Assembly (NCBI RefSeq): GCF_003413745.1
Contig: NZ_QVID01000001.1
Span: 682,001-746,000 of the forward strand
Direction: 5' to 3'
Source: Marixanthomonas ophiurae
GTDB lineage: Bacteria; Bacteroidota; Bacteroidia; Flavobacteriales; Flavobacteriaceae
DNA length: 64,000 nt
Within the stretch, counting starts at the first letter, position 1; every line of letters begins with the position of its first letter. Below are positions 1-64,000 of this stretch, one piece after another. Under the pieces are notes generated by a model, which searched no databases, had not been told where the DNA came from, and saw only the letters and a program-made list of their open reading frames with translations. The translations under genes and the position numbers were made by a program.

Positions 1-66
1 TTAATTTTTATGTCTTTTTTGAACGTTTTGCTTAACCACACTCTAGTAAGTATTGTTAGGCGGCTG

Positions 67-96
67 CAAATATACCCAATTTTTAATTTCATCAAA
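67..96 (-). promoter_or_regulatory. Promoter reading out of the left window edge
   Basis: On the minus strand a TATATTTG box (67-74) is preceded by TTTG (93-96) with an 18-bp spacer, the Bacteroidota sigma-factor consensus. There is no ATG between it and position 1, so it should drive a gene whose start lies to the left of the window, with a leader of at least about 60 nt. Confidence 0.6.
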
Positions 97-180
97 ATAA
101 TTTTGAAAACTTTTTTAATGAATTTTGCAATTAACTTTAGCTTAAAATTGCTCTAATTTTAGTTCTGAAAGCTTCAGCAA

Positions 181-212
181 AAAATGCTTCAAAATTTCTT
201 CCGAAGCATTTT
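181..212 (-). terminator. Hairpin terminator after rseP
   Basis: A 10-bp stem (AAAATGCTTC with GAAGCATTTT) and a 12-nt loop lie 28 bp past the rseP stop. On the minus strand the stem runs into six T. The plus strand also ends in T, so it could work in both directions. Confidence 0.7.
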
Positions 213-239
213 TATATATTGTACTCTCTTTCAATAGTA

Positions 240-1565
240 TTACTCGAATAGCCAACGGTAAATATCGTTTCCATTTGCAAATAATACCAATGCTATTAGC
301 AAGAAGAAACCGACCATTTGTGCGTATTCCATAAACTTATCTCCTGGTTTGCGACCACTTACCATTTCATATAATAAAAACATTACGTGACCCCCATCTA
401 ATGCCGGAATGGGAAGAATGTTCATAAACGCTAGAATAATAGAGATTAAGGCTGTTGTTTCCCAGAAACTTAACCAATCCCACGTATCAGGGAACAAGCT
501 TCCTATAGCTCCAAATCCACCAACTTGTGTAGCACCTTTTGCGGTGAAAACATATTTAAATTGTGTAACATAATCTGTTAAAACATTATAGCCGTAGCTT
601 ATTCCTCCCGTAATACTTTCGCCTAGACCATACGTTATTTTGGTACCACTACCTGCTAGCTCTTTAGCGTAGTTGTTCACTCCTATTTGTCCCGTTTCGT
701 TTGGTGTGACGGTAAGGGTTTCTAATGTATTATTTCTTGAAACCACTATTGTGTTTTCTTTATCTTTATTTGCTTTTACCAATGAAGTAAACTGGTGCCA
801 ATGCCCCACTTTAGTTCCATTTACAGACACAATGCTATCGCCATTTTTAAAACCTGCTGCAATAGCTGGAAAATCGGCTGCTACGGTATCGATTACCGCA
901 TTTCGCATCGGGTTAAATGGGCGTAACACATCTTGCTTAAACATTTTTGTCCCAATATCTTCCGGCATTGCAATTGTTTCTGTTGTTCCATCGCTATGTT
1001 CAACAGTAATGTTTTGAACATCCCTTAAAAATAAATGCTTGTTTATTAAAGTAACGTCTTCAAATTCTTTTCCATTTACTTGTAAAATATGATCGCCGTC
1101 TTCAAAACCCATTTCCTTAAAAGTCTCAGCTACTGCAAAACCTTTAGGAATATCTTCGTTTGTAATAATTGTAGTTCCGTTGAAAAATAAAATCCCCATA
1201 TATATTACAAACCCAACGATAATATTCACGGTAACTCCACCCAACATAATAATTAATCGTTGCCATGTCGGCTTACTTCTAAACTCCCACGGCTCAGGTG
1301 GTTTAGCCATTTGCTCCTTGTCCATACTCTCATCGATCATTCCGGATATTTTCACATACCCACCCAGTGGCAACCAACCAATACCATAAACGGTGTCACC
1401 GATTTTCTTTTTGAAAAGGGCAAATTTTACATCAAAAAAGAGGAAAAATTTCTCGACACGGGTTTTAAATAACTTGGCTGGGATAAAGTGTCCCAGTTCG
1501 TGCAATACGATCAATATAGATAAGCTTAATAATAGCTGAATTGCTTTAACGGCAAATGGACTCAT
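240..1565 (-). CDS. rseP: RseP-type site-2 zinc metalloprotease
   Basis: Membrane-embedded protease of the S2P/RseP family, which cleaves transmembrane segments such as those of anti-sigma factors. The zinc motif HELGH is at residues 22-26 in the first membrane helix. Two PDZ-like stretches follow (one contains AGFKNGDSIVSVNG), and the second active-site motif, NILPIPALDGG, is near the C-terminus with further hydrophobic helices after it. The length of 441 aa is normal. I chose ATG at 1565: the longer reading frame starts with a TTG (1589) that lies inside the promoter -7 box, so it cannot be translated from that promoter. The gene stands alone, divergent from the SCO gene. Confidence 0.95.
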   Translation of the reverse strand: MSPFAVKAIQLLLSLSILIVLHELGHFIPAKLFKTRVEKFFLFFDVKFALFKKKIGDTVYGIGWLPLGGYVKISGMIDESMDKEQMAKPPEPWEFRSKPTWQRLIIMLGGVTVNIIVGFVIYMGILFFNGTTIITNEDIPKGFAVAETFKEMGFEDGDHILQVNGKEFEDVTLINKHLFLRDVQNITVEHSDGTTETIAMPEDIGTKMFKQDVLRPFNPMRNAVIDTVAADFPAIAAGFKNGDSIVSVNGTKVGHWHQFTSLVKANKDKENTIVVSRNNTLETLTVTPNETGQIGVNNYAKELAGSGTKITYGLGESITGGISYGYNVLTDYVTQFKYVFTAKGATQVGGFGAIGSLFPDTWDWLSFWETTALISIILAFMNILPIPALDGGHVMFLLYEMVSGRKPGDKFMEYAQMVGFFLLIALVLFANGNDIYRWLFE

Positions 1566-1586
1566 ATACTTTATAAAATTAGCGTA

Positions 1587-1615
1587 CAAAAGTAATCTTT
1601 TATAACCGCTTACAA
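1587..1615 (-). promoter_or_regulatory. rseP promoter
   Basis: TACTTTTG (1587-1594, minus strand) with TTG at 1613-1615 and an 18-bp spacer fits the Bacteroidota consensus. The predicted start of transcription lies just before ATG 1565, giving a leader of roughly 15 nt. Confidence 0.65.
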
Positions 1616-1718
1616 AAATTAATAAAAAACTACTAAGAGCGTCTTCTAAAACTTTTAACGCTTACAACTTTACCATTTGTTTATTAGGCAGTAATTTTGC
1701 CTAAATTATACATATAAC

Positions 1719-2390
1719 ATGCTTCAATTTTTTTCAAAATATAAGTTTTTTGGCATCGTGATGCTTGTTCTTTCTGCCATTATCATCACTATTATTTATA
1801 ATGTTTACACTATTGATGACGGGAAAACCTTACCCATTTATCAGCCCAATGATGTTACGGCTGAACTGGTTGACACAACCATTCAACACGTTAAAAAATA
1901 CCATGAGATTGCAAATTTTTCATTGACCAATCAAAACGGGCAAACCATTACCCAAGAGGATTATAAAGATAAAATATATGTAGCCGATTTCTTTTTTACT
2001 ACCTGCCAAACCATTTGCCCAATAATGACAGATCATATGGTTAAAATTCAGGAAAAAGTAAAAAATGATCCTGAAATTATGCTACTTTCACATTCGGTTA
2101 CCCCAAAAGTAGATACCGTGGCACAGCTTAAAAAATATGCTTTGGAAAAAGGGGTGAACGATAAAAAATGGAACTTAGTTACTGGTGACAAAAAAGAAAT
2201 CTACGATTTGGCTCGAAAATCATACCTCGCCGCTAAAGACATGCCATATAATGAGTACGATTTAATCCACACTGAAAACTTTGTGTTGGTCGATAAAAAG
2301 AAGCGTATTCGCGGATTTTACGATGGTACAGACCCCGAAGCCATTGAAGAAATAATGGAGGATATTAAAATATTAGAAAAAGAAAAATAA
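1719..2390 (+). CDS. SCO1/SenC family copper chaperone or thiol reductase
   Basis: Membrane-anchored thioredoxin-fold protein of 223 aa. The SCO family delivers copper to the CuA site of cytochrome c oxidase or reduces its cysteines. Residues 11-30 form the single N-terminal membrane helix. The CxxxCP motif is C96/C100 (TTCQTICPIM) and the conserved metal-binding His is about residue 184 (LIHTENF). These are the three classic copper ligands, so it should be functional. A TAATTTTG box at 1692-1699 is a plausible -7 element. No cytochrome oxidase gene is nearby; the following genes concern iron. Confidence 0.92.
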   Translation: MLQFFSKYKFFGIVMLVLSAIIITIIYNVYTIDDGKTLPIYQPNDVTAELVDTTIQHVKKYHEIANFSLTNQNGQTITQEDYKDKIYVADFFFTTCQTICPIMTDHMVKIQEKVKNDPEIMLLSHSVTPKVDTVAQLKKYALEKGVNDKKWNLVTGDKKEIYDLARKSYLAAKDMPYNEYDLIHTENFVLVDKKKRIRGFYDGTDPEAIEEIMEDIKILEKEK

Positions 2391-2439
2391 CGCATTCATT
2401 TAAACCGCTTCCAAAAGATTACTTTATCACTTTAAAACC

Positions 2440-2470
2440 TTGCAAAGCAATCCTAATTCCCTTATTTTTG
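2440..2470 (+). promoter_or_regulatory. feoA promoter
   Basis: TTG (2440-2442), a 20-bp spacer and TATTTTTG (2463-2470) match the Bacteroidota promoter well. ATG of feoA follows 30 bp later, leaving room for an operator in the leader. Confidence 0.65.
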
Positions 2471-2475
2471 CGTTG

Positions 2476-2493
2476 TTTAAAATCAATCTAAAT
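2476..2493 (+). promoter_or_regulatory. Possible metal-repressor operator in the feoA leader
   Basis: The sequence has the pattern TTT-A-n5-ATCTAAA, shared with the inverted repeat at 7063-7080 between the DtxR-type gene and the TonB receptor. It lies just downstream of the -7 box, where a bound repressor would block transcription. The left arm is imperfect and only two sites support the pattern, so this is a hypothesis. Confidence 0.35.
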
Positions 2494-2500
2494 AAAGATA

Positions 2501-2725
2501 ATGAACACAATCGCCACACTTAAAAAAGGGCAACGGGCTATCATTAAAGAGTTTTCGGTAGAACACGTCCCTTTGAAATTGCTCGAAATGGGCTGCTTGC
2601 CCGGCAATGAAGTGGCATTGGTACAATCAGCTCCTTTTCAAGACCCAATGTATCTCAACATTAATGGAAGCCATTTAGCTATTAGGAAAGAAACTGCTGC
2701 ACTTATTGAAATTGAATTATTGTAA
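2501..2725 (+). CDS. feoA: FeoA ferrous iron transport protein
   Basis: Small cytosolic SH3-fold protein (74 aa) that assists FeoB in ferrous iron uptake. Typical FeoA features are LKKGQRAIIKEF at the start and LLEMGCLPGNEV in the middle, followed by a short strand pattern. It ends 3 bp before feoB and is clearly co-transcribed with it. The gene has its own promoter and a putative metal-repressor site upstream. Confidence 0.95.
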   Translation: MNTIATLKKGQRAIIKEFSVEHVPLKLLEMGCLPGNEVALVQSAPFQDPMYLNINGSHLAIRKETAALIEIELL

Positions 2726-2728
2726 TCT

Positions 2729-4828
2729 ATGGCTAGGCAAATTAATGTAGCACTTATTGGAAACCCGAATACAGGGAAAACCTCTGTTTTTAATCGCTTA
2801 ACAGGGTTAAATCAAAAAGTAGGGAATTATCCAGGAATCACTGTTGAAAAAAAACAAGGGCTTTGTAAATTGGATCGTGGCTTAAAAGCTCATATTATTG
2901 ATCTTCCTGGAACTTATAGTTTAAATGCTTCTTCAGTTGACGAAAATGTAGTGATTGAGTTACTGCTCAACAAAAATGACAAAGATTTTCCAGATGTAGC
3001 AGTGGTCGTAGCCGATATAGAAAACTTAAAAAGAAACCTTCTACTCTTTACCCAAATAAAAGATTTAGGTATTCCTGCCGTTCTTGCCATTAATATGGCC
3101 GATAGAATGAAGCGCAAGGCCATTTCTCTAGACATTGATGCGCTTGAACAAAAACTAGAAACCAAAATTGCCCTAGTAAGTTCTCGTAAAAATGAAGGGT
3201 TTGACAACCTTAAAGAGCTTATTACAAATTACAGCCTGCTTTCTACTAAGCCGTGTTTAAATGCCTCCAGAATTGCACCTGAATATTTTGAAAGACTACG
3301 GAAAGCGTTCCCTAATCAAGAGTTATATAAACTTTGGTTGGTCATTACGCAAGATGTTAACTTCGGAACATTAACAAGGAATGAACTAAAAGGGGTTACT
3401 GGTTTTCAAACCGAATCGAAAAGCAACCTGAAACGGCTTCAGCAAAAAGAAACCATTGTCCGTTATCAGTTTATAAATGGTGTGTTAAAAGACACCCTGA
3501 CTGTTGATACGGCAAATGCGAAAGACTTTAGAAGCCGAATGGATCGCATCCTTACTCATAAAGTGTGGGGTTATGTTATCTTTTTCGCCATTCTCATGCT
3601 TATTTTTCAAGCTATCTTTGATTGGAGTAGTTACCCAATGGATTTTATTGATAATACTTTTGCCTCCTTCAGTGAATGGATAAAAAATTCGCTTCCACCA
3701 GGTGATTTTACCAATTTAATAGCTGAAGGAATCATTCCAGGAATAGGCGGTATCGTGATTTTTATTCCACAAATTGCCTTTCTATTCCTCTTTATTTCCA
3801 TTTTAGAAGAAACTGGCTATATGAGCCGTGTCGTCTTTTTAATGGATCGAATTATGCGCCGTTTTGGATTGAGTGGTAAGAGTGTCGTTCCGTTAGTTTC
3901 GGGTACTGCATGTGCTATTCCGGCGATTATGGCCACCCGAAACATTGAAAATTGGAAAGAACGATTAATCACTATTTTAGTTACGCCTTTTACCACCTGT
4001 TCAGCTCGGTTACCGGTATACCTAATTATAATTGCTTTGGTAATTCCCGACGAACGTGTTTTAGGCATATTCAGCCTACAAGGAATCACCTTAATGATTA
4101 TGTACTTAATAGGCTTTGGCGCTGCAATTGGCTCGGCTTGGTTATTAGATAAATTTTTGAAAATACCAGGGCGTTCATTTTTTGTTATTGAAATGCCCAA
4201 TTATAAAATTCCGCTACCTAAAAACGTATTGATTACTGTAGTTGAAAAGACAAAGTCCTTTGTTTTAGGTGCTGGTAAAATTATTTTAGCAATTTCTATT
4301 ATATTATGGGTATTAGCTTCCTATGGACCTGGAGATTTTAATAATGCTGAAGAAATTGTAACTGCTGAGAGTAGTGGGCAAAATCTTACTCAAGAAGAGA
4401 TAGACACTAAAATAGCTTCCTTTAAGTTAGAGAATTCTTATATTGGTATGATGGGTAAAGGCATTGAACCTGCCGTACGACCATTAGGATATGACTGGAA
4501 AATAGGAATCGCAATTGTAAGTTCGTTCGCCGCACGTGAAGTTTTTGTAGGTACACTTGCCACTATTTATAGTGTGGGTAGTGAAGAAGAAGAAACTATT
4601 AAAAATCGTATGGCAGCCGAAACAAATCCTGTTTTAGGCACTCCGTTATTCAATTTTGCGAGTGGTGTTTCGTTATTGCTATTTTATGCTTTCGCTATGC
4701 AATGTATGAGTACTCTGGCAATTGTAAAACGGGAAACAAACAGTTGGAAATGGCCTACTTACCAATTATTTATCATGAGCGGTATTGCTTATGTATTAGC
4801 GTTGGCGGCCTATCAACTATTAAAATAA
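2729..4828 (+). CDS. feoB: FeoB ferrous iron transporter
   Basis: Inner-membrane Fe(II) permease with a cytosolic G domain. The G1 motif GNPNTGKTS is at residues 10-18, a DLPGTYSL G3 motif near residue 60 and a NMAD-type G4 near 120. The polytopic part holds two Gate-like regions (from about residue 285) with the conserved SGTACAIPAIMATR and the ASFAAREVFVGTL-like stretch (SSFAAREVF here). At 699 aa it is of usual Bacteroidota length. It sits in an operon with feoA upstream and the small Cys-rich gene downstream. Confidence 0.97.
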   Translation: MARQINVALIGNPNTGKTSVFNRLTGLNQKVGNYPGITVEKKQGLCKLDRGLKAHIIDLPGTYSLNASSVDENVVIELLLNKNDKDFPDVAVVVADIENLKRNLLLFTQIKDLGIPAVLAINMADRMKRKAISLDIDALEQKLETKIALVSSRKNEGFDNLKELITNYSLLSTKPCLNASRIAPEYFERLRKAFPNQELYKLWLVITQDVNFGTLTRNELKGVTGFQTESKSNLKRLQQKETIVRYQFINGVLKDTLTVDTANAKDFRSRMDRILTHKVWGYVIFFAILMLIFQAIFDWSSYPMDFIDNTFASFSEWIKNSLPPGDFTNLIAEGIIPGIGGIVIFIPQIAFLFLFISILEETGYMSRVVFLMDRIMRRFGLSGKSVVPLVSGTACAIPAIMATRNIENWKERLITILVTPFTTCSARLPVYLIIIALVIPDERVLGIFSLQGITLMIMYLIGFGAAIGSAWLLDKFLKIPGRSFFVIEMPNYKIPLPKNVLITVVEKTKSFVLGAGKIILAISIILWVLASYGPGDFNNAEEIVTAESSGQNLTQEEIDTKIASFKLENSYIGMMGKGIEPAVRPLGYDWKIGIAIVSSFAAREVFVGTLATIYSVGSEEEETIKNRMAAETNPVLGTPLFNFASGVSLLLFYAFAMQCMSTLAIVKRETNSWKWPTYQLFIMSGIAYVLALAAYQLLK

Positions 4829-4834
4829 ATGAAG

Positions 4835-4858
4835 TTATAACCTAACGTTAGGTTATAA
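4835..4858. repeat. Perfect 24-bp palindrome between feoB and its small partner
   Basis: TTATAACCTAAC is followed at once by its exact reverse complement. As DNA it could be a repressor operator. As RNA it would fold into a 10-bp hairpin with a four-base ACGU loop. It begins 7 bp after the feoB stop codon and lies 50 bp before the next start, so an mRNA-stability or attenuation hairpin is equally possible. Confidence 0.8.
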
Positions 4859-4908
4859 AAGAGGTTTCGACCAAAAAATGCTATTAGAAATTAAAAAACA
4901 ATAAGATT

Positions 4909-5070
4909 ATGCAGACGATATTGGTACTTATAACTTTTTTAATCGCAGCAGGCTATTTGCTGAAGAAATTTGTATGGAGCCCTCTAACTGAAAAAAGAAG
5001 GCAAACCACTACAGGAACTTTTGATGGAGGCAACACTAAGTGTGGTAAAAATGATTGTGGTTGTCACTAA
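4909..5070 (+). CDS. FeoB-associated Cys-rich membrane protein
   Basis: A 53-residue protein that starts with a hydrophobic helix (MQTILVLITFLIAAGYLLKK), followed by a charged segment and a Cys-rich tail with C45, C50 and C52 ending in CGCH. This matches the short FeoB-associated Cys-rich family that often follows feoB in Bacteroidota and Firmicutes, and may fill the FeoC niche. Whether its cysteines bind iron or an Fe-S cluster is not known from the sequence. Its stop codon overlaps by 2 bp the stop codon of the convergent gene. Confidence 0.85.
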   Translation: MQTILVLITFLIAAGYLLKKFVWSPLTEKRRQTTTGTFDGGNTKCGKNDCGCH

Positions 5071-5492
5071 TTTTTATACGCACAAATTAAAAGCGTATAT
5101 CCATTATCTATTTTCTCTTTCTCTGTATTAGGATAAGGCATTACTTTCATTCCCTCAAGTTTTATTGTTTCCGAAGAGAAAAATGTATGATTTTTATTCT
5201 CCCCTGATTTCGTAGCCCCAAAAATTAATTTTTCCGTCTTGGCATCTACCCCTTCTGCTTCGACCTTAACTTTTACCTTTACTCGACCTTCCCAAATACA
5301 GGTAACGTTTATAGGACAACGGGAATCTTCTAATACTTCAAGAAAAGTTATGGAATGACCATTGGTTTTAACAGTTTCTCCTAAAGCTATTTTCATGGCA
5401 ATTTTTGGCACCTTTATTGGCTTATCTACGTTTTGCTGTGAAAAAACCGTTGTTGAAATGGTTAAAAGCAATAAAGCAACTATCTTTTTCAT
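5067..5492 (-). CDS. Secreted protein of unknown function with DSRCP-C-W motif
   Basis: I chose ATG at 5492 because it opens directly with a signal peptide (MKKIVALLLLTISTTVFSQQ); the longer frame would add 21 residues that overlap the upstream gene. The mature part of about 120 aa has the motif DSRCPINVTCIWEG, seen in many small exported Bacteroidota proteins, with two cysteines that may form a disulfide. The rest looks like an all-beta fold. No function can be assigned. It sits downstream of, and overlaps by its leader, the ZIP transporter operon. Confidence 0.7.
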   Translation of the reverse strand: MKKIVALLLLTISTTVFSQQNVDKPIKVPKIAMKIALGETVKTNGHSITFLEVLEDSRCPINVTCIWEGRVKVKVKVEAEGVDAKTEKLIFGATKSGENKNHTFFSSETIKLEGMKVMPYPNTEKEKIDNGYTLLICAYKN

Positions 5493-5541
5493 ACTAATCC
5501 TATTTTTCAATTTTAAAGGTAAAGAAATATTGCCAAATAGA

Positions 5542-6363
5542 TTACCCAAGTCCAACGTCTAGTGTCATCATTATTATAAAACCTCCAATAAAACCGAGTG
5601 TTGCGATATCTGCATTACCAGCTCGTTGTGTTTCAGGCACTACCTCTTCAATAACCACAAAAATCATTGCACCTGCTGCAAAAGCCAATGCATATGGTAA
5701 AATAGGTTGAAACGTTAATACTGCCCAGGCTCCAAGAACAGCTGCGATAGGCTCTACAATAGCAGAAGCTTGTCCGTACATAAAACTTTTCCTTCTACTC
5801 ATGCCCATTCCGCGTAGTGGCATGGAAACAGCAATGCCTTCAGGGAAATTTTGCAAACCAATACCCATTGCAAGTGCAACAGCACCCCCAATAGTAGCGC
5901 CATCAAACCCAGCAGCGACTCCTCCAAATAACACACCTACAGCCAATCCTTCAGGAATGTTGTGTAAGGTAATAGCCAAAGTCAACAAGGTCGTTTTATG
6001 CCAAGGTGTTTTTATTCCTTCCTTTTCGGACTCTTTAAAGTTTATGTGTAAGTGTGGTAATACTTTGTCCAAGCCAAACAAAAATAAAGCTCCTAATAAA
6101 AATCCTACCGCCGCGGGTATCACTTTTACAAACCCTTCGCCAGGGCTCATTTCAATACCTGGCGCTAATAAACTCCAAAAACTTGCTGCTACCATAACAC
6201 CACCTGTAAACCCTAACATTCCATCTAAAACAGTACGGTTCATATTCTTAAAAAAGAACACCAAAGCGGCTCCTAGTGCTGTTAAGCCCCAAGTAAACAA
6301 AGTAGCGTATAAAGCCGCTAAAATGGGATCTATCGATTGAAAATATTCTATTATTGATTCCAT
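5542..6363 (-). CDS. ZIP family divalent metal transporter
   Basis: Polytopic inner-membrane protein of 273 aa of the ZIP (ZupT/GufA-like) family, which imports Zn, Fe or Mn. The metal-site helices show HNIPEGLAVG and QNFPEGIAVS, the paired signature of this family. A His- and charge-containing loop separates the third and fourth helices. It lies 3 bp downstream of the DtxR-type regulator and so is most likely controlled by it. The partner regulator suggests Mn or Fe rather than Zn as substrate, but this is inference. Confidence 0.92.
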   Translation of the reverse strand: MESIIEYFQSIDPILAALYATLFTWGLTALGAALVFFFKNMNRTVLDGMLGFTGGVMVAASFWSLLAPGIEMSPGEGFVKVIPAAVGFLLGALFLFGLDKVLPHLHINFKESEKEGIKTPWHKTTLLTLAITLHNIPEGLAVGVLFGGVAAGFDGATIGGAVALAMGIGLQNFPEGIAVSMPLRGMGMSRRKSFMYGQASAIVEPIAAVLGAWAVLTFQPILPYALAFAAGAMIFVVIEEVVPETQRAGNADIATLGFIGGFIIMMTLDVGLG

Positions 6364-6366
6364 ACT

Positions 6367-7026
6367 TTAATTGGTTTGTACATATAAATTTTCAGCCGTT
6401 TTTTTCGATATAAAAGATTGGTCTTTGCCTACCTGAATAACCATAGAACCATCGAAAAATTCTTTTCCTAAAACGTGAATTTTAGTACCTATCGTAATTT
6501 TCTTTTTATCTAAATACTGAAGAAACTCAGGACTTGATTCTTTCACTCCTACACAAACTCCACCTTGGTTTTTCTTTAAATCTGATAAAAGCTTTTTCTC
6601 AGTACGTTTTATATTTCCATCTTTATCAGGAATAGGGTCTCCGTGTGGGTCAAAATCTGGTTCTCCTAAAAATTTATCAAGTCTAGAAATTAGTTCTTCA
6701 GAATGAATATGCTCTAATTGTTCAGCAATTTCGTGGACTTGATCCCAATGAAAATTCAGTTTATCAACTAAAAAAACTTCCCACAGACGGTGTTTCCGAA
6801 TGATGGTTAAAGCTGTTTTTTTTCCTTTTTCAGTTAGCGTAACCCCTTGATACTTTATATAGTTCACTAATTCCTTTTCCGAAAGCCTTTTAACCATATC
6901 GGTTACCGAAGATGGTTTAGTCTCCATTTGCTCGGCAATAGCGTTAGTAGCAACTCCAGTTGCAGCGATTTTCTCTAAATGATAAATCGCTTTTAAATAA
7001 TTTTCTTCAGAAAGACTGTATTTCAT
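6367..7026 (-). CDS. DtxR/MntR family metal-dependent repressor with FeoA-like domain
   Basis: 219 aa: an N-terminal winged helix (EENYLKAIYHLEKI then AIAEQMETKPSSVTDMVKRL), a dimerisation and metal-binding domain, and a C-terminal SH3/FeoA-like domain. In the stretch AEQLEHIH the Cys that binds metal in DtxR is replaced by Glu, as in MntR. The residue aligning with MntR Asp8 is Asn, so metal specificity is uncertain. I start it at ATG 7026 because ATG 7041 lies upstream of the -7 box. It heads an operon with the ZIP gene and is divergent from a TonB receptor. Confidence 0.92.
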   Translation of the reverse strand: MKYSLSEENYLKAIYHLEKIAATGVATNAIAEQMETKPSSVTDMVKRLSEKELVNYIKYQGVTLTEKGKKTALTIIRKHRLWEVFLVDKLNFHWDQVHEIAEQLEHIHSEELISRLDKFLGEPDFDPHGDPIPDKDGNIKRTEKKLLSDLKKNQGGVCVGVKESSPEFLQYLDKKKITIGTKIHVLGKEFFDGSMVIQVGKDQSFISKKTAENLYVQTN

Positions 7027-7030
7027 ATGG

Positions 7031-7060
7031 CAAAAATACATTTTTAAATTTAATAAACAA
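7031..7060 (-). promoter_or_regulatory. Promoter of the DtxR-type gene
   Basis: TATTTTTG (7031-7038, minus strand) with TTG at 7058-7060 and a 19-bp spacer. The box ends only 4 bp before ATG 7026, so the transcript should be leaderless or nearly so. Confidence 0.65.
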
Positions 7061-7062
7061 TA

Positions 7063-7080
7063 TTTTAGTCTTATCTAAAA
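7063..7080. promoter_or_regulatory. Inverted repeat, likely DtxR-type operator
   Basis: TTTTAG-N6-CTAAAA, extendable by one pair, lies midway between the divergent repressor and receptor genes. It overlaps the -33 region of the receptor promoter and abuts that of the repressor. Size and layout suit a DtxR-family dimer, and the right arm ATCTAAA recurs upstream of feoA. Confidence 0.5.
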
Positions 7081-7087
7081 TTTAATT

Positions 7088-7095
7088 TAACTTTG
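7088..7095 (+). promoter_or_regulatory. -7 box of the TonB receptor promoter
   Basis: TAACTTTG fits TAnnTTTG, 22 bp before the ATG. No clear TTG -33 element is present; the region where it should be holds the inverted repeat 7063-7080, as expected for a regulated promoter. Confidence 0.5.
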
Positions 7096-7117
7096 TTGCA
7101 AAATAAAATTAACATCT

Positions 7118-8926
7118 ATGAAAATTATATGGTTTTTTGTAATCATTCTTATTCCTTTATTGAGTCTCTCACAAACTGCAACTTTAAAAGGAACTATTAA
7201 TACTGGAAATGAACCGCTCTCATTTGCAACTATTCAATTAAAAGGTCCGGAAACAAGAGGAGTCAATGCAGAGGAAGATGGAACGTATTCCATAAAACTT
7301 AAGAAGGGCTCTTATCAAATAAATATTTCATCAGTTGGATATAAAACCTTTTCTAAACAGATTTATATTTCAGAAGGTATCAATGAAATGTCTTTTACCC
7401 TCAAAGAAGATCTTCTAGGTTTAGAACAAATTGTAGTAAGTGCCACTCGAAATAGAGTAAACCGCAAGAAAGCCCCAGTTGTGGTATCTACGTTGAACCC
7501 TAAATTATTAAAAGCTACCCAATCTTTATCACTGGCCGATGGTTTAAATTACGCACCAGGTGTACGCGTTGAGACCAACTGCCAAAATTGTGGATTTACT
7601 CAGGTTCGCCTTAACGGACTCGATGGCGGTTATACTCAAATATTGGTAAACAGCCGTGCTATATTTACATCGCTTTTGGGTGTTTATGGTTTAGAGCAAA
7701 TACCGACAAACACAATAGAGCGCGTAGAAGTGGTTAGGAGTGGCGGTTCCGCTTTATTTGGATCGAATGCGATTGCTGGAACCGTAAATGTTATTACAAA
7801 AGACCCGGTTTTAAACACTTGGGAAATTGGGAGTTCCCTCTCGCTCATCAATGGTGAACAACCCGATCGCGTCGTGAGTTTTAATACTTCGGTAGTGGCA
7901 GACAATTTAAATAGTGGTATTACCCTCTTTGGGAATTATAGAAGCCGAGATGCTTATGATGCCAATGACGATGGTTTTACCGAAATTACGAAACTCACCA
8001 ATAACACTGTAGGAGCCAAAGCGTTTATAAAACCTACAGACAGAAGTAGAGTAACTTTAAATTTAACGGCCATCAGGGAGTTTAGGAGAGGTGGAAATAA
8101 ATTAGACCTCGCCCCTCAATTTACTGACATTACCGAGCAATTAGACCACGATACTTTTACAGGTGGTGCTGAATATGAACTTAATAGTAAAGACTACACC
8201 AATAAATATTCAATATATACCTCTGCATCCTACACCCAACGCGATAGTTATTATGGTGGTTTAGGCGGTGGAAGAACCAAGCAGGATAGTATTTTAGCCA
8301 ATAATGCCTTCGGAAATACTACCGATTTGGCGATTGTTAACGGACTTCAACATACCAAAACTTTTAAAAATGACGATGTATTAACCTCGGGAGCCGAATA
8401 TAATTTTAGCACTACCGAAGATATTATCGCAGGATATAATCGGTTAATCGATCAATCGGTTGCTAGTGTGGGGGTTTACAGTCAATACGAATGGAAACCT
8501 ACCGATGCATTTACGGCTTTATTGGGAGCCAGATTTGACAATGTATCCGTAGATGGAACGTATCGAGTTAACACCATAGAACGAAATGTAAACCTCAGCC
8601 AATCCTCATTAAGCCCGCGATTAACCATAGCCTATGAATTTACAGATGATTTAAAATTTAGAGGAGGGTATGCACGAGGATTCCGGGCGCCTCAAGCTTT
8701 TAATGAAGATTTGCACATTTCATCGGTTGGTGGTGAGCCCCAATTTGTCATTCTTTCTGAAAACCTAAAAACCGAATATTCCAATGCCTATACAGCATCT
8801 TTAAATTATTCAAAAGACTTCAACAAAGTGCAAACCGATTTTTTACTGGAAGGATTTTATACAGATTTAAAAAACCCTTTTACCATTGTAAGCACGGGAA
8901 CCCTTTGCCTAATGGTTCTATTGTAG
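7118..8926 (+). CDS. TonB-dependent receptor, N-terminal part of a frameshifted gene
   Basis: Outer-membrane receptor for an iron- or metal-type ligand. It has a signal peptide, a carboxypeptidase-regulatory-like domain (about residues 20-105), a plug domain (about 110-235) and the first two thirds of a beta-barrel. The plug carries an unusual C155-QN-C158 motif just before the VRLNGLDGGYTQILVN segment. The frame runs into a false C-terminus (TLCLMVLL) near 8900, while the true continuation (NPLPNGSIVEEVRNG) is in another frame from 8899. One missing base in the ACGGGAACCC stretch explains it. The receptor is divergent from the metal repressor and probably controlled by it. Confidence 0.85.
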   Translation: MKIIWFFVIILIPLLSLSQTATLKGTINTGNEPLSFATIQLKGPETRGVNAEEDGTYSIKLKKGSYQINISSVGYKTFSKQIYISEGINEMSFTLKEDLLGLEQIVVSATRNRVNRKKAPVVVSTLNPKLLKATQSLSLADGLNYAPGVRVETNCQNCGFTQVRLNGLDGGYTQILVNSRAIFTSLLGVYGLEQIPTNTIERVEVVRSGGSALFGSNAIAGTVNVITKDPVLNTWEIGSSLSLINGEQPDRVVSFNTSVVADNLNSGITLFGNYRSRDAYDANDDGFTEITKLTNNTVGAKAFIKPTDRSRVTLNLTAIREFRRGGNKLDLAPQFTDITEQLDHDTFTGGAEYELNSKDYTNKYSIYTSASYTQRDSYYGGLGGGRTKQDSILANNAFGNTTDLAIVNGLQHTKTFKNDDVLTSGAEYNFSTTEDIIAGYNRLIDQSVASVGVYSQYEWKPTDAFTALLGARFDNVSVDGTYRVNTIERNVNLSQSSLSPRLTIAYEFTDDLKFRGGYARGFRAPQAFNEDLHISSVGGEPQFVILSENLKTEYSNAYTASLNYSKDFNKVQTDFLLEGFYTDLKNPFTIVSTGTLCLMVLL

Positions 8927-9468
8927 AAGAAGTACGAAATGGATCGGGAGCTGAAGTATTTGGAACCAATTTTGAAGTAGGGCTTTCGCCTTCAAAAAAG
9001 TGGCAATTTCAATTAGGAGGGACCGTTCAGAAATCAAAATACAAAGAACCTCAACTTTTATTTGAAAGTGACGGTACTGCAGGGGAAAATGATATTATAA
9101 TTGATGAGTTTGTACGGAATCCAAATGTGTATGGTTATGCGAACTTATCGTGGCTTCCTTCCGAAGTTTTTAGCGTATACCTTACTGGAAATTACACTGG
9201 GGCCATGACGGTGCCACGTGTAATAAGTAATACTGGATTTTTAAAATTGAATGACGTAAATCCTTTTCTTGATATGAATATCAAGTTTGACACCCATATA
9301 GATTTTTCTGAAGATTTTCAGACCACCTTTTCGGCTGGAGTAAAAAACATTTTTAACAGCTATCAAGATGACTTTGATAAAGGTCCTACCCGAGATTCAG
9401 ATTACATCTATGGTCCCAACGCGCCTCGAACTTTTTTTATAGGTATCACTTTCGGAAAATTACATTAA
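8905..9468 (+). CDS. TonB-dependent receptor, C-terminal part of the frameshifted gene
   Basis: This frame encodes the last 187 residues of the barrel of the receptor that begins at 7118. It holds amphipathic strands, a conserved stretch like VKNIFNSYQDDFDKGPTRDSDYIYGPNAPRTFFIGI, and ends with an OMP-type terminal strand (FFIGITFGKLH). The start at 8905 is only a formal TTG. Restoring one base at about 8896-8901 gives a continuous receptor of about 783 aa. The coding sequence shows no other damage on either side, so this is either a very recent mutation or a sequencing error. Confidence 0.8.
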   Translation: MPNGSIVEEVRNGSGAEVFGTNFEVGLSPSKKWQFQLGGTVQKSKYKEPQLLFESDGTAGENDIIIDEFVRNPNVYGYANLSWLPSEVFSVYLTGNYTGAMTVPRVISNTGFLKLNDVNPFLDMNIKFDTHIDFSEDFQTTFSAGVKNIFNSYQDDFDKGPTRDSDYIYGPNAPRTFFIGITFGKLH

Positions 9469-9469
9469 G

Positions 9470-9952
9470 ATGAAACAGTCATTATTTTTAATAACGCTAT
9501 TGGTTTTACTATTTTCTTCTGAAGAAATTAAAGCTCAAAAAACAGAAGCTATCAACTGGGTTACGTTCGAGCAATTAAACGATTCTCTTTCGGTTAAACC
9601 CAAAAAAGTGGTGTTGTTTTTCTATGCAGATTGGTGTGTGTATTGTAAAAAAATGGAGCAAGCAGCTTTTAAAAAGCCAGAAATAATTCAGAAAATAAAT
9701 AGTGGTTTTTATGCAGTAAAATTTAATACTGAAACAACCCAAGCGGTTGTTTTTGACGGAGTGATTTTTAATAATACGGAAGCTAAAACCAAGCGAAATC
9801 CCGTTCACGACATCGCAACCCTTTTTGCATCCCGAGAAGAAGTTCCTTTTTCACTACCCGCCACCATTTTTCTAGATAAAGATTTTGCAGTAACCCATCG
9901 GGTTTTTGAATATATAAGCCCTAAAAAGATGATGGAACTTCTTAATAATTGA
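9470..9952 (+). CDS. Periplasmic thioredoxin-fold protein
   Basis: 160 aa with a signal peptide (about 1-22) and a thioredoxin-like domain with the CxxC site W-C56-VY-C59-K. It resembles the DsbD-gamma/YyaL-type thioredoxin family (FYADWCVYCKKMEQAAF), with the conserved VKFNTE strand after it. It starts 1 bp after the receptor stop, so the two are translationally linked. It is therefore likely to act on an exported partner of the receptor system. The gene ends 6 bp before a convergent gene. Confidence 0.85.
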   Translation: MKQSLFLITLLVLLFSSEEIKAQKTEAINWVTFEQLNDSLSVKPKKVVLFFYADWCVYCKKMEQAAFKKPEIIQKINSGFYAVKFNTETTQAVVFDGVIFNNTEAKTKRNPVHDIATLFASREEVPFSLPATIFLDKDFAVTHRVFEYISPKKMMELLNN

Positions 9953-9958
9953 GTGTTT

Positions 9959-12670
9959 TTAAAACCTAACCCTCATTTTTAGTAAAACAAATCGTGGTAA
10001 CAAGCGATACTGTGTACTAATGATTCCTGTATCGTCAATGTTTATGTTATTGAAGTTTTTGATATTGAAGAGGTTTTTTCCTTCCACAGAAAATGATAAT
10101 TTATTTTTAAGGACAGTATATTTTGCTTCCATATCCATAAAATAATAGGTGTTGTTATCGCTGTCTAAGTTATCAAAAAAGTAACGTTCACCATTTGCTG
10201 AAATATTCAGTTTTTTAAATGGTTTATAAATCAAATCCAAAAAACTTTTGTTGGTCATGTTTGTTTGCTTGCCTGTGAATGATGTAGATTTTTGGGTTGT
10301 TTTAAAGACACTTTCAAACCATTCAGTCCCAATGTGAAAATTAAACGGACCTGAAAAAGCAGATCGGACTTCCATTCCGTAGGTATAGGTTTGAAGTTCT
10401 ACATCTCTAAAATTTTTATTTACACTGTTTTGATATTTCTGTGTTGAAAATCCGCCTTTTAATTTCAAATTTGAATTAAGGGCTGCAAAGTAAATATTTC
10501 CTTCCGTTTGAATATTCAGTAGATCTCTGTCTTCCAGCCGCACCAACTCTCTGGTTGTAAAATTGGGTGTAATCACCGAGTTGGATGCAAAATAATCGTG
10601 GTATTTTTTATAATAAAAAGTAGTGTTCGAAAAAAACGTACTCAAGTAATGACCAAGCGTGTAATTTACTAAAAACGTAGAAGTTTTTAAAGGCTCTAAG
10701 GTGGCAACTCCTTTTGAAAAGTAATTATAGCGTTTTAAAACAAAGTCATCGTTTATGTTTGGGAGGCTTGGGTTTTCTTGTTCAAACTTGAAAGAAGAAA
10801 TGAGTTTATTTTTGTCATTGGGTTGCCAGTCTAAAATGATTTCAGGGTTTATAAAAAAGGGGCTTTTATTTTGAGATCCTTCCCGGTTTTTTAATGAATT
10901 AATATGTTGCCGCAGTTCAAGATTTCCCGTAAGGGCAAAATTTCCAAATTCACGACGGTAACTGGAACGTACATACCCGCTGAACAATTGATAGGTCAAA
11001 CTATTTTGAAAACCAGTGGGATTTATGTGTTGCGTATTTTCATCGTTTTCTAATTGAAAACTGGATTTATATTGGTTGTCCTGGTAATCAAGCCCAGCAT
11101 CCAACTTAAACAAATCGCCATTGTCTTTCCGGTTAAAAAGGCTCGCTTCTACCTTGGCCGAATGCAAACTGTGTTCGCTATCCTGAAAAACGCCATCAAC
11201 TGTTTCTTCAGGCATAAACAACCCATCAAATAAAAAGCGGTTATTGGTATAATCTTGTGGTTTTCTATCAAAAAGATACATCCCGGTCAATAAAAAAACC
11301 TGGTTCTTTTTAAACTTATGGGTATATGTTAGATTTTGGTGGGTTGAAAATTGATACTCGTTCAAGCGTTCGTTGGATGGGGAATTATTAAACAATAAAT
11401 TGGAACCCGTATCCAAGTCGGTGCTGTTGTAATCACCAGAATATTCAAATGATTTTGTTTTGGAAATATCGTAGGTTAAAGTCGTTTTTCCAAATCCTGT
11501 AAACTGTTTGCCGCGCAGACTATAATTTTCGGTATTGGTAAAATCACCCGTAGGCAAAAAATAATTTTCCGTTTTATTTTTGAAAAAATCACGCTCATCC
11601 CAATTGAAAAACCCGATTGTTTTCAGTTTAACCTTATCGCTAAGGTTTTGGATATTAGTGAGCGAACCCATTTCGGCATTGTTAAAGTTGGTACGGGCAT
11701 CGCCAATATCGTTGGGTTTCCTAAAGAGATTTATAAATGAAACTGCTTCGCCACCGTCATTGTTCGTTACAAAACTATTTTGTTGCCCTTCGCCCAATAG
11801 TTGATCGATGTCACCGGTAACATTTTCGCCTATGTTATTGAAATTGGCAAACAAATAGTACTTGCTTTTTTCCCGAAACGAAATCAAGTTTGCCTTGCTA
11901 TCGTATTTATTTTTATACCCTAATCCGTATCCCGGTCGTACTACCCCAAACAATTGGTTTTTTGCCTCTTTGGTCAAGGTTAGGTTGAGGGCTACTTTAT
12001 CGCTTTCTTCAATGTTTTTAAGCAAGCGGTTGCTGGAATATTTTTCATATACTTCAACTTTGTCCACCACCGAGGCGTCTAAGTTTTTGGTTAGTAGCTT
12101 ATAGCCTTTTTCAAAAAGATCGTCGCCTTCCACCATTACTTTTTCCACTTTTTTGCCACCCACTTTTACGGTGCCATCGTTTTCCACCTCGACACCCGGT
12201 AGGTTTTTTAACAAATCTTCCACGGTTTCCTCGGTGCCTTGTTTAAACGAATCGGCATTATAAATAATCGTATCCTCTTTTACTGTTATGGCTTTGTCGT
12301 TATTAATGATTACCTCGTCCAGCGCAAAAGTGGCTTCGTTTAAAACCGCATTGACTGTTTTGGTTTCGTCTTTTTGCAAACTAACAGGAACAGTTTTGGT
12401 TGTATAGGATATAGAGCTGAAACTAAGTTGAAAATCTCCAGTTTTATCGGTTGTTATTTTATAGGTGCCATCTTCTTGAGTGGTGGAAAAGGCAATGATG
12501 GCATCACTGTTGTTAGGTTTTAAAAAAACATTGGCAAAGGCAACTGGCTGTTGTAAAGTGTCGGTCACGGTGCCGCTTACCACGCTTTGCGAATAAACAC
12601 TATTGCCCGATACAAAAAGTATTAGGTAATATAAAGTTGTTGTAAAGTATTTCTTTATTCTTTTTCCCAC
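9959..12670 (-). CDS. TonB-receptor-like outer-membrane beta-barrel protein
   Basis: 903 aa: signal peptide (about 1-28), a carboxypeptidase-regulatory-like domain (about 29-115), a plug-like domain with the stretch TVEDLLKNLPGVEVENDGTVKVGGKKVEKVMVEG-type signature near 150-185, and a long barrel ending in VLLKMRVRF. It belongs to the outer-membrane beta-barrel family related to SusC/TonB receptors. The substrate is unknown. The start is GTG at 12670, 16 bp inside the upstream GLPGLI gene; the next residues form the signal peptide, so this start is well supported. GLPGLI genes are common companions of this receptor type. Confidence 0.88.
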   Translation of the reverse strand: MGKRIKKYFTTTLYYLILFVSGNSVYSQSVVSGTVTDTLQQPVAFANVFLKPNNSDAIIAFSTTQEDGTYKITTDKTGDFQLSFSSISYTTKTVPVSLQKDETKTVNAVLNEATFALDEVIINNDKAITVKEDTIIYNADSFKQGTEETVEDLLKNLPGVEVENDGTVKVGGKKVEKVMVEGDDLFEKGYKLLTKNLDASVVDKVEVYEKYSSNRLLKNIEESDKVALNLTLTKEAKNQLFGVVRPGYGLGYKNKYDSKANLISFREKSKYYLFANFNNIGENVTGDIDQLLGEGQQNSFVTNNDGGEAVSFINLFRKPNDIGDARTNFNNAEMGSLTNIQNLSDKVKLKTIGFFNWDERDFFKNKTENYFLPTGDFTNTENYSLRGKQFTGFGKTTLTYDISKTKSFEYSGDYNSTDLDTGSNLLFNNSPSNERLNEYQFSTHQNLTYTHKFKKNQVFLLTGMYLFDRKPQDYTNNRFLFDGLFMPEETVDGVFQDSEHSLHSAKVEASLFNRKDNGDLFKLDAGLDYQDNQYKSSFQLENDENTQHINPTGFQNSLTYQLFSGYVRSSYRREFGNFALTGNLELRQHINSLKNREGSQNKSPFFINPEIILDWQPNDKNKLISSFKFEQENPSLPNINDDFVLKRYNYFSKGVATLEPLKTSTFLVNYTLGHYLSTFFSNTTFYYKKYHDYFASNSVITPNFTTRELVRLEDRDLLNIQTEGNIYFAALNSNLKLKGGFSTQKYQNSVNKNFRDVELQTYTYGMEVRSAFSGPFNFHIGTEWFESVFKTTQKSTSFTGKQTNMTNKSFLDLIYKPFKKLNISANGERYFFDNLDSDNNTYYFMDMEAKYTVLKNKLSFSVEGKNLFNIKNFNNINIDDTGIISTQYRLLPRFVLLKMRVRF

Positions 12671-13449
12671 TCGAACTCCATTTCTATAGCGTTAATCTCT
12701 ATTTTATTAATCACAGTTTTTGATCCCTGTGGCATACGCGATAGAATGGCTTTAGAAATTTTATCAGTTCTCTCAGTTCTTTTTTTAATAAATTCTCTAT
12801 GACCAATTTTTTTACCATTATTAGGAGCTTTTAGTAAATTAGTGTTTTCTTTAAATGGAATACTAATTTCATCTGCTGAAAAGTAAACTTGTTTATTTAA
12901 ATCGTACACTTCTAAAATTAAACCTGGTAATCCAACAAGTTTCCAGGGGCCATACGGTAATGGAATTTCGGGAGTAAACCAAGCTTCATAACTACGTCCC
13001 CTAAAATTACCAGTTGCTTTTTGGCAATTGTATCCCGAAATGGTTTTAAAGTCATTTTGCAGTTTCCACAGTATTTTAGCAGCTCCCTTGTCCTCATAAA
13101 TGTAAAATTTCAACTTAAGATTCTCTGTTACAGACCCTCTGCAAAGAAAGGTTTTGTCTTTTAAGTTATAATAATACTGATTCCCTATCGAATCATTATT
13201 AACGCTTATATATATGTTAACTTCTTTATTTGTACTTGATGTCTGTTTTTCCGTTACGCTATTTTTTTTAGTCTTCGCTCTACTTTTTGGCTGCTTTTGG
13301 TATAAAGAAGCCATTTTATTAAACAACAGATCTTTTTTTGTTTCTTTAAAGCGTGAGCCATTTAAATTAATGGCAGATGTATAGGTTATTTTTCCATTTT
13401 GGGCCATCAATATAGAAGAGGAAAAAAAAAGAATAAATAAATATTTCAT
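12655..13449 (-). CDS. GLPGLI family protein, copy 1
   Basis: 264 aa exported protein named for the GLPGLI motif, here within GPWKLVGLPGLILEVYDL. It has a signal peptide at 1-17. GLPGLI proteins are Bacteroidota-specific, of unknown function, and typically encoded with a TonB-like receptor. The gene overlaps the receptor start by 16 bp, so the two are translationally coupled. It is a paralogue of the gene at 13714-14499; both end in an EWEKE tail and share SYEAWFTPEI. The middle is rich in Lys and Ser and is less conserved. Confidence 0.9.
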   Translation of the reverse strand: MKYLFILFFSSSILMAQNGKITYTSAINLNGSRFKETKKDLLFNKMASLYQKQPKSRAKTKKNSVTEKQTSSTNKEVNIYISVNNDSIGNQYYYNLKDKTFLCRGSVTENLKLKFYIYEDKGAAKILWKLQNDFKTISGYNCQKATGNFRGRSYEAWFTPEIPLPYGPWKLVGLPGLILEVYDLNKQVYFSADEISIPFKENTNLLKAPNNGKKIGHREFIKKRTERTDKISKAILSRMPQGSKTVINKIEINAIEMEFEWEKE

Positions 13450-13713
13450 AAATTTAATGTTTCAGTCTAAAAGAAATCTTCTATTTACCTTTATAAAAAT
13501 TATAATGTTTACAAGTGTATTCAGTATTCTATTATTACCTCTTGCCTAATTTTTTTTAAGATAGCTTTCATGCATTTTTAAATCTGTCGGTAGAAAAGGC
13601 GATAGTAGTTTAATTTTTGTATTTAATACTATTTTAACTTCAAAATATAGCTTTTTAATCAATTTTTAGTCAAAAAATTACGTTTTTATGTTTATTAGTC
13701 GTTTTTTGCGTGT

Positions 13714-14499
13714 TTATTCTTTTTCCCACTCGTACTCCAGTTCTATATCACTTTTAATGGTTTTTACAGACGTCATTTTATGGTCTTTGGGCATACGGGC
13801 TTTTAAAGCCTTGACAATTTTGTTTGTAACATCATGCTTTGCCGTTATAAATTCTTTATGGCTTATTTTTGGATCATCGCTTGGTTTTTTCACCCAAGTA
13901 TTGGCTTGTTTAAAAGGGATTTTTATGTCTTCGGCAGCAAAGTATACTTCCTTCTTTAAATCGTACACTTCCAAAATCAGGCCAGGCAACCCTACAAATT
14001 TCCATGGGCCATACGGTAAGGCTATTTCAGGGGTAAACCAGGCCTCATAGCTACGACCCCTAAAATCACCTATTGCTTTTTGGCAGTTATAACCCGAGAT
14101 GGTTTTAAATTTACCCTCTAATTTCCAAGCTATTTGCTTGGGGCCTTTATCTTCATAAACATAGAACTTCATTTTGAAATTCTCGAAAAGAGCTTCCCGT
14201 ATGGTAAAATTTCGGGTGGTAAGGTCGTAGTAATATAGGTTGCCCAAGGAATCACTTTCAATACCAATATGAATTTCCTCAACATTGGGGTCGTTGTTTT
14301 TATTTATATTCTTTTTTTTAGGTTTATCGTCTTTTTCACTTTTATAAAGCGAACCTTGCTTAGTAAAATACAAGTTGTTTTTACCTTGGGTTAAAGGCGA
14401 ACCGGAAAAATTAAGAGTGCTTGTGTAAGTAATTTTTCCTGTTTGCGAAAAAGTTGTAACACAGAATAATAATAGAAGAGTAACGTATAAATACTTCAT
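13714..14499 (-). CDS. GLPGLI family protein, copy 2
   Basis: 261 aa with a signal peptide (about 1-18) and the core SYEAWFTPEIALPYGPWK followed by FVGLPGLILEVYDL. It is a clear tandem duplicate of the gene at 12655, from which it is separated by 264 bp of AT-rich sequence with no gene. Its C-terminal coding end is almost the same as in copy 1, including the embedded GTGGGAAAAAGAATAAA stretch that in copy 1 serves as the receptor start. Here that frame ends after about 20 codons. Function unknown; probably a periplasmic or secreted partner of the receptor. Confidence 0.88.
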   Translation of the reverse strand: MKYLYVTLLLLFCVTTFSQTGKITYTSTLNFSGSPLTQGKNNLYFTKQGSLYKSEKDDKPKKKNINKNNDPNVEEIHIGIESDSLGNLYYYDLTTRNFTIREALFENFKMKFYVYEDKGPKQIAWKLEGKFKTISGYNCQKAIGDFRGRSYEAWFTPEIALPYGPWKFVGLPGLILEVYDLKKEVYFAAEDIKIPFKQANTWVKKPSDDPKISHKEFITAKHDVTNKIVKALKARMPKDHKMTSVKTIKSDIELEYEWEKE

Positions 14500-14625
14500 A
14501 CAGGTCGAAATTTTTAGGCGTTTTAAAAAATGGTTAGCATCTTAAAGACGAGTAAAACCACCAACTGTTGCAAGTATGTATTTTACAAGATCTAATATTC
14601 AATAAATTTACCTAAAAAATGTATC

Positions 14626-15369
14626 TTAAAATCCGCGCTCCTTCTGCAATTGCTCATATGCATCTTGAACCTTCCTGAATTTTTCTTCGGCTCCTTTTTG
14701 GTAGGCTTCGTCCATGTGCTGTAGCTTGTCGGGATGATATTTTTTAGCCATCGTGCGGTAGGCTTTTTTAACCTCAGAATCAGTAGCGGTTCGGTCAATT
14801 TCCAAAATCTTGTAAGCACTGTCCGGATTTTTAAAGAACATGGCTTTTATACTGGAAAAATCACGCGCTGAAACTCCTAAGTAACCCGAAATTTCATTTA
14901 TCTTCCGTACTTCCAGTTCACTTACACGTCCATCTGCATTCGCAATACTAAAGAGAAAGTGAAGCACTTGTAAGCGGGATTCGTACCGCATACGCTGGCG
15001 AAACATATTACAGATCTTTGCAGCAGAAATTTCCCGTTTTTTTATAACGTCATTAAAAACCCGAAACGTGGCATTGGCACGTTCCCTTCCGTAAGCTTGA
15101 ACAAAATACTTGCGAACATAGTCCAATTCTTGTTGGCTTACTTGTCCATCGGCTTTGATGACCAAAGATGCCAAAGAGAGTAAGTTGAGTTCAAAATCGG
15201 CTGGAGTAACACGTCCACTTTGCTGTTGCTGAAAGGCCCTCTGAAAACTACCTCCGGATTTTTTTCCACCAATAAAATTATCTAATAGGCTTCCTATTAA
15301 AAATCCAACAATAGCGCCGGGAAACCGATACACCATATAGCCAATAAAAGCTGCAAACCAACGAATCAT
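14626..15369 (-). CDS. DjlA-like co-chaperone (TerB-like plus C-terminal J domain)
   Basis: 247 aa. Residues 1-30 contain a glycine-rich hydrophobic segment, likely a membrane anchor (GYMVYRFPGAIVGFLIGSLL). Residues about 55-165 form a TerB/DjlA-like helical domain (LVIKADGQVSQQELDYVRKYF and ANADGRVSELEV repeats). The C-terminal J domain (about 185-247) keeps the essential HPD motif (KKYHPDKL). The order matches DjlA, a membrane-bound DnaK co-chaperone. It is divergent from the bacilliredoxin gene. Confidence 0.9.
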   Translation of the reverse strand: MIRWFAAFIGYMVYRFPGAIVGFLIGSLLDNFIGGKKSGGSFQRAFQQQQSGRVTPADFELNLLSLASLVIKADGQVSQQELDYVRKYFVQAYGRERANATFRVFNDVIKKREISAAKICNMFRQRMRYESRLQVLHFLFSIANADGRVSELEVRKINEISGYLGVSARDFSSIKAMFFKNPDSAYKILEIDRTATDSEVKKAYRTMAKKYHPDKLQHMDEAYQKGAEEKFRKVQDAYEQLQKERGF

Positions 15370-15423
15370 ACTTCTTGTAATTTCTTATAAAAATTGCGAC
15401 CAAAGATAACCATTTCCTGCACT

Positions 15424-15456
15424 ACCCAATAACGAACCTAACATTCCTTATTGGGT
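15424..15456. repeat. Inverted repeat between divergent djlA-like and bacilliredoxin genes
   Basis: ACCCAATAA and its exact complement TTATTGGGT are separated by 15 bp. A second, weaker GGGTT/AACCC pairing follows at about 15468-15490. This may be a regulatory site or a leader hairpin for either gene. Confidence 0.45.
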
Positions 15457-15502
15457 ATTTCAGACTTCGGGTTACTTAACCGTAAACCCGTTAAAAATTA
15501 GT

Positions 15503-15510
15503 TATCTTTG
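15503..15510 (+). promoter_or_regulatory. -7 box of the bacilliredoxin promoter
   Basis: TATCTTTG matches TAnnTTTG and lies 34 bp before the ATG. No TTG lies at the expected -33 spacing. Confidence 0.45.
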
Positions 15511-15544
15511 TGAAAAATTGTTACACACTTAAATTCAATATATT

Positions 15545-15955
15545 ATGTATCCACCGGAATTAGTAAAACCTATGCGTGAAGACCTTACTAACATTGGTTT
15601 TTCCGAACTGTTCACTGAAGAAGATGTAAAGCAAGCCATGCAGAAAGAAGGAACCACCTTAGTTGTGGTAAATTCGGTTTGTGGTTGTGCTGCTGCCAAT
15701 GCACGCCCTGGAGCCCGCATGTCGCTTCAAAATGCAAAAACACCCGATAATTTGGTAACTGTGTTTGCAGGAGTTGACCGGGAAGCGGTTGATGCTGCCA
15801 GAGCACAAATGGTACCGTTCCCTCCAAGTTCGCCTTCTATGGCCTTGTTTAAAAACGGAGAGTTAGTACATATGCTAGAGCGCCACCATATTGAAGGTCG
15901 CCCAGCAGATATGATTGCTGAAAACTTAAAAGGAGCATTTGACGAACATTGTTAA
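15545..15955 (+). CDS. BrxA/BrxB family bacilliredoxin
   Basis: 136 aa, full-length member of the BrxA/BrxB (YphP/YqiW) family. These are thioredoxin-fold proteins that in Firmicutes remove bacillithiol from protein thiols. The C46-G-C48 active site is in SVCGCAAANARPG, the family signature. Many Bacteroidota encode it, and some make bacillithiol. Conserved regions MYPPELVKPMREDL and FPPSSPSMALFKNGELVHMLERHHIEG support the assignment. It stands alone with its own promoter and a strong terminator after it. Confidence 0.95.
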   Translation: MYPPELVKPMREDLTNIGFSELFTEEDVKQAMQKEGTTLVVVNSVCGCAAANARPGARMSLQNAKTPDNLVTVFAGVDREAVDAARAQMVPFPPSSPSMALFKNGELVHMLERHHIEGRPADMIAENLKGAFDEHC

Positions 15956-16003
15956 TCCACTCCTCGATCCTCCTCAAAGGGGAGGAAGATAAAAATTCAT
16001 ATT

Positions 16004-16057
16004 AAAAAAAACCATTTTGGTCCCTGAGCGTAGTCGAAGGGACAATGGTTTTTTTTA
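16004..16057 (+). terminator. Hairpin terminator with REP-like core
   Basis: Outer stem AAAACCATT/AATGGTTTT and inner stem GTCCCT/AGGGAC surround GAGCGTAGTCGA, followed by a run of T. The core resembles a dispersed repeat common in Bacteroidota genomes. It ends transcription from the bacilliredoxin gene. A second C/G-rich inverted repeat (TCCTCC..GGAGGA) lies just before it at about 15968-15986. Confidence 0.7.
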
Positions 16058-16070
16058 CTTTTGATAAACT

Positions 16071-16814
16071 ATGAAGCAACTTTTACATATTTTAAGCTAT
16101 CCATTATCGGTTATCTTTTACCTTTTTTTTGGGTTAAACCTCCTTATTTTCCATCCCATTCAATGGATTTGTTTTAATATTTTTGGGTATGAGGCTCATA
16201 AAAAAAGTGTTGATTGTTTCAACTGGGTCATTTTACGGTGTCTAAACTTATTAGGAACCACTTTCGATGTTACTATCAATTCGAGTATTCCCAACAACGT
16301 TCCAATTATCATGGTTTCCAATCATCAAAGCATGTGGGATATTTCGCCTATTATTTGGTTCCTACGGAAATACCATCCAAAATTTATTTCCAAAATTGAA
16401 TTAGGAAAAGGAATTCCGTCGATATCCTATAACTTAAAACACGGCGGAAGTGTGTTGATAGACCGAAAAAATCCAAGGCAAGCCGCTGGTGAGATTATTA
16501 AAATTGCCAAATACGTTTCAAAATACAACAGAAGTGTTGTTATTTTTCCTGAAGGAACCCGCAGTAAAGACGGAAACCCAAAACCCTTCAGAAAAACAGG
16601 ATTGCTCACGCTATTTAAAAAAGCACCTGACGCCTATGTGCTACCGGTTAGCATTAGTCATTCCTGGAAATTACAACGTCACGGCATGTTCCCTATTCCT
16701 ATTGGGGTTAAAATGCAGTTAATTGTGCACCCTTCCTTAAAAGTTTCAGAACACGAACCCGAAGCACTAATTGATCTAGTTGAGACGCAAGTTAAATCGA
16801 GTATTACTGTATAA
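16071..16814 (+). CDS. plsC: 1-acyl-sn-glycerol-3-phosphate acyltransferase (PlsC-like)
   Basis: 247 aa membrane-associated acyltransferase that makes phosphatidic acid. The NHQSMWD block contains the catalytic HX4D motif, and the FPEGTRSKDG block binds the glycerophosphate. Two hydrophobic segments (about 8-40) anchor it. A second family member lies at 47327-48067, so one of the two may use another substrate. Its stop codon overlaps the start of the next gene by one base (TAATG), so they are translationally coupled. Confidence 0.9.
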   Translation: MKQLLHILSYPLSVIFYLFFGLNLLIFHPIQWICFNIFGYEAHKKSVDCFNWVILRCLNLLGTTFDVTINSSIPNNVPIIMVSNHQSMWDISPIIWFLRKYHPKFISKIELGKGIPSISYNLKHGGSVLIDRKNPRQAAGEIIKIAKYVSKYNRSVVIFPEGTRSKDGNPKPFRKTGLLTLFKKAPDAYVLPVSISHSWKLQRHGMFPIPIGVKMQLIVHPSLKVSEHEPEALIDLVETQVKSSITV

Positions 16815-17473
16815 TGAATAGTATTTCAGAAACACTCATAGAAAACACAATCACTTTTGTGAAAAATGAATTGAAAGATGCCGAAGGCGGTCACGATTGG
16901 TTTCACATAGAGCGGGTTTATAAAAATGCGATGCATATTTCGCAAACTGAGCAAGTAGGCACTTTAATTGTAGCTTTAGGCGCTTTGTTACACGACATTG
17001 CAGACTCAAAATTTCACAATGGTGATGAGACAGTTGGTCCCAAAAAAGCAACTGAATTTTTAGCTTCGGAAGATGTTTCCGAAGAAATTATTGAACACGT
17101 AGTGCAAATAATCAAGAATATTTCATTTAAAGGTGGAAATAAAGCACAGGCTTTTCACTCTAAAGAATTAGCGGTGGTTCAAGATGCCGATCGGTTAGAC
17201 GCTTTGGGAGCTATTGGTATTGCTCGTACCTTCAATTACGGCGGATTTAAAAATAGATCGCTTTACAACCCTGACATACAACCTAATTTACAGATGTCTC
17301 CTGCTGAATATAAAGCTTCAGAAGCCCCAACCATCAATCATTTTTACGAAAAATTGTTGCTTTTAAAAGACCGAATGAATACTAAAACCGGACGGCGTAT
17401 CGCCGCTGATAGACATATGTTTATGGAAACATTTCTGCAACAGTTTTATGCAGAATGGGATGGAAAAAAATAA
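16814..17473 (+). CDS. HD-domain phosphohydrolase
   Basis: 219 aa cytosolic HD-domain protein. Metal ligands are visible as GGHDWFHIERV (H...), LLHDIADSKF (the HD pair) and VQDADRLDALGAIG (the distal D). The layout resembles the YedJ/YpgQ type of nucleotide or small-phosphate hydrolase. The substrate is unknown. It overlaps the plsC stop by one base. Confidence 0.88.
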   Translation: MNSISETLIENTITFVKNELKDAEGGHDWFHIERVYKNAMHISQTEQVGTLIVALGALLHDIADSKFHNGDETVGPKKATEFLASEDVSEEIIEHVVQIIKNISFKGGNKAQAFHSKELAVVQDADRLDALGAIGIARTFNYGGFKNRSLYNPDIQPNLQMSPAEYKASEAPTINHFYEKLLLLKDRMNTKTGRRIAADRHMFMETFLQQFYAEWDGKK

Positions 17474-17500
17474 TGCCGATACATGAGTACCGGCATTTTA
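17472..17500. terminator. Convergent hairpin terminator
   Basis: AATGCCG (17472-17478) pairs with CGGCATT (17491-17497) around a short loop, with T on the plus side and A before it, so it can serve both the HD gene and the S9 peptidase gene that converge here. Confidence 0.6.
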
Positions 17501-17521
17501 AATATTCAAATAAATTAATGG

Positions 17522-19819
17522 TTATCCTTTAACAGGACTTGTTTTTTCAACCTTAAGGTGCTCTGCGAAAAAGCCCATCATGGCATTGTATAGATCCAAT
17601 CTGTTTTCTTCTTTACCAAATCCGTGTCCTTCATCGTATTTCACCATATACGGTACTTCTACGCCTTTTTTTCTTAGCGTTTCTACAATTTGATCAGCTT
17701 CATTTATATTCACACGAGGATCATTTGCACCTTGTACTACCAATAATGGATTCTTTATTTTATCTACGTGCAATGCTGGAGATATTTCGTCCATAATCGC
17801 TTTCTCTTCTGGATTGTTTGGATTGTACCAGATTTTATATAGTAACTCACGGTACTTTTCCCAGTATGGAGGAATGGTTTCCATAAAAGTATTTAAATTA
17901 CTTACTCCAACATAATCTACACCACAAGCATATTTGTCTGGTGTTTTTGTCATGCCACGCAATACAGCATATCCACCGTGACTTCCTCCATAAATAGCTA
18001 CACGGTCTTTATCTACCCAACCTTGTTCTACCACATAATCAACACCGTCTTCTACATCGTCCATTGCTTTACGGCCTATTTGTCCAAAACCGGCTTTTAA
18101 AAATTCTTTTCCATAGCCGCCAGACACTCTAAAGTTTACGTGCAATGTTGCGTAACCACGACTTGCAAACAACTGTGCTTCTGGGTTAAAGCCCCAATTA
18201 TCACGAACACCTTGTGGACCTCCGTGTGGATTTACAATTAATGGTACTTTTTGTCCTTTTTTATAGTCATCGGGTAACGTAATATATCCGTGGATAGTAA
18301 GTCCATCACGACTTTTAAAGGTAATGGGCTTCATGCTTGCCATATCTTCTGCTTTTAGCTGTGGCAACAACTTGTACAATAAGGTAACATTATCTTTTTC
18401 TACATCGTACAAATAATACTCTCCTACAATTTTATCACTGGTAACAGCTACCATATATTTCGACTCATCATCAGTTCTGCCAACAGTAAAAAACTGCTTA
18501 TCACCAAACTCTTTTTGAAGTCGTTTATAGATTTTTTTATACGTATTACTAACAGGAGTAATCACAGATTTTTCACCTGTATAACTATAATAGTCTATTT
18601 CGTAATTACGTTTTCTGGAAAGCGACATACCTGAAACGTCAAACGTATCATTACTAAAAACTGTTTTTATTTTTTTGTCTTTCTTTAAATCGTACAGTTG
18701 AATCTCAATTTTATCACCATCAAGGTTGGAGATTACATAAGCATCATCTGGATTTTCGGTATTCGGATTAAAAGAAGAAATGCCAAACGTATCACCAAAA
18801 TCAGTAAGTTTTACCTGCTTAAATTCGCCGTCAATCTTGTACAATAGTTCCGTTTTAACACCGTCTACAATGCGGTTTATGGCTCGTAAGTTACCCTTAC
18901 GGTCAAAATTATAACCAGCAACTGGTGGGTCGCCTGCTTGTACAGTGTATAATTTGGTTACTTCTCCGGTGTTTATATTCAGGCGATACGGCTCTTCCTG
19001 TTGCAGATTGTCCTTATTCATCTGTACAATTACGTGGTCTTCATCCTCTTTTAAGCTTTCGATGATGTTAACTCGTACACCATCAAAAGGAGTCAGTTCC
19101 TTGTCGTTTTCACCCGTAACATCTACTCCATACACATGGTAGTTTTCATCACCGCCCTTATCTTGAAGGTATAAAATACGGTCGTTGTTTGCCCACGAAA
19201 AGCCACGAATTAAATCTTCTTCTTGCTTTTTCATGAGCGTTTCTTTTTGTGTTGCGGTTTCTTTTAAATATAGGTCACGCTCTCCAGACTTTCTACGTTT
19301 CATATAAGCGATGTATTTTCCGTTAGGGGAAAGCTTAAACGAAAAAGCTTCTGGAGTTGTAAAATAATCTTCTACAGAGTATTTATAATCACCTTTTTCT
19401 TTTGCAGCAAGTTTATCTAATTCAGCTTCAGTAGATGGTAATGTCGTGTTTCCTGGTTTTGTCTTCACAGTTTTCTTGAATGTTAGTGGGTATTCTTTTC
19501 CCATTTGTTCGTAGGTTCCATCCATGCCATTTTCGGTCAATTTCCCTGTGTAGGTCATTTTCATTTTAGCCGATGTAATAGTCACAGTATCATCCTGCAA
19601 AACTACCGAATCAAGTTCGATTCCCGATGCTCCTTGAGCAGGAACATCTAAGGTTGCATCATAGCCGTCTTCAGTTGGTGTGATATTAAAAATCAACTCC
19701 ATTTGCATTCCTTGAACATCAAGAGTGCCACTGTAAGAGCCATCTAATTTTTGAGCTTGTGCCGACGCTCCAAATAAGAGTATCGCCAGTACTATTGAAT
19801 ATTTTACAAGTGTTGTCAT
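17522..19819 (-). CDS. S9 family prolyl oligopeptidase-like serine peptidase
   Basis: 765 aa exported peptidase (signal peptide 1-22). An N-terminal domain of about 100 residues (LDGSYSGTLDVQGMQMELIFNI) precedes a beta-propeller and a C-terminal alpha/beta-hydrolase domain. The nucleophile is in YGGSHGGYAVLRG, the Asp in QGANDPRVN and the His in DEGHGF, the complete triad. Related enzymes (dipeptidyl peptidase or acylaminoacyl peptidase type) release short peptides in the periplasm. A 32-codon ORF lies directly upstream. Confidence 0.93.
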   Translation of the reverse strand: MTTLVKYSIVLAILLFGASAQAQKLDGSYSGTLDVQGMQMELIFNITPTEDGYDATLDVPAQGASGIELDSVVLQDDTVTITSAKMKMTYTGKLTENGMDGTYEQMGKEYPLTFKKTVKTKPGNTTLPSTEAELDKLAAKEKGDYKYSVEDYFTTPEAFSFKLSPNGKYIAYMKRRKSGERDLYLKETATQKETLMKKQEEDLIRGFSWANNDRILYLQDKGGDENYHVYGVDVTGENDKELTPFDGVRVNIIESLKEDEDHVIVQMNKDNLQQEEPYRLNINTGEVTKLYTVQAGDPPVAGYNFDRKGNLRAINRIVDGVKTELLYKIDGEFKQVKLTDFGDTFGISSFNPNTENPDDAYVISNLDGDKIEIQLYDLKKDKKIKTVFSNDTFDVSGMSLSRKRNYEIDYYSYTGEKSVITPVSNTYKKIYKRLQKEFGDKQFFTVGRTDDESKYMVAVTSDKIVGEYYLYDVEKDNVTLLYKLLPQLKAEDMASMKPITFKSRDGLTIHGYITLPDDYKKGQKVPLIVNPHGGPQGVRDNWGFNPEAQLFASRGYATLHVNFRVSGGYGKEFLKAGFGQIGRKAMDDVEDGVDYVVEQGWVDKDRVAIYGGSHGGYAVLRGMTKTPDKYACGVDYVGVSNLNTFMETIPPYWEKYRELLYKIWYNPNNPEEKAIMDEISPALHVDKIKNPLLVVQGANDPRVNINEADQIVETLRKKGVEVPYMVKYDEGHGFGKEENRLDLYNAMMGFFAEHLKVEKTSPVKG

Positions 19820-19832
19820 AATTTTGTGGGTT

Positions 19833-19931
19833 TTAAAAGATTAGTTGAATAAATAGATAAATTGTTACACCTATTAAGATGCCAATGGCAAACTTTATAA
19901 GTTTAATACGTTTTGTAGTTTTATTTTTCAT
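19833..19931 (-). CDS. Candidate small membrane protein (32 aa)
   Basis: A 32-residue ORF with six basic residues followed by a hydrophobic helix (KFAIGILIGVTIYLFIQLIF). It begins with ATG and ends 13 bp before the S9 peptidase start, so the two would be co-transcribed. Its N-terminus resembles that of the 138-aa gene at 20034 (lysine-rich, then LIGFIIGI). It may be an expressed small membrane protein, a signal-like upstream ORF, or chance. Confidence 0.4.
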   Translation of the reverse strand: MKNKTTKRIKLIKFAIGILIGVTIYLFIQLIF

Positions 19932-20033
19932 TTTTAATGGTTTTGTAAGTGTATGCATTGAGTTATAAATATATATCTTGTTAAAGCGTAGGCTATGAAC
20001 CATAAAATCGCTTGGTTTTTGAATTGTCTTTGA

Positions 20034-20450
20034 TTATAAAATGGTTCCGTTCTTGATTTTTACGGTTTCGTTTTTCTCTCCTGATTTGAAGTGAAAAGTG
20101 ATAAAATCTACTGTATTATAATCTTCCACTTTGTCTATTAAAATATCATTCAATCTTTTTGCTTCTTTTTCTGAGGAAGAAGTAAAATCGCAATTCATTA
20201 ATGTGAAATTTAATTTAGTATTACTGATGCCATCACTTTTACTGAATTGAATTCCAGTATAACTATTTCCAGATTCTATATTCTCACAATTACAGTTTTG
20301 CTGAAGTGTGGTTTCAATTGAATTAATACGTTTTGTATTAGACTTTACCATTTTGCCAATCCCGAAACCAAAGGAGATTCCTATTATAAACCCTATCAAT
20401 AATTTTAGGATTAACTTTTTTGTACTTTTCGTTTTGTTTCGTGTTTTCAT
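20034..20450 (-). CDS. Membrane-anchored hypothetical protein
   Basis: 138 aa. A lysine-rich N-terminus (about 1-13) is followed by one glycine-rich hydrophobic helix (about 14-33) and a periplasmic domain of about 100 residues with two close cysteines (QNCNCEN). The rest shows no recognisable domain. The anchor resembles that of the 32-aa ORF downstream of it. It lies between the AraC-type regulator gene and the S9 peptidase, all on the minus strand, but gaps of about 200 bp argue against one transcript. Confidence 0.6.
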   Translation of the reverse strand: MKTRNKTKSTKKLILKLLIGFIIGISFGFGIGKMVKSNTKRINSIETTLQQNCNCENIESGNSYTGIQFSKSDGISNTKLNFTLMNCDFTSSSEKEAKRLNDILIDKVEDYNTVDFITFHFKSGEKNETVKIKNGTIL

Positions 20451-20662
20451 AATAAAAAGTTTTAGTGGTTACTTTCTGAAAACAAATCTGCAACACAATG
20501 CACAATATAAAAAGAGAAGCTACCCCAGTTTTAGGAAATTGGGGTGGCAACAAAACTGTGAAATACACTTTAAACAGTGGATTATAAGCTTTTTTTAGAG
20601 AAATAAAATCCTGATAATACTGCAAACCCCATTTTTATAAATTTAGGGTGCGAAACCGGTTT

Positions 20663-22378
20663 TTAGGCGATATTTCTAATCTCTTTAATGTAGAAAGAAG
20701 GATTTAATCCTGTGTCTTTTTTGAAGTATTTCGTAAACGAATCGGCAGATTTATAACCTACTTCTTCAGCGATGGATTGAATGGAATAGGATCTGAAAAT
20801 AACATCGTCCTTTAACCGGACAATGGTATAATTAATACGAAGATCATTAATATAGGTATTGAAGTTTTTTCCGAAATGAGAATTAATCACTTTAGAAAGA
20901 TATGATGTATTGGTGTTTATTTTTTTGGCAACATTGTATGAGTTACAATCTTGGTTTAAAAAGTATTCCTTTTCTTCTAGTTTTTTGAGGCCGTTGAGAA
21001 TTTGCTGCTTGGTTTCTTCAGGTATATCGGTGTTATTTTTTTCTTCAAGTTCTTCGTCCTTAGTATCAATAATGTCTTCGGGTTTCTCTGCAGCTTTAAT
21101 TTTTGCCAATAAAGCCTCGAATTTGGCTTCGTTCGCTTTCTTATTTCGATAAAACTTCAGCAATAGAAACAGAAGTATTAAAATAATTATAGAGCCTCCT
21201 AGCAATAGATAGTTGAGTTTTGATTGGCTTTTTTCTTTTTCGGTAACCAACGCATCAAAATCTTCTTTGAAAGCGGCTCTTTCTTTTTTAATAAAGCTCT
21301 CCTTGGCACTTTCTTTTAGTTTATTAAATTCAGCTTGTGTGGTAAGGTATTTTTCAAAATAGTAACTTGCCCTTTCAAAATCGCCTGTGTGTTTATAGGC
21401 TTCAGCTAGTTTTTCGTAATAATCCCTCATGAAACCCTCTTCTGCAGCAGTTACTTGATAATCATCAAGACCTTGTTGTAATATTCTAATTGCCTCATGA
21501 TAATTTTTTGCACCAACTTCTATTTTACCGAAAGCATACGCTTTATTTAGTTGAATTAAGTCATATTCGCTAGGACAAATTGTGTATGCTTTTCTATAAG
21601 CTTTTCTAGCGGTTTCAAACTTTTTTTCTTTATAGGCTATCTCTGCGTCTATACTATAAGAAAAACCTAAAAAGCAAGAATCAAGTTCCTTTTCTTGAAA
21701 TTGTTTAACGTATTCGTTATATAATTTTGCGGAGTCTATTTGTTCTAATTTTATGTGTGAAAACGCTAAGCTCCCATATAGTGAAACAATAGCACTGTTC
21801 TTTTTTATTTGAGTGAAATTAGAATCTAACGGTTTGTTTTGGTAATACTTCAGTGATTTTTTTCGAATGGTTATGGCTTTTTCGGTATTTCCGCTTAAGT
21901 CCTGAACACCAGCTATTTTATTAAGTGCTATCTCCCTATATTGTTCATCATTTTGGGCTTTTGCAAGTTTCAACAACTCATTATAATAGTAAAGTTGTTT
22001 ATCAACAGTTGTTGCTATTTTTTGAAGATCACCAAGCAATGTAAGTGCTCTCATCTCCTTTTTTGGAAGATTGTTTTCTCGGGCAAAGGCAAGTGTTTTT
22101 TCAGATTGTTCATTAGCCTCTTTATACATTCTGAAATTAACATAGATTAAGACTACAGACTCCATCCCTAACCATTCTTCGGTTTTGTCATCTTCTCTTT
22201 TTCCTTTTAAAATATAAGCTTCAGAAGCTTTGATAGCTTTCGGCATATTAGAAAACTCATATTTATGAATGGAATCCCTAATAGCATCAAAAGAAAGTTG
22301 AGATAGCTCCTCTTCGGTCTGTGAAAATGAAGAAGACACAAATGTGATGGCGAAAAAAAGGAGTAGGTAATATCTCAT
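20663..22378 (-). CDS. TPR-containing AraC family transcriptional regulator
   Basis: 571 aa: signal peptide or first helix (1-19), a periplasmic region of TPR-like repeats (about 30-370), a membrane helix (LLLGGSIIILILLFLLLKFY, about 395-415), then a cytoplasmic AraC HTH domain (about 470-571; AEEVGYKSADSFTKYFKKDTGLNPSFY). This one-piece sensor-regulator design is common in Flavobacteria. The stimulus is unknown. It stands alone. Confidence 0.9.
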   Translation of the reverse strand: MRYYLLLFFAITFVSSSFSQTEEELSQLSFDAIRDSIHKYEFSNMPKAIKASEAYILKGKREDDKTEEWLGMESVVLIYVNFRMYKEANEQSEKTLAFARENNLPKKEMRALTLLGDLQKIATTVDKQLYYYNELLKLAKAQNDEQYREIALNKIAGVQDLSGNTEKAITIRKKSLKYYQNKPLDSNFTQIKKNSAIVSLYGSLAFSHIKLEQIDSAKLYNEYVKQFQEKELDSCFLGFSYSIDAEIAYKEKKFETARKAYRKAYTICPSEYDLIQLNKAYAFGKIEVGAKNYHEAIRILQQGLDDYQVTAAEEGFMRDYYEKLAEAYKHTGDFERASYYFEKYLTTQAEFNKLKESAKESFIKKERAAFKEDFDALVTEKEKSQSKLNYLLLGGSIIILILLFLLLKFYRNKKANEAKFEALLAKIKAAEKPEDIIDTKDEELEEKNNTDIPEETKQQILNGLKKLEEKEYFLNQDCNSYNVAKKINTNTSYLSKVINSHFGKNFNTYINDLRINYTIVRLKDDVIFRSYSIQSIAEEVGYKSADSFTKYFKKDTGLNPSFYIKEIRNIA

Positions 22379-22434
22379 AAAATGTGAGTAGCTAAAAAGC
22401 TATTTTTGTAACACTTTGATGCCAAATATACCAA

Positions 22435-23511
22435 TTAAAATAAACGCATTTGTGGATTTTTTAAATCCAAATAGTGCTTTGAGTCTAAAGAAGGTATCTC
22501 TCTATCGTTTAAGTACTTATTTTTAGCAATCGTCATCGTATTTTTTATTTGTTTGGCTATTGTTCCTTCTCCGCGCATGCGTCTACCCCATTGACTATCG
22601 TTTAATGTGCCGCCATGGCATTCTGCTATTTGATTGAGAATGCGTTCGGCTCGGTCTGGTATGGTTTTACGTGCCCAATCTTCAAAAATAGTGGCTATTT
22701 GACCATTAAGCCGAACAATAGTGTACGAAACCCCTTTTGCTCCTAATTCTGAAACCTTCTTAACCAACGGAAGTATTTCATGACTGTTTAATGAAGGAAT
22801 AATTGGCGCCATCATCACGCGGACAGGAATACCATGTTCTGAAAGCACCTCAACTGCTTTTAACCGTTGCTTTATACTTGCCGTTCTAGGCTCTAATAAC
22901 CGACGGGTTTCTTCGGACAGCGATGTGATTGAAATATTTACTGAAATAATATTCAGCTTTGCCATTTCTTTCAGGATATCTAAATCACGCAATAACAAAG
23001 CGTTTTTGGTAATAATTCCAGTTGGGTGTTTCCATTTTAGCATTACTTCAAGACATTTTCGAGTTATCTGAAGTTTTCGCTCAATAGGTTGGTAGCAATC
23101 GGTATTTCCGCTAAAAACGATGGTTTTTGGTTCCCAGGATTTACTTTTTAGTTTTTTCTCTAGCAATTCGGGAGCATTCTTTTTTACTAAAATGGTCCGT
23201 TCAAAATCGAGACCGGCGCCGTACCCCCAATATTCGTGGCTGTTTCGAGCATAACAATACACACAACCGTGTTCACAGCCTTGATATGGATTGGCCGAAT
23301 ACCCCATCCCCACATCGGGACTGTCCACTTTATTGACGAAGGTTTTAGGAAACACATCAATATACTTGGTTTTATTGGCATCGGCTTCCTCACCTTCGGC
23401 TTCACAATAGTTTAAAAAGTCGTCCCGAAGTTCATGGCTCAATTCAAAAAACCGGTTGTGAACTCGCTTTTGTGCGCCGCGACCTTTTATATGATTTTCA
23501 TAATTGGACAT
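22435..23511 (-). CDS. PA0069 family radical SAM protein
   Basis: 358 aa cytosolic protein. The Fe-S cluster motif is C79-x3-C83-x2-C86 in YQGCEHGCVYCYARN, followed by the conserved HEYWGYGAGLDFE. These features match the PA0069/Rv2578c group, related to spore photoproduct lyase. The substrate is unknown. The gene is alone, between a TPR regulator and a secreted protein. Confidence 0.9.
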   Translation of the reverse strand: MSNYENHIKGRGAQKRVHNRFFELSHELRDDFLNYCEAEGEEADANKTKYIDVFPKTFVNKVDSPDVGMGYSANPYQGCEHGCVYCYARNSHEYWGYGAGLDFERTILVKKNAPELLEKKLKSKSWEPKTIVFSGNTDCYQPIERKLQITRKCLEVMLKWKHPTGIITKNALLLRDLDILKEMAKLNIISVNISITSLSEETRRLLEPRTASIKQRLKAVEVLSEHGIPVRVMMAPIIPSLNSHEILPLVKKVSELGAKGVSYTIVRLNGQIATIFEDWARKTIPDRAERILNQIAECHGGTLNDSQWGRRMRGEGTIAKQIKNTMTIAKNKYLNDREIPSLDSKHYLDLKNPQMRLF

Positions 23512-23596
23512 AAAAAAAACTTTGAAGTAGATAATGAATACTCCAAAGTTAATTTAAATAATGGAAATATTCCTTTTTATATTGGATTTATTCCTT

Positions 23597-25156
23597 TTAA
23601 ATAGAAACTTTAACTAATTGTTTCTTCTTATTTTTTCTTCCTAAGAAAATAACATCTTCTCCCTCATCTAGCAATGTACCTTGACTCACGTATAAAGGCA
23701 CCTCAAGTTGATCGTCGGTTTGAATAATTGAGTAATCGAAACTGCCTTCTCCATTTATTTCAATTAGATAAAGGTTTTTCTTCTTTGCTCTGGCATCTTT
23801 AAATTCAATACGATCATTTCGTATCTTCTTTACTTTTTTAGATCCATTTAGAAAAATATATACATTACCATCTTTATAAGTAGATGTATAAGACTCCTCG
23901 TTAAAACTAGGATTCATCGATGTTTGCTTTTTATTTATATTTCTTGCCCACTCCAATGTTCCCTTTGCATCAATTTTTATAGACACAATATCATTATAGT
24001 GATAATAGGTACTTGTTGAGCCCATATTCATATTCATACGTTGCGTAAAAAAATATTCTTCAGCATTTAACACAATATCACCTGTATTTTCATCTAAGAA
24101 TATTCCACGATATCGAAGCGAAGAAAGCTCCTTATCTTTTTTCTTTCCATATTTGTCAATAATAAACTGTTCCGTAAAGGGTTGGAATGATTTCTCTTGT
24201 AATGTAAAATCTGCTGTGTTAATGTTATATCGAATTACACCTTTATAACGACTTTCTTTTTTTTCAGAGTAAAAACCTACACATGATAAAAATGACCCTG
24301 CTTTAACCGTTGTTAACGAAGCTACAAAGTGTTCATCGGTCTCAAACGATATCATTTTTTGTTCTTCTTTATTAATTTTATACAACTCGTAATGATAGTT
24401 TATTTTTCCTTTTTTCTTTTTACGTTTAGATTCGCCTTTATAGGTTTTTCCTAAAAAGTAAACAGTTCCGTTTGTATCATCTACAGTTACATTTTCATAT
24501 TCAAAATATTTATCCTTAATGTTTTTAGTAAATTCTTTTTCAAATACTTTCTCGAAATTTTTATTGAATACATATATTCTATGTACTTCATTATCCTTAT
24601 CCTTTATGTCGAAATTAAAGGCCATAAAATTTTTATCTTTAGAAAAAGTTACCTCTCCAAATGAATCGTTGTCACCTTGAGCAGCTCCATTATTAAATAA
24701 TAATGCGCCTATACCTATTGCGAAGTATTTTTTAATATCATCTTGATCTATTTTAAGTAACAAGCTAGAAGAGAAATTTAATTTTTCTACATTGGATGTT
24801 AATCTATTAATTTCGAAATATTCGTCACCGAATTTCTTTTCAAAAAGGTGCACTTTTCCATCCCTTACTAATATGCCTTCAATTTCACTTTGATCAACTT
24901 CTATTTCTGTATTGCTTTTTAAGTTTAGATCAGAATCGAAATGTTCTATATAATATCCTCTTGGAGTTTTTAATAGACCTCCATAAAACATTCGTACGGT
25001 AACGACACCTCCTTGCCCATCATCTTCTGAAAACACAAGTTCGGTATGTTTTTTCTTGTCTTTAAAAATTTCGCTTTTAGCTATTGAAACAGGATCGTTT
25101 TGTGCAATGAGGAAGGAGCAGACCAGCATTGCAATTACAGTAATAAAATTTTTCAT
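23597..25156 (-). CDS. Secreted hypothetical protein
   Basis: 519 aa with a signal peptide (about 1-18) and a repeated pattern of Lys- and Asp-rich beta-strand segments (FEKEFTKNIKDKYFEYENV and similar), suggesting a beta-propeller-like or other all-beta fold. It has no cysteine cluster, membrane helix after the signal, or T9SS tail. I do not recognise a family. It is a single-gene unit between the radical SAM gene and the terminator of the S15-type hydrolase. Confidence 0.65.
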   Translation of the reverse strand: MKNFITVIAMLVCSFLIAQNDPVSIAKSEIFKDKKKHTELVFSEDDGQGGVVTVRMFYGGLLKTPRGYYIEHFDSDLNLKSNTEIEVDQSEIEGILVRDGKVHLFEKKFGDEYFEINRLTSNVEKLNFSSSLLLKIDQDDIKKYFAIGIGALLFNNGAAQGDNDSFGEVTFSKDKNFMAFNFDIKDKDNEVHRIYVFNKNFEKVFEKEFTKNIKDKYFEYENVTVDDTNGTVYFLGKTYKGESKRKKKKGKINYHYELYKINKEEQKMISFETDEHFVASLTTVKAGSFLSCVGFYSEKKESRYKGVIRYNINTADFTLQEKSFQPFTEQFIIDKYGKKKDKELSSLRYRGIFLDENTGDIVLNAEEYFFTQRMNMNMGSTSTYYHYNDIVSIKIDAKGTLEWARNINKKQTSMNPSFNEESYTSTYKDGNVYIFLNGSKKVKKIRNDRIEFKDARAKKKNLYLIEINGEGSFDYSIIQTDDQLEVPLYVSQGTLLDEGEDVIFLGRKNKKKQLVKVSI

Positions 25157-25251
25157 TGGTTAGTTTTTGTGTGAATAAAGCCACAAAATATAAAAATTTT
25201 TCTTTTTAAAATTTTAAATGATTAAACATATCACATTTTAAAAAGAAATAA

Positions 25252-25281
25252 ACCTCAACTACAGTACGTTATAGTTGAGGT
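25252..25281 (-). terminator. Hairpin terminator after the S15-type hydrolase
   Basis: ACCTCAACTA (25252-25261) and TAGTTGAGGT (25272-25281) form a 10-bp stem; on the minus strand it is followed by a T-rich tail. Confidence 0.65.
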
Positions 25282-25359
25282 CTTTATATAAATTCGTGTT
25301 TTTAACAAAACCCTTTTTATTTCCTTGGAAATTTTGGCTTAAGTTCTTCTAAACAAGTT

Positions 25360-27183
25360 TTACTCCTTTAGAGCTTTCTGAAATTTTTCCTTTCCACCCA
25401 CTACTGGAATTTCAATATTTGTTTCGTCTAAGTCGATGGTTAATTCCGTGCCAGGTTCTGGCAAAAGCGTGAATTTGTTGTCGCTAGAAAAAATCATCAA
25501 TCCAAATTGCTGTCCGGCTGGAATTACTTGATCGTCTGGAATAAGATCGAATGAAAGTTCATAAAATTTGCCAGGTTTTAAAGGTTCACTCTCGGTTAGG
25601 GATTTATAGTTTTGGGGATCTGCCCAGCCTCTTGTGATAATATTGTCTGTTATTTTAGCTTTCTTTTCTTTGTTCCAAGGCAAAGAAACCATCCAAACGG
25701 ACAAGTTTGCCGCAGATTTGCTGCTGGCTAATTTTATCTTCAAGGTTGATAAACCCGAAAGATGAACGTCTTCCTTTAAAATAGGGGTTACAAATAACAA
25801 ACGGTGCTTAGAGTTTGCTAGTTGTGCTAACGAATCGCCCGAAAGCGTATAATCATCAATCAAGGTTTGTTTACCTTGTTTTTTTCCCTTTTTGTTGGTT
25901 AAGCTCCCTGTTTTAAGACCGTCTTTTTGTAAGTATAGCGTAACGTTTTCGGCATCAGGATTTGGATAATTAGCATAAGCTGTTGGATTATCGTTTGAAT
26001 CATTTTCACGAACAATATAGGCTTTCGGTCCTTTTTCGGCCCCATTGTCAATTCCGAAAAGGTATTTTGTAAACCAACGGTTCATCATCGATACTGGTGG
26101 TGGCCCACCGTGGCCGTATTGATGGTAATAAATTTTTGTAGGCAGCCCCATTTCTTCTGCAGCTTTGTAAATACGGTAACTATGCTCGGGCATCACGTTC
26201 CAATCGTTAAAACCGTGCGACATTAGTAAAGCGGCTTTCATTGGTTTCATATCGTTTAAATAATCGCGCCCAGCCCAGAATTCATTATAGTCACCTGTTT
26301 TACGGTCAATCCCATTTCGTATTTCGGTATCACGGTACACAGAATCTGCATACGCTCGTTTAGATTCATCACCACTATGTATAAAATCATACAAAACATC
26401 CACATCTTCTCCTAAATATCCACCAGGAGAACGCACTAACCCGTTAGATCTATAATAATGGTAATAAGAAGTGTTCGGTGCAATAGGAATGATTGCTTCT
26501 AAGCCTTCAACACCGGTTGTAGCAGCCGCAAGTGGCAACGTTCCGTTGTACGATGTACCTGTCATACCAACTTTTCCCGTCGTCCAATACGCTTTTACCT
26601 CTTCGTCTCCGTATGGTGTTTTGTAGCCTTTTGCACGACCGTTTAGCCAATCGATTACTGCTTTAGGAGCTAATGATTCATTATCCCCGCCAACTGTTGG
26701 AGATCCTTGTGAAAGACCTGTTCCTGGAGAGGAAGAATGCACTACAATATATCCTCTAGGCACCCAAGTATTTATTTTTGAATTTGAAATGATAGGTCGC
26801 TCACCCTTTCTTTTTACTGAAGGATGGACAATTTCTTTTCCTAAATCACCTAATTCGTGCTTTACATCGTGAAAAGCACCTTCCACATTGGGGGCTACGC
26901 CTGCAAAATAAGGACTAGACTCATATACAACAGGCAACTTCAACCCTTCAGTTTCTGTTTGTTTGGGCCGTGTAATAGCTACGTGCATCCTATCCATCTT
27001 GTTATCGCCATCGGTATCAAATGTTGTTTCTACCCAAAGGTCTTCCCGAATCCAATCTTTTGGATTCTCAAAAGCCGTGACAATCTGTGCCTCGCCGTCT
27101 TTAAAGATTGGTTTTACTTTTTCTTGGGCGATCAACGTACAAGTAGACGACCAAATGATAAGTAATAAAAAGTATTTTATCAT
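25360..27183 (-). CDS. CocE/NonD or Xaa-Pro dipeptidyl-peptidase (S15-like) hydrolase
   Basis: 607 aa exported alpha/beta-hydrolase. After a signal peptide (1-19) comes the hydrolase core with the nucleophile in VGMTGTSYNGTLPLAAA, an Asp in GFNDWN and a His in YGHGGPP. A C-terminal jelly-roll-like domain follows (from about 430), as in X-prolyl dipeptidyl aminopeptidases of the S15/CocE group. A role in periplasmic peptide breakdown is likely, but an esterase activity cannot be excluded. It ends at a clear terminator. Confidence 0.88.
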   Translation of the reverse strand: MIKYFLLLIIWSSTCTLIAQEKVKPIFKDGEAQIVTAFENPKDWIREDLWVETTFDTDGDNKMDRMHVAITRPKQTETEGLKLPVVYESSPYFAGVAPNVEGAFHDVKHELGDLGKEIVHPSVKRKGERPIISNSKINTWVPRGYIVVHSSSPGTGLSQGSPTVGGDNESLAPKAVIDWLNGRAKGYKTPYGDEEVKAYWTTGKVGMTGTSYNGTLPLAAATTGVEGLEAIIPIAPNTSYYHYYRSNGLVRSPGGYLGEDVDVLYDFIHSGDESKRAYADSVYRDTEIRNGIDRKTGDYNEFWAGRDYLNDMKPMKAALLMSHGFNDWNVMPEHSYRIYKAAEEMGLPTKIYYHQYGHGGPPPVSMMNRWFTKYLFGIDNGAEKGPKAYIVRENDSNDNPTAYANYPNPDAENVTLYLQKDGLKTGSLTNKKGKKQGKQTLIDDYTLSGDSLAQLANSKHRLLFVTPILKEDVHLSGLSTLKIKLASSKSAANLSVWMVSLPWNKEKKAKITDNIITRGWADPQNYKSLTESEPLKPGKFYELSFDLIPDDQVIPAGQQFGLMIFSSDNKFTLLPEPGTELTIDLDETNIEIPVVGGKEKFQKALKE

Positions 27184-27199
27184 TATAATTTCATTTTGA

Positions 27200-27982
27200 T
27201 TATTGTCCTGGAAATTTCGGTTTACGCTTTTCTAAAAACGCACTCGTCCCTTCTTTAAAATCTGCGGTGCCAAAGCATTTTCCAAATTCTGTGATTTCGG
27301 TTTCAAATCCATTTTCTCCTGCTTCAAATCCAGCGTTGATCGAGGCAATGGCCGATGCGATTGCTACCGATGAGTTTTTCATAATTTTCCCAGCAATTCT
27401 CAAGGCCAAATCCATTACTTCTTCTTGGGACGTTACATGGTTTACTAATCCATATTCCAATGCTTGTGCAGCATCAATCATTCCGGCACTCATAATCATT
27501 TCCATGGCACGTCCTTTTCCCACCAATTGTGGTAAGCGCTGCGTACCTCCATAACCGGGAATTACTCCTAATGAGACTTCTGGAAGTCCCATTTTAGCAT
27601 TATCACTAGCAATTCTGAAATGTGCCGCCATCGCCAATTCTAGTCCTCCTCCTAAAGCGAATCCATTAACAACGGCAATTACCGGAGTAGAAAGATGTGC
27701 GACAAAATCGAATAACTTAGCTTGTCCTTTTGCTGCTAATTGCTCTCCTTGTACTACTGAATAGCCAGCAAATTCATTAATATCAGCACCGGCAACAAAT
27801 GCTTTTTCACCACTGCCAGTAATGACAATTATTTTGGTGTTAAAATCATCTTCTGCTTCTTTAAAAGCTTCGTGCAGTTCTTGTATTGTAGCCTGGTTAA
27901 GGGCGTTTAGTTTCTTAGGACGATCAATGGTAATAGTAGTAATCCCATTATCGTGTTCGTAAGCTAGGTTTTCAAATTTCAT
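27200..27982 (-). CDS. Enoyl-CoA hydratase/isomerase family protein
   Basis: 260 aa crotonase-fold enzyme. The oxyanion-hole segments AGADINEF and FALGGGLELAMA, and the catalytic region LPEVSLGVIPGYGGTQRL, are all present, with both active-site Glu residues in place, as in short-chain enoyl-CoA hydratases. It should hydrate trans-2-enoyl-CoA in fatty-acid or amino-acid breakdown. I chose ATG 27982: the longer frame starts with a TTG upstream of the promoter -7 box and its MYFC-like beginning is promoter sequence. It sits just upstream of the S15-type hydrolase. Confidence 0.93.
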   Translation of the reverse strand: MKFENLAYEHDNGITTITIDRPKKLNALNQATIQELHEAFKEAEDDFNTKIIVITGSGEKAFVAGADINEFAGYSVVQGEQLAAKGQAKLFDFVAHLSTPVIAVVNGFALGGGLELAMAAHFRIASDNAKMGLPEVSLGVIPGYGGTQRLPQLVGKGRAMEMIMSAGMIDAAQALEYGLVNHVTSQEEVMDLALRIAGKIMKNSSVAIASAIASINAGFEAGENGFETEITEFGKCFGTADFKEGTSAFLEKRKPKFPGQ

Positions 27983-28013
27983 ATTTAAATCTTTTTCAGT
28001 TTTTTTGTTAGTG

Positions 28014-28045
28014 CAAAAATACAAAATTGCCTATAACTGTCTCAA
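28014..28045 (-). promoter_or_regulatory. Promoter of the enoyl-CoA hydratase gene
   Basis: TATTTTTG (28014-28021, minus strand) with TTG at 28043-28045 and a 21-bp spacer. It overlaps the 3' end of the histidine kinase gene and gives a leader of about 25-30 nt. Confidence 0.6.
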
Positions 28046-29491
28046 AAAGCGAACAGTAAATGTAGCTCCTTCGCCTTCTTCAGATTTGAGCGTTATGGTG
28101 CCTCCGTATGTTTCTACAATGTTTTTTACCATGGCAAGTCCAAGCCCCATCCCGCTATTTTTAGTAGTAAATTTAGGCTCGAATACTTTTTCTTTATTGT
28201 TTTCTGGAATTCCTGGCCCATTGTCACAAATATGCACACAAACATGTTCCGCTTCTGAGGCCACCATAACTTTAATCAACGGTACTTCTGGTTTGATTTG
28301 CTCAATGGCTTGAATACTATTTTTAACTAAGTTAGTCACTACTCTAATTAGCTGTGTGCGATCTAACTTAGCGATGATTTCTTCTTCTTCAGAATGAAAC
28401 TCAATATACTCTTCGTTAAAAATATCAAGAGCGAGTTTAGTTATTTTAACCACATTGAGCGTTTCATCTTGTTGGGCGGGCATTTTTGCATAATTTGAAA
28501 ACGCTTCGGCAATCGAACTCATAGTATCAATTTGCTGAATGAGGGTTTTACTGTATTCGTCTAAACGTTTTTCAATTTCAGGATCGTTTTGGTTAAATTT
28601 TCGCTGAAAACTCTGTACCGTTAAACGCATGGGTGTTAACGGATTTTTAATTTCGTGCGCTACCTGTTTTGCCATTTCGCGCCAAGCAGCCTCTCGCTCA
28701 CTTGTTGCCAATTGTGCAGCACTATTTTCAAGCTCTTCAATCATACCATTATAGGCGTTTACAAGAGTTGAAATTTCTTCGGTAGTTGAATCGATCACTA
28801 TTTTTTTATTGCGTTTATTCAGCCGGGTTTCGGTTATTTTTTCACTAATGGTGTTTAATGATCTTGTTATGTATTTTGAAAGAAAGTATGCCAAGGCAAT
28901 AGCAATCAACAACATTAATAAGTATGCCATCCCCAAGCGGGTTAAGTTTTGCTTCAGTTCTTTTTTGATGAACCCGTCGTCTTCAATGTAGGGTAGGTTC
29001 AGGATTGCCAAAGGCTTAAAATAATTATCGGTTATGTATGAATAAGAAGATTGAAACTCCTGTCCGGCTTCAGTAAAGTTTTTTACATAATGTTTGTTAG
29101 AAGAATTACGTAATGCAGCTAGCGCAGTATCTGGCATTTTTTGATTGGCAGTATCCTTTAAAAAAGATGCTTTTGACGATTTTAGGAGGTTTCCGTCCAG
29201 ATCATATAAATAAATTTCAAGATTGTGAATTTCCTTTATTTCATAAATTTCATCTTTAAAAATAAGAGGAATTTTAGCTGTTTCTATTGGATAAGTGGTT
29301 TCTTTTAAAACGTAATTAATTTTTTCACGAATAGCTGTTTCCTTACGTTCTAGGCGATCCCGATGATAATCTTTTGCCTCCTCTTGATATTGATAAACAG
29401 TAACCAGGGCTATCAAAATTGAGGCACCGACCACCAATAATAACATGGAGAAGAAAATGCGGTTGCGTAACGAATGCCTGAAGATTTTCAT
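28031..29491 (-). CDS. Sensor histidine kinase (NtrY-like, HAMP type)
   Basis: 486 aa inner-membrane kinase. Two membrane helices (about 13-33 and 165-190) enclose a periplasmic sensor of about 130 aa. A HAMP linker follows, then HisKA with the phosphoryl His in VAHEIKNPLTPMRL, and the ATPase domain with N (NLVKNSIQA), DNGPGIP, and GMGLGL boxes. The H-box type resembles NtrY. No response regulator gene lies beside it. The next gene downstream has its own promoter. Confidence 0.92.
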   Translation of the reverse strand: MKIFRHSLRNRIFFSMLLLVVGASILIALVTVYQYQEEAKDYHRDRLERKETAIREKINYVLKETTYPIETAKIPLIFKDEIYEIKEIHNLEIYLYDLDGNLLKSSKASFLKDTANQKMPDTALAALRNSSNKHYVKNFTEAGQEFQSSYSYITDNYFKPLAILNLPYIEDDGFIKKELKQNLTRLGMAYLLMLLIAIALAYFLSKYITRSLNTISEKITETRLNKRNKKIVIDSTTEEISTLVNAYNGMIEELENSAAQLATSEREAAWREMAKQVAHEIKNPLTPMRLTVQSFQRKFNQNDPEIEKRLDEYSKTLIQQIDTMSSIAEAFSNYAKMPAQQDETLNVVKITKLALDIFNEEYIEFHSEEEEIIAKLDRTQLIRVVTNLVKNSIQAIEQIKPEVPLIKVMVASEAEHVCVHICDNGPGIPENNKEKVFEPKFTTKNSGMGLGLAMVKNIVETYGGTITLKSEEGEGATFTVRFLRQL

Positions 29492-29558
29492 GAATGGTTT
29501 TTACAAAGGGAATATAGCAATAATTAAACCGAAATTGAAAGTCAAGTTTTAAAAAAGA

Positions 29559-29592
29559 AAAACCCCCACTTCTATTAAGAAATGAGGGTTTT
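29559..29592 (-). terminator. Hairpin terminator after the S8 peptidase gene
   Basis: AAAACCC (29559-29565) pairs with GGGTTTT (29586-29592) with a partly paired interior; on the minus strand it ends in a T-rich stretch. It lies 26 bp past the S8 gene stop. Confidence 0.55.
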
Positions 29593-29617
29593 CTAAACTC
29601 TGGTAATTAATTAAACT

Positions 29618-32600
29618 TTACTCTTTAATAAATCGTTCTACCAGTTCTTTCTGTCCGTCGTTAATCTTGATAAGATAAAGACCGTTAGAAAGCGTATCTA
29701 CGTTGATGGTTGCAGTTCTGTTTACAGAACCCTTTAATACTTGTTGTCCAAGTACATTATAAATTGAATACGTAGCTTCTCTATTATCTAATAATTCAAC
29801 ATTTAAAATGTTGTGTGCAGGATTTGGATAAACATTAATTCCAAATGCTGCCTCAGAAGTACCCAAAGGTTGACCTTCTACTTCACCATAAACAGTATTG
29901 GTTGTTTGACCAATATTTACAGTATAATCCTCTACCTCTCCATATGAAAATGATTCGCAAGCAGTTTGCGCACTATTATATTTCATAGAAACACGCATTC
30001 TAGTTTGCCCAGATAGTGCTGAAGTAGGTACCGAGAAAGTAGCGCTTAAAGTTGCACTGCTACTAGAAGAACCACTAACAACTGCTTCACTGCTTTCAAA
30101 TGTTCCATTCTGGTTATAATCAATCCAGATTTTCCAATATTCAGTATAACTAGAACTTGAGAAACCAGCACTAATATAAATGGTGTTAGAACCGTAAGGG
30201 ACATTAGCAGATAGGTTTGAATAATCAGCATATCCACCATCATTTCCGGTAACATTATTTAGGTTATTAAGCCTAACTAAATCAACCCACTCGTATGATG
30301 AATTGTTTCCTTGAGAATCACAATAATTAATATTATTTGATAATGTTGAAACAGTAACGGTATTACTATCTGCTGAGTTATTTCCTGCATCATCAAAAGC
30401 TCTAACTTTAAATGAATAACTAGTTGCAGGAGAAAGTCCGGTGATATTTGTTGATGTTCCAGTTACATTTCCTAGGCTTGTACTTCCTTGGAAAACTTCA
30501 TAACCAGTAACGCCTACATTATCAGTTGATGCATTCCAGTTTAATGTTAATGATGTTTGTGTAATATTGGAAGATGCTAAACTTGTTGGAGCAGTAGGCG
30601 CTTGAGTATCGGCACCGCCTCCAGTAATGTTTACTGTATAATCTTCAACTTCTCCATAAGTAAATGCTTCACAAGCGGAAGGAATACCATTATATTTCAT
30701 TGAAATTCGCATTCTTGTGTTTCCACTTAATGCAGATGATGGTACTGTGAAGGTTCCGCTAATAGGTGTTGTTGTTGAGGCAGCTCTTGTCCATACTTGC
30801 TCTCCACTATCTGTAAAATCTCCATCTTGGTTATAATCTATCCAGGCCGAATATCCTTCAGAATACACTGTTCCGGTCCATACAGGTGTTACAGTAATAG
30901 TAGCTGAACTGTTTTTAGCTAAATCCGTACTTAGGTTTGTGAAATCTGAATACCCATTACCAGAACCAGAGGTGTTGTCAATTGATCCTATTTCAACTTG
31001 ACCAATATATTCATCACTTACATTATTTCCTTGTGAATCACAATAATCAAGTTGTACTACTGAAGTTGTAAAGTTTACTGAGGACGAATAGTTCGAGGTA
31101 CTCCCATCACTACATTTACTACGAACTTGAACTTCATAATCAGTTTCAGGAGACAATCCACTTAAAGTTGTTGAAACTCCAGAAGCTGCTTGAGTTATCC
31201 AAGAACTAGCACCATCTTCACGATATCTTACATCGTAAGTTGCACCAGATACCGCATCCCAAGCAACAATTGCAGAGTTAGAACCTACGCCTGAAACATC
31301 AACATTGCTAGGTGTAGTAGCTTCACAGACAGCAGCTTCTTCAGTAATTCCAGTTACAATCAAGCTAAAGTTTTGACTTCCTCCGCTTAAATTACCTTTA
31401 TTAGTAACAGTAATTGTATAAGTTCCTGTAGCATTCGCAACATCAACTCTTTCATAGGGATCTACGTTATTATCACCCGTTCCATTACTTGTTACGGAGG
31501 TAAGTTTGTAAGGCATAAAAGTTGAACCGCTTTTTGTAACTCTAATGTCTAAATCATTCACTAATCTAGGTGTTGAAGAGTTTGTTTGTGTGGTTGCGGT
31601 TCCCGGTAAATCTGTCCAAGATATGGAGGCCATTAAATCATTTACGCCATCAGCTTCTACTGTTATAGTGTAGGTTTCTCCAGAGTTTAAAGTTAATTCA
31701 TCAATAATAGAATTAGCACCTTCATCAGTAACGGCTTCAGCAGCACGTTTTGCGTTTAGCAATCCCCAACCATATACAGCATCAGGCCCAGAAGGTCCAG
31801 CATCATCAGCTGTATGCATTGCTAAACCTTTTAATGTAGAGGCACGCATAAAGCTTCCATTTAAATTATTGTGATGTTGTTGCAATAGCAAAAGAGTTCC
31901 TGTAACGTTAGGAGATGCCATTGAAGTACCTGTTATACTTGCATAGGCAGTATCACTATTTTCATATGTAGAATAAACCGAAGTACCATTTCCGGTAATA
32001 TCTGGTTTAATTCTTAAGTCATCTGTTGGTCCCTCACTACTAGAGCTATTAATAGTAACACTTACTAGGTTACCGTTTGAGTCAATATTAGCATCTTGAG
32101 CATTTGCTACTACTAAGTTATTTTTTGAAGTAGAATGCCCAGTTAATTTATCATAAGCAGAATTTCCATTTAAGGGTGAGCCATTATAGTTTGTATTTCC
32201 GTCATTACCGGCAGCTACTACCATTAAGTAATATGGAGCATTATACATTACTTGATCCCAATCGCGAGATTCAGTTATGTAAGCACCAAAATAATAATCT
32301 GGAACTAAATCAGAACGAAACCCGTAACTATGATTTGAAAGAAGCATTCCGTTTGAGGCTGCGGCCGTTGCTTCAGCAATATCGTTATTCCACATATATC
32401 CTCTAACTTTAGATTGTGGGGACATTCCTTTTGCACTAGCTTGAACACCAGAGGCAGTAATTGTTCCTGTAACGTGAGCAGCGTGAAAATTAAGTTGAGT
32501 TCCACCTTCAGACGAGGCATCTTCTACACTTACACGATTGTTGCCTCCAGGGCCATCGTATTCTTGGTGTGTTACTCTAGCATGACCACCATCCCAAACG

Positions 32601-32989
32601 TAGGCTATCATATTTTGTCCATCAAGGTTTAATCCTAAGCCACCACCAGAGTTTAGAAAGTTAGCTCTTGTTGAAACTGCGGCATTAGCATTGAATGTCC
32701 TGTAATAAATAGGGCTTCCATCATCGGCAAAATACTGAAGTTCAGCAAAACCTCCATCAGCTAATTGAACTCGGGTTTCTATATTTCTTTGCTGAGCTAA
32801 AGCTAAAACTTCTTGCTTTTGTTGTTTGTTCTTACTGTCCAATCTTTTTTCAAGTTGGGATAAGTTCTGTAAGTCGTAACGACTTGTTATTTGTTTTAAT
32901 TGACTTTCGGTTTGTGAAAAAGCCATTCCTGCAATTAAAAGTAGCGCAAATGTAAATACGCTTCTGTTTAAGAAGTACTGAGATTTCAT
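29618..32989 (-). CDS. Secreted S8 subtilisin-like peptidase with FnIII, GEVED and T9SS domains
   Basis: 1123 aa exported protease. After a signal peptide (MKSQYFLNRSVFTFALLLIA) comes the S8 domain with catalytic Asp in VWDGGHARVTHQEYDG, His in NFHAAHVTGTI and Ser in GTSMASPNVTG. Next are a proprotein-convertase-like stretch, two fibronectin type III domains, two GEVED domains (GEVEDYTVNI repeated) and a C-terminal T9SS sorting tail (NVYPNPAHNILNVEL...LVERFIKE). I chose ATG 32989 since it starts the signal peptide; an ATG at 33043 would add 18 residues. Extracellular or surface protein degradation is likely. Confidence 0.93.
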   Translation of the reverse strand: MKSQYFLNRSVFTFALLLIAGMAFSQTESQLKQITSRYDLQNLSQLEKRLDSKNKQQKQEVLALAQQRNIETRVQLADGGFAELQYFADDGSPIYYRTFNANAAVSTRANFLNSGGGLGLNLDGQNMIAYVWDGGHARVTHQEYDGPGGNNRVSVEDASSEGGTQLNFHAAHVTGTITASGVQASAKGMSPQSKVRGYMWNNDIAEATAAASNGMLLSNHSYGFRSDLVPDYYFGAYITESRDWDQVMYNAPYYLMVVAAGNDGNTNYNGSPLNGNSAYDKLTGHSTSKNNLVVANAQDANIDSNGNLVSVTINSSSSEGPTDDLRIKPDITGNGTSVYSTYENSDTAYASITGTSMASPNVTGTLLLLQQHHNNLNGSFMRASTLKGLAMHTADDAGPSGPDAVYGWGLLNAKRAAEAVTDEGANSIIDELTLNSGETYTITVEADGVNDLMASISWTDLPGTATTQTNSSTPRLVNDLDIRVTKSGSTFMPYKLTSVTSNGTGDNNVDPYERVDVANATGTYTITVTNKGNLSGGSQNFSLIVTGITEEAAVCEATTPSNVDVSGVGSNSAIVAWDAVSGATYDVRYREDGASSWITQAASGVSTTLSGLSPETDYEVQVRSKCSDGSTSNYSSSVNFTTSVVQLDYCDSQGNNVSDEYIGQVEIGSIDNTSGSGNGYSDFTNLSTDLAKNSSATITVTPVWTGTVYSEGYSAWIDYNQDGDFTDSGEQVWTRAASTTTPISGTFTVPSSALSGNTRMRISMKYNGIPSACEAFTYGEVEDYTVNITGGGADTQAPTAPTSLASSNITQTSLTLNWNASTDNVGVTGYEVFQGSTSLGNVTGTSTNITGLSPATSYSFKVRAFDDAGNNSADSNTVTVSTLSNNINYCDSQGNNSSYEWVDLVRLNNLNNVTGNDGGYADYSNLSANVPYGSNTIYISAGFSSSSYTEYWKIWIDYNQNGTFESSEAVVSGSSSSSATLSATFSVPTSALSGQTRMRVSMKYNSAQTACESFSYGEVEDYTVNIGQTTNTVYGEVEGQPLGTSEAAFGINVYPNPAHNILNVELLDNREATYSIYNVLGQQVLKGSVNRTATINVDTLSNGLYLIKINDGQKELVERFIKE

Positions 32990-33052
32990 AGGGATTGAGA
33001 TGTTAAAAGGTTTTAAAAAAGGTTTGCTTAGATTGAAAAACATGTAGTGGTT

Positions 33053-33145
33053 TTATGGTACTTTGAAGTTTTTCTGCATAAAACCAATAATTGAAGCTAA
33101 TAATAATGACGTTGCTACAGCAAGGTCTTTATAATTGTTTCTCAT
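33053..33145 (-). CDS. Candidate 30-aa small ORF upstream of the S8 gene
   Basis: Short ORF with ATG at 33145 and TAA at 33053. It encodes a polar start and a hydrophobic stretch (LAVATSLLLASIIGFMQ). It lies between the S8 gene and 500 bp of AT-rich sequence with no other gene. There is no independent support, so it may be chance. Confidence 0.25.
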   Translation of the reverse strand: MRNNYKDLAVATSLLLASIIGFMQKNFKVP

Positions 33146-33601
33146 AATTAGTGAATATTAAGGGTTAATAATTAGGTCTGTTATTTTTAAGTATTTGTGG
33201 GGATACATATTGTGGGGCAATACGTTTATTACGTTTTCTCGTAAGTTATCTTAGATTTTGACCAAAAGGAATGGTACAAAAATTTTATAGGAAATTTTGA
33301 ATGTTGAAATTGTGGTAAAGAAGGGAAAAAAAGTAAAAAGGAATAAAGTGGAAGCGTATTTTGAAAAAAGCAATATGTGAAAATTAGTCGGGGTGGTTGC
33401 TTTATTGTGCGCTTTTCATCTTTAACAGAATTAAAGAGATTTGCAACTTTATAAAAATCGTATTTTTTTGTCATAAGTGGGGATAAAAATGACTTTTTGT
33501 TCAAAATCTGACACGAATTAACCCAAAATATTAATAAAAACAAAATTTTATCGACAAACTACACACTTAAAATTGTTAAAATTTGTAGGTAAAATCCTTA
33601 A
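33146..33601. other. AT-rich intergenic region without a recognisable gene
   Basis: No frame here has a convincing protein, and no tRNA-like or strong hairpin structure was seen. The region must hold the S8 promoter, but no clear TAnnTTTG box was found on the minus strand. Confidence 0.5.
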
Positions 33602-33622
33602 ACCCTAGTGTTTATATAGGGT
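33602..33622. repeat. Short inverted repeat upstream of the ABC ATPase gene
   Basis: ACCCTA and TAGGGT are separated by 9 bp, about 45 bp before the ABC gene start. It could be a repressor site. Confidence 0.35.
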
Positions 33623-33653
33623 AAGGAAAAAATAGAAATAAAGTTAAAATTGG

Positions 33654-33661
33654 TACATTTG
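33654..33661 (+). promoter_or_regulatory. -7 box of the ABC ATPase gene
   Basis: TACATTTG ends 5 bp before ATG 33667, so the mRNA would be leaderless. No TTG is found at the usual -33 spacing. Confidence 0.4.
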
Positions 33662-33666
33662 AATTA

Positions 33667-35355
33667 ATGAACAACAATTTGCTTCTTTCAATTAACAATC
33701 TTTCCATTTCCTTCGGAAAAAAACCAAATTTGGTTGAAGTTATCCATGATATTTCCTTTTCAATTTCTGAAAATGAGATACTTGGTGTAGTAGGAGAATC
33801 CGGTTCCGGAAAATCAGTCACGGCTATGTCAATCATGGGGTTGTTACCTGAAAAACAATCACATGTAAAGGGCGAAGTCCTCTTTCAGAAAAAGAATATT
33901 TTAGAAATAAGTGCTAAAGAGTTTCGGAATATTCGCGGAAAGGAAATCGCTATGATTTTTCAGGAACCCATGAGTGCATTAAACCCTTCATTGAGTTGCG
34001 GATATCAAGTTTCAGAAATAATACAACACCATTTAAACTATTCTGCTTCCGAAGCAAAAAAAGAGACGCTGTCTCTCTTTGAAAAAGTAAAACTTCCAAG
34101 ACCCAAAGAATTATATAACAGTTATCCGCATCAAATTAGTGGTGGGCAAATGCAACGGGTTATGATTGCCATGGCGATTGCTTGTAAACCTAAATTGCTT
34201 ATTGCCGATGAGCCAACAACAGCTTTGGACGTTACCGTTCAAAAAGAAATTTTAATGCTATTGAAAGAATTGCAACAAGAAACGGGAATGAGTTTATTGT
34301 TTATCTCACACGATTTAGCTTTGGTTTCAGAAATCGCAGATCGGGTAGTAGTTATGTACAAAGGTAATATTGTTGAAACAGATACTGTAATTGAACTATT
34401 TAAAAACCCAAAAGACGAATATACTAAAGCTTTACTAGCTTCACGCCCAACGTTAGAAAAACGTTTGGAAAAATTACCTACCATTTCTTCTATTGCAGAT
34501 AACAGTTTTGTGCCAAAGGTAGAAACATCGCAAACTCGTGCGAAACGACATAAAAAAATCTATACACAAACACCATTGCTAGAAGTAAAAAACCTCGAAA
34601 AAGAATATTATAGTAATGCCGGTTTTTTTAAAACTATACAGACGGTAAAAGCAGTAAATGATGTAAGCTTCGCCATTTTTGAAGGCGAAACCATGGGCCT
34701 TGTAGGTGAGTCTGGCTGCGGAAAATCAACTTTGGGTAAAACCATTTTACAATTAGAAAAAGCCACAAAAGGGCATATTTTATACCGCGGAAAAGAATTA
34801 ACGCAATTAAAAGCTTCAGAAATACGAAAACTGCGCAAGGAGATTCAGCTTATTTTCCAAGATCCGTATTCGTCTTTAAACCCACGTGTTTTAATTGGTG
34901 AATCTATAACCGAACCCATGAAAGTACACAACATTGGCTCATCAAAAAAAGAACGCCAAGAAAAGGCAAAAAAAATATTAAACCGGGTTGGGTTAGATGA
35001 GTCATATTATTATAGATATCCGCACGAACTTTCCGGCGGACAAAGACAACGTGTAGGTATAGCTCGAACTATCGCTCTAGAACCCAAATTAGTTATTTGC
35101 GACGAGTCGGTTTCTGCATTAGATATTTCAGTACAAGCTCAGGTTTTAAATTTGTTGAATGAATTGAAAGATGACTTTGGGTTTACTTACTTATTTATCT
35201 CCCACGATTTGGCGGTTGTAAAATATATGGCCGATCAATTATTAGTAATGAATGAAGGGAAAATAGAAGAGATAGGCGATGCAGATGAGATTTACGCCAA
35301 TCCTCAAAAAGAGTATACCAAAAAATTGATTGATGCGATTCCGAAGGGGATTTAG
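33667..35355 (+). CDS. Fused oligopeptide ABC transporter ATP-binding protein (DppD-DppF type)
   Basis: 562 aa with two complete ABC ATPase halves. Walker A motifs are GESGSGKS (about 51-58) and GESGCGKS (about 350), with signatures SGGQMQRV and SGGQRQRV and Walker B motifs LLIADEPTTALD and LVICDESVSALD. Both carry the oligopeptide-family C-terminal extension (EYTKALLASRP, EYTKKLIDAIP). It should energise uptake or export of peptides with permease subunits encoded elsewhere. No permease or binding protein gene is in this window. Confidence 0.94.
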   Translation: MNNNLLLSINNLSISFGKKPNLVEVIHDISFSISENEILGVVGESGSGKSVTAMSIMGLLPEKQSHVKGEVLFQKKNILEISAKEFRNIRGKEIAMIFQEPMSALNPSLSCGYQVSEIIQHHLNYSASEAKKETLSLFEKVKLPRPKELYNSYPHQISGGQMQRVMIAMAIACKPKLLIADEPTTALDVTVQKEILMLLKELQQETGMSLLFISHDLALVSEIADRVVVMYKGNIVETDTVIELFKNPKDEYTKALLASRPTLEKRLEKLPTISSIADNSFVPKVETSQTRAKRHKKIYTQTPLLEVKNLEKEYYSNAGFFKTIQTVKAVNDVSFAIFEGETMGLVGESGCGKSTLGKTILQLEKATKGHILYRGKELTQLKASEIRKLRKEIQLIFQDPYSSLNPRVLIGESITEPMKVHNIGSSKKERQEKAKKILNRVGLDESYYYRYPHELSGGQRQRVGIARTIALEPKLVICDESVSALDISVQAQVLNLLNELKDDFGFTYLFISHDLAVVKYMADQLLVMNEGKIEEIGDADEIYANPQKEYTKKLIDAIPKGI

Positions 35356-35543
35356 GCTTCAGGGCTTCGATAAAATCCCGATTCCATCGCGATCTCTCAG
35401 CCACCTCAAATTCGATTTATTAAAAAAATACTTTAAAAACGAAATAAGGCTCAAGTGCTGAGGTATTTGAGTGTTTTTTAAAAATTGCAAAGCAATGATT
35501 TAAAAAATGTATCGAAACCACCGACCGAAAAATTTTGAGCATA
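35356..35543. other. Intergenic stretch with a short repeat-like element
   Basis: After the ABC gene stop comes a segment (35360-35405) less AT-rich than its surroundings, with an imperfect hairpin (ATCCCGAT, then ATCGCGAT, about 35382-35400). It looks like a degenerate REP-type element. No gene was seen. Confidence 0.35.
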
Positions 35544-35549
35544 AAAAAA

Positions 35550-35575
35550 CCCGTTCTAACCTCACAAAGAACGGG
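35550..35575 (-). terminator. Strong hairpin terminator reading leftward, with no known gene before it
   Basis: CCCGTTCT (35550-35557) and AGAACGGG (35568-35575) form an 8-bp stem, followed on the minus strand by a run of seven T. It implies a minus-strand transcript between here and about 35760, where only a tiny ORF is found. Confidence 0.65.
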
Positions 35576-35644
35576 CTTATTATATGAATCATTGCAGATT
35601 CGGGGCATAATTAAGTAGCCCATAACTACCAACAAGTAGTAGTA

Positions 35645-35734
35645 TTACATGAGCAAGAAAACTTTCTTTGCTACATAGAGCACATTTTTAAGTAATGAAA
35701 ATGTATTCTTTAGGGAGTTAATTATGTTTTTCAT
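35645..35734 (-). CDS. Candidate 29-aa small ORF or small RNA
   Basis: ATG at 35734 and TAA at 35645 frame a short cationic, hydrophobic peptide (NIINSLKNTF, then LLKNVLYVAKKVFLLM). A good minus-strand terminator lies 70 bp after it. The product could be a small peptide or a small RNA. No consensus promoter was found upstream. Confidence 0.35.
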   Translation of the reverse strand: MKNIINSLKNTFSLLKNVLYVAKKVFLLM

Positions 35735-35886
35735 AAGTAAGCTTTTAGTTAGTTAAATTTGGGAATGCTAATATGAAAAATAAACTAGATTTAGTCGATT
35801 AAAAACATATTAATTCGATAAAGAGCTTAAAATTTTAACACTTACAGTTATAATGTAGGAAATATCTTATTTTTATACTAAAAAAA

Positions 35887-35908
35887 GACCGATGTGTAAA
35901 CATCGGTC
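35887..35908 (-). terminator. Hairpin terminator after the CoA-transferase pair
   Basis: GACCGATG (35887-35894), a six-base loop and CATCGGTC (35901-35908), followed on the minus strand by TTTTTTT; 23 bp past the stop. Confidence 0.85.
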
Positions 35909-35931
35909 AATTCTTTAAAGAAGTAAAAAAA

Positions 35932-36588
35932 TTAAAATTTCATCTCGGGAATTTCTCCGTTTACTACCAATTCACCCTCAGTAGCTTCTTTAATTTCATC
36001 AATACTCACACCAGGTGCACGTTCCAGTAAATGAAAAGCATTGTCTTTTATTTCAAGAACTGCAAGGTTGGTAACTATCTTGCGCACACATTCTACGCCA
36101 GTAAGCGGCAAAGTACATTCTTTTAATAATTTTGAGGCACCGGCTCTATTAGTATGCATCATCGCAACTATTATATTTTCGGCAGAAGCCACCAAATCCA
36201 TCGCGCCGCCCATTCCTTTTACCATTTTTCCCGGTATTTTCCAGTTGGCAATGTTTCCGTTTTGTGCCACCTCCATAGATCCTAAAATAGTCAGATCTAC
36301 GTGCTGACCACGAATCATGGAAAAGCTCATAGCCGAATCGAAAAATGAAGCGCCTGGCAACGCTGTAATAGTTTGTTTACCTGCATTAATTAAATCTGGA
36401 TCCTCTTCTCCTTCAAAAGGGAAAGGCCCCATTCCTAAAATTCCGTTTTCGCTTTGAAATTCTACTTGAATATCGTCCCGTACATAATTGGCAACCAAGG
36501 TTGGAATACCAATACCAAGATTTACGTAATAACCATCTTTTACTTCTTTCGCGATGCGTTGTGCTATTTGTTCTTTAGATAATGACAT
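35932..36588 (-). CDS. scoB: 3-oxoacid CoA-transferase subunit B
   Basis: 218 aa. It carries the catalytic Glu in the conserved QSENGILGMGP segment and the GMGGAMDLV region of family I CoA-transferases. It forms the beta half of succinyl-CoA:3-ketoacid (or acetoacetate) CoA-transferase, used in ketone-body and branched-chain acid breakdown. It overlaps subunit A by one base and ends at a strong terminator. Confidence 0.95.
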   Translation of the reverse strand: MSLSKEQIAQRIAKEVKDGYYVNLGIGIPTLVANYVRDDIQVEFQSENGILGMGPFPFEGEEDPDLINAGKQTITALPGASFFDSAMSFSMIRGQHVDLTILGSMEVAQNGNIANWKIPGKMVKGMGGAMDLVASAENIIVAMMHTNRAGASKLLKECTLPLTGVECVRKIVTNLAVLEIKDNAFHLLERAPGVSIDEIKEATEGELVVNGEIPEMKF

Positions 36589-37289
36589 TATTTCTTAGGT
36601 CTTACGGTTCGTTGTTCAATTCTCTTTTCATAATCTTTTCCTTGGAAAATTCGTTGTACAAATATTCCTGGAATGTGTATTTGATTAGGATCTAATTCTC
36701 CGGCTGGCACTAATTCTTCAACCTCAGCTACCGTTATTTTGGCAGCACCACTCATATTCGCATTGAAGTTTCGAGCAGTTCCTTTAAAAATTAGGTTACC
36801 TGCTTCATCACCTTTCCAAGCTTTTATAAAAGCAAAATCGGCTTTAAAGGCCTTTTCCATTACATGCATTTTACCATCAAACTCTCGAGTTTCTTTTCCT
36901 TCGGCAACTTCAGTTCCATAACCTGCAGGTGTAAAAAATGCTGGAATACCGCTTTGGGCAGCTTGACACCGCTGCGCCAAAGTTCCTTGAGGGATTAACT
37001 CAACCTCCATCTCGCCACTTAACATCTGGCGTTCAAATTCTTTGTTCTCACCTACATACGATGAAATCATTTTTTTTATTTGGTGTTTTCTAAGCAGTAA
37101 TCCCAATCCAAAATCATCTACACCTGCATTATTAGAAATACACGTTACATCTTGAATATTTAACCGAACTAATTCTTTGATAGCATTTTCAGGAATTCCG
37201 CTTAATCCAAAGCCGCCTAGCATTAAAGTCATACTGTCTTTTATGCCTTTACAAGCTTCTTCAACATTTGAAACCGTTTTATTAATCAT
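36588..37289 (-). CDS. scoA: 3-oxoacid CoA-transferase subunit A
   Basis: 233 aa alpha half of the CoA-transferase, with the GGFGLSGIPE CoA-binding motif near residue 25 and SNNAGVDDFGLGLLL. The stop of this gene overlaps the start of subunit B by one base, so the two are made in equal amounts. Whether the natural donor is succinyl-CoA or acetyl-CoA cannot be read from the sequence. Confidence 0.95.
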   Translation of the reverse strand: MINKTVSNVEEACKGIKDSMTLMLGGFGLSGIPENAIKELVRLNIQDVTCISNNAGVDDFGLGLLLRKHQIKKMISSYVGENKEFERQMLSGEMEVELIPQGTLAQRCQAAQSGIPAFFTPAGYGTEVAEGKETREFDGKMHVMEKAFKADFAFIKAWKGDEAGNLIFKGTARNFNANMSGAAKITVAEVEELVPAGELDPNQIHIPGIFVQRIFQGKDYEKRIEQRTVRPKK

Positions 37290-37372
37290 TATTTTTTATT
37301 TTTCAGAAAATTACAAAATTTGCTTCAAAAATACTTCGTAAGGGAGTGGCATTTTCAGAAATACAATAAAAA

Positions 37373-37397
37373 AACCGCTTCAGAATCTGAAACGGTT
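37373..37397 (-). terminator. Hairpin terminator after the PBP1A gene
   Basis: AACCGCTTCAG (37373-37383) pairs with CTGAAACGGTT (37387-37397) with one G-U wobble in RNA and a three-base loop; on the minus strand it ends in a run of seven T. It lies 21 bp past the stop. Confidence 0.85.
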
Positions 37398-37418
37398 TCA
37401 ATTATTTTTTAGATTTAG

Positions 37419-39755
37419 CTAGAAGTCAAACTCGTCTGGCACATCATCTACGTCTTGATTGTCTTCTCTCCATTTAGCACAATCTGTTTCAATCGTGACA
37501 CCCGAAGGACGTTTAAAGTTTTCATCGGAAACATTAAGCTCTTCATCGGCGAGGCATTTTTTCATATAAATAGCCCAAATAGGTAATGCCATAGTTGCTC
37601 CTTGACCGTAAGCGGTGCTTCTAAAATGCGTAGCACGGTCTTCACCGCCAACCCAAACACCGGTTACTAGATTAGGAACAATCCCCATAAACCAACCATC
37701 ACTATTATTTTGTGTAGTTCCAGTTTTTCCAGCGATTGGATTTTTAAAATCGTATGGATAGCCTGTAATGACATTTTTATACATGTGACCTCCACGCCAC
37801 GTTCCTCGCAGTCTACTACCCGACCCAGACTGCACCACTCCTTGCATAAGGCTTACCGTTACATAGGCGGTTTCGTCACTGATTACATCTTTGGTTTCAG
37901 GAACGTTTTGATATAAAACAGTTCCATTTTTATCTTCTATGCGTTGTATAAGTGTTGGTTTTACATATACACCTTCATTGGCAAAAACACTATAAGCGCC
38001 TACCATTTCATATAAAGAAACATCTGGTGTACCCAATGCAATCGATGGTGCTGCAGGCATATTTTTAGTATCTACTCCCATTTTTGAAATCAACTCAATT
38101 ACTGGTTTTGGCCCAACACGATCTATTAATCTAGCTGTTACGGTGTTAATTGAGCGCGCCAAAGCTTCTTTTAAGGTTACCATACCTCCATAGTCACCTC
38201 CAGCATTTCTTGGAGTCCAAGGTTTTAATAAACCATATTTTCCTTCTTCAATAGTATATTGTGTATTTGGAAGCGTATCACAGGGCGACATATGCATTTG
38301 GTCTATCGCCGTAGCATAGACAAAAGGTTTAAATGTAGAGCCAATTTGACGGTGTCCTGTCTTTACCATATCGTACTTAAAATGCTTGTAATTAACACCT
38401 CCTACCCAAGCTTTTACTTCTCCTGTTTGTGGCGTCATCGACATTAAAGAGGCTCGTAAAAAACGTTTATAATACCGAATGGAGTCCATTGGGGTCATAA
38501 TGGTATCGATGGCATTATTCTCGGCAGTCCAAGAAAAGATGCGCATTTGTGCTTTCTTTTTAAAACTGGCTATAATTTCTTCCTTATCCTTTCCTTGTTT
38601 TTCCATTTCGCGCCAACGATCGCTTCGTCGCATGGCCGATTTAAAAATTTGCTCGGTCTCTTCTTCGGTAATATCACGAAAAGGTGCTGTTTTGTTTTTT
38701 TCGTTTTGGCTGTCAAATTCTTTTTGAAGATTTCTCATATGCATATCGACAGCTTCTTCAGCGTATTCCTGCATTTTAGAATCTATAGTCGTATATACTT
38801 TTAAGCCATCACTATAAATATTGTATTGAGAACCGTCTGTTTTTGGGTTTTCCTTGATCCAATCTGACATAAAAGCACGAGCATACTCCCTAAAATACGT
38901 TGCAATCCCTTCATCGTGACCCTGTGGGGTGTATTTTATTTCAAGCGGTAATGCTTGTAGTGAATCTTTTACACTTTCAGTTATAAAATCGTACTTCTCC
39001 ATTTGAGATAACACCACATTTCTACGATTTTTAACTCCAACTGGATTTCTTAATGGATTATATAAAGAAGAGTTTTTAAACATCCCAACTAACATAGCAG
39101 ATTCTGCTGTAGTGAGTTCGGTAGGGCTTTTATCGAAATAAATGCTGGCTGCAGATTCAATACCAACCGCTTGATTAAGAAAATCGTACTCGTTAAAGTA
39201 CATAGTCAATATTTCTTCCTTTGTATAGCGACGTTCTAAACGAGTAGAAATAACCCACTCTTTTATTTTCTGAAGCCCTCTTTCTAATTTATTATCTGAA
39301 ACTTGTTCAGTAAAAAACAATTTGGCTAATTGTTGTGAAATAGTACTAGCACCACCTCTAGATCCTAAAAAAACTGCTGCTCTCAACGTTCCTTTAGCAT
39401 CAATACCTGAGTGATCGTAATAGCGAGCATCTTCAGTTGCAATTAATGCGTTTATTAAATGATCGGGTAGTTCTTCATATTTAACTGGAGTTCGATTTTC
39501 TTTATAAAACTTTCCTAATGTTTTACCATCTGCAGAGATAATCTCGGTGGCGAGATTTTTTTCAGGGTTTTCAAGACTGGTTTCATCAGGCAAACTTCCG
39601 AAGAAGCCCCACGAAGCGAAAAGGAAGACAAGAATTATCAATCCTATTCCAATACCAAATATTTTCCAAAAGGTTCTAATGTGTCTTCCGGTATCGTCTT
39701 TTTGTTTCTTCGGCTTTTTTTTCGAGGCCGATTTTTTAGCTTGTTCTTTTGCCAT
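37419..39755 (-). CDS. mrcA: Penicillin-binding protein 1A (bifunctional class A)
   Basis: 778 aa murein synthase. A Lys-rich cytoplasmic start (about 1-25) and membrane helix (about 34-58) precede the GT51 transglycosylase domain (EDARYYDHSGIDAKG with the catalytic Glu, SQQLAKLFF) and the transpeptidase domain with STFKP (about 480), SINT and KTGTTQN. All key residues are present. I chose ATG 39755: it lies directly after the gldH stop codon, whereas the longer frame overlaps gldH. It is the last gene of the ricT-gldH-pbp1A run. Confidence 0.95.
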   Translation of the reverse strand: MAKEQAKKSASKKKPKKQKDDTGRHIRTFWKIFGIGIGLIILVFLFASWGFFGSLPDETSLENPEKNLATEIISADGKTLGKFYKENRTPVKYEELPDHLINALIATEDARYYDHSGIDAKGTLRAAVFLGSRGGASTISQQLAKLFFTEQVSDNKLERGLQKIKEWVISTRLERRYTKEEILTMYFNEYDFLNQAVGIESAASIYFDKSPTELTTAESAMLVGMFKNSSLYNPLRNPVGVKNRRNVVLSQMEKYDFITESVKDSLQALPLEIKYTPQGHDEGIATYFREYARAFMSDWIKENPKTDGSQYNIYSDGLKVYTTIDSKMQEYAEEAVDMHMRNLQKEFDSQNEKNKTAPFRDITEEETEQIFKSAMRRSDRWREMEKQGKDKEEIIASFKKKAQMRIFSWTAENNAIDTIMTPMDSIRYYKRFLRASLMSMTPQTGEVKAWVGGVNYKHFKYDMVKTGHRQIGSTFKPFVYATAIDQMHMSPCDTLPNTQYTIEEGKYGLLKPWTPRNAGGDYGGMVTLKEALARSINTVTARLIDRVGPKPVIELISKMGVDTKNMPAAPSIALGTPDVSLYEMVGAYSVFANEGVYVKPTLIQRIEDKNGTVLYQNVPETKDVISDETAYVTVSLMQGVVQSGSGSRLRGTWRGGHMYKNVITGYPYDFKNPIAGKTGTTQNNSDGWFMGIVPNLVTGVWVGGEDRATHFRSTAYGQGATMALPIWAIYMKKCLADEELNVSDENFKRPSGVTIETDCAKWREDNQDVDDVPDEFDF

Positions 39756-39756
39756 G

Positions 39757-40242
39757 TTATTGTTGTTGCGATGCTTCTTCAATGCTGAAACCAACATCTG
39801 TAATGCCTTCTAGTTTGGTAACGCCCTCAACATCGCCGTTATTGCGTACGGCTTGCATGATGCGAAGTTGATATGTGCCTTCTTCTGGAAACGTAACATC
39901 TTCTTTAAACCAAAGTTTGCTGTCTTTTAAACTTCCAATTCCTTCACCTAGCCATGCGCCATCAGGTTCGGCCATTCTGTACTCTAACGTATCTTGAATG
40001 GTTTTACCGTGCGGGAATTCCATCGAAACAATTAAAAAAAGGTTGTTAAAACGATAGTCATTTGTATTCCGAAGATGTAAAAAGACATTATACTGTTTTA
40101 ACGTGTCTAACTGCGGAATTGAAAACGCAATGGTGTCGTTTTTATCCCAGTAATTAGGCAACGAATGGGTGTCGCTCATAACAGCATCGGTATTGCAAGA
40201 GGCTAATAAACCTGCTATTGCAACTAAAAAAAGATTACGCAT
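39757..40242 (-). CDS. gldH: Gliding motility lipoprotein GldH
   Basis: 161 aa lipoprotein required for flavobacterial gliding. ATG 40242 starts a lipoprotein signal peptide with lipobox LLASC (Cys at about residue 16). The domain has a DTLKQYNVFLHLRNTNDYRFNNLFL core typical of GldH. The longer frame adds 30 non-signal residues that overlap ricT, so it was not used. The start overlaps the end of ricT by 8 bp, so they are coupled. Its presence with T9SS substrates supports a gliding, T9SS-equipped host. Confidence 0.92.
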   Translation of the reverse strand: MRNLFLVAIAGLLASCNTDAVMSDTHSLPNYWDKNDTIAFSIPQLDTLKQYNVFLHLRNTNDYRFNNLFLIVSMEFPHGKTIQDTLEYRMAEPDGAWLGEGIGSLKDSKLWFKEDVTFPEEGTYQLRIMQAVRNNGDVEGVTKLEGITDVGFSIEEASQQQ

Positions 40243-41413
40243 TCTTTTTTGAATTTCTATTTTTACTTCGCTTTCTGTTTTTGTTACGGCTTTTACGACG
40301 TTTGTTCCGCTTTTTACCTTTTGGTTGGTCAAAACGCGTTAAACTATCTTGCCCAACTACATTGCTAAACAGTTCTTCTTTCGATTTTTGAACCTCAACA
40401 ACGTATTCTTCAAGGCTTGCAACTTTAGTGCCTTTTTTATTGAGTGCAATAATTTTATTTACATTTTCTACAGAAAGTTCCAGCCAATTCATTCCTTCTT
40501 TTACATACGAAAACCACATTAGCCCTTTAAAAATATCGGTTTTCTGGCATATGGCAGGTCCTTTTTCAGTCTGCAGCTTTACATCACTTTTCGGAAACTC
40601 TTTTAAAGCTTCTAAATAAGTGTCTAATTCGTAATTAAGACAACATTTCAGTTTGCCACATTGTCCGGCCAGTTTTAATGGGTTTAATGACAATTGTTGG
40701 TATCGAGCCGCTGAAGTGGTTACAGATCTAAAATCGGTTAACCAAGTAGAACAACACAATTCACGACCACACGAGCCAATACCGCCTAAACGTGCTGCTT
40801 CCTGACGGAAACCAACTTGTTTCATTTCGATACGGGTATTGAATGTACGGGCAAATTCTTTAATTAATTGTCTAAAATCTACACGCTCTTCAGCAGTATA
40901 ATAGAAAATAGCTTTTGAACCGTCACCTTGGTATTCAATATCGCTAATTTTCATTTTTAAGCCTAAGCGAATAGCAATCTCACGGGATTGCTTTTGAATA
41001 CTAGGTTCTTTATCACGGCAGCTCTGCCATTTATCAATATCTTTTTGAGAGGCTTTTCGGTATATTTTTGGAAGCGCATTCATATCTACGCGTTCATTTT
41101 TCTTTTTCATTTGTACACGAACCAATTCGCCGGTAAGTGTTACTATACCAATATCATGACCAGGGGAAGCTTCAGTAGCAACCACGTCGCCCATGCTTAG
41201 CGTAAGGTTTTCGTTATTATGGTAAAAGTGTTTCCGTCCGTTTTTAAAACGCACTTCCACGCCTTTAAAAGGTTCCATATCGGCAGGAAGTGACATATTG
41301 GAAAGCCAATCGAACACCGTTAATTTATTACAGCCATCGGTACCGCAAGTTCCATTGTTTTTGCATCCCTTTGGCTGTCCATTGGCGCCTGTGGCACAGC
41401 TTGTACAGCCCAT
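40235..41413 (-). CDS. ricT: RicT (PSP1/YaaT domain) protein
   Basis: 392 aa cytosolic protein. The N-terminus is Cys-rich (MGCTSCATGANGQPKGCKN...CGTDGC), and the PSP1 domain (about 100-280) includes CGRELCCSTWLTDF and CGKLKCCLNYELDTY cysteine pairs. In Bacillus the RicT homologue is part of an Fe-S complex that acts with RNase Y. The C-terminal 25 residues are almost all Lys, Arg and Asn (a basic tail), perhaps for RNA contact. In Bacteroidota it is usually next to gldH, as here. Confidence 0.92.
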   Translation of the reverse strand: MGCTSCATGANGQPKGCKNNGTCGTDGCNKLTVFDWLSNMSLPADMEPFKGVEVRFKNGRKHFYHNNENLTLSMGDVVATEASPGHDIGIVTLTGELVRVQMKKKNERVDMNALPKIYRKASQKDIDKWQSCRDKEPSIQKQSREIAIRLGLKMKISDIEYQGDGSKAIFYYTAEERVDFRQLIKEFARTFNTRIEMKQVGFRQEAARLGGIGSCGRELCCSTWLTDFRSVTTSAARYQQLSLNPLKLAGQCGKLKCCLNYELDTYLEALKEFPKSDVKLQTEKGPAICQKTDIFKGLMWFSYVKEGMNWLELSVENVNKIIALNKKGTKVASLEEYVVEVQKSKEELFSNVVGQDSLTRFDQPKGKKRNKRRKSRNKNRKRSKNRNSKKNA

Positions 41414-41501
41414 ATTGTATATATATAGCTCATTTTCAAAAGAAAACGAGACGAAGATTAAACATTCTCTTGAAAAGTAAAGATACCAATAATTGAAGAA
41501 C

Positions 41502-42533
41502 CTACTTCTTAAACTTTAGTTTTTCTGAACGCCCCTTTTTAAAGATTTTATTACTATTCGGAATGCCTTTCCGAAGCTTTTTTTGTTCCTCATACGGAAG
41601 TTGAATAATCTCTTTACACTCAGTACTACAACAGGTTTCCATAGCAGACGAACAGTCTTCACACTGGATGAAAAGCAAGTGACACGCTTCGTTAGCACAG
41701 TTTACATGCGTGTCGCAAGGTTTTCCACATTGATGGCAACTAGCGATAATATCTTCGGTAATTCGTTCCCCGCGACGATGATCAAACACAAAGTTTTTAC
41801 CAATAAATTTATTATCTAATCCTTTATTTTTCACTTGACGGGCGTATTCAATGATGCCGCCTTCTAGTTGAAATACATTTTTAAACCCCTTGTGTTTATA
41901 GTACGCACTGGCTTTTTCGCATCGAATCCCGCCAGTGCAATACATTACTAGGTTTTTATTTTCCTTGTGGTCTTTTAAATCGGCTTCAATAATATCCAGC
42001 GAATCACGAAATGTATCCACATCGGGCGTTACGGCTCCTTGAAAATGACCAATTTCACTTTCGTAATGGTTTCGCATATCGACCAACACCGTGTTGGGGT
42101 CATCGATAAGTTTGTTGAAATTTTCAGCATCTACGTGAACGCCTTTGTTGGTAACATCAAACGTTTCGTCGTTTAATCCGTCTGCCACGATTTTTGGGCG
42201 CACTTTTACTTTTAGTTTTAAGAACGATTTCAAATCGTGTTCAATGGCGATATTCAATCGAACGCCATTTAAAAAATAGATATTGTCGATAAATTCTTTA
42301 AAATTTCCGAAGTTCTTGGCAGGTACTGAAAGTTGGGCATTAATCCCTTCGTGTGCTACATAAATACGGCCTAGAACGTTAAGTTCGTCCCAAGCGATAA
42401 ACAAATGATTTCTGAAAATTTCTGGATTGCCAATCTTGGCATATTGATAAAAAGAGAGGGTCAAGCGGTCTTCTCCTGCTTGTTCCAATAAATCGGCCCG
42501 CTCTTTTGCACTTAAGGTGTTGTACAGTTGCAT
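41502..42533 (-). CDS. trhO: tRNA uridine(34) hydroxylase TrhO (rhodanese family)
   Basis: 343 aa enzyme that makes 5-hydroxyuridine at tRNA position 34. An N-terminal ferredoxin-like acylphosphatase-type domain (about 20-115) is followed by a rhodanese domain with the active-site loop YCTGGIRCEKA (about residue 200). The C-terminal part (about 265-320) has eight or more cysteines arranged as CxxC pairs (CHQCGKPC, CEDC, CCSTEC), likely binding zinc. This extension is usual in bacterial TrhO. It is divergent from a T9SS-sorted protein gene. Confidence 0.93.
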   Translation of the reverse strand: MQLYNTLSAKERADLLEQAGEDRLTLSFYQYAKIGNPEIFRNHLFIAWDELNVLGRIYVAHEGINAQLSVPAKNFGNFKEFIDNIYFLNGVRLNIAIEHDLKSFLKLKVKVRPKIVADGLNDETFDVTNKGVHVDAENFNKLIDDPNTVLVDMRNHYESEIGHFQGAVTPDVDTFRDSLDIIEADLKDHKENKNLVMYCTGGIRCEKASAYYKHKGFKNVFQLEGGIIEYARQVKNKGLDNKFIGKNFVFDHRRGERITEDIIASCHQCGKPCDTHVNCANEACHLLFIQCEDCSSAMETCCSTECKEIIQLPYEEQKKLRKGIPNSNKIFKKGRSEKLKFKK

Positions 42534-42685
42534 GCTATACTTTGTTTAGTGAAAAGAAATATTTTTTAAATAATACGGCAAAAATAAGCAAACCCTTCGT
42601 TTTTGGCAATAAAAGAATGATGTTCATGATTTTTTTGTATTTTAGTAGAGACTTCCCTTATTTCCTAATTAAAATTAATTTTAAT

Positions 42686-43852
42686 ATGATGAAAAAATTA
42701 CTTTTTTTTCTTTGCTTATTGACTGCTACGTCTGCTTTTTGCCAAAATTCTGAGCTTTTTGGGCATACTTGGCATGCAAAAAGCATTACAATAAATAATA
42801 TCACCACCGAAGCACCAAAAAACCCCAATATGGAAATACAGGCTACGTTTGACGAAACTTCTTCGTTTACCGATATGTGCTGCGCGGGAACCTTGAATTT
42901 TAGTATTGATTATCAAAGCCAAACCACCTTTGGAATTACTGACTTTTCTCCATTTTTAGAAACTTGTAATGAAAATGACAATAATGAATTTAGGGGTTTA
43001 TATATCAGCTTTTTTCAAGAAGGACTTGCTGATAATTTTGAATATGAAATTATTGAAGATTATAACAATTGGTACTATAAAATTTTGACATTAACCAATA
43101 TAGATGGGGATACACTTCAATTATATAATTCACCACACAATACAGATGCGGATGGATATATTTTTGAAGATGGCCTTGGATATTGGTATTTACAGGATTT
43201 AACAAATGAAGGTACTTTTTATACACTACCTTATAATATCGCAAAGGAAACTGAAATTAGCTTTAATACCGATGGGAGTTTTAAAAGTATTATTTGTGGG
43301 GAAATAAATTCAAAAGTAGTTTTTAATGGAGATTACAACGAGGGAGATTTTTACATTTCTTGCGAGAGCTTAACCCTTACTTCAGGTAATTGCGGTAATC
43401 AGGATTCTATGGACGTAGAACAAGATTTTTATGCCATTCTTGAAGATCTTGCAACGAGTGACGATTTCACCTTTCAAAGATGGTTCTCAGAATTTGGTGA
43501 TGATCCTTGCGATTATGCCAATGTTCTTGAAATTTATAATCCATCGAGGGATATTGGTTTTACTTTAATCGACTGTGTAGAGCATTTATCTCTAGAAAAT
43601 TATTCTAAAAAAATGTTCTCCATTTACCCAAACCCAGTAAAAAACAAATTGATTATAGAAAATTCAAGTTTAAAGTCTTCACAATTAAACCTAAGTATTT
43701 ATACAATTCAAGGAAAAGAGGTAGTTTCAAAAAATATCCAATTTGAAAATGAAACTTCCATAGATGTTTCCAATTTATCTTCTGGTATGTATTTTATCAA
43801 TATAGAAGATGAAAGAGGGATCAAAACCACTCAAAAAATTGTGAAGTTTTGA
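42686..43852 (+). CDS. Secreted protein of unknown function with T9SS sorting tail
   Basis: 388 aa. The frame is longer but the signal peptide (MMKKLLFFLCLLTATSAFCQ) begins at ATG 42686, so I use that start (42689 is equally possible). The body (about 20-300) has no known family, but it begins with ELFGHTWHAKSIT, reminiscent of lipocalin or META-type heat-stress proteins. It ends with a T9SS type A tail (FSIYPNPVKNKLIIENS... QKIVKF). It should be secreted or cell-surface bound. Confidence 0.8.
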   Translation: MMKKLLFFLCLLTATSAFCQNSELFGHTWHAKSITINNITTEAPKNPNMEIQATFDETSSFTDMCCAGTLNFSIDYQSQTTFGITDFSPFLETCNENDNNEFRGLYISFFQEGLADNFEYEIIEDYNNWYYKILTLTNIDGDTLQLYNSPHNTDADGYIFEDGLGYWYLQDLTNEGTFYTLPYNIAKETEISFNTDGSFKSIICGEINSKVVFNGDYNEGDFYISCESLTLTSGNCGNQDSMDVEQDFYAILEDLATSDDFTFQRWFSEFGDDPCDYANVLEIYNPSRDIGFTLIDCVEHLSLENYSKKMFSIYPNPVKNKLIIENSSLKSSQLNLSIYTIQGKEVVSKNIQFENETSIDVSNLSSGMYFINIEDERGIKTTQKIVKF

Positions 43853-44020
43853 TGCTTTCTTCAGAATACAATTACTTTAAAAATAGCCCTATAGAATTCA
43901 CTTCAATTTTTATTTCAATTCTGTTAACAAAAAAACTAGTTTCAGGGTTTTTCCTTTTGTAGTAAAAGCAAAGAAATAGTACCTTAGCCTACTGACTTAT
44001 TTACAGCTAAAACACACACT

Positions 44021-45028
44021 ATGAGCAAAGAAAAAGAAGCAAAATTAAAAGCGCTAAAGCTTACACTAGATAAAATGGATAAAACGTACGGAAAAGGCAC
44101 CGTCATGAAAATGGGAGATGCCGCTGTACAGGAAGTAGATGTAATCCCAACCGGATCGTTAGGGCTTGATGTAGCACTAGGTGTAGGCGGATATCCACGC
44201 GGACGAGTAGTTGAAATATACGGTCCAGAATCTTCTGGTAAAACCACTTTGACCTTACATGCCATTGCCGAAGCACAGCGAAAAGGTGGAATCGCAGCTT
44301 TTATTGATGCGGAACACGCTTTTGACCGTTATTATGCCGAAAATTTAGGGGTTGACATTGAAAACTTGATTATTTCACAACCAGATAATGGAGAACAGGC
44401 TTTAGAAGTTACCGACAACTTAATACGAAGTGGTGCTATCGATCTTATTGTTATTGATTCCGTAGCAGCGTTGACACCAAAAAGTGAAATTGAAGGCGAA
44501 ATGGGAGACAGTAAAATGGGGCTTCACGCTCGATTAATGTCACAAGCACTTCGTAAACTTACCGGATCAATTAGTAAAACTCAATGTACGGTAATCTTTA
44601 TTAATCAACTGCGTGAAAAAATTGGAGTGATGTTCGGTAATCCGGAAACCACAACCGGTGGTAATGCCCTTAAATTCTATTGCTCTGTAAGACTTGATAT
44701 TCGCCGTTCTACACAAATTAAAGACTCAAACAGTGATGTACAGGGGAACAAAACCCGTGTAAAAGTGGTGAAAAATAAAGTGGCACCACCGTTTAAAACG
44801 GCTGAGTTTGACATTATGTACGGCAAAGGAATTTCAAAAGTAGGTGAGGTTGTCGATTTGGGTGTTGATTTTGAAATCATTAAAAAAAGTGGTTCTTGGT
44901 ATAGCTACGACGAAACTAAATTAGGACAAGGTCGTGACGCAGTTAAAACATTACTTTTAGACAACCCAGAGCTTATGGAAGAATTAGAAACCAAAATAAA
45001 AGACGCTATAAAAGCCCTTAAGGAATAA
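44021..45028 (+). CDS. recA: RecA recombinase
   Basis: 335 aa DNA recombinase. The Walker A motif GPESSGKTT is at about residues 68-76, Walker [11 protein letters not shown] near 148, and [11 protein letters not shown] with the NTTGGxALKFY-type L2 loop is present. All core residues are intact; the short C-terminal tail is normal. A TTTTG and TACCTTAG pair (43955-43987, 20-bp spacing) may be its promoter. No LexA-like box was seen upstream. Confidence 0.98.
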
Positions 45029-45150
45029 AAAGGTACATTCTGCACGCAACCTTTTGGAAATTAGGGTATCTACAGTATGTAGGGCCTTGATTATTAGTAT
45101 CGTTTGCACTGTAATTAAGTAATAACCATCAATAACCACGGTACCGCAAT

Positions 45151-45675
45151 TTGACTTTAGACGAGCTCATACTAAAATGTAAGAAGCAGGACAGTAAGGC
45201 ACAGGAAGCATTGTACAAACGATATTCCGGCATCTTATTTGCCATTTGTTTGCGGTATTCGCCCAATAAAACCGAAGCCGAAGACAATTTACAAGACGCT
45301 TTCCTTACCATTTTTAAAAAGATTGAGCAGTATAAAGCAAAAGGCTCTTTTGAAGGTTGGATAAAACGAATAACGGTCAATACTGTACTTCAAAAATATC
45401 GTAAACAAAAGGTTTACAATATAGATGATGAAGAACGGATAGAACAAGAAGACGAAGTAACAGTAGAAACAGAAACGGTACCGTTGGATTTTTTATTGAA
45501 AATTATTCAAGAATTACCAGATCGTTATAGATTGGTATTTACTTTATACGTCTTGGATGATTATTCGCATAAAGAAATAGCCGAAATGTTAGGAATTAGC
45601 GATGGCACGTCTAAATCTAACTTGGCAAGAGCAAGAGGAATATTAAAAAATAAGATAGATAACTATAACCCTTAA
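45151..45675 (+). CDS. ECF-type RNA polymerase sigma factor
   Basis: 174 aa sigma-70 factor of the extracytoplasmic-function class. Region 2 (EALYKRYSGILFAICLRYS, about 20-40) and region 4 (EMLGISDGTSKSNLARARGIL, about 142-162) are clear. The start is TTG at 45151: an in-frame stop lies 15 bp upstream and no ATG precedes region 2. It is followed 30 bp later by the membrane-anchored barrel protein gene, which is the likely partner that holds it inactive. Confidence 0.93.
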   Translation: MTLDELILKCKKQDSKAQEALYKRYSGILFAICLRYSPNKTEAEDNLQDAFLTIFKKIEQYKAKGSFEGWIKRITVNTVLQKYRKQKVYNIDDEERIEQEDEVTVETETVPLDFLLKIIQELPDRYRLVFTLYVLDDYSHKEIAEMLGISDGTSKSNLARARGILKNKIDNYNP

Positions 45676-45705
45676 ATTAACGTATATAAAGTAGAACTCC
45701 CCTCT

Positions 45706-47217
45706 ATGAAAAACAAAAAGCACATAGACGAGCTTTTTAAAGAGCGTTTCAAAAACCATGAAACGACTCCGCCTCCACACGTTTGGGATAATATTCAAGC
45801 AGAATTACAGGAAAAGAAAAAAGACCGAAAAGTAATTCCACTTTGGTGGAAACTAGGCGGTGTAGCTGCTTTATTGGCACTGTTGTTCACTATTGGAAAT
45901 TCGGTTTTTAATAACGAAGAAACCAATAATAAAGTGGTTACTGAAGAAAAAACAGCCCCCATACCCACAGATTCTGAAACAAAAGCGGAAGAAACTATTT
46001 ATAATGACTCACAAGTTGCTTCAGAAACAGGTGAAAAATCAACCGAAAAAACAATTGATGATGATCAAAAGCAACATTCAGATACAAACAAGGCTTCAAA
46101 TAATAGCTTAAATTCTGAAGAAAACAACAAATCTGCTGTCGCTGTTGAGAATACTCCCGAAGGAAAAATAAAAAACCCAGTACATAAAACTACTTCTGAA
46201 AAAGAAGATAATAGAGCTAAGCAACGTAACGTAATTACTGAAAACGATGTTACTGCAATTGCTTCCGAAACTAAAAATAGCGATTCAAAAGAGGTTTCAG
46301 AAAAAAATAATTCGGAAAAAACGAATGATTTAATAAGGAAAGAATCTAGTATTTCAGAAGAAATAAATTCGGAAACAGCTATTTCCGAAACTGAAAAAGA
46401 GATAAAAAAAGAAACTGAAAAAAAATCCATTTTTGACGAAATTGAAGATACCAAAAAAGCAGAAGAAGCTGTTGCCACAACCAATAAGCCTCAAAATAGA
46501 TGGGATGTTGCGCCCAACGTAGCACCGGTTTATTATAGTTCACTTAATGGCGGTTCATCAATAGACCCTGTGTTTGCAGATAATTCACAAAGCGGTGATG
46601 TTAACATTAGCTACGGCGTGCAAGTGGCATATAATATTACAGATAGATTAAGCATTCGTTCTGGTGTAAATAATGTAAATCTTGGTTATGCAACAGGAGG
46701 CGTGGACATTGGCACAGGCCCGGTAGCTTTTGGTCTTAGTACAATAAATTATAATGGCAATGAAAACATTATTATTCCTGCTGATAAGGGAGCGTTGAAT
46801 ATGGCGACACCTGGAGGAGATGGTTTTGGCACTATAACCCCAAAATCAACTGGTGGAAGTGCTCAAATTATACAGGACATTAGTTATTATGAAGTGCCCT
46901 TAGAATTAAAATACGCCCTTTTAAACAATCGTTTTGGTATTAATATGATTGGCGGGGTAAGTACACTCTTTTTAGGAAACAATGAAATATCAGTAAAAGA
47001 CGGAAACTTCAGAAGTGTATTAGGAGAAGCGAACAACCTTAATTCATTAAGTTTTACCACAAACGTAGGTGTAGGTTTTGATTATAAAATAAGTAAACGC
47101 TTAAAGTTTAATGTTGAACCTATGTTTAAGTATCAACTTAATCCATACACAGACTCATCTGTAGGGTTTAAACCATATTACATTGGCCTGTATAGCGGGT
47201 TGAGTTTTAAGTTTTAG
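45706..47217 (+). CDS. Inner-membrane-anchored protein with outer-membrane barrel domain
   Basis: 503 aa. Residues 1-43 are charged and cytosolic (HIDELFKERFKNHETTPPPHVW). A membrane helix is at about 44-68. A 195-residue linker very rich in Glu, Lys, Ser and Thr follows. The last 215 residues form a PorT-like beta-barrel with a C-terminal Phe. It follows an ECF sigma factor, so the N-terminus is a probable anti-sigma domain. This reading gives one protein that could span the envelope, from cytosol to outer membrane. That model is inference. Confidence 0.75.
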   Translation: MKNKKHIDELFKERFKNHETTPPPHVWDNIQAELQEKKKDRKVIPLWWKLGGVAALLALLFTIGNSVFNNEETNNKVVTEEKTAPIPTDSETKAEETIYNDSQVASETGEKSTEKTIDDDQKQHSDTNKASNNSLNSEENNKSAVAVENTPEGKIKNPVHKTTSEKEDNRAKQRNVITENDVTAIASETKNSDSKEVSEKNNSEKTNDLIRKESSISEEINSETAISETEKEIKKETEKKSIFDEIEDTKKAEEAVATTNKPQNRWDVAPNVAPVYYSSLNGGSSIDPVFADNSQSGDVNISYGVQVAYNITDRLSIRSGVNNVNLGYATGGVDIGTGPVAFGLSTINYNGNENIIIPADKGALNMATPGGDGFGTITPKSTGGSAQIIQDISYYEVPLELKYALLNNRFGINMIGGVSTLFLGNNEISVKDGNFRSVLGEANNLNSLSFTTNVGVGFDYKISKRLKFNVEPMFKYQLNPYTDSSVGFKPYYIGLYSGLSFKF

Positions 47218-47296
47218 GTTAGTGCTAATTTTTTAAAGTTTAATTGGCACATTTTTTAGTTGGTTAGGTTTGGGTGATGCCAAACATGATTAAAGA

Positions 47297-47328
47297 AAAA
47301 CCGTTCTTCGCCATAGGACGGTTTTTTT
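47297..47328. terminator. Bidirectional hairpin terminator
   Basis: AAAACCGTTCT (47297-47307) pairs with AGGACGGTTTT (47315-47325) with one wobble and a 7-base loop; the plus side ends in seven T, and the minus side in A-rich sequence. It serves the barrel gene and overlaps the end of the acyltransferase gene. Confidence 0.85.
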
Positions 47329-48067
47329 ATATCGTAGGATTAACTAGCTCCTCTTCAATAATAGTATGAGTTGTATGATTCAAAATTCGTCTATCGTCCA
47401 TACTCAATATTTTAGTGGGCAGAGTTTCGTGAACTTTCACCCGCATTTTACCAGGGCTTGCAGATAAAAAGGAATAGGAAAATCTTTTTTTATTATCGTG
47501 GAACGTCATCGGCGCAATAGGAATTTGATGATTTATTGCTAAACGAAAAGCCCCGTCCTTAAATGTATCTAATATTACAGTCAGGTCGTCCGGAACACGG
47601 CCTTCTGGAAAAATACAAACGCTTAACCCTTGATTCAATTTATCTTGTGCCCTTTTAAACACTTCTAGCCGACTTTTGGGATTAGTACGGTCTACCAGGA
47701 TACAGGTACGTTTATAGAAAAAACCGAAAATGGGTATTTTAACCAATTCCTTTTTTCCTACAAATACAAATGGATTTCGGGTTACGTATAGCATCAACAT
47801 AATATCGGCCATTGAGGTGTGATTGGCCACGAACATATAACTTTGTCCTTTTTTGTATCGGGTTTCGCGCTTTATTTTAGGAATAAAACCCATCCCGAAT
47901 AAAATAATGGTAGCCCATAACCGCGCCAAAGCAAAAAAGAACGGATACCACTTTTCACGGAGAATACTTATCAAGAGTACTGGGAAGAGTATAATAATAG
48001 GCACCGAAAGAAGTATATAGAACCAAATACGGTATAAAAAAATAAAGAAGTAGTTTATTATTTTCAT
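47327..48067 (-). CDS. Second PlsC-like acyltransferase
   Basis: 246 aa inner-membrane acyltransferase. The HX4D motif is in VANHTSMADIM and the acceptor motif in IFPEGRVPDD. A long hydrophobic segment (about 5-35) and another at 40-60 anchor it. It differs from the plsC at 16071 (FPEGTR there, FPEGRVP here), so it may be a lysophospholipid- or lipid-specific enzyme rather than the main PlsC. Convergent with the barrel gene and divergent from trpS. Confidence 0.88.
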   Translation of the reverse strand: MKIINYFFIFLYRIWFYILLSVPIIILFPVLLISILREKWYPFFFALARLWATIILFGMGFIPKIKRETRYKKGQSYMFVANHTSMADIMLMLYVTRNPFVFVGKKELVKIPIFGFFYKRTCILVDRTNPKSRLEVFKRAQDKLNQGLSVCIFPEGRVPDDLTVILDTFKDGAFRLAINHQIPIAPMTFHDNKKRFSYSFLSASPGKMRVKVHETLPTKILSMDDRRILNHTTHTIIEEELVNPTI

Positions 48068-48116
48068 TCAAAGATCAAAAGTAATGATTTGGGGCGTATC
48101 AAAAAGGTAAAAAAAG

Positions 48117-48124
48117 TACCTTTG
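48117..48124 (+). promoter_or_regulatory. -7 box of trpS
   Basis: TACCTTTG fits TAnnTTTG. A TTTG lies 25 bp upstream, at the long end of the usual spacing. Confidence 0.45.
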
Positions 48125-48152
48125 CTGAAAATTGATTATTAATTAAAATAGA

Positions 48153-48170
48153 TTCCCGTTCTTTCGGGAA
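48153..48170 (+). promoter_or_regulatory. Leader hairpin directly upstream of trpS
   Basis: TTCCCG, a six-base loop and CGGGAA form a stable hairpin that ends six bases before the start codon. Its position suits control of translation, but no regulatory ORF or T-box element is visible. Confidence 0.55.
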
Positions 48171-48176
48171 ATTATT

Positions 48177-49145
48177 ATGTCTAGAATACTTACAGGAATA
48201 CAAAGCACAGGGACGCCACACTTAGGAAATATTTTAGGAGCCATCAAACCTGCAATTGACATGGCAAACGACCCTAAAAATGAATCGTTTTTGTTTATAG
48301 CCGATATGCATTCGTTAACTCAAATAAAAGATGCTGAAACATTACGGAACAACACCTACAGCGTTGCAGCAACCTGGTTAGCCTTTGGACTAGACATAAA
48401 TAGAGTAGTATTTTATAGACAAAGTGATGTACCACAAACAGCAGAACTTTCGTGGTATTTAAGTTGTTTTTTTCCATATCAACGCCTAACCTTGGCACAT
48501 TCATTTAAAGACAAGTCGGACCGGCTGGAAGATGTAAACGCGGGTTTATTTACCTACCCAATGTTAATGGCTGCCGATATTTTACTATACGATGCCGAGA
48601 TTGTTCCCGTAGGAAAAGATCAATTGCAGCATATTGAAATGACGCGCGATGTCGCTTCCCGGTTCCACGCAAAAATGGGCGAAACTTTTGTGATGCCTGA
48701 AGGTAAAATTCAAGAAAACACCAAGCTTATTCCTGGTACCGATGGGTCAAAGATGAGTAAATCGAACAATAATTTCATTAACATTTTTTTGCCTGATAAA
48801 AAACTTCGGAAGCAAATAATGAGTATTGATACTGACAGTACACCTTTAGAAGAACCGAAAAACCCAGATACGTGTAATGTGTTTGCACTTTATAAATTAT
48901 TGGGCTCATCTGAACAAGTATCTGAAATGCGCGGTAACTATGAAAACGGTGGCTACGGCTACGGTCATGCCAAACAAGCTCTCTTTGAACTGATAACCGA
49001 AACTTTTTCTGAAGAACGCACCAAGTACAATCATTACATCAATAATCTAAATGAAATTGATAAAGCCTTAAAAATAGGAGCTGAAAAAGCGAAGAATGTT
49101 GCTGATGAGGTGTTGAAACGCGTTCGTAAAAAGGTAGGGTACTAA
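48177..49145 (+). CDS. trpS: Tryptophanyl-tRNA synthetase
   Basis: 322 aa class I synthetase that charges tRNA-Trp. The HIGH-type motif is TPHLGNILGA (about 13-22) and KMSKS is in GTDGSKMSKSNNN (about 195). Both tryptophan-binding region and length are normal for the bacterial enzyme. It converges with dprA, overlapping by 4 bp. Confidence 0.97.
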   Translation: MSRILTGIQSTGTPHLGNILGAIKPAIDMANDPKNESFLFIADMHSLTQIKDAETLRNNTYSVAATWLAFGLDINRVVFYRQSDVPQTAELSWYLSCFFPYQRLTLAHSFKDKSDRLEDVNAGLFTYPMLMAADILLYDAEIVPVGKDQLQHIEMTRDVASRFHAKMGETFVMPEGKIQENTKLIPGTDGSKMSKSNNNFINIFLPDKKLRKQIMSIDTDSTPLEEPKNPDTCNVFALYKLLGSSEQVSEMRGNYENGGYGYGHAKQALFELITETFSEERTKYNHYINNLNEIDKALKIGAEKAKNVADEVLKRVRKKVGY

Positions 49146-50248
49146 ATTAACTGAAACAATTTGCCCGGTAACGGCCGCACCACACCTTTCAATTCCATAT
49201 TTAACAAAATGGTTGCGGCCTTAAAAGTGGGGATTTGGCATTCTAGCGCAATAATATCCAGTAACTCTTTGTCCTTTTGCTTTAAAAAATGATAGACTTT
49301 TTTCTCTTCCTCGGTCAATTCGACAAAAAGTTGAGTTTGCTGTGATTTTTTGTCTTTTTCTTCAACTTCCCAGCCTAATTGGTAGATAAGATCAGCAGCA
49401 TTGGTTAGCAAATGTGCTTGTTGTTTTTTAATTAGGTTATTACAACCTTGGCTTTGCTTATCGGTACTTCGACCAGGCACGGCAAAAACCTCCCGGTTAT
49501 AAGAATTTGCAATATCTGCCGTAACAAGACTTCCACCTTTTTCAGCAGATTCTATCACGATGGTAGCTTCAGATAAGCCAGCGATAATTCGGTTACGTTT
49601 TAAAAAATTGTTTCGATCAAAAGGATCATCGCTCCAAAATTCGGTAATAAAACCGCCGTTGTTCTCCATGTTTGCAACATACTTTTTATGCACTTTTGGG
49701 TAGACTTGGTTTAACCCATGTGCTAAACACGCGACGGTTTGTAATCCATTGTCCATTGCCGCTTTATGAGCGGTAATATCGACTCCATAAGCAAAGCCAG
49801 AAACAATAACGGGATTAAGTGGTGCTAATTCTTCAATAAAATTTTGACAGAAAGTAGTTCCATAAGTAGTTACTTTTCGTGTGCCAACAATGCTGATAAT
49901 TTTTTTATTCTTTAAATCGATGTTCCCACTATGGAAAAATAAGATTGGGCCGTCCAAACAATGTTTCAGGTGTTCGGGGTATGTTTTGTCAAGAAAGTAA
50001 CTGTATTGGATTTTTTCCTCTTCAATAAAACGGAGTTCAGCTTCTGCCTCGGTAAGTTGTTGATTTTCGTTGAGATCTTTTAGCTTAAAGGTTCCTATAC
50101 CATCTACTTTTAGCAAATTTTGTTTTTTCTCTTTAAAAATAGCTTCCGCAGAACCTACCGCACGCAACAGTTTTTTAGCAGACGTGTCGCCCAAATTAGG
50201 AGTGCGCTGTAAAGCAAGAGTATAGAGTAATTCTTTTTGTGATAACAT
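49142..50248 (-). CDS. dprA: DNA-processing protein DprA
   Basis: 368 aa. The Rossmann core carries GTRKVTTYG and VSGFAYGVDITAHKAAM, the two DprA signatures; the N-terminal SAM-like part (about 1-65) has DNA-binding HhH repeats, and a winged-helix domain is at the C-terminus (about 305-368). It loads RecA on incoming single-stranded DNA during natural transformation. No other competence genes are nearby. Confidence 0.95.
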   Translation of the reverse strand: MLSQKELLYTLALQRTPNLGDTSAKKLLRAVGSAEAIFKEKKQNLLKVDGIGTFKLKDLNENQQLTEAEAELRFIEEEKIQYSYFLDKTYPEHLKHCLDGPILFFHSGNIDLKNKKIISIVGTRKVTTYGTTFCQNFIEELAPLNPVIVSGFAYGVDITAHKAAMDNGLQTVACLAHGLNQVYPKVHKKYVANMENNGGFITEFWSDDPFDRNNFLKRNRIIAGLSEATIVIESAEKGGSLVTADIANSYNREVFAVPGRSTDKQSQGCNNLIKKQQAHLLTNAADLIYQLGWEVEEKDKKSQQTQLFVELTEEEKKVYHFLKQKDKELLDIIALECQIPTFKAATILLNMELKGVVRPLPGKLFQLI

Positions 50249-50358
50249 AAGAGTATATATGCAATCGGGGAGTTGTTAAAAATACAATTTTTTAAGTTGT
50301 TGATAAATTTTATGTCCAGCAATTGAAATACCTAAAAAAATAATCTATGTTTGTTAGT

Positions 50359-51300
50359 ATGCAACTAGCCACCTACATAAAAGACTTACTCTATCGGTAT
50401 GAGTGTGTTATCATTCCGGGGTTTGGTGCGTTTTTAACGCAATATCGTTCCGCTAGAATCGATGAAGAAACTAACACTTTTTATCCCCCTGGAAAATCAC
50501 TTTCATTTAATAGGCAGTTGCAAACCAATGATGGGTTATTGGCAAATTATGTTGCTTCAGTAGAAAACTGTAGTTATGAAACAGCAGTTCAAAAAATTCG
50601 AAGTTTTACGGCTAACATATCCCTTCAAGTTACAGAAGGTGAAACCGTTTTACTTAAAAACTTAGGTAAGTTTTATTTGAATGCTGAAAAGTCAGTACAG
50701 TTTATTCCTTCAGAAACAGAGAACTTTAGTACTGCGTCCTTTGGGTTAAGTGCGTATGTTTCAACAAAAGTAAGCCGTGAAGAATATAAAGAATCGGTTG
50801 AAACCCTAGAAGAAAAGGCACCTATCCATTTTACACCAAAGCGTCGTACAGCTAGACCATATTTAAAATATGCAGCAATTGGTTTGATAACACTTACTTT
50901 AGGTGGTTTTGGAGGAATGAAACTATACGAAAGCCAAGTGCAAAAACATAATTTTGCAGCAAAGCAAGAGGCCGACAGCAGAATTGAAAACCAAATACAA
51001 GAAGCGACTTTTGTTATAGAAAATCCATTACCAGCATTAAAAATTACCGTTCCAAAACAAACTGGTAAATATCATATTATTGCTGGAGCCTTCCGTATGG
51101 AAGAAAATGCCAAGAAAAAAATTGCACAACTTTCAGAAAAAGGGTTTTCTGCAAAACTGATTGGCGCCAACAAATATGGTCTACACCAAGTTGTGTACAG
51201 CAGTTATGAAGATCGATTAGAAGCACTTCGAGAACTTCGAAACATTAAACGTACCGAAAACGAAGCCGCCTGGTTATTAGTTAAGGATCTTTCTAACTAA
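50359..51300 (+). CDS. HU-CCDC81 and SPOR domain protein
   Basis: 313 aa. The N-terminal two-thirds has HU-like/CCDC81-type DNA-binding-fold segments (LATYIKDLLYRYECVIIPGFGAF, then ENCSYETAVQKIRSFTANI). A membrane helix follows (YLKYAAIGLITLTLGGFGG, about 170-192), then a periplasmic SPOR domain (GKYHIIAGAFRMEENA, about 235-313) that binds denuded peptidoglycan. Flavobacterial proteins of this type are candidate cell-division factors. I chose the ATG at 50359; one at 50347 adds 4 residues. Confidence 0.88.
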   Translation: MQLATYIKDLLYRYECVIIPGFGAFLTQYRSARIDEETNTFYPPGKSLSFNRQLQTNDGLLANYVASVENCSYETAVQKIRSFTANISLQVTEGETVLLKNLGKFYLNAEKSVQFIPSETENFSTASFGLSAYVSTKVSREEYKESVETLEEKAPIHFTPKRRTARPYLKYAAIGLITLTLGGFGGMKLYESQVQKHNFAAKQEADSRIENQIQEATFVIENPLPALKITVPKQTGKYHIIAGAFRMEENAKKKIAQLSEKGFSAKLIGANKYGLHQVVYSSYEDRLEALRELRNIKRTENEAAWLLVKDLSN

Positions 51301-51367
51301 ATAATAACCCCTTTCTTTATTCCATTTCATTAAAAACCAATGTACCTTTGCAAAAATTTATTTTGCA

Positions 51368-51877
51368 ATGGAATCTAGAACATCTTTAGAGTCAAGAACT
51401 ATTATTACAGACCTAGTGCTTCCTAGTGAGACCAATCCTATTGGTAACATGTTTGGAGGTGAATTATTAGCTAGAATGGACCGTGCAGCTGGTATCGCTG
51501 CCCGTAGACATAGTCGTCGTGTTGTAGTAACGGCTTCGGTTAACCACGTAGCTTTTAATAAAATGATTCCGCTAGGAAGTGTTGTAACCGTAGAAGCTAA
51601 AGTATCTCGAGCCTTTAAAAGCTCAATGGAAGTATTTATGGATGTTTGGATTGAAGATCGCGAAAGCGGTATGCGCAGTAAGGCAAATGAAGCTATTTAT
51701 ACTTTTGTAGCTGTAGATGAAATGGGAAGCCCGGTACCTATTCCTCCTTTAAAACCAGAAAGCGATCTGGAAAAAGAACGATATGAAGCTGCTTTGCGTA
51801 GAAGACAATTAAGTTTGGTATTAGCAAAAAAGATGGATCCTAAAGATGCAACGGAATTAAAAGCATTGTTTCAATAA
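51368..51877 (+). CDS. Acyl-CoA thioesterase, hotdog fold
   Basis: 169 aa of the YciA-like hotdog family. The catalytic region includes ETNPIGNMFGGELLARMDRAAGIAA and the ASVNHVAFNKMIPLG strand. It hydrolyses acyl-CoA to free acid and CoA. At 169 aa it has one hotdog domain and is expected to be multimeric. It lies between the SPOR gene and the sulfur module. Confidence 0.92.
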   Translation: MESRTSLESRTIITDLVLPSETNPIGNMFGGELLARMDRAAGIAARRHSRRVVVTASVNHVAFNKMIPLGSVVTVEAKVSRAFKSSMEVFMDVWIEDRESGMRSKANEAIYTFVAVDEMGSPVPIPPLKPESDLEKERYEAALRRRQLSLVLAKKMDPKDATELKALFQ

Positions 51878-51974
51878 AGGTGAATTTTTCATAGAAATTA
51901 TAAAAAAACTGATTTGTTACTATTTATTGATTGTATCTTAGCTTTAATTCAGAAAAAGCGATCAATAATTACAC

Positions 51975-52607
51975 ATGAATCAATCAATTCATCCTACATA
52001 CGCTTCAATTTTTGAAAAAGATTTAATAGAAGAAATTGAACAAACTGCGATCTTTAAACAAATTTCCCAAGACACAACCTTAATTAATATTGGCGATTAC
52101 GTAAAATCAATGCCTTTACTACTCTCAGGTGCTATTAAAGTACTTCGTGTAGATGATAAGGGAGATGAGTTACTAATGTATTTTTTAGAGACTGGCGACA
52201 CATGCGCCATGACCATGTCTTGCTGTTTAGGACATACCAAAAGTGAGATTAAAGCAGTAGCCGAATTAGATACAGAGCTTTTAATGATTCCTGTACAAAA
52301 GATGGAAGAATGGACTGCTAAATATAAAAGTTGGAGAAACTTTGTTTTTGAAAGTTATCATAACCGTTTACAAGAGTTATTACATACAGTAGATACCATT
52401 GCTTTTTTAAATATGGATGAGCGTCTGTTGAAGTATTTAAAAGAAAAAGCAAAAGTTTCTGGTGATACTACTCTACACACTACACACCAAGAAATTGCCT
52501 ATGATTTAAACACTTCTAGAGTAGTGATATCAAGACTTCTAAAGAAACTGGAGACTATGAAAAAGATAAAGTTAAAGCGAAACAGCATAACATTATATTC
52601 CTTTTGA
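51975..52607 (+). CDS. Crp/Fnr family regulator with a Cys cluster
   Basis: 210 aa: a cyclic-nucleotide-type beta-roll (about 30-120), a long dimer helix and a C-terminal HTH (about 155-200; THQEIAYDLNTSRVVISRLLKKLE). The beta-roll has C77, C83 and C84 in TGDTCAMTMSCCLGHTKS. Fnr-type N-terminal Fe-S cysteines are absent. As it precedes a sulfide/persulfide gene set, these thiols may sense reactive sulfur. It is followed 73 bp later by the exporter gene and likely regulates it. Confidence 0.9.
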   Translation: MNQSIHPTYASIFEKDLIEEIEQTAIFKQISQDTTLINIGDYVKSMPLLLSGAIKVLRVDDKGDELLMYFLETGDTCAMTMSCCLGHTKSEIKAVAELDTELLMIPVQKMEEWTAKYKSWRNFVFESYHNRLQELLHTVDTIAFLNMDERLLKYLKEKAKVSGDTTLHTTHQEIAYDLNTSRVVISRLLKKLETMKKIKLKRNSITLYSF

Positions 52608-52680
52608 TTGTTCTATGTAACATAAGATACGTTAGCACTAATGCCAATAGGCTACATTTGCCTAAAATCACTTTAGATTA

Positions 52681-53481
52681 ATGGAGATCACTCAAATTTT
52701 AGGATATGTTGGCGCTTTAGCAATTGGCATTGTTTTAGGTTTAATAGGTGGCGGAGGTTCAATTTTAACCGTTCCCGTGCTTGTTTACTTACTATATATC
52801 AACCCTGTTACTGCAACAGCTTATTCTTTATTTGTCGTAGGTGTTTCGGCTTTAGTAGGAGCTATTCGAAATATCCAAAAAGGATTGGTAGACTTTAAAA
52901 CAGCTATCGTTTTTGCTATTCCCGCTTTTATAGCTGTCTATGCCACTCGAAAATTTTTAGTACCCGCGATACCTGATCAATTATTTGAAATTAATGGTTT
53001 TTTAGTAACTAAAAACATCGCTATTATGGTGTTTTTTGCAATAATCATGTTTGTGGCTGCCATTTCGATGATTAAATCAAACGGTAAAAAAATAACTTCT
53101 GAAACAGCAGTTGTATATAACTATCCATTAATAATAATTGAAGGAGTTGTAGTTGGGCTTTTAACTGGAATTGTTGGTGCTGGCGGTGGTTTTCTTATTA
53201 TTCCGGCGTTGGTTTTGTTGGCAAAACTACCCATGAAAAAAGCCGTAGCCACTTCCCTTCTTATCATTGCTATAAAATCGCTAATTGGTTTTATTGGCGA
53301 TGTTGAAAACCTAGACATAGATTGGACTTTTCTATTAATTTTCACAACCATTTCAGTAGTTGGAATATTTGTAGGTACTTGGTTAAATAAGTTTATCGAC
53401 GGTAAAAAACTGAAAAAGAGTTTTGGATGGTTTGTATTGGCCATGGCGTTGTATATTGTTTTTAAAGAGTTCACTAAATAA
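52681..53481 (+). CDS. TauE/SafE family sulfite or thiosulfate exporter
   Basis: 266 aa polytopic membrane protein with two related halves. Each begins with the glycine-rich helix GLIGGGGSILTVPVLVYLL (first half) and GIVGAGGGFLIIPALVLLA (second half), the TauE/SafE signature. It exports sulfite, thiosulfate or an organosulfonate. The neighbours make sulfite or thiosulfate the most probable substrates. It is 6 bp before the methyltransferase gene. Confidence 0.92.
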   Translation: MEITQILGYVGALAIGIVLGLIGGGGSILTVPVLVYLLYINPVTATAYSLFVVGVSALVGAIRNIQKGLVDFKTAIVFAIPAFIAVYATRKFLVPAIPDQLFEINGFLVTKNIAIMVFFAIIMFVAAISMIKSNGKKITSETAVVYNYPLIIIEGVVVGLLTGIVGAGGGFLIIPALVLLAKLPMKKAVATSLLIIAIKSLIGFIGDVENLDIDWTFLLIFTTISVVGIFVGTWLNKFIDGKKLKKSFGWFVLAMALYIVFKEFTK

Positions 53482-53487
53482 ATAATA

Positions 53488-54075
53488 ATGGAATCTTTAA
53501 ATGAACCCTATTGGGACAACCGCTATAAAAATAAGGACACCAAGTGGGACATTGGCTATGTTTCCACGCCACTCAAAACCTATTTTGACCAGCTGACCGA
53601 TAATAAAAACCTAAAAATTCTCATTCCAGGAGGAGGTAATTCGTATGAGGCGGAATACTTACACGAACAAGGTTTTGCCGAAGTGTATGTAGTTGATGTT
53701 TCAGAAACTGCTTTACAAAACTTTAAAAAAAGAGTTCCTACGTTTCCTTCTGAAAAATTACTACATCAAGACTTTTTTAAGTTAGAAGAAACATTCGACC
53801 TCATTATAGAGCAGACCTTTTTTTGTGCGCTCGATCCTTCTTTGCGTAACGAATATGTTGCAAAAATGCATCAATTGCTGAAGCCAAAAGGAAAACTGAT
53901 CGGGTTACTTTTTAATTTCCCCCTAACCAAAGACGGGCCGCCCTTTGGTGGCAGCAAAACGGAATATAAAAAACGGTTTGCCCCTTTTTTTGAAATAAAG
54001 GTTATGGAAACTGCGTACAACTCTATCCCGCAGCGGCAGGGAAATGAATTGTTTGTTATTCTTCAGAAAAAATAA
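53488..54075 (+). CDS. TPMT-like SAM-dependent methyltransferase
   Basis: 195 aa. It starts with EPYWDNRYKNKDTKWDIG, the thiopurine/thiol S-methyltransferase signature, and has a SAM motif LIPGGGNSYEAEYL and DVSETAL with the QDFF acidic segment. In this operon it may methylate sulfide or small thiols. Substrate not shown by sequence. Confidence 0.85.
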   Translation: MESLNEPYWDNRYKNKDTKWDIGYVSTPLKTYFDQLTDNKNLKILIPGGGNSYEAEYLHEQGFAEVYVVDVSETALQNFKKRVPTFPSEKLLHQDFFKLEETFDLIIEQTFFCALDPSLRNEYVAKMHQLLKPKGKLIGLLFNFPLTKDGPPFGGSKTEYKKRFAPFFEIKVMETAYNSIPQRQGNELFVILQKK

Positions 54076-54131
54076 ACTGTATTTCTACTAGCTAGGTAAC
54101 CAATGTTACTGATAGCATCTTATTACTTGCC

Positions 54132-54139
54132 TATCTTTG
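54132..54139 (+). promoter_or_regulatory. -7 box of the persulfide dioxygenase gene
   Basis: TATCTTTG. The formal TTG start at 54137 of the longer reading frame is part of this box, so translation cannot begin there; ATG 54164 is the start. This also means the gene has its own promoter within the module. Confidence 0.55.
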
Positions 54140-54163
54140 TTATATAATTTTAAAACAGGTGTT

Positions 54164-55507
54164 ATGAAAATAAAACAGTTTGAATATAAGCCACTTTCAC
54201 ATTACTCCTATGCTATCATCAGTGATGGTAAGATGGCATTGGTAGACCCTGAGCGTGATCCTATGCAATACTATACCTTTGCTCAAGCGAACAACGCAGA
54301 GATTGTTGCAGTATTCGAAACCCATCCACATGCCGACTTTGTGAGTTCTCATCTACAAGTTCACAAGGAAACGGGTGCTACTATTTATTCTAGTGAAAAA
54401 ACAGGAGCAGATTATCCACATACGTCCTTTGATGATGGCAATACCATAAAAATGGGTTACATAACCTTTACTGCCATTAACACCCCTGGGCATTCCCCAG
54501 ATAGTATTACCATACAAGCCACAGAGGGAGAAAACACAGCATTATTTACCGGAGACACACTGTTTGTAGGTGATGTAGGCCGTCCCGATTTACGGGAGAA
54601 AGCAGGTCATTTAAAAGCCAAACGGGAAGAGCTGGCAAAAATGATGTATAACACCATACAAACTAAGTTTAAAGACCTTCCCGATTCAGCACTTGTTTAT
54701 CCAGCGCATGGTGCTGGTTCACTCTGCGGAAAAGGAATGAGCGCTGACGCTTCTTCAAGCACATTAGGAAACGAACGTATCGGTAATTGGGCATTTAAAA
54801 ATCAAACAGAAGAACAGTTTATCAATCATTTATTGAATTCGCAACCGTTTATTCCGCATTATTTTGGGTACAATGTTGCCATTAATAAAGAAGGTGCTGA
54901 AAATCTTTCGGAAAGTATCGGTCGAATTCCTTTGCAACTTGCTGTTTCAGAAAAGAAAGATGATATTTTAGTAGTCGATTCCCGCGATGAAGCAGTTTTT
55001 AAGAAGAATCACTTGCCTGAAAGTATCAATATTATGGCAACTTCAGAAACTTCTAAATTTGAAACGTGGTTAGGATCTATCGTTAAACCAGAAGAAGAAT
55101 TTTATGTCGTGGTGGATTCAGTAGAAAAAGCAAATTCATTACTGAATAGAATTGCAAAAATAGGCTATGAGAAGCAAGTTAAAGCGGTATTGACTTTAGG
55201 TGAAAAGAAAATAAATCAATCCCCAGCGTTTAATCTTTCAGAATTTAAGAAAAATCCCGATGCATTCACTATTGTTGATATTCGTAACGAAAGCGAAGTA
55301 AACGAGAGGAAATTTTTTGAAGAGGCTCTTGCTATTCCCTTGCATCAATTACGGGAACATGTTTCTGAAATCCCAACCGAAAAACCCATCATGGTTCATT
55401 GCGCTGGAGGCTACCGAAGTGCTGCCGGAAGCAGTATTCTGGAAACCGAACTAAAAAACACCCCCGTTTTCGATTTAAGTGATGCGGTAACTCAATTTCA
55501 AAACTAA
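54164..55507 (+). CDS. CstB-like persulfide dioxygenase and sulfurtransferase
   Basis: 447 aa. A metallo-beta-lactamase domain (about 1-255) binds one iron through H54, H56 and D58 (ETHPHADFVSSH), with further ligands in NTPGHSPDS, GDTLFVGDVGRP and YPAHGAGS. A first rhodanese-like domain (about 265-360) has no catalytic Cys, and a second (about 365-447) has the active Cys C413 in VHCAGGYRS. This order matches CstB of Staphylococcus, which oxidises persulfides to thiosulfate. It is therefore the likely enzyme core of the sulfur module. Confidence 0.9.
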   Translation: MKIKQFEYKPLSHYSYAIISDGKMALVDPERDPMQYYTFAQANNAEIVAVFETHPHADFVSSHLQVHKETGATIYSSEKTGADYPHTSFDDGNTIKMGYITFTAINTPGHSPDSITIQATEGENTALFTGDTLFVGDVGRPDLREKAGHLKAKREELAKMMYNTIQTKFKDLPDSALVYPAHGAGSLCGKGMSADASSSTLGNERIGNWAFKNQTEEQFINHLLNSQPFIPHYFGYNVAINKEGAENLSESIGRIPLQLAVSEKKDDILVVDSRDEAVFKKNHLPESINIMATSETSKFETWLGSIVKPEEEFYVVVDSVEKANSLLNRIAKIGYEKQVKAVLTLGEKKINQSPAFNLSEFKKNPDAFTIVDIRNESEVNERKFFEEALAIPLHQLREHVSEIPTEKPIMVHCAGGYRSAAGSSILETELKNTPVFDLSDAVTQFQN

Positions 55508-55512
55508 ATTCT

Positions 55513-56070
55513 ATGAATTTAATATATGAACCTTGGCCGTGGTACGTGGCAGGTCCTTTAATTGCTTTAATTATGTTTTTACTGCTTTTTGCAGGAAAGC
55601 AGTTTGGTATGTCTTCAAACTTACGAACCATGTGTGCCGTAGGAGGAGCTGGAAAAGCAGCGGATTTCTTCAAATTTGACTGGAAAAAAGAACGTTGGAA
55701 TTTATTGGTTGTTTTAGGCGCAGTAATTGGCGGATTTATTGCCTCTCAATTTATGTCTAATAACACAGTTGAAATCAATCCTAATGTTGCCGAACAGCTT
55801 TCCATAGATTATGGAATTACAAGTGCTAACGAAGCGTATATGCCACCGGAGTTATTTGCTACAGACCAACTGTCAAACCCATTTGTGTTATTGGTTTTAT
55901 TAGTTGGAGGGTTGCTAGTTGGTTTTGGCGCCCGTTATGCTGGCGGATGCACATCCGGTCATGCTATTTCAGGATTAAGCAATTTGCAGCTTCCTTCGTT
56001 AATAGCCGTAATTGGATTTTTTATCGGGGGATTGGTTATGATTCACGCTTTATTTCCATTAATATTTTAA
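55513..56070 (+). CDS. YeeE/YedE family sulfur transporter, first half
   Basis: 185 aa membrane protein with about four helices. The conserved Cys of the pore is in RYAGGCTSGHAISGLS. YeeE/YedE proteins (TsuA type) take up thiosulfate, and in many Bacteroidota the transporter is split over two genes, as here. It starts 5 bp after the dioxygenase gene and is translationally coupled with the next gene. Confidence 0.9.
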   Translation: MNLIYEPWPWYVAGPLIALIMFLLLFAGKQFGMSSNLRTMCAVGGAGKAADFFKFDWKKERWNLLVVLGAVIGGFIASQFMSNNTVEINPNVAEQLSIDYGITSANEAYMPPELFATDQLSNPFVLLVLLVGGLLVGFGARYAGGCTSGHAISGLSNLQLPSLIAVIGFFIGGLVMIHALFPLIF

Positions 56071-56074
56071 GAAT

Positions 56075-56488
56075 ATGAAACAGACAGTTTATTTAAGTAT
56101 TGGTATTTTCTTCGGAATTGTAATGTATAAATCTGAAGCAGCTTCGTGGTTTCGTATTTACGAAATGTTCCAGTTTGGATCCTTTCACATGTATGGTATT
56201 ATTGGTTCAGCTTTGGCGTTAGGGATTATCGGGATTCAAATTATAAAGAAGAAGAATTTTAAAGCAGTTGGCAATCAACAAATACAGTTAACCCCTAAAA
56301 ATAAAAGTTTTGCCAGATATGCCATTGGCGGAATTATTTTCGGCTTGGGTTGGGCGTTAGCGGGTGCTTGTCCAGGACCGATGTACGTTTTGGTGGGATC
56401 GGGTTACCTTTCTATTTTGGTAGTGATTTTTGGCGCTTTGCTAGGCACGTTTTTATACGGAGTTTTAAAAGATAAACTTCCGCACTAA
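56075..56488 (+). CDS. YeeE/YedE-related (DUF6691-type) sulfur transporter, second half
   Basis: 137 aa with four hydrophobic segments. The C-terminal half carries LAGACPGPMYVLVGSG, the counterpart of the first half's pore Cys. It starts 4 bp after the first half, so the two should form one heterodimeric transporter. It is the last gene of the module. Confidence 0.9.
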   Translation: MKQTVYLSIGIFFGIVMYKSEAASWFRIYEMFQFGSFHMYGIIGSALALGIIGIQIIKKKNFKAVGNQQIQLTPKNKSFARYAIGGIIFGLGWALAGACPGPMYVLVGSGYLSILVVIFGALLGTFLYGVLKDKLPH

Positions 56489-56489
56489 T

Positions 56490-57725
56490 TTACATTCTAT
56501 AGATCCAATCGGCTGGATTCATACGGTTGGTGTTTTGGTAAATCAAGAATTTCATAGTAGTTTTTCCAGTAGCAGGATTACTAAAAATAGTTCCTAAAGA
56601 TTGCTTTGTATCTATTTTATCTCCTTTTTTAACCGTAACGGTAGCTAGGTTGTTATACACAGTTATGTAGTTACCATGCTGCACATAAATTGCCTTATTT
56701 GCCCCTTTTAGCTGTTGAATTTCCAATACCACACCTTTAAAAATAGCGCGAGCTTCTGCGCCTTTTTCAGTCGCTATTTCCACACCACTATTAAAAGTGG
56801 TTACATTAGGTAATTGTGGATGTCTGTGTTTTCCGTATTTTTTAACTACTACACCACCTTTTGTTATGGGCCACGGTAATTTTCCTTTGTTGCTAGTAAA
56901 GTTGGCAGCCAATTCTTTTGCTTCAGCATTTAAGGCAAAAGTAGATTCTCGCGTGCTTTCTACCTTATTTCCTGAAGCTTTATTAGATTTTGCAATGGCT
57001 TCACGAATCAGTTTGTCTATCTGTCGGTCAATTTCATCAGCTTTGCGTTGCTTTTCCCGTATTTGACGAGCAAACTTACCTTCGTCTTTTTTAAGCGACG
57101 CTACGAGTGCTTGTTGATCTTTCTTTTCTTTAGCGAGTTCGTTTTTGGTTTTTCGGTTTTGGGCAATCAACTCCTCTTTTTTACTTTTTTGAGTGATAAG
57201 ATCTTTGTTCAATTGCTGCAACTCTGCCGTTTTTTCTTTAATGCTTTCCCCTTGTTCTTTGCGATGCTTGGCATATTGTTTCATATACTGCAAGCGTTTG
57301 TAAGCCTGCAAAAAACTTTCCGAAGACAGTAGAAACATCACCCGGCTTTGTTGTGACTTGCTTTTGTACGATTTATTAATCATCGCTGCATAGTCTTCTT
57401 TCAGCTCTTTCAGTTCTGTTCTCAAGTTATCTATTTTGGTAAGATTGTCGTTAATTTCGCGCGTTAATAAATTGGCTTGTCTATTGGTAATGCGGATTAA
57501 ATTTTCAGTAGCACTAATACGTTGATCCAAATCTTCCACCTGAGTTAACACCGATTTTTCTTCCTTCCGGGTCTTGAATAAAAGGGAGTTAATTTGCTTA
57601 ATTTCTTGAAGAATCGCCTGTCGTTGTTCTTCTAGTTCTTTTTGCTTTTCAGATTGAGCAGAAAGCGTTGTCGCTAGTAATAAGAAACATCCAAAAAGAA
57701 AATATGTAATATAGTTATTACGCAT
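56490..57725 (-). CDS. envC: EnvC-like murein hydrolase activator
   Basis: 411 aa exported protein (signal peptide 1-23). A long coiled coil (about 25-245; QKELEEQRQAILQEIKQINS and similar) precedes a LytM/M23 domain. The domain lacks the zinc ligands: expected HxxxD is FNSGVE, HxH is VYNN and MKFLI. It is thus a non-catalytic activator, like EnvC, which turns on amidases at division. It overlaps the next upstream gene by one base. Confidence 0.9.
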   Translation of the reverse strand: MRNNYITYFLFGCFLLLATTLSAQSEKQKELEEQRQAILQEIKQINSLLFKTRKEEKSVLTQVEDLDQRISATENLIRITNRQANLLTREINDNLTKIDNLRTELKELKEDYAAMINKSYKSKSQQSRVMFLLSSESFLQAYKRLQYMKQYAKHRKEQGESIKEKTAELQQLNKDLITQKSKKEELIAQNRKTKNELAKEKKDQQALVASLKKDEGKFARQIREKQRKADEIDRQIDKLIREAIAKSNKASGNKVESTRESTFALNAEAKELAANFTSNKGKLPWPITKGGVVVKKYGKHRHPQLPNVTTFNSGVEIATEKGAEARAIFKGVVLEIQQLKGANKAIYVQHGNYITVYNNLATVTVKKGDKIDTKQSLGTIFSNPATGKTTMKFLIYQNTNRMNPADWIYRM

Positions 57726-58501
57726 TATAGTTTAATTTCGTCATACCCTTCAGGAATACTAAATGGAAAACCAATATTTACATCCAGGTCTATTTTTTTA
57801 TAAATAACGTCAATATTTGTTTTACTGTCTTTTTCAGTTGTGTTTATTTTTATTTCTGAAGGATAAAAATCGGTTCCCACTTTTTGATAGTCGGTATACC
57901 GAACGCTCAATAGCCGTTCATCATTTGGTTGCGAAAGGCTTTCAGAACTTATTTTGAAATTTTCAGGGTTTAAAAAAAGCGAGTGAATAAAATTTTGTGG
58001 CTGTACATTGGGCTGCAATTTGTATTTATTTTGAAGCACCGTAGATTTATAATCTGCCTTGTTGATATTAAAAATAGACTGTCCTAGTAAAATCGCTTGT
58101 GCTTTATCAAAATTAATTTCGGTACCCAACCAATCGCTTAACAAGGCATAATCCCCGTTAAAATAGGTGCCGCCAATAGTTTCGTAATACTGAACACGGT
58201 CTGGAGTAATGTTTGCTTTTACTAGTGTTATACCCAATAACGATACTTTTACCCAAATAGTTTTATCTTTTTCCATACGTAAACTAACCGTCACGCTTTG
58301 TTGGGTATCGTCGTCTTCATAGGTAACTTGAATACGGGCAGCCATCGTCTTAAAACTGGGTGATGCTGCTTCGTGTGAAGCAATGATATTTTTTACAGAA
58401 AGATTTTCTTTAGCAGTTTTAGAGCCTTTTACTTTCTTGGCCGCACCACAAGATGAAAGCACGATAGCCAAGACTATAAAAATATATTTTGTGTAGTTCA
58501 T
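57725..58501 (-). CDS. DUF4292 family lipoprotein
   Basis: 258 aa with a lipoprotein signal peptide ending in LSSCG (Cys at about 19). The mature domain is a DUF4292/LolA-like fold with alternating strands (IWVKVSLLGITLVKANITPDRVQYYETIGGTYFNGDY). It may carry lipids or lipoproteins across the periplasm. It lies between a TPR protein and EnvC with overlaps or 3-bp gaps, so all three are co-transcribed. Confidence 0.85.
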   Translation of the reverse strand: MNYTKYIFIVLAIVLSSCGAAKKVKGSKTAKENLSVKNIIASHEAASPSFKTMAARIQVTYEDDDTQQSVTVSLRMEKDKTIWVKVSLLGITLVKANITPDRVQYYETIGGTYFNGDYALLSDWLGTEINFDKAQAILLGQSIFNINKADYKSTVLQNKYKLQPNVQPQNFIHSLFLNPENFKISSESLSQPNDERLLSVRYTDYQKVGTDFYPSEIKINTTEKDSKTNIDVIYKKIDLDVNIGFPFSIPEGYDEIKL

Positions 58502-58504
58502 GTA

Positions 58505-59887
58505 TTAGTTTGTCAACTTTATTTGTGAAGCTTTTTCAGCATACTCAGCGGCCTTTTTGGCTTCCCCTTTTAATGTATAAGCTTGTTGTAATTGTTTGTA
58601 AAAATCCTGCTCCATCGTTGGGTTGTCAAATAAATAATCCAAACCGCTGTTAAGACTTTCAATAGCTCCGTCTGGTTTTTTAAGATTATTTTGAGCCACG
58701 CCATTGATTAAATACAACAGCGGTTGCGCAGGAAATATTGCCAAGGCATCAGCACTTAACTGTTGAGCTGCATCATATTTTTGTAAATCAATTTGAAGCA
58801 ATAACGTGCTTTTTAATAAGCTAAAATTATCCGAATCGCCTTCAATTCCTTTCTTATAAAACTTTAAAGCGGTTTCCTTTTCACCTTTTGAATTATAATA
58901 ACCGCCTAGTTGTTCATAAATTTTACCAGTATTTGCTTCGCTGAAATTTTCTACCACTTTATCCAAATCGGTTTCGTATTGCGGGTTTTTTTCAACAAAA
59001 CCTATAAAATCGCTTAACACCTTGTATTTACTTTCCTTTTCTATTTCATTAGCAGAAAATACAATTTTCATTGATTTGAAAGCTTCCTCAGTGTTGTTTT
59101 CTTCTAAATAGAATTTATACAAAGCCAAGTGAACCTGTTTGGAATTTGGCTGATTTTTTAATAGTTCTTTCGCAGTGGCAAAGGCTTTTTCGGTATTACC
59201 TTCTTCGCTGTACAAATAAATTAAACCTAAGTATTCTTGCTCTTTTTTTGGGTTTTTACTAATACGGGTTTCAAGATTTTCAATTTGACCTTCTGTATCA
59301 CCGGTTTCCCGATAAATTTGAGCGCGAAGGGCATCTCGATAGTCACTTTCACCTAAGGTTTCATCCAAGTCATCTAGTACCTCAATGGCCTTATCAAATT
59401 GACGGGTTCGTGAATATAAGTTAGCTAAATCTTCTTTGTAATCTTCATCAAACTCAGTAAGCTGCTTCACCAACGGAATGGCAGCATCATAATCGTTTTT
59501 TTGATAATATAAATCGTACAACGACTCTAACACGTCCAACCGCTTGGGCTCGGTTTTCAACACTTTTTTAAAACTTACTTCGGCTTCTTCAAACTGCTTT
59601 AATTCAGTCAAGTTTTTAGCTTTTTCAAATGCAACGACAGCTTCTAATTTCGGATCATTTTCCGCTGCTTTTTCAGCTTTCCGAAGCGCATCTAATGCTA
59701 ATTCATAATTTTCGATCCCTTTTTGCTTTAAGGCTTCAAAAAAGTTTTCCTGAAAAGCATCGGTAACATTCCCTAAATCGTCCGTAGGCTGTTCTGCAAC
59801 AGGTTCAGTTTCTTGCGCAGCAACTTGCTTCGGAATTACAATGATTCCGAAAAAAACTAAAAAGATATATAAAAACTTAAGTTTCAA
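58505..59887 (-). CDS. Exported TPR-repeat protein
   Basis: 460 aa with a signal peptide (about 1-24) and about ten TPR units, for example NYELALDALRKAEKAAENDPKLEA and the GEKETALKFYKKGIEG type. The repeats form a protein-interaction scaffold. In Bacteroidota this gene is commonly next to DUF4292 and EnvC genes, as here. No catalytic motif is present. Confidence 0.85.
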   Translation of the reverse strand: MKLKFLYIFLVFFGIIVIPKQVAAQETEPVAEQPTDDLGNVTDAFQENFFEALKQKGIENYELALDALRKAEKAAENDPKLEAVVAFEKAKNLTELKQFEEAEVSFKKVLKTEPKRLDVLESLYDLYYQKNDYDAAIPLVKQLTEFDEDYKEDLANLYSRTRQFDKAIEVLDDLDETLGESDYRDALRAQIYRETGDTEGQIENLETRISKNPKKEQEYLGLIYLYSEEGNTEKAFATAKELLKNQPNSKQVHLALYKFYLEENNTEEAFKSMKIVFSANEIEKESKYKVLSDFIGFVEKNPQYETDLDKVVENFSEANTGKIYEQLGGYYNSKGEKETALKFYKKGIEGDSDNFSLLKSTLLLQIDLQKYDAAQQLSADALAIFPAQPLLYLINGVAQNNLKKPDGAIESLNSGLDYLFDNPTMEQDFYKQLQQAYTLKGEAKKAAEYAEKASQIKLTN

Positions 59888-59914
59888 ATTATAATTGAAT
59901 CAGCCTTAATTGAC

Positions 59915-60931
59915 TTATTTTAAAGTTGAATAATCCCCTATACTAACGTTGGTAAACTTACCGTCAAACGTGGCGTGATTACCAATCATCGCATTGTCCA
60001 AAGTAGCATTTTTAACGACCGAATGCGTTTGAATTATACTATTTTTAACGGTACTATCCTCAATTATTGTGCCTTTGCCAATCGACGCATACGGCCCCAC
60101 TTTACTATTTTTAAGCACAACCCCTTCCCCGATAAAACACGGTTCTATAATTTCTGAATTTTCGATGGTATGATTATCTGCTATAAGCTTTTCGCTGGTT
60201 TCAGCAATAAAACCTAACATTTTCTTGTTGGTAGCAACGGTTACTTCTTTATTACCGCAGTCCATCCATTCGTCAACCGTTCCGGTTTTAAATATTTTTC
60301 CATCCGCCATCATGCGTTTAATACCGTCGTTTATTTGGTATTCGCCGCCATGAATAATGTTATTATCTAGTACATACTGAAGTTCTTGCTTTAAAATAGC
60401 AACATCTTTAAAATAATAAATACCAATTACAGCTTGATCGCTTACAAATTCGGTTGGTTTTTCAACCAATTCGGTAATTTCTTCTTTATCATTCAGGTTT
60501 ACCACCCCGTACGCTTCTGGATTTTCCACTTTTTTTGTCCAAATAACGCTATCGGCTTCTTTGTCTAAGTTGAAATCGGCTTTAATTAATGTATCAGCAT
60601 ACGCAATAACCGCTGGACCTTGCAATGATGGTTCAGCACACATAATAGCGTGACCGGTTCCTTTAGGCTCTAACTGACGATAAATAGTAGGTTTTGCCCC
60701 TAAACTGTTTGCTAACTCTTCTAAACTTTCAACGACATCATCCCCAAAAAATGCAGGATCGCCTAGTATAAAAGCGATTTCATCTACTTTTTCATCTAAA
60801 ATTTCGGTAATCTCGGTCACTAACCGGTGTACAATTGGTTTTCCCGCCACCGGAATTAACGGTTTAGGTATGGTTAACGTATGTGGACGAAGGCGCGAAC
60901 CACGTCCGGCCATTGGTACAATTATTTTCAT
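59915..60931 (-). CDS. Sugar-phosphate nucleotidyltransferase
   Basis: 338 aa. The start ATG 60931 lies directly before the nucleotide-binding motif MAGRGSRLRPHTLTIPKPLIPVAGKP. The C-terminal part has left-handed beta-helix hexapeptide repeats (NSKVGPYASIGKGTIIEDSTVKNSIIQ). It should activate a sugar-1-phosphate with NTP (glucose-1-phosphate or mannose-1-phosphate type), for surface polysaccharide. The longer frame overlaps dut by 29 bp and was not used. Confidence 0.92.
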   Translation of the reverse strand: MKIIVPMAGRGSRLRPHTLTIPKPLIPVAGKPIVHRLVTEITEILDEKVDEIAFILGDPAFFGDDVVESLEELANSLGAKPTIYRQLEPKGTGHAIMCAEPSLQGPAVIAYADTLIKADFNLDKEADSVIWTKKVENPEAYGVVNLNDKEEITELVEKPTEFVSDQAVIGIYYFKDVAILKQELQYVLDNNIIHGGEYQINDGIKRMMADGKIFKTGTVDEWMDCGNKEVTVATNKKMLGFIAETSEKLIADNHTIENSEIIEPCFIGEGVVLKNSKVGPYASIGKGTIIEDSTVKNSIIQTHSVVKNATLDNAMIGNHATFDGKFTNVSIGDYSTLK

Positions 60932-60974
60932 GATTTTTTTGTTTGTGGGGAGGTTTAGGTTTATAGTTATTTTA

Positions 60975-61409
60975 TTATTTAGTTCCGGTGCTACCAAATC
61001 CACCAGTCCCTCGGGATGTTTCTTCTAGCGTTTCTACTTCTTCCCAAACAGCGCGTTCATGTTTTGCGATAACCAATTGTGCAATACGCTCGCCGTTTTC
61101 AATGGTAAAATCTTCATTGGAAAGATTCACAAGGATAACGCCAATTTCGCCTCGATAGTCTGCATCGATTGTTCCGGGGCTGTTTAGAACAGTAATTCCT
61201 TTTTTTGCAGCCAATCCGCTTCGTGGTCGTACTTGTGCTTCAAAACCAATGGGAAGCTCAATAAATAAGCCGGTTTTAACGATAGCACGCTGTAACGGTT
61301 TTATGGTTGAAGGTTCTGAAACATTAGCCCGAAGATCCATTCCTGCTGAGGCAATGGTTTCATAAGAAGGAATTGGGTGTTCAGATTTGTTGATTATTTT
61401 GACTTTCAT
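60975..61409 (-). CDS. dut: dUTP diphosphatase
   Basis: 144 aa trimeric dUTPase. Motif 1 is AGMDLRA, motif 2 [11 protein letters not shown], motif 3 [13 protein letters not shown] and the P-loop-like motif 5 is [10 protein letters not shown] near the C-terminus. It keeps dUTP low and supplies dUMP for thymidylate. All five motifs are intact. Confidence 0.97.
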
Positions 61410-61593
61410 ATTTTGATTGCTTAATATGTATAATTCTGAAATATAAATCGATATGTTTCTTGAGCCATTCGCTTTTTGAGTCGAAGGGTCAAATTACGAA
61501 ATACCCAGCAAAAGTACTAAGCTGAACCTAAAAATGAACAAAGTATTGCGTTTATTCAGAAAAGTATAACAATTGAAACACACAGAACGTTAA

Positions 61594-62496
61594 TTAAACC
61601 CATTCTTTTGGGTTTTTTAAACACTCAACCAGTTTTCCTTCTTCGCTACCAGGCTCTGGATTATGATCATATCGCCATTGAACGTGAGGCGGTAAACTCA
61701 TTAAAATGCTTTCAATACGGCCATTGGTTTTTAGGCCGAATAACGTGCCTTTGTCGTGCACCAAATTGAACTCAACATAACGACCGCGTCTTATTTCTTG
61801 CCAATCTTTATTTTCTTGGGTGTACGCTATGTTTTTTCTCTTTTCAACAATAGGCACGTAGGCTTCTAGAAAACTATCGCCCACTTCGGTAACAAAGTTA
61901 TACCAGTCTTCCATGCTCATCGTTTCATTCTTCTTTAAGTAATCGAAAAACAAGCCACCAATTCCCCTGCCTTCGCCACGATGTGCGTTGTAAAAATATT
62001 CATCACAACGGGCTTTGTATTTAGGGTGAAATTTGGGATTGTGTTTATCGCAAGCTGTTTTACTAACTTGATGAAAATGTCTGGCATCTTCTTTAAACAA
62101 ATAATAAGGAGTAAGATCTTGCCCGCCGCCAAACCATTGATCAACAATGTTTCCTTCTTGGTCGTACATTTCAAAATAGCGCCAATTGGCATGAACGGTA
62201 GGCACAAAAGGATTTTTTGGGTGTAATACCAAACTCAAACCGCAGGCAAAGAAGTTGGCGTCTTTTACGCCAAAATAGTTTTGCATACTTTCGGGCAACT
62301 CACCGTGCACTTCACTGATATTGACACCGCCTTTTTCAAAAACGGCTCCGTTTTCGATTACTCGCGTACGACCGCCGCCGCCCTCTTTTCGAACCCATGG
62401 GTCTTCTTTAAAAGTAGCTTTGCCATCGATTGCTTCTAATTTTGAAGTGATGGTATCTTGTAGGTTTTTTATGTAGGTTACGAATTTTTCTTTCAT
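61594..62496 (-). CDS. hemF: Oxygen-dependent coproporphyrinogen III oxidase
   Basis: 300 aa enzyme of haem synthesis that converts coproporphyrinogen III to protoporphyrinogen IX with oxygen. Conserved blocks such as EGGGGRTRVIENG, GVNISEVHGELP, VHANWRYFEM, WFGGGQDLTPYYLF and RRGRYVEFNLVHDKGT are all present. It follows the GNAT gene by one base and is probably in its operon. Confidence 0.97.
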   Translation of the reverse strand: MKEKFVTYIKNLQDTITSKLEAIDGKATFKEDPWVRKEGGGGRTRVIENGAVFEKGGVNISEVHGELPESMQNYFGVKDANFFACGLSLVLHPKNPFVPTVHANWRYFEMYDQEGNIVDQWFGGGQDLTPYYLFKEDARHFHQVSKTACDKHNPKFHPKYKARCDEYFYNAHRGEGRGIGGLFFDYLKKNETMSMEDWYNFVTEVGDSFLEAYVPIVEKRKNIAYTQENKDWQEIRRGRYVEFNLVHDKGTLFGLKTNGRIESILMSLPPHVQWRYDHNPEPGSEEGKLVECLKNPKEWV

Positions 62497-62497
62497 A

Positions 62498-63034
62498 TTA
62501 ATTATTTCTTTCTAATTCATATAATTCCATATCCATAGGCGATTCACCTGGTGGCGTATACTCTTGTAGCAATGTTTTTTTCCAGATAAAACCTGTTTTT
62601 TCGGCAACGCGGATACTTGCTGTATTTGTTTTATGTACTATAATTTTTAATGTTGAAAACTGTAATTTAGAAAAAGCAATTTTTGAAACTTCACTAATTG
62701 CTTTTTTCATAAGGCCTTTGCCTTCAAAATTACTTCCGATACAATAGGCTAGTTCTCCTTCTTTGTTATTCCAATCTATATCTTTTAAGATAACTAAACC
62801 GGCAACTAATTGTGAAGTAGTCTCTTTTATAGCAAAGGTAAATTCAGTTTTATCAGTACGTTCTTTAGCTTTATTTTTAATATAGGTTTCAGAATCTAAA
62901 ACAGATAAATTTTGTGCCAGCGTTTTAGGAAAATACCGCTGAAAACGTTCTTTGTTTGAAACCATTAAACTGGAAAGAGACCTAGCGTCTTTTTTAGTTA
63001 AAAAGGAAAGATATGTGGTTTCAGAAACTCCCAT
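62498..63034 (-). CDS. GNAT family N-acetyltransferase
   Basis: 178 aa of the RimJ/RimL-like GNAT type. The acetyl-CoA binding region is IGSNFEGKGLMKKAISEV, and NTASIRVAEKTGFIWKKTL follows in the C-terminus. The substrate may be a ribosomal protein or small amine. It starts 2 bp after EI24-type gene stop and precedes hemF. Confidence 0.9.
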   Translation of the reverse strand: MGVSETTYLSFLTKKDARSLSSLMVSNKERFQRYFPKTLAQNLSVLDSETYIKNKAKERTDKTEFTFAIKETTSQLVAGLVILKDIDWNNKEGELAYCIGSNFEGKGLMKKAISEVSKIAFSKLQFSTLKIIVHKTNTASIRVAEKTGFIWKKTLLQEYTPPGESPMDMELYELERNN

Positions 63035-63036
63035 AA

Positions 63037-63807
63037 TTATTTGTTCTGAAGTGTTTCGGTATTTTGAATCTCCTCATTTTCTTTTATAAGTTTCACCGTT
63101 TCACTACTTGCAGCCGTAACCGATAGCGGTAAAACCAAAATAATGCCGATAACCGGGATTAGAAGCATTGCCATAAAAATAATTCCATTACCAAGGGCAG
63201 TGCCTTTGTTTCTTTTTACAAATGAAATGCTTTCCCTATAGGTAAAATGTCGTTCTAGTGTATAATCCATATTTCCGAAGCCAGCGTAATACGATTGTAC
63301 CAAAAACAGTAAAACCGAAGTGAAAATATTTACAATTGGAATTAAACTGAGTAGTAAAATAGGAATAGTAAAGAGCAGCTCCAACAGTAAATTACGGACG
63401 TTGATCCGTATGCCTCTCCAGAGTTGCGCTGTATTTGTAGTGTTTCTGTGGGTATGAGTAATTCCTAAAAGATGTTGTTCAATTTTTTCTGAAACAGGAC
63501 TCATAAAAGGCGCACTTAACGCCATAATGATGTGTTTGTAGAGAATAAGGCCAATGGCGACAATAACGAAAGCTCCCAATACATCGCTAATGGTTCTGAA
63601 CGTTCCTGCACCCCATTCCCAAAACCAAATTTTTGAAATAAACGCGCCAATATTATCGCTTAATCCCCATGCTAAAAAGCCAATGGCTGTAGCCGTTAAC
63701 AAACTTATTAAAATAGGTATACCAAAATATTTCCATAGCTTCAGTTTTGAAATTAGTTGAAAAGTTTTAAAATAAGCTTGTATGCCGCTTAAGATATTTT
63801 TAAGCAT
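63037..63807 (-). CDS. EI24/CysZ-like membrane protein
   Basis: 256 aa with about six hydrophobic segments. The fold resembles the EI24 (CysZ) family, of which CysZ is a sulfate channel. Conserved parts include the long helix pair with LYKHIIMALSAPFMSPVSEKIE and YAGFGNMDYTLERH. Function cannot be fixed. It starts 9 bp after the partial gene at the window end. Confidence 0.85.
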   Translation of the reverse strand: MLKNILSGIQAYFKTFQLISKLKLWKYFGIPILISLLTATAIGFLAWGLSDNIGAFISKIWFWEWGAGTFRTISDVLGAFVIVAIGLILYKHIIMALSAPFMSPVSEKIEQHLLGITHTHRNTTNTAQLWRGIRINVRNLLLELLFTIPILLLSLIPIVNIFTSVLLFLVQSYYAGFGNMDYTLERHFTYRESISFVKRNKGTALGNGIIFMAMLLIPVIGIILVLPLSVTAASSETVKLIKENEEIQNTETLQNK

Positions 63808-63815
63808 GGTTTGTT

Positions 63816-64000
63816 CTATAAAGGTTTTTTAATAAAAACTAATTCTTTTTTTAAAATTTCAATTTCGCTTGTTTTTACCACTTTTTGAGCATTTTCTGCC
63901 TTTTTTTGAAGAAAACTGATCATTTCTTCTTCTGAAACATCTAAAACTTCCTCAAAAAATTGGCGACCCATCTGATTATTGTGTAAATCCATCGCGGTTT
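63816..64000 (-). CDS. C-terminal end of a gene cut by the window edge
   Basis: The last 61 residues of a minus-strand frame, ending with TAG at 63816. It begins at the edge with TAMDLHNNQMGR, resembling the DUF6973 type (AMDLHNN), then FFEEVLDVSEEEMISFLQKK. The beginning lies beyond position 64000. It is upstream of, and close to, the EI24-type gene. Confidence 0.6.
   Translation of the reverse strand, partial: TAMDLHNNQMGRQFFEEVLDVSEEEMISFLQKKAENAQKVVKTSEIEILKKELVFIKKPL

Follow-up and report, generated by a model that had tools for sequence, protein, structure and literature searches.

The window, the whole 64,000-nt stretch of DNA that was analysed, contains a sulfur locus of six ORFs on one strand (+, 51975–56488). 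The original prediction had placed six same-strand genes here and named them from motifs; an ORF check agreed with the placement, and Pfam domain matches for all six products bore out the identities (cNMP_binding plus HTH_Crp_2; TauE; TPMT; Lactamase_B plus Rhodanese; and two Sulf_transp halves). The genes and predicted regulatory features are as follows.

51934–51941, + strand: possible −7 box of the regulator gene, TATCTTAG, one mismatch to TAnnTTTG
51975–52607, + strand: Crp/Fnr-family regulator, 210 aa (Pfam, alignments, AlphaFold model, Foldseek)
52617–52630, + strand: predicted operator of tauE-tpmt, GTAACATAAGATAC, one mismatch to GTAAC-N4-GTTAC
52653–52660, + strand: −7 box of tauE-tpmt, TACATTTG, centre 33 bp downstream of the operator centre
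52681–53481, + strand: predicted TauE/SafE-family exporter (Pfam TauE, 3.7e-44)
53488–54075, + strand: TPMT-superfamily methyltransferase (Pfam and solved-structure matches)
54096–54109, + strand: predicted operator of cstB-yeeA-yeeB, GTAACCAATGTTAC, perfect GTAAC-N4-GTTAC
54132–54139, + strand: −7 box of cstB-yeeA-yeeB, TATCTTTG, centre 33 bp downstream of the operator centre
54164–55507, + strand: CstB-like metallo-beta-lactamase of persulfide dioxygenase type with two rhodanese domains (Pfam, structure matches)
55513–56070, + strand: YeeE/YedE half transporter, YeeA-like (Pfam Sulf_transp)
56075–56488, + strand: YeeE/YedE half transporter, DUF6691/YeeB-like (Pfam Sulf_transp)

The product of 54164–55507 joins a metallo-beta-lactamase to rhodanese domains and so is CstB-like at the domain level, its activity being a prediction; it matched the solved structures 3tp9 (1e-57) and 3r2u (2.5e-51), and a CxGGxRS-type loop is found in its second rhodanese domain only. 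The listed TTG start of this ORF at 54137 is probably wrong, and ATG at 54164 the start, because the −7 box at 54132–54139 covers the TTG. Among solved structures, the TPMT-superfamily protein comes closest to ones labelled thiol methyltransferase 1 and halide methyl transferase. Two transcription units are predicted, tauE-tpmt and cstB-yeeA-yeeB, each with its own operator and −7 box. Upstream of the possible −7 box of the regulator gene, no operator was found at up to 3 mismatches.

The regulator, a single copy in its genome at E≤0.001, is a member of the Crp/Fnr superfamily, with cNMP_binding (2.2e-9) and HTH_Crp_2 (7.5e-8) domains and an AlphaFold model in agreement, for which 4ev0, 3dv8 and 1i5z were among the top Foldseek matches. 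The Crp/Fnr subfamily to which it belongs is widespread. Its domains and fold place it outside the CsoR and ArsR persulfide sensors, in a family distinct from CstR and BigR, as had been proposed. It has three cysteines in total (77, 83 and 84), none of them N-terminal. The cluster ligands of FNR are three N-terminal cysteines and a fourth one; these are missing from the regulator, as first noted, because its cysteines are 77, 83 and 84 only, which rules out a reading as an oxygen-sensing [4Fe-4S] FNR. A cAMP-responsive CRP was ruled out from the alignment: of the two cAMP contacts in the CRP phosphate-binding cassette, Glu72 meets a gap and Arg82 is paired with T88 (K89 adjacent). C77 corresponds to the loop that binds the cAMP phosphate in CRP and, in the alignment, falls just ahead of this cassette. 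The AlphaFold model gives the cysteine loop a pLDDT of only about 65–75.

In a de novo scan for palindromes, GTAAC-N4-GTTAC turned up after 77 of the 142 regulators of the three-Cys class, against a mean of 0.0 over 20 mononucleotide shuffles; this 14-bp palindrome is the likely operator of the regulator. The genome that holds the window showed no enrichment of the bare operator (4 sites versus 9 in the reversed control), with three sites beyond the window falling within ORFs, or of the composite site at ≤2 mismatches (5 versus 5). Across 38 genomes, the composite site at ≤1 mismatch gave 115 matches versus 15 in the reversed control. No common operator was seen among the palindromes adjoining proteobacterial regulators.

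The operator type varies with recognition-helix residue 183, which is Val in this regulator. Among 257 regulators scored for perfect sites, those with Val183 had GTAAC in 86 cases, GTGAC in 0 and none in 79, and those with Glu183 had 0, 12 and 79, respectively; a nearby perfect site is thus lacking for roughly half of the regulators with Val183 and for the majority of those with Glu183. After grouping into 172 clusters at 80% identity, the GTAAC:GTGAC counts were 50:0 for Val183 (50 with none) and 0:11 for Glu183 (one with both, 59 with none). The link was not significant in independent supported tree pairs (perfect sites, 3/3, p 0.25; ≤1 mismatch, 4/4, p 0.125; sign test). Position 183 aligns to CRP Glu181, where CAP mutants with altered specificity were reportedly obtained by Ebright in 1984, and because Val183 stands at this site the Val183–GTAAC/Glu183–GTGAC code looks like a natural counterpart of those mutants.

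Core sulfur genes lie within 6 kb of the regulator gene at 30/38 three-Cys, 28/38 C77+C83 and 25/59 C77-without-C83 places; with the queries used, none was found within that distance at 8/38, 10/38 and 34/59. At 20 control loci of other Crp/Fnr proteins, C77 was present in 0 of 21 rows, TauE, MBL or YeeE at 0, and SulP or DUF2892 at 2. The first gene after the best site was of MBL-rhodanese, TauE, YeeA, SulP, rhodanese or DUF2892-like type in 13 of 26 cases, with 10 of the 26 identities checked by Pfam and the remainder named by resemblance. The proposed tie between regulator and sulfur genes is borne out by this phylum-wide co-location relative to the 20 control loci, by the operators in both stretches that the original prediction had named and by the recognition-helix covariation. 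With the same genes and operator, C77 could instead respond to a different redox or thiol-reactive signal, such as oxidants, electrophiles, hypothiocyanite or a low-molecular-weight disulfide, or to the general thiol redox state. A lone invariant thiol is open to attack by many agents, and the sites also precede genes for thioredoxin-like proteins, multicopper oxidase, cytochrome c and outer-membrane efflux. However, most often the neighbouring and target genes are ones that deal with persulfide, thiosulfate or sulfite, and C77+C83 relatives adjoin sulfur genes on proteobacterial plasmids; we consider another signal unlikely.

C77 alone is invariant. At other Bacteroidota places across the phylum, C77 was present in 136/136, C83 in 77/136 and C84 in 42/136. 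Among close relatives the counts were 115/115, 109/115 and 107/115 rows, in a set drawn in part with the CAMTMSCC search pattern and including one partial row (L048_1) where the alignment is untrustworthy. C83 and C84 are often missing, also within sulfur clusters (C83-less relatives at L195, L198, L201, L204, L206, L207 and L208). C77 is the sole cysteine of the aligned segment in 51 of 66 C77-without-C83 proteins, and relatives with C77 only are likewise found next to TauE/MBL/YeeE genes. Independent tree pairs gave no association between C83 and sulfur gene context. The original prediction had staked itself on conservation of all three cysteines and on binding within 52610–52680 and 54080–54140: the first part failed, whereas each of the two stretches does contain a predicted operator and −7 box. 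With C83 and C84 at these frequencies, a three-Cys tetrasulfide was rejected as a general mechanism. A dithiol sensor as originally proposed, with C77 bridged to C83 (or C84) through a disulfide or polysulfide, may hold for the window regulator, which has the pair, and C83 is shared by 7/7 proteobacterial relatives examined and by the Firmicute structure 3dv8. Against it, C83 is absent at 59/136 places, sulfur clusters included, and most such proteins are C77-only in the aligned segment, making a dithiol switch quite unlikely.

Where a perfect −7 box (TAnnTTTG) follows the operator, 56 of 60 such boxes are centred exactly 33.0 bp beyond the operator centre; over whole loci and both strands, 104 of 120 −7 boxes have the 33-bp offset, and 48 of 108 operators are without a perfect −7 box. 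The −7 box spans −12 to −5 (PMC9723704), and an operator centred at −41.5 is the class II activator position (PMC5957442). The 33-bp offset therefore centres the operator at −41.5, and both window promoters have it near this position relative to predicted start sites. From this geometry, the regulator is probably a class II activator rather than a repressor. Repression of both units from an operator overlapping the promoter would suit the overlap of the operator with the −33 region, and the persulfide sensors characterized in the ArsR and CsoR families act as repressors (PMC9918477 and PMC12423496). However, a repressor needs no fixed offset, so the 33.0-bp spacing at the class II position counts against one, and conservation next to the operator shows no clear −33 element; we give repression slim odds. 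A role of C77 in binding a metal or haem, with the regulator sensing a gas or haem state, is highly improbable: the CO sensor CooA does have a cysteine haem ligand in this loop, and Met79 is common two residues past C77, but Met79 is replaced by Leu, Ile or Val in the C77+C83-without-C84 class, positions 70–99 hold no invariant His, and the gene context is one of sulfur.

Our preferred reading, to which we assign a probability of roughly 60%, is that the regulator is a dimeric Crp/Fnr activator of a reactive-sulfur detoxification regulon, with GTAAC-N4-GTTAC at −41.5 and a C77 thiol switch. Sequence evidence supports its recognition of this operator, at −41.5 of both promoters, and its link with the tauE-tpmt and cstB-yeeA-yeeB units. 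In the former phosphate-binding cassette, the C77 thiol would replace cAMP; its persulfidation or polysulfidation may shift the dimer to the DNA-binding form, and in certain lineages C83 and C84 may serve as helper thiols that, for instance, resolve or chain the modification. The DNA-bound dimer would then contact RNA polymerase in class II mode. Judging from their families, the CstB-like product would oxidize persulfide, TauE would export sulfite or thiosulfate, and the YeeE halves would move thiosulfate or sulfane sulfur. The TPMT-like product may methylate sulfide or persulfide, by analogy with human TPMT, for which HS−, polysulfides and GSS− are reported as substrates (PMC13089183).

On a wider view, the odds seem to us about even that these proteins are reactive-sulfur sensors of a class of their own, namely Crp/Fnr activators with the cyclic-nucleotide pocket turned into a thiol pocket, C77 as core switch, further cysteines as lineage-specific tuning and a Val183/Glu183 operator code, present in Bacteroidota and in C77+C83 relatives from Alpha- and Gammaproteobacteria and Clostridia. 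If so, many Bacteroidota run persulfide detoxification through a CRP-fold activator, and a CRP-fold ligand pocket has been converted to a thiol sensor. The reading of the regulator reduces to three items, a single operator, a single cysteine and a single residue of the recognition helix, which makes for a precise and cheap test. The operator would also offer a phylum-wide reading of sulfur regulons from genome sequence, with TolC-type efflux, thioredoxin-like and DUF983 proteins as new candidate members. Topical searches of an open-licence library yielded no Crp/Fnr persulfide sensor, and a prior description elsewhere is possible.

Among solved structures, the top sequence match is 3dv8 (EUBREC_1222, a Crp/Fnr protein of Eubacterium rectale; 1.9e-27), whose C-x5-C aligns to C77 and C83 and which lacks C84. 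E. coli CRP/CAP resembles the regulator in fold, cNMP and HTH_Crp_2 domains, 14-bp operator and class II geometry; in contrast, the regulator lacks aligned Glu72 and Arg82, carries C77 just ahead of the cassette and has Val183 at CRP Glu181. The Crp-like A1S_1182 of Acinetobacter baumannii is reported to be highly persulfidated in sulfide-treated cells (PMC7315123) but is a cAMP-type Crp 50% identical to that of E. coli, with its persulfidated cysteine opposite the ligand pocket and no sulfur operon. The CstR/CsoR and the ArsR-type SqrR, BigR, YgaV and sHdrR sensors share with the regulator thiol chemistry and the predicted control of MBL-rhodanese, TauE, YeeE-type and RND efflux genes (TauE, YeeE-family and RND efflux genes are reported with sHdrR-related regulators in PMC12423496); however, they are repressors of unrelated fold, with two-cysteine bridges in CstR and SqrR (PMC9774590). 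The reactive-sulfur regulators named in the literature cited here are mostly CsoR, ArsR or MarR repressors, together with the sigma54 activator FisR. FisR of Cupriavidus and Acinetobacter, a sulfane-sulfur-responsive activator (PMC9918477), differs from the regulator in being of the sigma54 enhancer-binding rather than the Crp/Fnr type.

Family assignment of the six ORFs in the cluster, all on one strand, bore out the gene identities that the original prediction had drawn from motifs.

51975–52607 (+): Crp/Fnr-family regulator, 210 aa
51975–56488: in order, Crp/Fnr regulator, TauE-type exporter, TPMT-superfamily methyltransferase, metallo-beta-lactamase (MBL)/rhodanese protein and two YeeE/YedE transporter halves

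The nearest named contigs to the cluster are from Flavobacteriaceae, and the regulator is single copy in its own genome (E ≤ 0.001). Compared with solved structures, the MBL/rhodanese protein matched 3tp9 (1e-57) and 3r2u (2.5e-51), the latter being S. aureus CstB. For the methyltransferase, proteins named thiol methyltransferase 1 and halide methyl transferase are the closer matches (1.5e-21 or weaker), and human TPMT is the more distant one (1.5e-4). Methylation of sulfide, polysulfides and glutathione persulfide is reported for human TPMT (PMC13089183), so that this methyltransferase may act likewise on sulfide or persulfide.

Cys 77, 83 and 84 are the sole cysteines of the regulator. Among 115 rows of close relatives, C77 was present in 115, C83 in 109 and C84 in 107, although this set is biased (CAMTMSCC was among its six search patterns) and includes one unreliable partial alignment, L048_1. 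A less biased set came from a profile search of 296 Bacteroidota genomes, which gave a match in 117 at E ≤ 1e-20; at all 136 matching places, the window's own left out, C77 was present in 136/136, C83 in 77/136 and C84 in 42/136, with a possible slight favouring of C77 by a profile built from C77-bearing sequences. As a control, 20 loci from the same search that carry other Crp/Fnr genes of weak similarity had Cys at position 77 in 0/21 rows (4 of which have a gap there). Among 66 distinct proteins without C83, C77 was the sole Cys of the aligned segment in 51. The expected conservation of all three cysteines thus held for C77 and failed for C83 and C84, and the alignments mark C77 as the core thiol, the other two being optional. 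The window protein could form a bridge from C77 to C83 or C84, but such a bridge cannot be general across the subfamily.

In an alignment with CRP of E. coli, C77 falls immediately ahead of the phosphate-binding cassette; CRP Glu72 faces a gap, and CRP Arg82 faces T88, with K89 adjacent. The AlphaFold model has a Crp fold (mean pLDDT 84.6, pTM 0.61), with pLDDT ~65–75 in the Cys loop. Its top Foldseek matches were 4ev0 and 3dv8, and 3dv8, a Eubacterium rectale Crp/Fnr protein of unassigned function, has its own C-x5-C that aligns with C77 and C83.

We surveyed the phylum set by tblastn for core sulfur genes (TauE, MBL-rhodanese, YeeA, YeeB, rhodanese, SulP or DUF2892) within 6 kb. Counted as distinct proteins, 30/38 three-Cys, 28/38 C77+C83 and 25/59 C77-without-C83 regulators had at least one, and none was found at 8/38, 10/38 and 34/59 places, respectively. 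The 20 control loci, three of them shortened by contig ends, gave no TauE, MBL or YeeE match, one SulP match and one DUF2892 match. A CSI-type, C77-only group (L231, L233, L234, L235 and L237) has no core sulfur gene within 6 kb, and its role may differ.

Scanning regulator flanks for 5-N4-5 palindromes, with no word set beforehand, yielded GTAAC-N4-GTTAC downstream of 77/142 three-Cys-class regulators and upstream of 13/142 (mean 0.0 in 20 shuffles). In the two other classes, GTGAC-N4-GTCAC occurred at 4/48 and 6/68, and GTAAC at 7/68. Site type appears to follow recognition-helix residue 183, which aligns with CRP Glu181. For perfect sites, Val183 regulators had 86 GTAAC, 0 GTGAC and 79 none, Glu183 regulators had 0, 12 and 79, and the one Ala183 regulator had no site (Fisher p = 1.2e-15, kinship ignored). 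With one mismatch allowed, Val183 gave 108 GTAAC, 5 tied and 52 none, and Glu183 gave 30 GTGAC, 10 tied and 51 none. Across 172 clusters at 80% identity, counted with a slightly longer flank, GTAAC:GTGAC was 50:0 for Val183 (50 none) and 0:11 for Glu183 (one cluster with both, 59 none). A 231-row tree implied at least 7 changes of residue 183; independent supported pairs agreed in 3/3 (perfect, p = 0.25) and 4/4 (one mismatch, p = 0.125), too few for significance.

Some clusters contain two subfamily regulators, one three-Cys with Val183 and the other C77-only with Glu183. The second copy lies 1.3–3.6 kb downstream of the first in loci L041, L056, L062 and L074; L126 is also a two-regulator cluster, and GSSREVISR occurs in the C77-only/Glu183 regulator of L041, L062, L074 and L126. 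One cluster may thus house two regulators that differ in Cys set and in predicted operator.

A perfect TAnnTTTG box follows within ~60 bp of 60/108 distinct perfect operators, its centre exactly 33.0 bp downstream of the operator centre in 56/60 (GTAAC 54/56, GTGAC 2/4); over whole loci and both strands, 104/120 boxes were at 33.0 bp. Since this box is reported at -12 to -5 for Flavobacterium psychrophilum (PMC9723704), the 33 bp offset would put the operator centre at -41.5, where Crp sits at class II promoters (PMC5957442). Two such arrangements lie in the window:

52617–52630: predicted operator before tauE, one mismatch, -7 box at 33 bp
54096–54109: predicted operator before cstB, perfect, -7 box at 33 bp

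Predicted starts are ~52665 and ~54144, leaving leaders of ~16 nt to tauE and ~20 nt to cstB; upstream of the regulator gene itself, the search turned up no operator.

Searching 38 genomes for the composite site (operator plus box, ≤1 mismatch) returned 115 matches vs 15 for the reversed pattern. The own genome has three, two in the window and one ahead of a DUF983 gene (G000:C1:1423637–1423680; L263:1501–1544); there, ≤2 mismatches gave no excess (5 vs 5) and the bare operator no enrichment (4 vs 9). The stretch at C1:1423637 recurs in four same-genus genomes with its spacer also conserved, so recurrence alone does not prove that the site is under selection; in the distant genome G046 (L294), too, a site is followed by a DUF983-like gene. 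In loci L261–L294, the first gene after the best site was readable in 26 (10 checked by Pfam, one of these without a family; the rest named by resemblance). Sulfur genes made up 13/26 (4 MBL-rhodanese, 3 TauE, 1 YeeA, 2 SulP, 2 rhodanese, 1 DUF2892-like), and the others were the regulator itself (1), outer-membrane efflux (4), thioredoxin-like (2), DUF983 (2), multicopper oxidase (1), cytochrome c (1) and uncharacterised ~105-aa proteins (2). The last two, in L275 and L281 from two genomes, are related and each has a perfect operator ahead of it; that of L281 had no Pfam match. A perfect operator likewise precedes the TolC-type efflux gene in each of four genomes (L274, L279, L287 and L289), which points to a putative efflux branch of the regulon.

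Relatives also occur in 34 plasmid records, 12 of which were examined. All seven proteobacterial relatives keep C77 and C83; annotated MBL, YeeE or SulP genes adjoin five (Pseudosulfitobacter, Paracoccus, Thioclava, Chelativorans and Ruegeria), and a DUF2892 gene alone adjoins those of Thiothrix and Azospirillum. Pontibacter and Spirosoma plasmids carry a relative with a TauE-MBL-YeeE cluster. Relatives from Persicobacter and Pusillibacter (Clostridia) have the cysteines and no cluster of this type; the Pusillibacter faecalis protein (L115) has C-x5-C, and its neighbour is of NifB/NifX type, with no sulfur cluster alongside. The Thermus relative lacks Cys at the C77 and C83 positions and adjoins feoAB.

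Sequence comparison thus supports a predicted operator and its reader, a fixed activator-type promoter geometry and a sulfur regulon. We propose that reactive sulfur would modify C77, and that this modification would drive the DNA-binding form of the regulator. Our search of the open-licence literature found no publication describing a persulfide sensor of the Crp/Fnr family, and the accessible text of a CRP/FNR survey of a wastewater microbiome (PMC8510549) describes no group like this subfamily. Reactive-sulfur sensors named in the available portions of the literature are CstR/CsoR, SqrR, BigR, YgaV, FisR, OxyR and MarR-type proteins. The nearest Crp-family case in these sources is a Crp of A. 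baumannii found persulfidated, a modification with no known effect there (PMC7315123). Efflux, TauE and YeeE-family genes are reported as neighbours of ArsR-type sHdrR sensors too (PMC12423496).
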